Source: Thunnus maccoyii
Lineage: Eukaryota > Chordata > Actinopteri > Scombriformes > Scombridae
NCBI RefSeq assembly: GCF_910596095.1
Contig: NC_056550.1
Location: forward strand, 26,775,001-26,839,000
Length of the DNA stretch: 64,000 nt
Reading direction: 5' to 3'
The notes beneath the pieces were generated by a model. The model saw only the letters and a list, made by a program, of their open reading frames with translations, was not told the origin of the DNA and made no database searches. Positions 1 to 64,000 of this stretch are shown here, one piece after another. Positions within the stretch are counted from its first letter, which is position 1. Every line of letters starts with the position of its first letter. A program made the position numbers and the translations under genes.

Positions 1-4631
<4,631 letters not shown>

Positions 4632-4760
4632 AGGTGAAAACGCCTCCAACCTCGATCCTTAACCCTCCTTCCGAGCCGCTCGGTCCTTCCCGTCCGTCCA
4701 GTCCGGATCTCTCACACGTAACGGTACCGAGTCGCACATCACACAGGTGGTTTCAGACTC

Positions 4761-4781
4761 CCCCCCCCCCCCCCCCCCCCG
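4761..4781. repeat. Poly-C tract in nde1 3' UTR
   Basis: A run of about 20 cytosines lies about 130 bp after the nde1 stop codon. It creates spurious proline ORFs in this region. Confidence 0.9.
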
Positions 4782-5639
4782 CCTCTTCAGGACACCAGCC
4801 ATCATAGATGATATATCGTACTGTGGATACTTTGGGATGTCTGTCAGAGTGTTTTGTTTGTTTATTAACAGGACTCCTTTCAGCACTTCAGCACTTAGCT
4901 TGAACTAACTACTGGCCTCGAGCTGCATGTCTCGTCAAGAAAAGCAGCAAACACCTCGACTGAATATGATCTGCCAATCAAGAAAACACTTTTAAACACA
5001 CCTCTGCAAGCCTTAATGTTTTTAATGAAACACTGTTTTTTTTTTTACCACTATGACAGATGTTAGAAAAATTACTTATCTAGAGCATAATGTTGAATGG
5101 AACAATTTACTAACTACTACTTTTGTATTTGAAAGAAAAATTGGCACTTTTTAAATCCAGACCCAGCCTACACCTTGTGCCCATCAGCGGTACTGCATGT
5201 ACAGCTGCCTTAATTGATATTTTTTTGTATACAAACGATGAATCAAATGTGAATGGATGGTTGTTTGTCGTAACGAAGGCACAGACATTTATCACTGCTG
5301 AGATCTTTTGCCTCTTTTTTAGCTGATATTTGTGGTTTTACAGAACCATTTACTGTATGATTCACTCTCACTCTGGCAGTTGTTTATTTTGACTCTGAAT
5401 GAGGAAATTTAGTGTTTGTTTTTTTTAAAGGTGACTACATGTAGCTGGATGTATTGTTGCTTTTCCTCCTGACACAACTGAGTACAGTGCGAGAGGAAGC
5501 GTCGCTGCCTCTACGTCGTCCCTGATGATAGAAGCAGAAGTTCAACTGGAAGTTTAAAAGCTGCTGTTGGTATCTGACTGAATGAACACATGACCTTTTC
5601 CCACAGCGCCACCCTCAGGACAAACTTCACATTTCTGGC

Positions 5640-5800
5640 TTCACTACTGTTAAGGCTGTAAGATGAATTTAAAGGAAAAAGGAGGCGATTATCTATATTT
5701 TTCATATTCAACAAATCTCACGTGCAGAGCCAAACCAACGATGAACTGATCTACTAACAAGTATCACGTTTGAGTGTGAATGTAAATGTATGTTAGTGTG
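5640..5800 (+). repeat. Dispersed repeat fragment (copy also at 150-245 and near 36735)
   Basis: It shares CAGAGCCAAACCAAC and GATCTACTAACAAGTATC with 185-245. It also shares the lead-in ATATTTTTC..TCAACAAATCTCACGT theme with 36755-36795. No coding potential is seen. Confidence 0.6.
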
Positions 5801-6689
5801 TGTTTTTATAGTTACACCATTGGTCAGGCAGCAGTGTCGGAGTTTCCTCATTGGCTGTTACACTTTAAGAATTAATTAGCATAAGATGATGGAATCAGAG
5901 GACAGCAGACTGTTTCCTGCTCCGAGCTCTGACGCTCTCAGCTGTGGTGTTAAATGCAGAGAAGTCAGCTAAACTCCTGTTAAAACAGACTCTGCGTCTC
6001 CTCCTCTACCGTCCCATGTGATCGATGCTCAGCGGTGTGTTTGGATTTTATAACTGAACTGATACCAGGAAGTCAGCTTTTTATTTCTCTGTTGTTGAGG
6101 TTTTCACGTCACAAACGAGCGTTAAAACACGAGTCTTGCAGGTAAAACAGGAGACTCGTGTAGCTGTTATATCCGTTTAGCGTGGGGCGGCTGCTCTGCA
6201 GGTGCGCTTGATTTGACTAACTGTGGTAACCGGGTGGAGATAAGCCTCCTGAATTCGCACCCAGAATGCTGTTAAATCTTTCATTTGTAATTTCCACCAC
6301 AGCCTCCGTAATTCCTGACCATGAAAGAGGCAGAAAAAAGGCTCATAGACGCATCAGAAGGAGACTTCAAGCACCAGAAATAACCATCACTCTGATTAAA
6401 CACTTCAGAGTGAAAAACGAGAGACGTCTGCAGAGTGAAACAGATGAAAGAACAGAGAGAGTTAACAGATAATTAGAATTAAAATAAGTTCTCTTTCAAA
6501 TCAAACATCTCAAGATATGAGTGTAAAGTATTGTTGTTGCAGCTGCATGTATTTATGTTTTGACTCAGTCGTCATGTGATGCTACTTTATTACACTTTAC
6601 CAGCAAATATTACTGGGACCAGTACAGAAAATTACAGATGAGTATTTATTATCCAGAAAGTCACATTAGGGACACGACCACTGACTGTT

Positions 6690-7121
6690 TCACACATTAA
6701 CCAGACACGGTCCAGACACATACTTGGTTTTGACCCAACAAGGTCTTGCAGACCATATCTGGACCACATCATGTGGGTGTTTGGGTCCTCGGGTGCATGC
6801 AACATGGAGAGAGATGATGTCAGTGAAGTCGAGTGTAAGTGGGACTTTTTCTTTTTGGCCAAACTTGAGCAAAGTGACCATTATGTACAGATCAACATCT
6901 GTACTGTATTCTAGGGTGACAGCAGTGTCCAACAACTGCAAAATAAATGGCAGGTCCTGTCTGAGGTCATTTATTTTTGCTGATAATGTCAAAGGTTTAC
7001 TGCACCGTGTTGGGAAAGATGAGATCAGTGTGGTGGACAAAGCTCCAATGAGCTGAATCTGTACGTCAGCTTTTATAGTCTCCTGTGTCTGTCTGGCTCC
7101 TCCCAAACTGTATGACATCAC
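6690..7121 (-). other. Unrecognised 143-codon open frame, probably repeat-derived
   Basis: An ATG-to-stop frame of 143 codons lies on the minus strand, with another of 110 codons on the plus strand (6724-7056). Neither protein resembles a family I recognise. No promoter, splice or poly-A signal fits. Composition differs mildly from the surrounding AT-rich spacer. I judge it more likely a decayed repeat than a gene. Confidence 0.25.
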
Positions 7122-7659
7122 TGTAGGACTTCATTTTTTAATTCTGAATGGTCAGTGATACAGACTGAAATCAACTCCTAGTGGGGGGGGGGGGAGGGAT
7201 GGGTTCCTATACGCTGAACACACTGGTCTTTGTCCCGTGTCGCTATGACCTTCTGTTCCTGAGATATAAAAAATGTTAAAACTTGTTAAAATCTTACTGC
7301 AATTTTTATGGAAAAACTGTAATTTTATATCTTCTGACTAGTAATGAAAGTGCAAAACTTGGCGTACATGTGCAGATGAGATGATCATGCACTTCAAATT
7401 TGGTACATGTAGCACTTACAGTTCTGGAGATAAACACTACAGAATATATTCCTGATTCACAAATCAGTGTGATGTTAAAGTAAAAATGTATATTTTTAGA
7501 TCTTTTCACAGGTAATTGATAAAGGAGCGAAACTATGTGCAGTGGAAAGAACTTAAGCACAAAGTCCAGAGGTTGTGATATGAAGCACAACAAGCTGGTG
7601 AAGCTGTAAACAGTAAAGGCTTCCTGCACATGCTCAGTAGCGTCTGCCGTACACAGAAC

Positions 7660-7800
7660 TACTCTCCAGAGACTGAAAACATGATGCTGTTATTAGTGTT
7701 TGGAGCCGTTTCTAAACAAACTAACGTGACCAAACTCTTCATGATGAAGGAACATGTGACCCAGTGCAGCGCTGTGACTCACTGACGTGTTTTTAATAGT
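7660..7800 (+). repeat. Dispersed repeat fragment shared with myh11 intron 7
   Basis: The stretch TTTGGAGCCGTTTCTAAAC followed by AAACTAACGTGACCAAA and a GATGAAGGAACA block recurs at about 37590-37655. This marks it as an interspersed repeat. Confidence 0.6.
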
Positions 7801-9505
7801 TTCTGGAACAACAACGGAGGAATAAATAATATATATCAGGCTTTGATTCACACACAATACTAGTTAGTACATCAGTTTATTATTGGTTTGGTTTTGCACA
7901 TCTGTTGACAATAAGAATAATATAGAAAATCTTCAGCTTCATCCTTTCAAGCGCTGCTAGCAGAAGCTTATACTTATAGTCTCGTTCCATTGTTGCACCG
8001 TCAGCGTAGCCGTCTAGTAGATCAGGCACTTTCAGACTGCGGGAGGCGTTCTTTAAAATAAATAAAGCCCTCTGCAGAGCTCCACTTCTGTCTTTGCAGG
8101 AGTGAAAATGGAAACTCCTCATGTAAATGAGGAGATATGAATACTTCAGTGAAGGCTACTTGTGTTTTATGTTAAAAAGAGAAAAGTATGTAATAGGTTG
8201 ACTTGTAGTGTTGAATACTGTACCTCTACTTTAGGATCACTAACGTAGGTTAAATATGTAGGTCGTGGTAGGAGCTGCTCAGGGCGAGTGCAAAGCAGCT
8301 GTAGCAGCAGCACACTTTACAGTAAAGGTCAAAGGTCAGTGTGAGAAAGCAGAAGCGGGAAATGGTGTTTTTTTTTTTTGTTTTGTTATGTGACTCTATT
8401 AAAGTATTTGCATGCTCACATACTAAGTGCTAAGACCTGTTTGTTGTTTTTACCTTCAGTGCTGCTTATGATGCTTCTCAAAAAGCAATAAAACTTGAAA
8501 TGTAAAAAAACAAAAAACAACCTCTTATTGATTTTTATTTCTCTTTGAAAGGAAACTGGACACAGCTGTGAGGTTTGGGTAGAGGTTTAATAGCACTTCA
8601 TTGGTTCACAAAGCAGAAAGTCCTGCGTCACAGCAGTCATCACAAGTCAGCTAATATCTTCCATCTATAAGATATTCATGAGTTTTACCGTATGTGTTGT
8701 GTTAAAATCACACTGTTCAATCTCAAGAATGAATATACAACAGTTGGGTTACAAATATAGTTTTACATTCAGTCTCCAAATAAACAAAAAAAACCCTCTG
8801 AGGATGTGTTTAAAGAAAAGCCGAGTTTGACTTTTTATATAGGAATCATTTAAACTACCTGGAATATAAATAAATATTAATAAGTTGAAATTAAATGTGA
8901 AAATAATCATGCTGAATTATTATCCTTGTTTGAGGACTTAAATCCATATTTTCTTGTATTTGCTAGTTAAATATTTCTCTTTATTTAAATAATGAGGTTT
9001 TATTTCCCCCAAATAAATAATCTGGAATCTATAAATATAAAAATATATCGGTTTAATAACGTGTCGGTATATCCAATGATTAAAGACGTATAAACCAATC
9101 TTTCTTCCGTTCAACTCCGTCAGCTGATTGTTATCTTGTAAATTAATCTTAGGTTCGGTTTCAAACAGGAAGCGGCTACTGATGCAGATTCCTGTCATCA
9201 ATAGTCTGTTTGATACAGAATTAATATGCCTGCTTTTGCATTTTGCTTGCAGGTGATCTTTTCTATGTTTGGGTTCAAATTTGGCACAAAAACCACTTGG
9301 TTAGATTCAGGGAAAGATCATTGTTAAAGTTCAAACAGGAACCGTTTAACGGCACTAAAATACTCGCCATGATGGTATAAATGTCCTGTTTAACGGCACC
9401 ATTTACTAAAGTATTTATACAAAATTTCATTCTTCTGTCCAGTCAGGTTCAGATGTAACTTTGGCCTCTTGAACTGAGTTTTGTTAATTTTTTAAAAACA
9501 ATGTA

Positions 9506-9515
9506 TTTATTTATT
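9506..9515 (-). terminator. Candidate myh11 polyadenylation signals
   Basis: Two overlapping AATAAA hexamers lie on the minus strand about 1.26 kb after the myh11 stop. They are the first such hexamers I find downstream of the stop. Use is not shown. Confidence 0.3.
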
Positions 9516-10775
9516 TTTTTAAAGGGGGGAGATAAAACCACAGGAGAGTAAAATATCAGTCACCTAGTAGAGCTGCATAGAGGAGGGAAGAAATGATGCA
9601 ACAGAGAAAAGTTTGGTTCGTCAGCGTTTTGAGTTTTTTTTAGGTAAACTAGTATTTTTGGATTGAAGCTGCCAATATTTCTCTCCAACAATCAGATAAC
9701 AATAGAAATACAATAAAACCATCTGCTGAAACTATAATAATAATTTAGATTTAAATGAACTAAACAGAGTAATGAAGGATTGGTTCATTCATTTGATAGA
9801 TAATATCATGTAACTGTGTGTTAGAGCTTGAACACTTGAGATTTTGCCTCATTGAAACAAATGAAGCAGTTGCCATGACGATGACGTCTGATGTTTGTAG
9901 AACTTTGATTAATGTCGAGGTTTGAATCAAATCATTTTTTGGATCAATATTTTGTTCCTGATTGCTGCTACAAAGTGTGGTTTGTTGAAACACTGCTGCT
10001 GAGGATCATGGGATCTGTAGTATTTGGTGCAATTTCTCTGAAACAAAGGAGAACCTGACGACGATAACATAAAAGTTGTTTAAAATGAGGAACACTAACT
10101 TTAGAAGAATGTGGATATTGAAGAAAAAGAAAAAAATTTACTTCATCAGGGCTACAAATTATTGATTCATCTGTAAATTATTTTCTCGTTTTGTCTATAA
10201 ATTGGCCCAGTGTGATTTCAAATGGTTTGTTTTATCTGAACATCAGTTTAGTTTCATATTTGACAACAAAAAGCATCAAATCTTCACATTTGAGAATCTG
10301 GAATAAACAGCAAATGTTTGTTATATTAGCTTGGAAAACAAATGAAATTATCAATAAATTAATAAAATGTTTGGGGATTGATTTTACAAGCTTTGTACGT
10401 TTAAAATGTTTTAAAAATAATTTAATGAAATTGTATAAAAGTTTTGTCAGACAGGTTTGTATTTTGTACGGAGGGTCGATGCGGTCAGCTGTGTGTTTTC
10501 TACTGTATTGTTTTGTTGGGAGATTTTTCCTTTTTGGTTGTTTTTTTTTTCTCTTTTTTTCTTTTTTTAATTACTCAGAGGCCAAAATAAATTTTAATTT
10601 CAACAAAAATCTTCAGTGTTGTTAAAACGTCCTCTTGTGTTTCTGTTTTCAGAAACATTTAGAGGTTGAAATTACTTCAAAATTTGAATTTTTACAAATA
10701 TTTTCTGGAACAGAAATGCTGCTCTGTCGAGGCACGCTCGGGTGAAATCCAATTTAAACGTGGCGTCTGGTCCCT

Positions 10776-48905
<38,130 letters not shown>

Positions 48906-50539
48906 GTTGGAAATATCACCGTCGGCGGTTGAATCAACCTGAGGCTCGCGGGCGGCGGAGTCGGTCACCGGTGGTTCAGAGGCGGTCGAGCTGACGTCTG
49001 GATCGTCACTGGCGACAGGGTCGGCCTCTGGTGCGTCGATGGGAGCGGAGTTGACCTCTGACCTTTGTTTGACCTCTGGCCTGTTGACACCACACACAGC
49101 AGAAATCAAATAATGAAAACTGTGACTAGGACTAGTTTTTCAATTAAATGAAATAATAAATAAGGAAAAATGACATTTTTTCCTTGAAAATGACTTATTC
49201 CTTTAATAAAACAGTTGCCAATTAATCCTCTATCGATTGATTAATTATTGCAGCTTCACTGTGAACGACGTCACTCTTCTCACTGGTAAAACAGTCACTT
49301 ATCCAACATGTCAAAGCCTAAAAATTAACACAACTACAGCAGCCGGTTGCAGCAGTCTTGTTATTAATAAGTGCAGATTTACACTAAATCACTAAATTAA
49401 AACCACACAAACTAGTTCCTACGTAGAGATGAGTTGTTACATCTACATATCTGACCTGACGTCTGTTAGCTTAACATAATCTGATAATTCCCTCTCACTG
49501 TAAACTGCATCAATATTACTAATAATACAACACACATATTTATCCAGGTATGCAGATCAAGTCACAAAGGATTGACAGTTAAGTTTATTTTATCCTTTTT
49601 TTATCCTAAAATGGTTATTTTTGGAAGTTATGTTACAGCTCTACAGATATCTCCTGACACCCAATTTACACATTAAAGTCTTTACTAGATGTGACATTTA
49701 TTAATGATTCAACCTGATTTAGTGAATCACTAGTTTGAAACTAACTTATCAGTTACTAAGACCCTCAGAAGGACTTAAAGCACAAACTTAGTGATGGATT
49801 TACGAGCAGCTGGTGCAGCACAGATGTGATATTTCACTTGCCGTGTAGGATATACAGTCCATGTTGAGTTACTGTTAACCTCGTTAACTTCAAAGGACAC
49901 TCCGTGACGTGGTCTACCACTTTCATACATTTCAGTGACTCACAAGAGACAGAATCATTAAAACAGTGGTCAACATCGAAGCGACAGATGCTGAGATATC
50001 CTCATTTTTAATCCTCAGTATGAGTCAAGCTCCAAAAAAGAAAAACACTGGATCCTACATTTCCCACAATGCAACACACAGCATCATTTGATTGAACTTC
50101 CCTGCTTGAGGAATCTTCAAATCACATCTTTCAAACTCCACTCCTCCAGTTTGCAACACTTTGTTTGACTTTCTGTTAAACATTTTAAAGTCCCAAGCCC
50201 TACCCTGATGACATCACTATGACATCATCAGGGTTATTTACTCTTATAGCCTTTAGAGAGAGTCCTAGAGACAGTCCTCCAGAGCCACAAAAGATGTGAC
50301 ACGGCTGTTTTCACAGGCTAGACAACTGCTCGTCATGATGAGTTGACTAAGATTAATATGTAAACTCGTGTCCCTTTAAAGTCGAATAAGAAAAATATTG
50401 AGGAAATTTACTAAAAATTATGTCAAAATCTACAACAAACAAACAAACATTATCAATTTGGAAAAAATCTGGAATCAAAATGCGAAAAAAATGCAACATT
50501 TTACAGTCGATATAATTTAAACTTAAAACTTGTTTACAG

Positions 50540-50900
50540 ATAAAGCTGCAACTATTAGTCGATTAACCAATAAATTGATCAACAGTCAATTAACGTCTGA
50601 TTCATCGTTTTGAGCCATTTTAACAAAAAAAAAAAAGAAAAAAATTTAAAAATTCTCTTGATTCCAGTTTCCTAAATGTGAATATTCTCAGGTTTCTTTA
50701 GTCCTTTATGACAGTAAACTGAATATTTTTGGGTTGTGGATAAAACATTTTATGTTGCATCTTGGGTTTTAAGAAACAGTGATCGACATCTGTTACCCTT
50801 TTCTGACTTTTTATAGACCAAACAACTAATTGACTAATCAAGAAAATAATCAACAGATTAATTGATAATGAAAATAATCATTAGTTGCAGCCGTAATTAC
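50540..50900. repeat. GCTGCAACT/ATTAATC repeat copy
   Basis: It has AAGCTGCAACTATTAGTCGA, TTTCCTAAATGTGAATATTC and GACCAAACAACTAATTGACT. It ends ATCATTAGTTGCAGCC. Confidence 0.7.
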
Positions 50901-51039
50901 AAATCTTAAGTATCTTTGTAACTTTAAGTGCCTAAATAAGCAACAATCAGTGTTAAAGTTTGGGAAATAAAAACATCTGATAAAAGAGTTTAACAGTCAA
51001 AACTCTGAGTGGTTTTTATCAGATTTGATTGACGGCGAC

Positions 51040-51620
51040 TTAAAGGACAAGTTCACAGTTTTTCCAGTGTGTCTTAAACCAGCAGTCAGGTGTCCATAGT
51101 AACAGTGAAAGAGGTTTTCCTCGCTGTAATCATTCCTCCTGTTCATACTGGATATTAAAAGATCCTTCAAATGTGCTTTCAATGGAAGTGATGGAGGCCA
51201 AAATCCACAGTGTGTCCACACAGTCATTTAAAAGTCTCTTTGAAGCTTATAAGAGGCTTCAGCAGTCTGAGTTAGTCATATCAAGTGGATATCTGACACA
51301 TTTACAGTCTTTTTAGCATCAAATTCCCTCTTTGTGTTTCCTCGGACAGTGTTTCCCTGTTGAGCTGCAGGTGGAAGTATAGTAACAAAAAGAGGGACTT
51401 TGGCACTAAAAAGACTGTAACATTCATATTAGCTTCAGATAAACATTTAAATACATTTTTGCACAGAAGGAGGACTGTGGATTTTGTCCTCCATCACTTC
51501 CATTGTAAGGTCATTATGAAGGGATCTTCTAATGGTCAGTATGAACAGGAGGAATGATTACAGCAAGAAAAACAGCTTTCACTTGTTTTAAGACTGACAT
51601 GAAAAATTGTGAACCCGTCT
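51040..51620. mobile_element. Large palindromic repeat (AAGTTCACAATTTT family), copy 2
   Basis: It begins AAAGGACAAGTTCACAGTTT and ends ACATGAAAAATTGTGAACCC. Long inner blocks pair: GTAATCATTCCTCCTGTTCA with TGAACAGGAGGAATGATTAC, and ATGGAAGTGATGGAGGCCAA with TGTCCTCCATCACTTCCAT. This is the most complete copy here, about 580 bp. Confidence 0.75.
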
Positions 51621-51837
51621 CCTTCAAGCAAACATCTCCACACCTGTCATCACATTTTAACACCAAAAACAGTTCTGAATGTAAAGAACACAAAGTAAAA
51701 CACAGCATCAAGCAGAGGAGGACAAAACATCAGTTCACAATCAAAAGATTTGTTAACCTTTCCGTGCAGATAACTTCAAGCTCTTTCTCGATCCCTCATC
51801 ACACAGAAGACTCAGTCAAACAGGTGCATTCACTCAC

Positions 51838-51867
51838 GGTTTTCTTCTCCTTCTGAGGCTCAAACTG
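51838..51867 (-). other. Possible 30-nt in-frame exon between membrane exon and exon 1
   Basis: It lies between GGCAG and GTGAGTG on the minus strand and is 30 nt long, so it would keep the frame. In the required phase it would add a basic stretch (RRRRK). The polypyrimidine tract is poor. Confidence 0.2.
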
Positions 51868-51969
51868 CTGCCTTCGCATCCACACAGAACATTTACATTT
51901 TCACAGAAGTGCCTGACAGATTACTGCTGATAACGCTACATTTCCCTAAGTTTGCATTCAGCTACTTAC

Positions 51970-52121
51970 TCACTTATTCCTGTCTCTGCCTCTGCGTGCG
52001 GGTCACAAGGCAGCGCTGTCTGCTTTGACCTCCCATTGAAGAGCAGGCAATAAAACATGAAAAGCAGCACACAGATAACCCCTATAATCAAACAACTCAG
52101 CTGCCATGCTGGAATGCCCAT
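51970..52121 (-). CDS. myh11: Candidate alternative first coding exon of myh11 with a membrane anchor
   Basis: ATG at 52119-52121 (context AACATGG) starts 50 codons plus two bases, up to donor GA|GTAAGT. Residues 8-28 form one hydrophobic segment (LIIGVICVLLFMFYCLLF core), followed by NGRSK. The short uncharged N-terminus and the basic residues after the segment predict an N-out, C-in signal anchor. Splicing to 49080 gives E51 and then the exon 1 linker in the myosin frame. Total extension is 109 residues (152 + 175 = 327 nt). If unspliced, the frame stops after 51 codons and could be a micropeptide. I do not recognise the sequence from any known family. Confidence 0.5.
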
Positions 52122-52194
52122 GTTTGGCTAACCCCTTTGCTCCTGGTAGCTTGGTAGCCCAAAGAGGGATGCTAGGGACTTAGCAGTCATGATA

Positions 52195-52204
52195 CCTTAT
52201 AAGG
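52195..52204. promoter_or_regulatory. Perfect CArG box (SRF site)
   Basis: CCTTATAAGG matches CC(A/T)6GG exactly and is palindromic. It lies 74 bp upstream of the membrane-exon ATG. SRF with myocardin drives smooth-muscle genes including mammalian MYH11 through such sites. A match is expected about once per 16 kb by chance, so position is the argument. Confidence 0.6.
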
Positions 52205-52777
52205 TGCAGCTCATGTGTCCAGCCAAGCTTACCGTTTACACCAAAATGGTGACATGTCACAAGGTGCGTCCATGTGTGGCCGTCGGCGCACAGAGCAGAG
52301 CAGGTAGCAGAAATATCAATATCCAGCATCTAACTTACACTTCAGCCCTGTTTACAGGGACATTTAATGCTTCAAGTGATGTAAAGTGAGTCAACAGACC
52401 ATATATTTGATTAAAATATCAATCCTTACACACTTTAATAGAGTCTGAATGATGCAGCAGACCACTGATATTGAATTAAACTCTTTATAATATCAATTTA
52501 TTACTCTTCAGTGCCAAATAATGACACATCTCAGTGTGTTTTGGTTTTAAGAGTAACAGATATATGACTTTTAGCTCCTAACAGGCTACTTTTTAGTTTT
52601 TCTATGAAGATATTTTGCACTTTTCTACAATTTTAAGAGATTTTGTATTAATATTATGAGGATATTTCAGCAGAAGTCCCTGCATGTTACTAGTAAAAGT
52701 CTGAATTAAAGCTGCACAGTTTAAATTTGTCTGTTTGAATTAAAAATAATCAAAATAAAAACAGTCTTCATACTCAC

Positions 52778-52870
52778 TCTGCAGTGTTTCAGTCCTCAGT
52801 GCAGGATGCAGGCTGAACTCCAGGGAAATGAGAATATCATGACAGGTAGATTAAATGATGATGATGATGA
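52778..52870 (-). other. Candidate non-coding first exon of myh11
   Basis: A stretch ending ACACTGCAGA|GTGAGTATG on the minus strand has a strong donor at 52777. It starts about 25-30 bp downstream of a TTTAAATA element. It has no in-frame coding use that I can see. It could splice to the membrane exon or directly to 49080. A GAT triplet repeat lies inside it. Confidence 0.35.
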
Positions 52871-52892
52871 TGCAGTCCTTCCTCCTCCACAC

Positions 52893-52946
52893 TATTTAAA
52901 CAGGCCCGCGACACCTGGGGGTGGAGCAGTGCGTCCGACCCGCCTC
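52893..52946 (-). promoter_or_regulatory. Candidate myh11 core promoter
   Basis: On the minus strand a TATA-like TTTAAATA (52893-52900) follows GC-rich DNA with a GGAGGCGGG box near 52938-52946. This fits transcription toward the candidate first exon. Confidence 0.35.
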
Positions 52947-53079
52947 CTCTCCAAAGTCGGCAGCAGTGCAGGAGTGATGTCCATGAGGGAGAGGAGGTGT
53001 AATTACTCTGCCTTCATATTATAACCTTGTAGGAAGAGAGGTGAACTATTATGGAATGAGTGTGTGTTTGTATTTGTAT

Positions 53080-53335
53080 TAGAGCTGCAACTAACATTAT
53101 TCTAATGATCAATTTATCATTTTATTTATGAAATGTAAGTTATATTTTGTTTGTTTTGTCTGATAAACAGTCCAAAATCCAAAGATATTTATTCTGCTCT
53201 CAAAGCAACAACATCACAGAAAAGTTGCAACAAGCTATTTTTATATTTTTTCATTGAAATATGACTAAAACAATTAAAATAGTTAAATTTTCTGTTAATC
53301 GACTAATCAATTAATCGACTAATTGTTGCCGTTTT
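53080..53335. repeat. GCTGCAACT/ATTAATC repeat copy
   Basis: It starts AGAGCTGCAACTAACATTAT, has GTCCAAAATCCAAAGATATT and ends TAATCGACTAATTGTTGCC. An AGTACTT-family fragment follows to about 53450. Confidence 0.7.
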
Positions 53336-54050
53336 TCTCAAGTTAGGTACAATTTTAAGGTACTTGTATTTTTCTTGAGTATTGCCAGCTGCCTGTTTCA
53401 ACTCACTCTGCTACATTTCAGAGGAGAATATTAGTTTTGCACATTTAATGTGCTTAAATGCATATTTCACCAATTAAAGCCTTATATGACTGTCCCACGT
53501 TTCAAACCACAACTTTCCAAAATTGGACGATGAAAAATTGACTGAAACCTGATTTAACGACTGAAACTTCTAAAATAAAAATACATATATATATATATGT
53601 ACATCATATTATATCATATTTCAAATACCTGACATCACCCTCAGTGTCAATCAACATATTTGGAAATTGTGATGACGTCATCATAAGACAAACAGCAGTA
53701 CACATGAAGTACTGGTGTGTAACAGGAAACGTCATGTTGATGATTCCTTCCATGTTTTGTTGATTTTCCTCTTTAAAAAAACGTTTAAAAAGTTGAATTC
53801 ATAATAAAACACCCCTCTGACGTCAGGAGTTTTACTGCTATTTGACCTGTATGACCTCTATGTTAACTGGAGTTAATTGTAAGTTGACTAGAATAAAACA
53901 TATGAAACATGTTTTCACCATGTTTTAGCATATTTCAATTACATCACACTCCAGGTGTAATTTAATAGCAGCCCTATTAATTAGCATTTGTTAGATGAGA
54001 TATATGCATTTGAGTTTAGCTGTTTGGTCATGCTGGCTCGCCGTAGTCTA

Positions 54051-54064
54051 GTTTCCATGGTGAC
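54051..54064 (+). promoter_or_regulatory. X-box (RFX binding site) upstream of hoatz
   Basis: GTTTCCATGGTGAC fits the RFX consensus RYYNYY-N2-RRNRAC at every position. It lies 80 bp before the hoatz ATG. RFX factors drive ciliary genes from proximal X-boxes. A forkhead-like TGTTTATTT follows at about 54103. Confidence 0.65.
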
Positions 54065-54143
54065 CAAACCAAACAAAAACGTTCACCGCTCATTTCTTTC
54101 GCTGTTTATTTGTAGTTAATATCCCGTATAATTATTTCCAGTC

Positions 54144-54590
54144 ATGTCTGCCCAGCCAGAGGAGGAGTTGGATCAGTTCTTCACCGTGTTTGACGGCTCC
54201 TCTCCGGAGGACGTGTCCCACGCCCGGCAGCTGTGGAGCTCCTTGTCCCTGCTGCCGCCGCAGGAGTCCCGGCTGGTGTCGGCGGATATCCACCAGCGGC
54301 TCCCGGTGTCCCGACCGCAGCCGAGCAGCAACGGCCCCAATACCTCCGCCCCGCAGCCGCCGAGCGCCCCCGCTGCCCGGCAGAGACAAGAGGAGAGGAG
54401 GCGGTATCTGTCCATGGCCGACCAGAGGAGGGAGATCCTGGCTCTGCTGAAGAGGCAGAGGGAGCAGCGGATCCAGAAGGAGCTGCTGTCGGTGGCCTTT
54501 AAACCGAAGATGAAGATCAGCAGAGAACTGAAAACACAAAAAACATCAGACTTTGAGACGGACAGAGAGCTGGTCAGACAGCTGCACTAG
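54144..54590 (+). CDS. hoatz: Cilia- and flagella-associated protein HOATZ, intronless
   Basis: One uninterrupted 148-codon frame encodes a HOATZ (C11orf88) homologue, needed in mouse for motile cilia and sperm flagella. Similar to human HOATZ are FTVFDGSSPEDVSHARQLW, SRLVSADIHQRLPVSRPQ and the C-terminal helix QRREILALLKRQREQRIQKE then LLSVAFKPK. The middle is Pro/Ser/Ala-rich. The start has G at -3 and follows TTTCCAG, which may be an acceptor for a 5' UTR exon. The human gene has several exons as I recall, so the single coding exon is notable. The upstream X-box fits a working ciliary gene rather than a dead retrocopy. Confidence 0.9.
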   Translation: MSAQPEEELDQFFTVFDGSSPEDVSHARQLWSSLSLLPPQESRLVSADIHQRLPVSRPQPSSNGPNTSAPQPPSAPAARQRQEERRRYLSMADQRREILALLKRQREQRIQKELLSVAFKPKMKISRELKTQKTSDFETDRELVRQLH

Positions 54591-54730
54591 ACTAATAAAC
54601 CTTTCACAGGTTTATGGTACATATGTAGAACCAAATTCATGTTGAGCATGTCATGGAGACTGGTTCAGTTTATTCATAATATTATAATATATTTATAAAA
54701 TACAACACATCAGACTTTGTCAAGCAGAAC

Positions 54731-54736
54731 AATAAA
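54731..54736 (+). terminator. hoatz polyadenylation signal
   Basis: AATAAA lies 141 bp after the stop, and a GT-rich stretch (GTCTCTGTGTATGTTGTTC) follows at about 54756-54778. Another AATAAA at 54594-54599 lies only 4 bp after the stop and is less likely. Confidence 0.55.
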
Positions 54737-55010
54737 GTCCATCAGTTATTTCCATCAGTGTCTCTGTGTATGTTGTTCAGGTCTTGCAGAACAGGTGAGG
54801 ATGCTGAACAGGTCTGTAGTATTTAATACAATTAAAACTTCCTAATAGCAGCAGTCTAATCAGGAAATGCACATTCTAGTTATATTATTATATATGACAT
54901 CATTAGATTATCAATAGTGAAGCATCAGTGTTAGAGCAGCATGTTACTGTTGTAGCTGCTGGAGGTGGAGCTAGTTTACACTACTTTATATACAGTTAGC
55001 TAGTTTAGTC

Positions 55011-55344
55011 CAGTGGTTCCCAACCTAGGGGTCGGGGCCCCTCCAAAGGGTCAGCAGATAAATCTGAGGGGTCGTGAGATGATTAATGGGAGAGGAAAGA
55101 AGAAAAAACAAAGTTCTGATACACAAATCTGTTTTCAGTTTTTGGACTTTTTCTCTAATCTTTGATTTTTGCTGAAATATTGGATCATTTGAACATTTAT
55201 TGAAATGAAAGCATGTGAGAAGTTTAGAGGGAAAAATCACTATTTGGTGGAGCTGTTAACAACTCATAGACATGTGAAATGTGACCCCGACTACACACTG
55301 CTTTTTGTAAGACGTCAAAAGCCAAAAAAGGTTGGAAACCACTG
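55011..55344. mobile_element. hAT-like MITE with 8-bp target duplication
   Basis: The ends CAGTGGTTCCCAACCTAGGG and AAAGGTTGGAAACCACTG are inverted repeats. Flanks GTTTAGTC (55003-55010) and GTTTCATC (55345-55352) match at 6 of 8 bases, as expected for an old hAT target duplication. It has no transposase. Confidence 0.85.
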
Positions 55345-55409
55345 GTTTCATCTTTAACAATGTGTTGTATTTTAAAAGCTTGTTATATTATCCATTGTGT
55401 CAAATCTTC

Positions 55410-55500
55410 ATCTGAAAAGTAACTAAAGCTGTCAAATAAATGTAGTGGAGTAGAAAGTACAATATTTCCCTCTGAAATGTAGTGGAGTGGAAGTATAAAG
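55410..55500. repeat. AGTACTT-family MITE fragment
   Basis: It shares GTAGTGGAGTAGAAAGTACA and ATATTTCCCTCTGAAATGTA with 33035-33080. The ends are lost. Confidence 0.6.
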
Positions 55501-57639
55501 CATTTAAATTACACACAGTCAGCTCATACATTGTTATTAAAATATCTATTATAGCCACTTTAACAACTGCAGTGCCTTCACAAGCATAAAAAACACAGTT
55601 ATTCATTATTTATGTAAGATTAAATGATCTAAATGTTATGTCACTCTTACTGTTGGCGGCTATAAGACCTTGATGTGATGTACATACAGTACTGTAGTTC
55701 CTGAACAGAGCCGGTTTACAGCAGTTTGCTTCAAGCAGCATTACATAACGTGAAGTGAAGCCTCTGTGGATATTCAAATTCCAAATGTCCAAAGGCCCAA
55801 CCATAATAGGATAAGAAGAGGCCCGCTGGCTGTTGACTAGCTTAATTGGTTAAAGTGTTCAAAGCAGAAGGAGCACACGGAGGCCTGTCATCTATTAATG
55901 CTCTTTAACCTCTCAAACCCTGATGATCCTCATAATTCACCCTTAAGTAGCTTTAAAGTGATCCTCCACCCAAAATCTATCTTGAAACACTCTCCATCTG
56001 AAGGTTTGGGGGTGGAACAGCAGGTGGTCACCTTTATTTCAGCTACAATGATTGATGTCAAGTTTACTGTACATGGAAGAAGAAGAAGAGTATTCAGCCA
56101 TATTCAAGAAAAGTTCATCATCTGTGTGAGAAAGAAGCTGTTGTCAGCTATAAAAGCTGTTTTCATGGTGGAGAAAAAGTATTAAAACATCACCTGAAAC
56201 TTATGGAATCACTCCTGTAGCATTAAACACTTTTCATCTGTATGTTCAGGATTTTGCTAACATCTTTGCTAACACCTGTTATGACATTTTAAATTGTTTT
56301 TATTTTATCAAATGATAAGTTTGTTATTATCTAATGTTAACAAATAACAAACCCTGACCTACTAACAAGGATTTTTTGCCTGATATATCTTATTCCTCTG
56401 TGCTGCTTACAAGCTACTGCCAGTTGCTAGCGGCTATTAGCTAAATGCTAACAACAGCATGCTAACACGCTGATGTTGTAACTTACCGTACACCCGCCAT
56501 GCTGTCCAGGAGACATGAGGGGGAGGCACTGAACCACTTCCTGATTTTAAGATCTTGCCAGTGATGTCATGGGTCATACCAAGTGTAGGGGGATTTATTT
56601 TTTTTAGTTAAATGTTTGGTTTTGTATTTATGTTTTTTGTACTTATTTTGGTTTATGGTAAGGACTATATGGTCTGGTTGATGTGTGTGTAAACAATGTT
56701 AACTGATACAAGTGACACTGTCATACACCAGTTGTTGGTATCAGGGAAAGGACACCCCTGATAGAAATATGGTTCTTCCTTGATAGATCGGAGGGTCTAT
56801 TTAACGGGAGAGTTGATGGTTTGAGAGAGAGCAGAAATGAAAGAGGACGTCAGTGTTGATGTGTGAAGGTAAGTTTGATTTTGCTTGTTTTGACTTGGTC
56901 GTCTTTGTCTCTTATCACCTTCCTTGACACTCTGGCAAAGCTTCCTTCAAAGGTCAAACTCTATTTCACAGTAAAACAGCAAATAATTGTACAAAGCCAG
57001 AAAGGGTTGCAGAAATGTTTCATTTTTCTTGTTTCCTATTTCATCAATTGTCTTTTTGACCCAAAATCCTTTCGGATTTAATTCAATTTAATTTATTATT
57101 TTTTTAATTGTATTACATGCAAATAATGAGATTTGCTTTTTGCCTGTGATCTATTCATATGAGACAGTGAACCACCAAATGAGGGAGATGAGAGGTGAGA
57201 GACAGACTGATCAGTAGATGCTGAGTAAAAGGGAACAGGCAGTTTTACATTATGGAGCTGTAATATCTCTTAACTTTTGGGGTTGTACTAAACAGTCCTT
57301 TCATCCCCATGTCTAAACTGTGTGAGTGTCATTATGGTTGTGTATGTAATACTGTAGGTCAACCCTGAGAAGTGCGTGCTTCTCAAAAATATACGGCCCA
57401 AATGTTCTTCAAAGGTTTATTTATGATACAGGGCAGGGGTGTAGATGGGCAAAACAAGCACAGGAACATAGGAGGGAACACAGTAAAAAACACAAAAAAC
57501 AAAACTCTTCACCACAGAATAAACATGAATACAACTCAAATACTCAAGCAAGACTACAATCTCTCATCTGCAACAAACAAAACCAAAAACCCCAAAACAC
57601 AAAGTACAAAAACACAGAGTCCATGACAGGAAGTCTGTG

Positions 57640-58345
57640 GGAGGAATGTTTGCAAGTTGGTATCTCAAAAACTAAAAGTGCTAAAGTATTTATATGACAT
57701 GGACAGGTATCCCATGTGGAAATACTTGACATATTTAAACATGGGGCCAGTAGCGCCACCGTGTGGTCAGTTATTACATGTTTTACATAACTCATGAACT
57801 GTGAGGTGTATCAAAACTATATTTGCACAGTGTGTTTCTTGGACATTGCTGATTCAACTGATATAGACAACGTCCATTTGCACTTGGAAATATTCTCCGC
57901 CATTTAGGATTTTTTGCTTCTGTTGGCACGTTTAATCTAAACTTCACCAAACTTGGTAAATACTATATTTAGATGAACCCGCGCAAAACTTATGAGTTCA
58001 TTTCTGGGTGTCACTTACTGTTTGTCTGTAATTGGTTGCCAAACTTTTGAAGGTGTGGATGACGCCCTTAACGGGCCTGAACTCTTCAGCGTTAAATTGG
58101 ATTTCAACCAAATTTGGGAATGTCGTACATAACGCCCCAGTGCACACAGTGAAGTAACATTATAACATATTTCTGCTATTCTGTTGTCTGTAATAAAACA
58201 TACTGAATCATGGCACCAATAGCTCCACCCTGTGGTCATGAGTAAAACACCACCATACTACTGATTAACTGCCATATCTCTTAAATGTGATATATCAGGG
58301 TAACCAAATTCTGCAAAGTTGTACAGGTGGGGATGCTGAACAAGT
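57640..58345. repeat. Dispersed repeat with recurring 'cgccaccgtgtggtca' theme
   Basis: The motif GCGCCACCGTGTGGTCA (57751) recurs as AGCTCCACCCTGTGGTCA (58221). AACTTCACCAAACTTGGTAA and AATTGGATTTCAACCAAATT are also related. This suggests diverged internal duplications about 470 bp apart. Confidence 0.45.
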
Positions 58346-58519
58346 GTGTTGTATTTGCAGCAATGCTTTGCAAGTTATTTCAGCTGTCAGCATTCACACG
58401 TATTTTCTGCAGGAAATGCATTTCTAGTTATTGTCGTTGTTGTTATCATTATTATGTGTCTCTTCTTGTCCCTTCACTTGGATGTTGTCCTCCACCTAGC
58501 CTGCAGCCACTCTCTCTCC

Positions 58520-58581
<62 letters not shown>
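58520..58581. repeat. TG microsatellite
   Basis: About 30 TG units on the plus strand. Cys-Val repeat ORFs here are artefacts of it. Confidence 0.95.
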
Positions 58582-58588
<7 letters not shown>

Positions 58589-59165
58589 GCAACCAGCTGA
58601 CACTCATCATGATTAACTCTGTCATAAATACCCGGTTCAGACTCCACCAGGTCACCAGATAGAGCTCTGTCCATGCACTCAGTCACGTTTCCAGCCTTTT
58701 TTGATTCTTGTTACTGTTCCGTCAGTCTTCAGTCTTTGCCTAATACTTATTTCTGTCTCTGTCTCCAGACCTCCTGCCTCGTCTGTGTTTCACATCGGCT
58801 CAGCTCACGTGGAAACTTGAAGCCTCCGGTGCACAAACACTGAGAATAGACTTCACAGTGAAGTAAGAGACATCTTGTGTCCAGCAGGAAAACTTTTGAA
58901 ATGAAGAATATTGGCATAATAACTTGGAGTGATGATGTTGGGAGAAGAAATAATAAAGGCAGAGTGGAAACATTTGTTTTAACTATCGATACCAGGTTCA
59001 AACTTAAACTGAGAACCTGTATTACCAGTACAAACATCCCAGATCATTAAACGTGAAGGAGATAAAGGGACGTCATATCACTGTTCATGGGAACATCCTG
59101 TTATAAAAGTGCCTCCAGCTATGTTTACTTGGTTTATTTCCTCCTGTAAGTCATGAGAAGATATG

Positions 59166-59200
<35 letters not shown>
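59166..59200. repeat. TA microsatellite
   Basis: A run of AT dinucleotides preceded by ATGTATATGTATAT. Confidence 0.9.
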
Positions 59201-59205
<5 letters not shown>

Positions 59206-60219
59206 ATCTGCACACCAAATATACTGTGTGCTGGAAAAATCCACTACAGCCATTTCTGTCTTTAGCCAATGGCTAAAAACTCTGTCAAGCTCGCTATCTA
59301 CAGAAAAATTAACATTAAATGGAAAATTCAAAGTCTTTGAAAAGATGTCGACACCATCTATTAACTTCCTGAAAAAGAGCCCCATGGCTGCATTCTTCCA
59401 TATGAGAATCTGATCCATCATAAAGTATAAAGTAAGTAAGTTTGTCCAAAGTTTTATTTCATCTTTTTTTTGGTTTTTTTTTAATTTTATTTTGAAACAG
59501 AATAAATAAAATGGTAAAAAAGAAAAATATTCACATTCATATATGCTGGATTTTTTTAATGAGAGAAAAGTAATTTCAAGATTTTATAACAAGGTCATTG
59601 ATTTTTTTAATTTTTTCTTTTGGTGGAAAAACCATTAATTAAAAAAAAAAAAATATTCCGAGCAAATATTTATTTATGTCTGGAGAGGATCTATGAGTTA
59701 TTACAATTCATCTGGAGGTGAACATGAATGTCTGTACAGAATCTAATCATCCAGCCAATATCTGTCATTTGGATATTCAATATAGATATTCAAAACCTCA
59801 AATATCAGCATCATGTTGACGCTAGAAACAAAGTCAGAGGACCTTTGCATCGGGTGACATGTTCCTTTATTATCAGGAACACACACACTGTCTATTCTGT
59901 TTATTTAGATTTTATACATCGTCCTGCTGCTGTAAATACTCACTAGAGCACCGAAATGTGGATTAATACACTTCTGCTGGGTCAGGAGATATTCTCTGGC
60001 CCTGTTAAATAATACGAGAGTTGAGACCAAGTCTTAACATTTTGAAACATTTATATATACAGTATATATATGTGTGTATAACATTTGTTTAATTCTTAGA
60101 ATAAAAGGAAAAGAAAATGTCATTCTTCTTCTTGTGTTTTAGTTGGTGTAATGGTGAGAATTTTCCACAGGATGTCAGTAAAAGCTCATTTATGGAGTTT
60201 CTGTTTGTGTGTTCAGAAT

Positions 60220-60222
<3 letters not shown>

Positions 60223-60271
<49 letters not shown>
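60223..60271. repeat. TG microsatellite
   Basis: About 24 TG units on the plus strand. Confidence 0.95.
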
Positions 60272-60274
<3 letters not shown>

Positions 60275-60369
60275 GTGCTACAGTATCACTAGAAGGTAAA
60301 GACTGTATCCACATATAAAACATGAAGTGAGTAAAACTGAATTTAAAGTGTTAACCCTCCACTCCTGTC

Positions 60370-60700
60370 GCTGTCGTTATCTGCGACTGACTGTCTTCAC
60401 CCAAATAATTCACCATAACGACGGTGTGTGTTACTTCATCCCTCCAGTCTCTTCTCTCAGGAGTGGAAACAGATCGCTGTAATATCTGTCCGCCAGCTGT
60501 TGCTCTCTCAGTTTGCTGCGTCTGTATGATAGATGAGGCTCAGAGGGAGTATTACGGTCAGCGGGAAACTGATGTCTCCCTGATATTTAATTGACATTTC
60601 ATCCAGAGCCTCGGGAGACTTTACAGTCTGATACGGAGCTGATGGAATTAAAGTTCAGCCCGCACGACGTTAGCAACGTGTTGCTTAAAGTTGCAGCATG
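60370..60700. other. Non-repetitive, GC-richer block, possible conserved non-coding element
   Basis: It stands out from the surrounding repeats. It has GCGGGAAACTGATGTCTCCC and a TAATTGA homeodomain-type core (60590). No coding frame is seen in it. Conservation cannot be tested here. Confidence 0.3.
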
Positions 60701-60867
60701 TATCAAAGGGAAGACGACCGCACACTGAGCTCCAGTGATTTTATGATAGAAACCAGTGTTTCAGTCAGATACAGCTTCATAGTTCCACACATCACACACC
60801 TGCTACTAATCCATAATCAGCAAGTTACAAAGGTACACCTGAGTTCAACACAATCAATATGTGGGTA

Positions 60868-61170
60868 GAGCTGCAACAGTTAGTCGATTAGTCGATTGAT
60901 AGATGATTAACTGGCTCAAAACTATTTAGATAATCGAATTATTGTCAATTTTAATGCAGAAATTCCAAACATTAGTTGGTTTCAGCTTCTAAAATGTGGT
61001 AATTTTATGCTTTTCTTTGTTAAATGTGATAGTAAATTGAATATATTTGGATTTTGGACTGTGGATCAAAACAACCTTTCACTCTGGGAGATTATAACAG
61101 GCATTCTTCACAATTTTCTGACATTTTACAGTAAAATGATGAATAGAGAAAATAATCGGTGGAGCTCTAT
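60868..61170. repeat. GCTGCAACT/ATTAATC repeat copy
   Basis: It starts AGAGCTGCAACAGTTAGTCG and carries GATTAGTCGATTGATAGATG and TTCAGCTTCTAAAATGTGGT. It ends near GGTGGAGCTCT. Confidence 0.7.
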
Positions 61171-61244
61171 ATGTGGGTAAAACTATCAGGGAACTGAAAA
61201 CACATATAGTAGAGCATCAGGTCATTGTACAGGTGAGATGTTAC

Positions 61245-61560
61245 TTCCTGCTTCAATATTTCAGCCGGTTGCACCTCCGCCGGTGCCCTCAGGTCAGCTG
61301 CTGCAGCTGCCTTTACAGGTGTGTTGATCCCCAAAGATCCTCCGAAGCCCCAGCCGGTAGCTTTCTCTGCCTCCTCTCTGAGCTCCTTCCATAAGTTTAA
61401 TCACGTCAGCACTTTGGAGCAGCTGAACTTCTGCTTTGCTGACGAAGCCCCGGCATCCAACCTCTACAGGGTAGATCCTGGCCTTCCAGCCGCGTCTTGG
61501 CACTCCGCTGCCAGCTCTGCGTACTTCCCAGGGGAGATGGTAAGCTCTAATCATGAGGAC
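61245..61560 (-). pseudogene. Retrotransposon remnant (C-terminal part of a reverse-transcriptase polyprotein)
   Basis: On the minus strand the block ARIYPVEVGCRGFVSK, preceded in another frame by KYAELAAECQDA, is typical of the region after the reverse transcriptase in teleost non-LTR elements. The two blocks lie in frames offset by one base, so the fragment is dead. No RT core or element ends are visible. The exact clade is uncertain. Confidence 0.7.
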
Positions 61561-62071
61561 CCTTTTTCTCCACTGCAGACCACGTTAAGATGTCTGGCTG
61601 CGGTGTGGTTGTTACGATCTCTCTCTCTCCAGAAGACCAACTGTCCTTCTGAGGTCCACCAACATCTGCTGCTCTTTATCAGGTCTGAACATGGCGTCTC
61701 TGTTTTGTGCAGGTGTTTGCTGCATGTTGTCTGGCTTAATCATAGTAACATCAGATGTAGAAATATGAATTCTTACCCCATTTCATCCGTTACATAGACG
61801 TTCAAAGTCACTTTGACAGGAATCATTCTGGATCCACCACCTCAACACCTTATGGGCTCAACACCAGATTAGATCATGTTGTAAACTTAATATATCTATT
61901 GATTAATCTATTTCTGTATTATGATGTTCTTTTGGACTGATCTTCACAACAATGGTTAATCAGAATTCTCTCTATGTAAAAGCCTCTTTACATTGTGTGA
62001 TTTTGGGCCCAAACTGTGACCAGAACCTAATTTTCAGTGGTAATTCATCAGACAACTCTTGCTGAAAGGTC

Positions 62072-62345
62072 AATCAATCAATCAATCAATTTTTATTTAT
62101 ATAGCGCCAAATCACAACAAAAGTCATCTCAGGGCACTTTTCACACAGAGCAGGTCTAGACTGTACCGTAATTTACAGAGACCCAACAATTCCCCCATGA
62201 GCAGCACTTGGCGACAGCGGTAAGGAAAAACTCCCCTTTAACGGGTAGAAACCTCAAGCAGAACCCGGCTCTTGGTGGGCGGCCATCTGCTTGCAGGAAG
62301 TCCAGCAGTATCTCTTCTTCTGTGTTGACCTTGCTCTTGAAAAGG
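62072..62345 (-). mobile_element. LINE/SINE 3' end, L2-like
   Basis: On the minus strand it ends GATTTGGCGCTATATAAATA followed by a GATT tandem tail. Upstream lies GTTTCTACCCGTTAAAGGGG. This is a longer copy of the family at 3720-3846. Confidence 0.75.
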
Positions 62346-63279
62346 AGCATTCAGTTTGAAAACATACATTTTTACATTTTGTAAACAAATGTTGAACTCC
62401 CTGTTTTTTAGTAAAAAGTGTCTGATGGATCATTGACGTTATCTGTTGCTCTTGTGACGACACATGCACACTGATATGTTCAGTATGAGATGTGGATACA
62501 TTTGCTGTTAAATTCTAACTTGATTTCACAAATATCATCACTTTCTCTAACACATTTATCACAATTAATACTCACCAGTGCAAACTAGAATGACTAGGTG
62601 TGTTTCCATCCACCTGTTTTTATTTGCATTTGCAAAAAACCTGAGTGGGAATGCAGAAAATCCCCCCAAAAATATCACAAAAAAGTATTTATGTCTGGCT
62701 GAGGTCTAATAGGTGGCATATCAATACAAGCAAAATGTAACAAAGTGCAATGGAAACGTGGCAACTGTAACGCTCCTCAAATTAATATATGAAACAAACA
62801 GAAATGTCATATTTCCATCATGTTTTCCATCGTTTGAGCTTTGACTGTCACTCTTTTAATGACATCATCTTCTCTAATGATTTAATGGCACCGACTGGAA
62901 AAAATAGCACCAAATTCATCCTGGTGAAACAAAAACAACAATGGATGGAAACATGAATTAATTCAAAGTTTCTTTTGCAGATTTTCTGGAAATTCTGTTA
63001 AAATTTGTCCTAAATTCAGACGGAAACCTCGCTATAGTGGACAGAGGTGATGATGGATCAAGAGGTTTGTCAAAGTATTCTTGACCTGCATTATTTAAAT
63101 CTGAGGAGTGAGTTCATCAATGCAGTTATACCATCTGTTTCTGACACATCGACTCTCCGAAGACGTGCGGAGAATCTTAAAGACCAGTCAGGAAAACAAC
63201 AACAACCTGTTGATCACAACACTTCATTCCCAAACCGTCACCACAACAATGGAGCTGTAATTAAAATGGATGGCTTGTG

Positions 63280-63327
<48 letters not shown>

Positions 63328-63331
63328 GTGT
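63280..63331. repeat. TG microsatellite
   Basis: TG run with one CG interruption near 63322. A short CA run follows at about 63457-63476. Confidence 0.9.
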
Positions 63332-63639
63332 GCTGGTCTAACAGTGCCAGGTATTACTCATTATATCATGGCAGGGCAGCAGCTCTGCCAGCGTCTACAG
63401 CAAAAACAGCAAATATAATGTTATTTATTTTGCCCCTTTTAAGGAAAGTTTGGCAACACACACACACACACACACTGATCAGTTACTCAGATGGCCCTCA
63501 CAATCAGCTGGGTTTGTTTTATTAAAGACCATCAGGCATTCAGAACAAACGCACAACACACACGTTTGTAGTTCTATATTTGTGAGGACTTTTATTCACA
63601 TGATGTATTTTCTTACCCTTTCAATTAGTTCAAATCTTA

Positions 63640-64000
63640 AAGGACGAGTTCACAATTTTTCCAAGTCTGTCCTAAAACAACCTTCATAATGCTCTTACAA
63701 TGGAAGTGATGGCAAAATCCACAATCCTTAAAAGTTTATCTGAAGCTAATATGAAGCTTCAGCGTCCAAATGAGTCAAATCAAGTAGATATCTTTCAACG
63801 TTACAGTCTTTTTAGTGCCAAAGTCTCTCTTTTTGTTACTATACTTCCACAGCTCAACAGGGAAACACTGTCCGAGGAAACACAAAGAGGGAATTTGATG
63901 CTAAAAAGACTGTAAATGTGTCAGATATCCACTTGATATGACTAACTCAGACTGCTGAAGCTGAATATAAGCTTCACATCTACTTCTAAGCAGATTTTTG
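63640..64000. mobile_element. Large palindromic repeat (AAGTTCACAATTTT family), copy 3, cut by window edge
   Basis: It begins AAAGGACGAGTTCACAATTT. It carries AACAGGGAAACACTGTCCGA and CTAAAAAGACTGTAAATGTG, which are the complement of parts of copy 2. It continues past the window. Confidence 0.75.

Follow-up and report, generated by a model that had tools for sequence, protein, structure and literature searches.

The locus analyzed here raises the question of whether a smooth-muscle myosin of fish can be tied to a membrane by its own N-terminus. The minus strand of the window (the whole 64-kb stretch analyzed, C18:26775001-26839000 of a 782-Mb genome) carries a complete class II smooth-muscle myosin gene, myh11b, with two alternative first exons. 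One of these, exon 1b, encodes a hydrophobic helix; the other, exon 1a, does not. The best explanation, to which we attribute a probability of about 0.76 from sequence comparison, is that the gene specifies a soluble isoform (1a) and a membrane-anchored isoform (1b).

The exon chain was obtained by spliced alignment to a template; the first exon was corrected and the chain was extended to the stop codon. When exon 1b is included, the spliced model has 42 exons and 6324 nt, codes for 2107 residues and is devoid of internal stops. The myosin body (10776..48905, minus strand) accounts for 41 exons, counting exon 2, and the last base of the stop codon is at 10776. Pfam assigns Myosin_N, Myosin_head and a full Myosin_tail_1 domain, each above the cut-off. 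Behind the canonical Met, the body shows 90.7% identity to a protein from Siniperca chuatsi that is named myosin-11-like. In a midpoint-rooted tree of 26 rows (two of them human), the window myosin is found within a 16-row set of the myh11b type from acanthomorphs (higher teleosts), with a support of 100/99 and apart from the myh11a rows; its nearest row is Siniperca (94%). The C-terminal part of NDE1 (NUDE_C domain match, positions 2-121, plus strand) is convergent with the myosin gene, and NDE1 adjoins human MYH11 in the same way. Domain set, tree grouping and this convergent neighbor all assign the gene to the MYH11 class. It represents myh11b, which is the second gene for a smooth-muscle myosin heavy chain in teleosts.

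An optional 21-nt exon (38184..38204, minus strand) contributes QAGSLAY to loop 1, and the residues GSLAY also occur in P0001 and P0002. This exon is presumably the counterpart of the SM-B insert. A HOATZ-like coding match (PF17664) is located at 54159-54584 on the plus strand, thus opposite to myh11b and ca. 2 kb upstream of it. Elsewhere in the genome, C17:923143-928944 holds an intronless full-length ORF for a myosin heavy chain of 1933 residues. It is apparently a retrocopy which has kept its whole frame, and we assume, judging by eye, that it is of the striated type.

Exon 1b (51970..52121, minus strand) has a length of 152 nt and begins with MGIPAWQLSCLIIGVICVLLFMFYCLLFNGRSK. It was read base by base, and its helix has counterparts in the predicted proteins of 11 other species. 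It codes for an N-terminal tail of 7-9 residues, a hydrophobic helix (about residues 8-29), the sequence NGRSK and the start of an acidic linker. From its donor TGA/GTAAGT (the slash marks the splice junction), it joins exon 2 (49080-48744) in the myosin frame at the acceptor CAACAG/G at 49080. The 5' part of exon 2 (175 nt, 48906..49080, minus strand) codes for a linker that is acidic and rich in Pro, Ser, Thr and Ala; it is open in the myosin frame, which has the best codon score of the three phases. The remainder of exon 2 (48744..48905, minus strand) starts with the canonical Met, which is invariant in a 19-row alignment. Together, the 152 and 175 nt make 109 codons before that Met. The coordinates of exon 1b and of its junction, the splice sites and the codon counts had been given in a preliminary description of the locus, and they are borne out base by base. 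Our recount likewise agrees with the A at -3 and G at +4 reported there for both the upstream and the canonical ATG, and with the 15 acidic and 3 basic residues in the linker (residues 51-109). An in-frame TAG is found 9 nt 5' of the exon 1b ATG, and translation in this frame can thus begin no earlier in the exon.

The helix has a Kyte-Doolittle mean of 3.0 and a score of -5.2 on an insertion scale, both over 19 residues. As is characteristic of a signal anchor, there is one hydrophobic segment of ca. 20 residues near the N-terminus. A search of the PDB with the 52-residue exon returned zero matches. Within the 64-kb window, 20 ATG starts are followed by a hydrophobic 19-mer (5 on the minus and 15 on the plus strand), and in exon 1b alone does a strong phase-2 donor come after the hydrophobic segment. 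We reject a chance open frame on the grounds of this singularity and of the occurrence of the helix in 11 other species. An origin from a mobile element is unlikely, since the genome search reported only two places that match the region 51965-52330; this search skips very common words, and the second match sits among repeats that are also present in the window.

The preliminary description of the first exon was correct as to exon 1b but had missed two items, a rival donor (GTGAGT) and a second first exon at 52273-52233. The rival donor, AA/GTGAGT, overlaps TGA/GTAAGT and precedes it by 4 nt. Its use would break the frame behind the helix, and the product would end after 87 residues. If exon 1b is left unspliced, the reading frame ends after 51 residues.

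The second first exon, exon 1a (52233..52273, minus strand), consists of MDAPCDMSPFWCK plus 2 nt, with the donor CG/GTAAGC, and does not encode a hydrophobic helix. It was recognized by 13/13 identity to the N-terminus of Dicentrarchus labrax P0006 (MDAPCDMSPFWCKRPEVK). In the window, MDAPCDMSPFWCK is matched once (52273-52233), and GTAAGC follows immediately. Champsocephalus P0012 has the N-terminus MSPFWCKRRPEVK (MSPFWCKR). Exon 1a ends in phase 2, as does exon 1b, and thus leads into the same linker in the same frame; when joined to exon 2, it provides a 72-residue extension without a helix. Its end lies 111 nt ahead of the ATG in exon 1b.

Between the two first exons, a pattern search located a perfect CArG (SRF) box, CCTTATAAGG, which contains TATAA (52195..52204, minus strand). 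This box precedes the ATG of exon 1b by 73 nt and would be intronic in a 1a transcript. Perfect CArG boxes number 11 in the window, compared with 4.4 expected from shuffled sequences, and none of 100 shuffles reaches 11. Five of the boxes are found at 52195-58117, within 6 kb upstream of myh11b. For this five-box cluster (52.2-58.1 kb), P is ca. 7e-5 on the shuffled density but 0.004 on the density of the window itself, and the start point was chosen post hoc. We infer two transcript starts, of which the downstream one would be SRF-responsive. Because exon 1a is free of a helix and a CArG box is located between the exons, the gene probably switches between a soluble and a membrane-anchored form. 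For the same reasons, a regulated isoform is more likely than membrane anchoring as a fixed property. As a separate observation, the model Gadus morhua P0123 splices the end of the helix exon (MFNVLRRQKNQHL) straight to a point past the canonical Met, a sign that the N-terminus may have additional splice forms.

Homologs were searched with the full model while scoring residues 1-170. Of 174 proteins at E <= 0.001, the best 120 were taken, and Coryphaenoides and four Gadus records came from a second search, for which a gadid N-terminus was the query. A third search with a goby N-terminus retrieved only the two gobies already known. All searches return proteins of 0.55-1.75 times the query length, so that stand-alone helix peptides are out of range. 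Among the resulting 125 homologs, 91 have fewer than 20 residues before the canonical Met (absence of the exon and missing annotation being indistinguishable in gene predictions), 21 have at least 20, and 13 lack a recognizable canonical Met. A helix-like segment followed by Arg/Lys occurs before the canonical Met in 11 of the 21 extended homologs (11/125), representing 11 species. These are Siniperca, Spinachia, Collichthys, Antennarius, Scophthalmus, Doryrhamphus, the gobies Knipowitschia and Mugilogobius, and the gadiforms Boreogadus, Arctogadus and Coryphaenoides. As to the other extended models, those from Perca, Xyrichtys and Ataeniobius have their first residue within the helix or after it, that from Scortum is cut and begins in the linker, those from Dicentrarchus and Champsocephalus start with exon 1a, and a different sequence precedes the canonical Met in those from Caranx, Synchiropus, Vanacampus and Hypomesus.

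Of the 21 extended models, 11 thus retain the helix and 10 are without a full helix. These predictions do not demonstrate that close relatives have lost it, and such a loss may have happened in some lineages. The central proposal of the preliminary description, a class II smooth-muscle myosin that may be membrane-anchored, is supported by conservation, which that description did not draw on, as the helix occurs in the predicted proteins of 11 other species; the proposal is probably right. These homologs are gene predictions, which may share one prediction habit.

The helix is recognizable at very different degrees of similarity. In Siniperca, the first 33 of 33 residues are identical to those of the window. 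The goby models have kept the helix with a largely changed sequence and have a much shorter linker. The linker has ca. 80 residues in the window and ca. 60-80 in most relatives seen, and the motifs SEVNPTPI, PPEADPV and SSTASE recur there in this order. All 12 complete helices (the window included) are followed by at least one Lys/Arg within 15 residues and preceded by no more than one, and Lys/Arg are more frequent behind than before the helix, as in signal anchors. In four of the 12 (Siniperca, Collichthys, Antennarius and Scophthalmus), the 15 residues after the helix include more acidic ones than Lys/Arg, so that the topology call rests on the nearest residues. Helix scores range from -2.4 to -5.2 in six percomorph rows, including the window, and are -3.8 and -4.4 in the two gobies. 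The helix of Doryrhamphus is weak (score 0.86) and has an Arg-rich flank.

For a drift test, the window exon was mutated, with stops excluded, to the identity seen in each species, and the retained hydrophobicity was scored (1500 runs each). The hydrophobicity observed was reached in 1 of 1500 runs (0.0007) for each of the two gobies, and P was 0.015 for Arctogadus, 0.032 for Coryphaenoides and 0.043 for Antennarius. Significance was not reached with Spinachia (0.39), Collichthys (0.33), Scophthalmus (0.67) or Doryrhamphus (0.30). Siniperca, being identical, and Boreogadus, which shares its helix with Arctogadus, were left out of the runs, and the P values are not independent, the rows being related.

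For the linker (174 of the 175 nt), the myosin frame has the best codon score of the three phases. Among 20,000 base shuffles, 1 is open and reaches this score. With random windows outside the myosin exons, which may include other genes, the figure is 21 of 16,012 and, at a GC content >0.5, 18 of 743. These statistics are suggestive, not decisive. Exon 1b has a low codon score (-0.42), yet this is the best of the three phases, to which the comparison was confined.

The only other match to the first-exon region that the genome search reported is a partial copy at C18:23964441-23964617, which is 87% identical and 2.86 Mb away. It begins at the last base of exon 1a and ends inside the helix. Its ATG has been lost in a deletion of ca. 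7 nt, an in-frame TGA has been gained, and the CArG box is broken. Thus, at 13% divergence, this copy has lost the ATG, the open frame and the CArG box, whereas the copy at myh11b has kept all three. Being a single copy of undated age, it illustrates decay rather than measuring it. A second intact copy of the first exon was not found in the genome search, which skips very common words.

It has to be considered if exon 1b might be a promoter-proximal exon that is conserved as DNA and is untranslated, being joined to the myosin by annotation through a fortuitous open frame. This would fit the low codon score of exon 1b and the 91 of 125 records without a 20-residue extension, and predictions can show an extension only where the frame is open. 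However, gobies and gadiforms have kept the helix at an identity of about one third, which is rare under drift even with stops excluded. In addition, exons 1a and 1b end in one phase, and the copy at 23.96 Mb on C18 lost both ATG and frame at 13% divergence. We consider a non-coding exon improbable. It is quite improbable that the helix is translated on its own, as a small membrane protein or an upstream reading frame, while the myosin starts at the internal ATG. The overlapping donors would permit this, as the products from GTGAGT (87 residues) and from intron retention (51 residues) both keep the helix; also, the context of the internal ATG is strong and its Met is invariant in the 19 aligned rows. 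Yet the models from eleven species fuse the helix in frame to the myosin (in a search with short peptides outside its range), the linker has its highest codon score when read in the myosin frame, and its motifs recur.

Two other readings concern the fate of the helix in a protein that does contain it. Signal-anchored proteins of the TOM20 type have an N-terminal helix with positive charges just behind it. The layout of exon 1b and the nearest charges on the C-terminal flank resemble this, as does the weak helix of Doryrhamphus with its Arg-rich flank, so that a real myosin anchor might be directed to the mitochondrial outer membrane. This differs from our best explanation in the membrane site and otherwise overlaps with it. 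A high hydrophobicity of a signal anchor favors the ER route over mitochondria, and such values are found in six percomorph rows and two gobies; a mitochondrial site is thus unlikely. The hydrophobic N-terminus could also be taken for a cleaved signal peptide, a reading which we reject on the charges around the helix and to which we give hardly any credence: a positive N-region is absent, the helix is long, and Arg/Lys follow it. Moreover, the motor would end up in the lumen, which is not known to contain actin.

We thus return to a myh11b gene with soluble and membrane-anchored isoforms. In the mechanism that we propose, the two alternative first exons share one acidic linker exon. Transcripts with exon 1b, for which the upstream CArG box (at 73 nt) is the probable driver, would be spliced to it in frame. 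In their translation product, the first ca. 29 residues would form an uncleaved signal-anchor helix. The short uncharged N-terminal tail and the Arg/Lys right behind the helix favor an N-out, C-in topology, so that motor, neck and coiled-coil tail would remain in the cytosol, tied to the membrane by the flexible acidic linker. The membrane would most likely be the endoplasmic reticulum or the plasma membrane. Transcripts with exon 1a would encode an otherwise identical myosin that is devoid of the helix. The role of the anchor might be to hold a portion of the smooth-muscle myosin at a membrane on which actomyosin pulls directly, e.g. at dense plaques or the sarcoplasmic reticulum. The more general statement is that in acanthomorph fish SRF-responsive alternative first exons switch a two-headed class II myosin between a soluble and an N-terminally transmembrane-tethered form, the filaments of which pull on the membrane without an adaptor. 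Judged by sequence, it could equally well hold or fail.

In smooth muscle, separate linker proteins are normally held responsible for the coupling of filaments to membranes. If the anchor is real, this gene is a natural experiment in the direct coupling of myosin filaments to membranes. The two teleost MYH11 copies would then differ in a definite feature that is accessible to experiments in fish. The sequences of the extended homologs are already public, with record names that are silent on an anchor; names such as "myosin-11-like" and "myosin-14-like" would hide the change from a cytosolic to an integral membrane protein. With respect to earlier work on the gene, MYH11b from Sebastes is abundant in intestine, and that report gives it as 1950 residues without using the word "transmembrane" (PMC8228858). 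Medaka myh11b was undetected by RT-PCR at 2 days (PMC13035062).

Compared with known systems, the gene agrees with vertebrate MYH11 (7mf3, 6xe9, 1br1) in its head, SH3-like N-domain, coiled-coil tail, optional loop-1 exon and NDE1 neighbor. Canonical MYH11 starts at the internal Met; the sequence of the window is compatible with several N-termini, and isoform 1b would depart from this start. The anchor is not covered by any of the best 60 of 164 solved sequences, in which matches begin at residue 112 or later (at least 112) of Siniperca P0001. Teleost myh11a (Pygocentrus P0114-P0117) is a paralogous smooth-muscle myosin, and its four records, all from this one species, start with MAKNTMSDDEKFLF, without the extension. 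In class I myosins, the motor is held at the membrane, with lipid being bound peripherally through the tail and without a membrane-spanning helix. The window myosin would share the motor at the membrane with these, but has a predicted spanning helix. A literature search of open-licence papers found no description of a class II myosin that spans a membrane. The term transmembrane myosin has been applied to the fungal class XVII chitin-synthase myosin (PMC3942036). According to the same source, in this class and in the class XVI chitin-synthase myosins of mollusks and annelids, the motor itself is a membrane protein, as is proposed here; these carry their added domains, including an enzyme, in the tail and do not belong to class II, whereas the predicted anchor of the window myosin is N-terminal and attached to a class II motor (PMC3942036).
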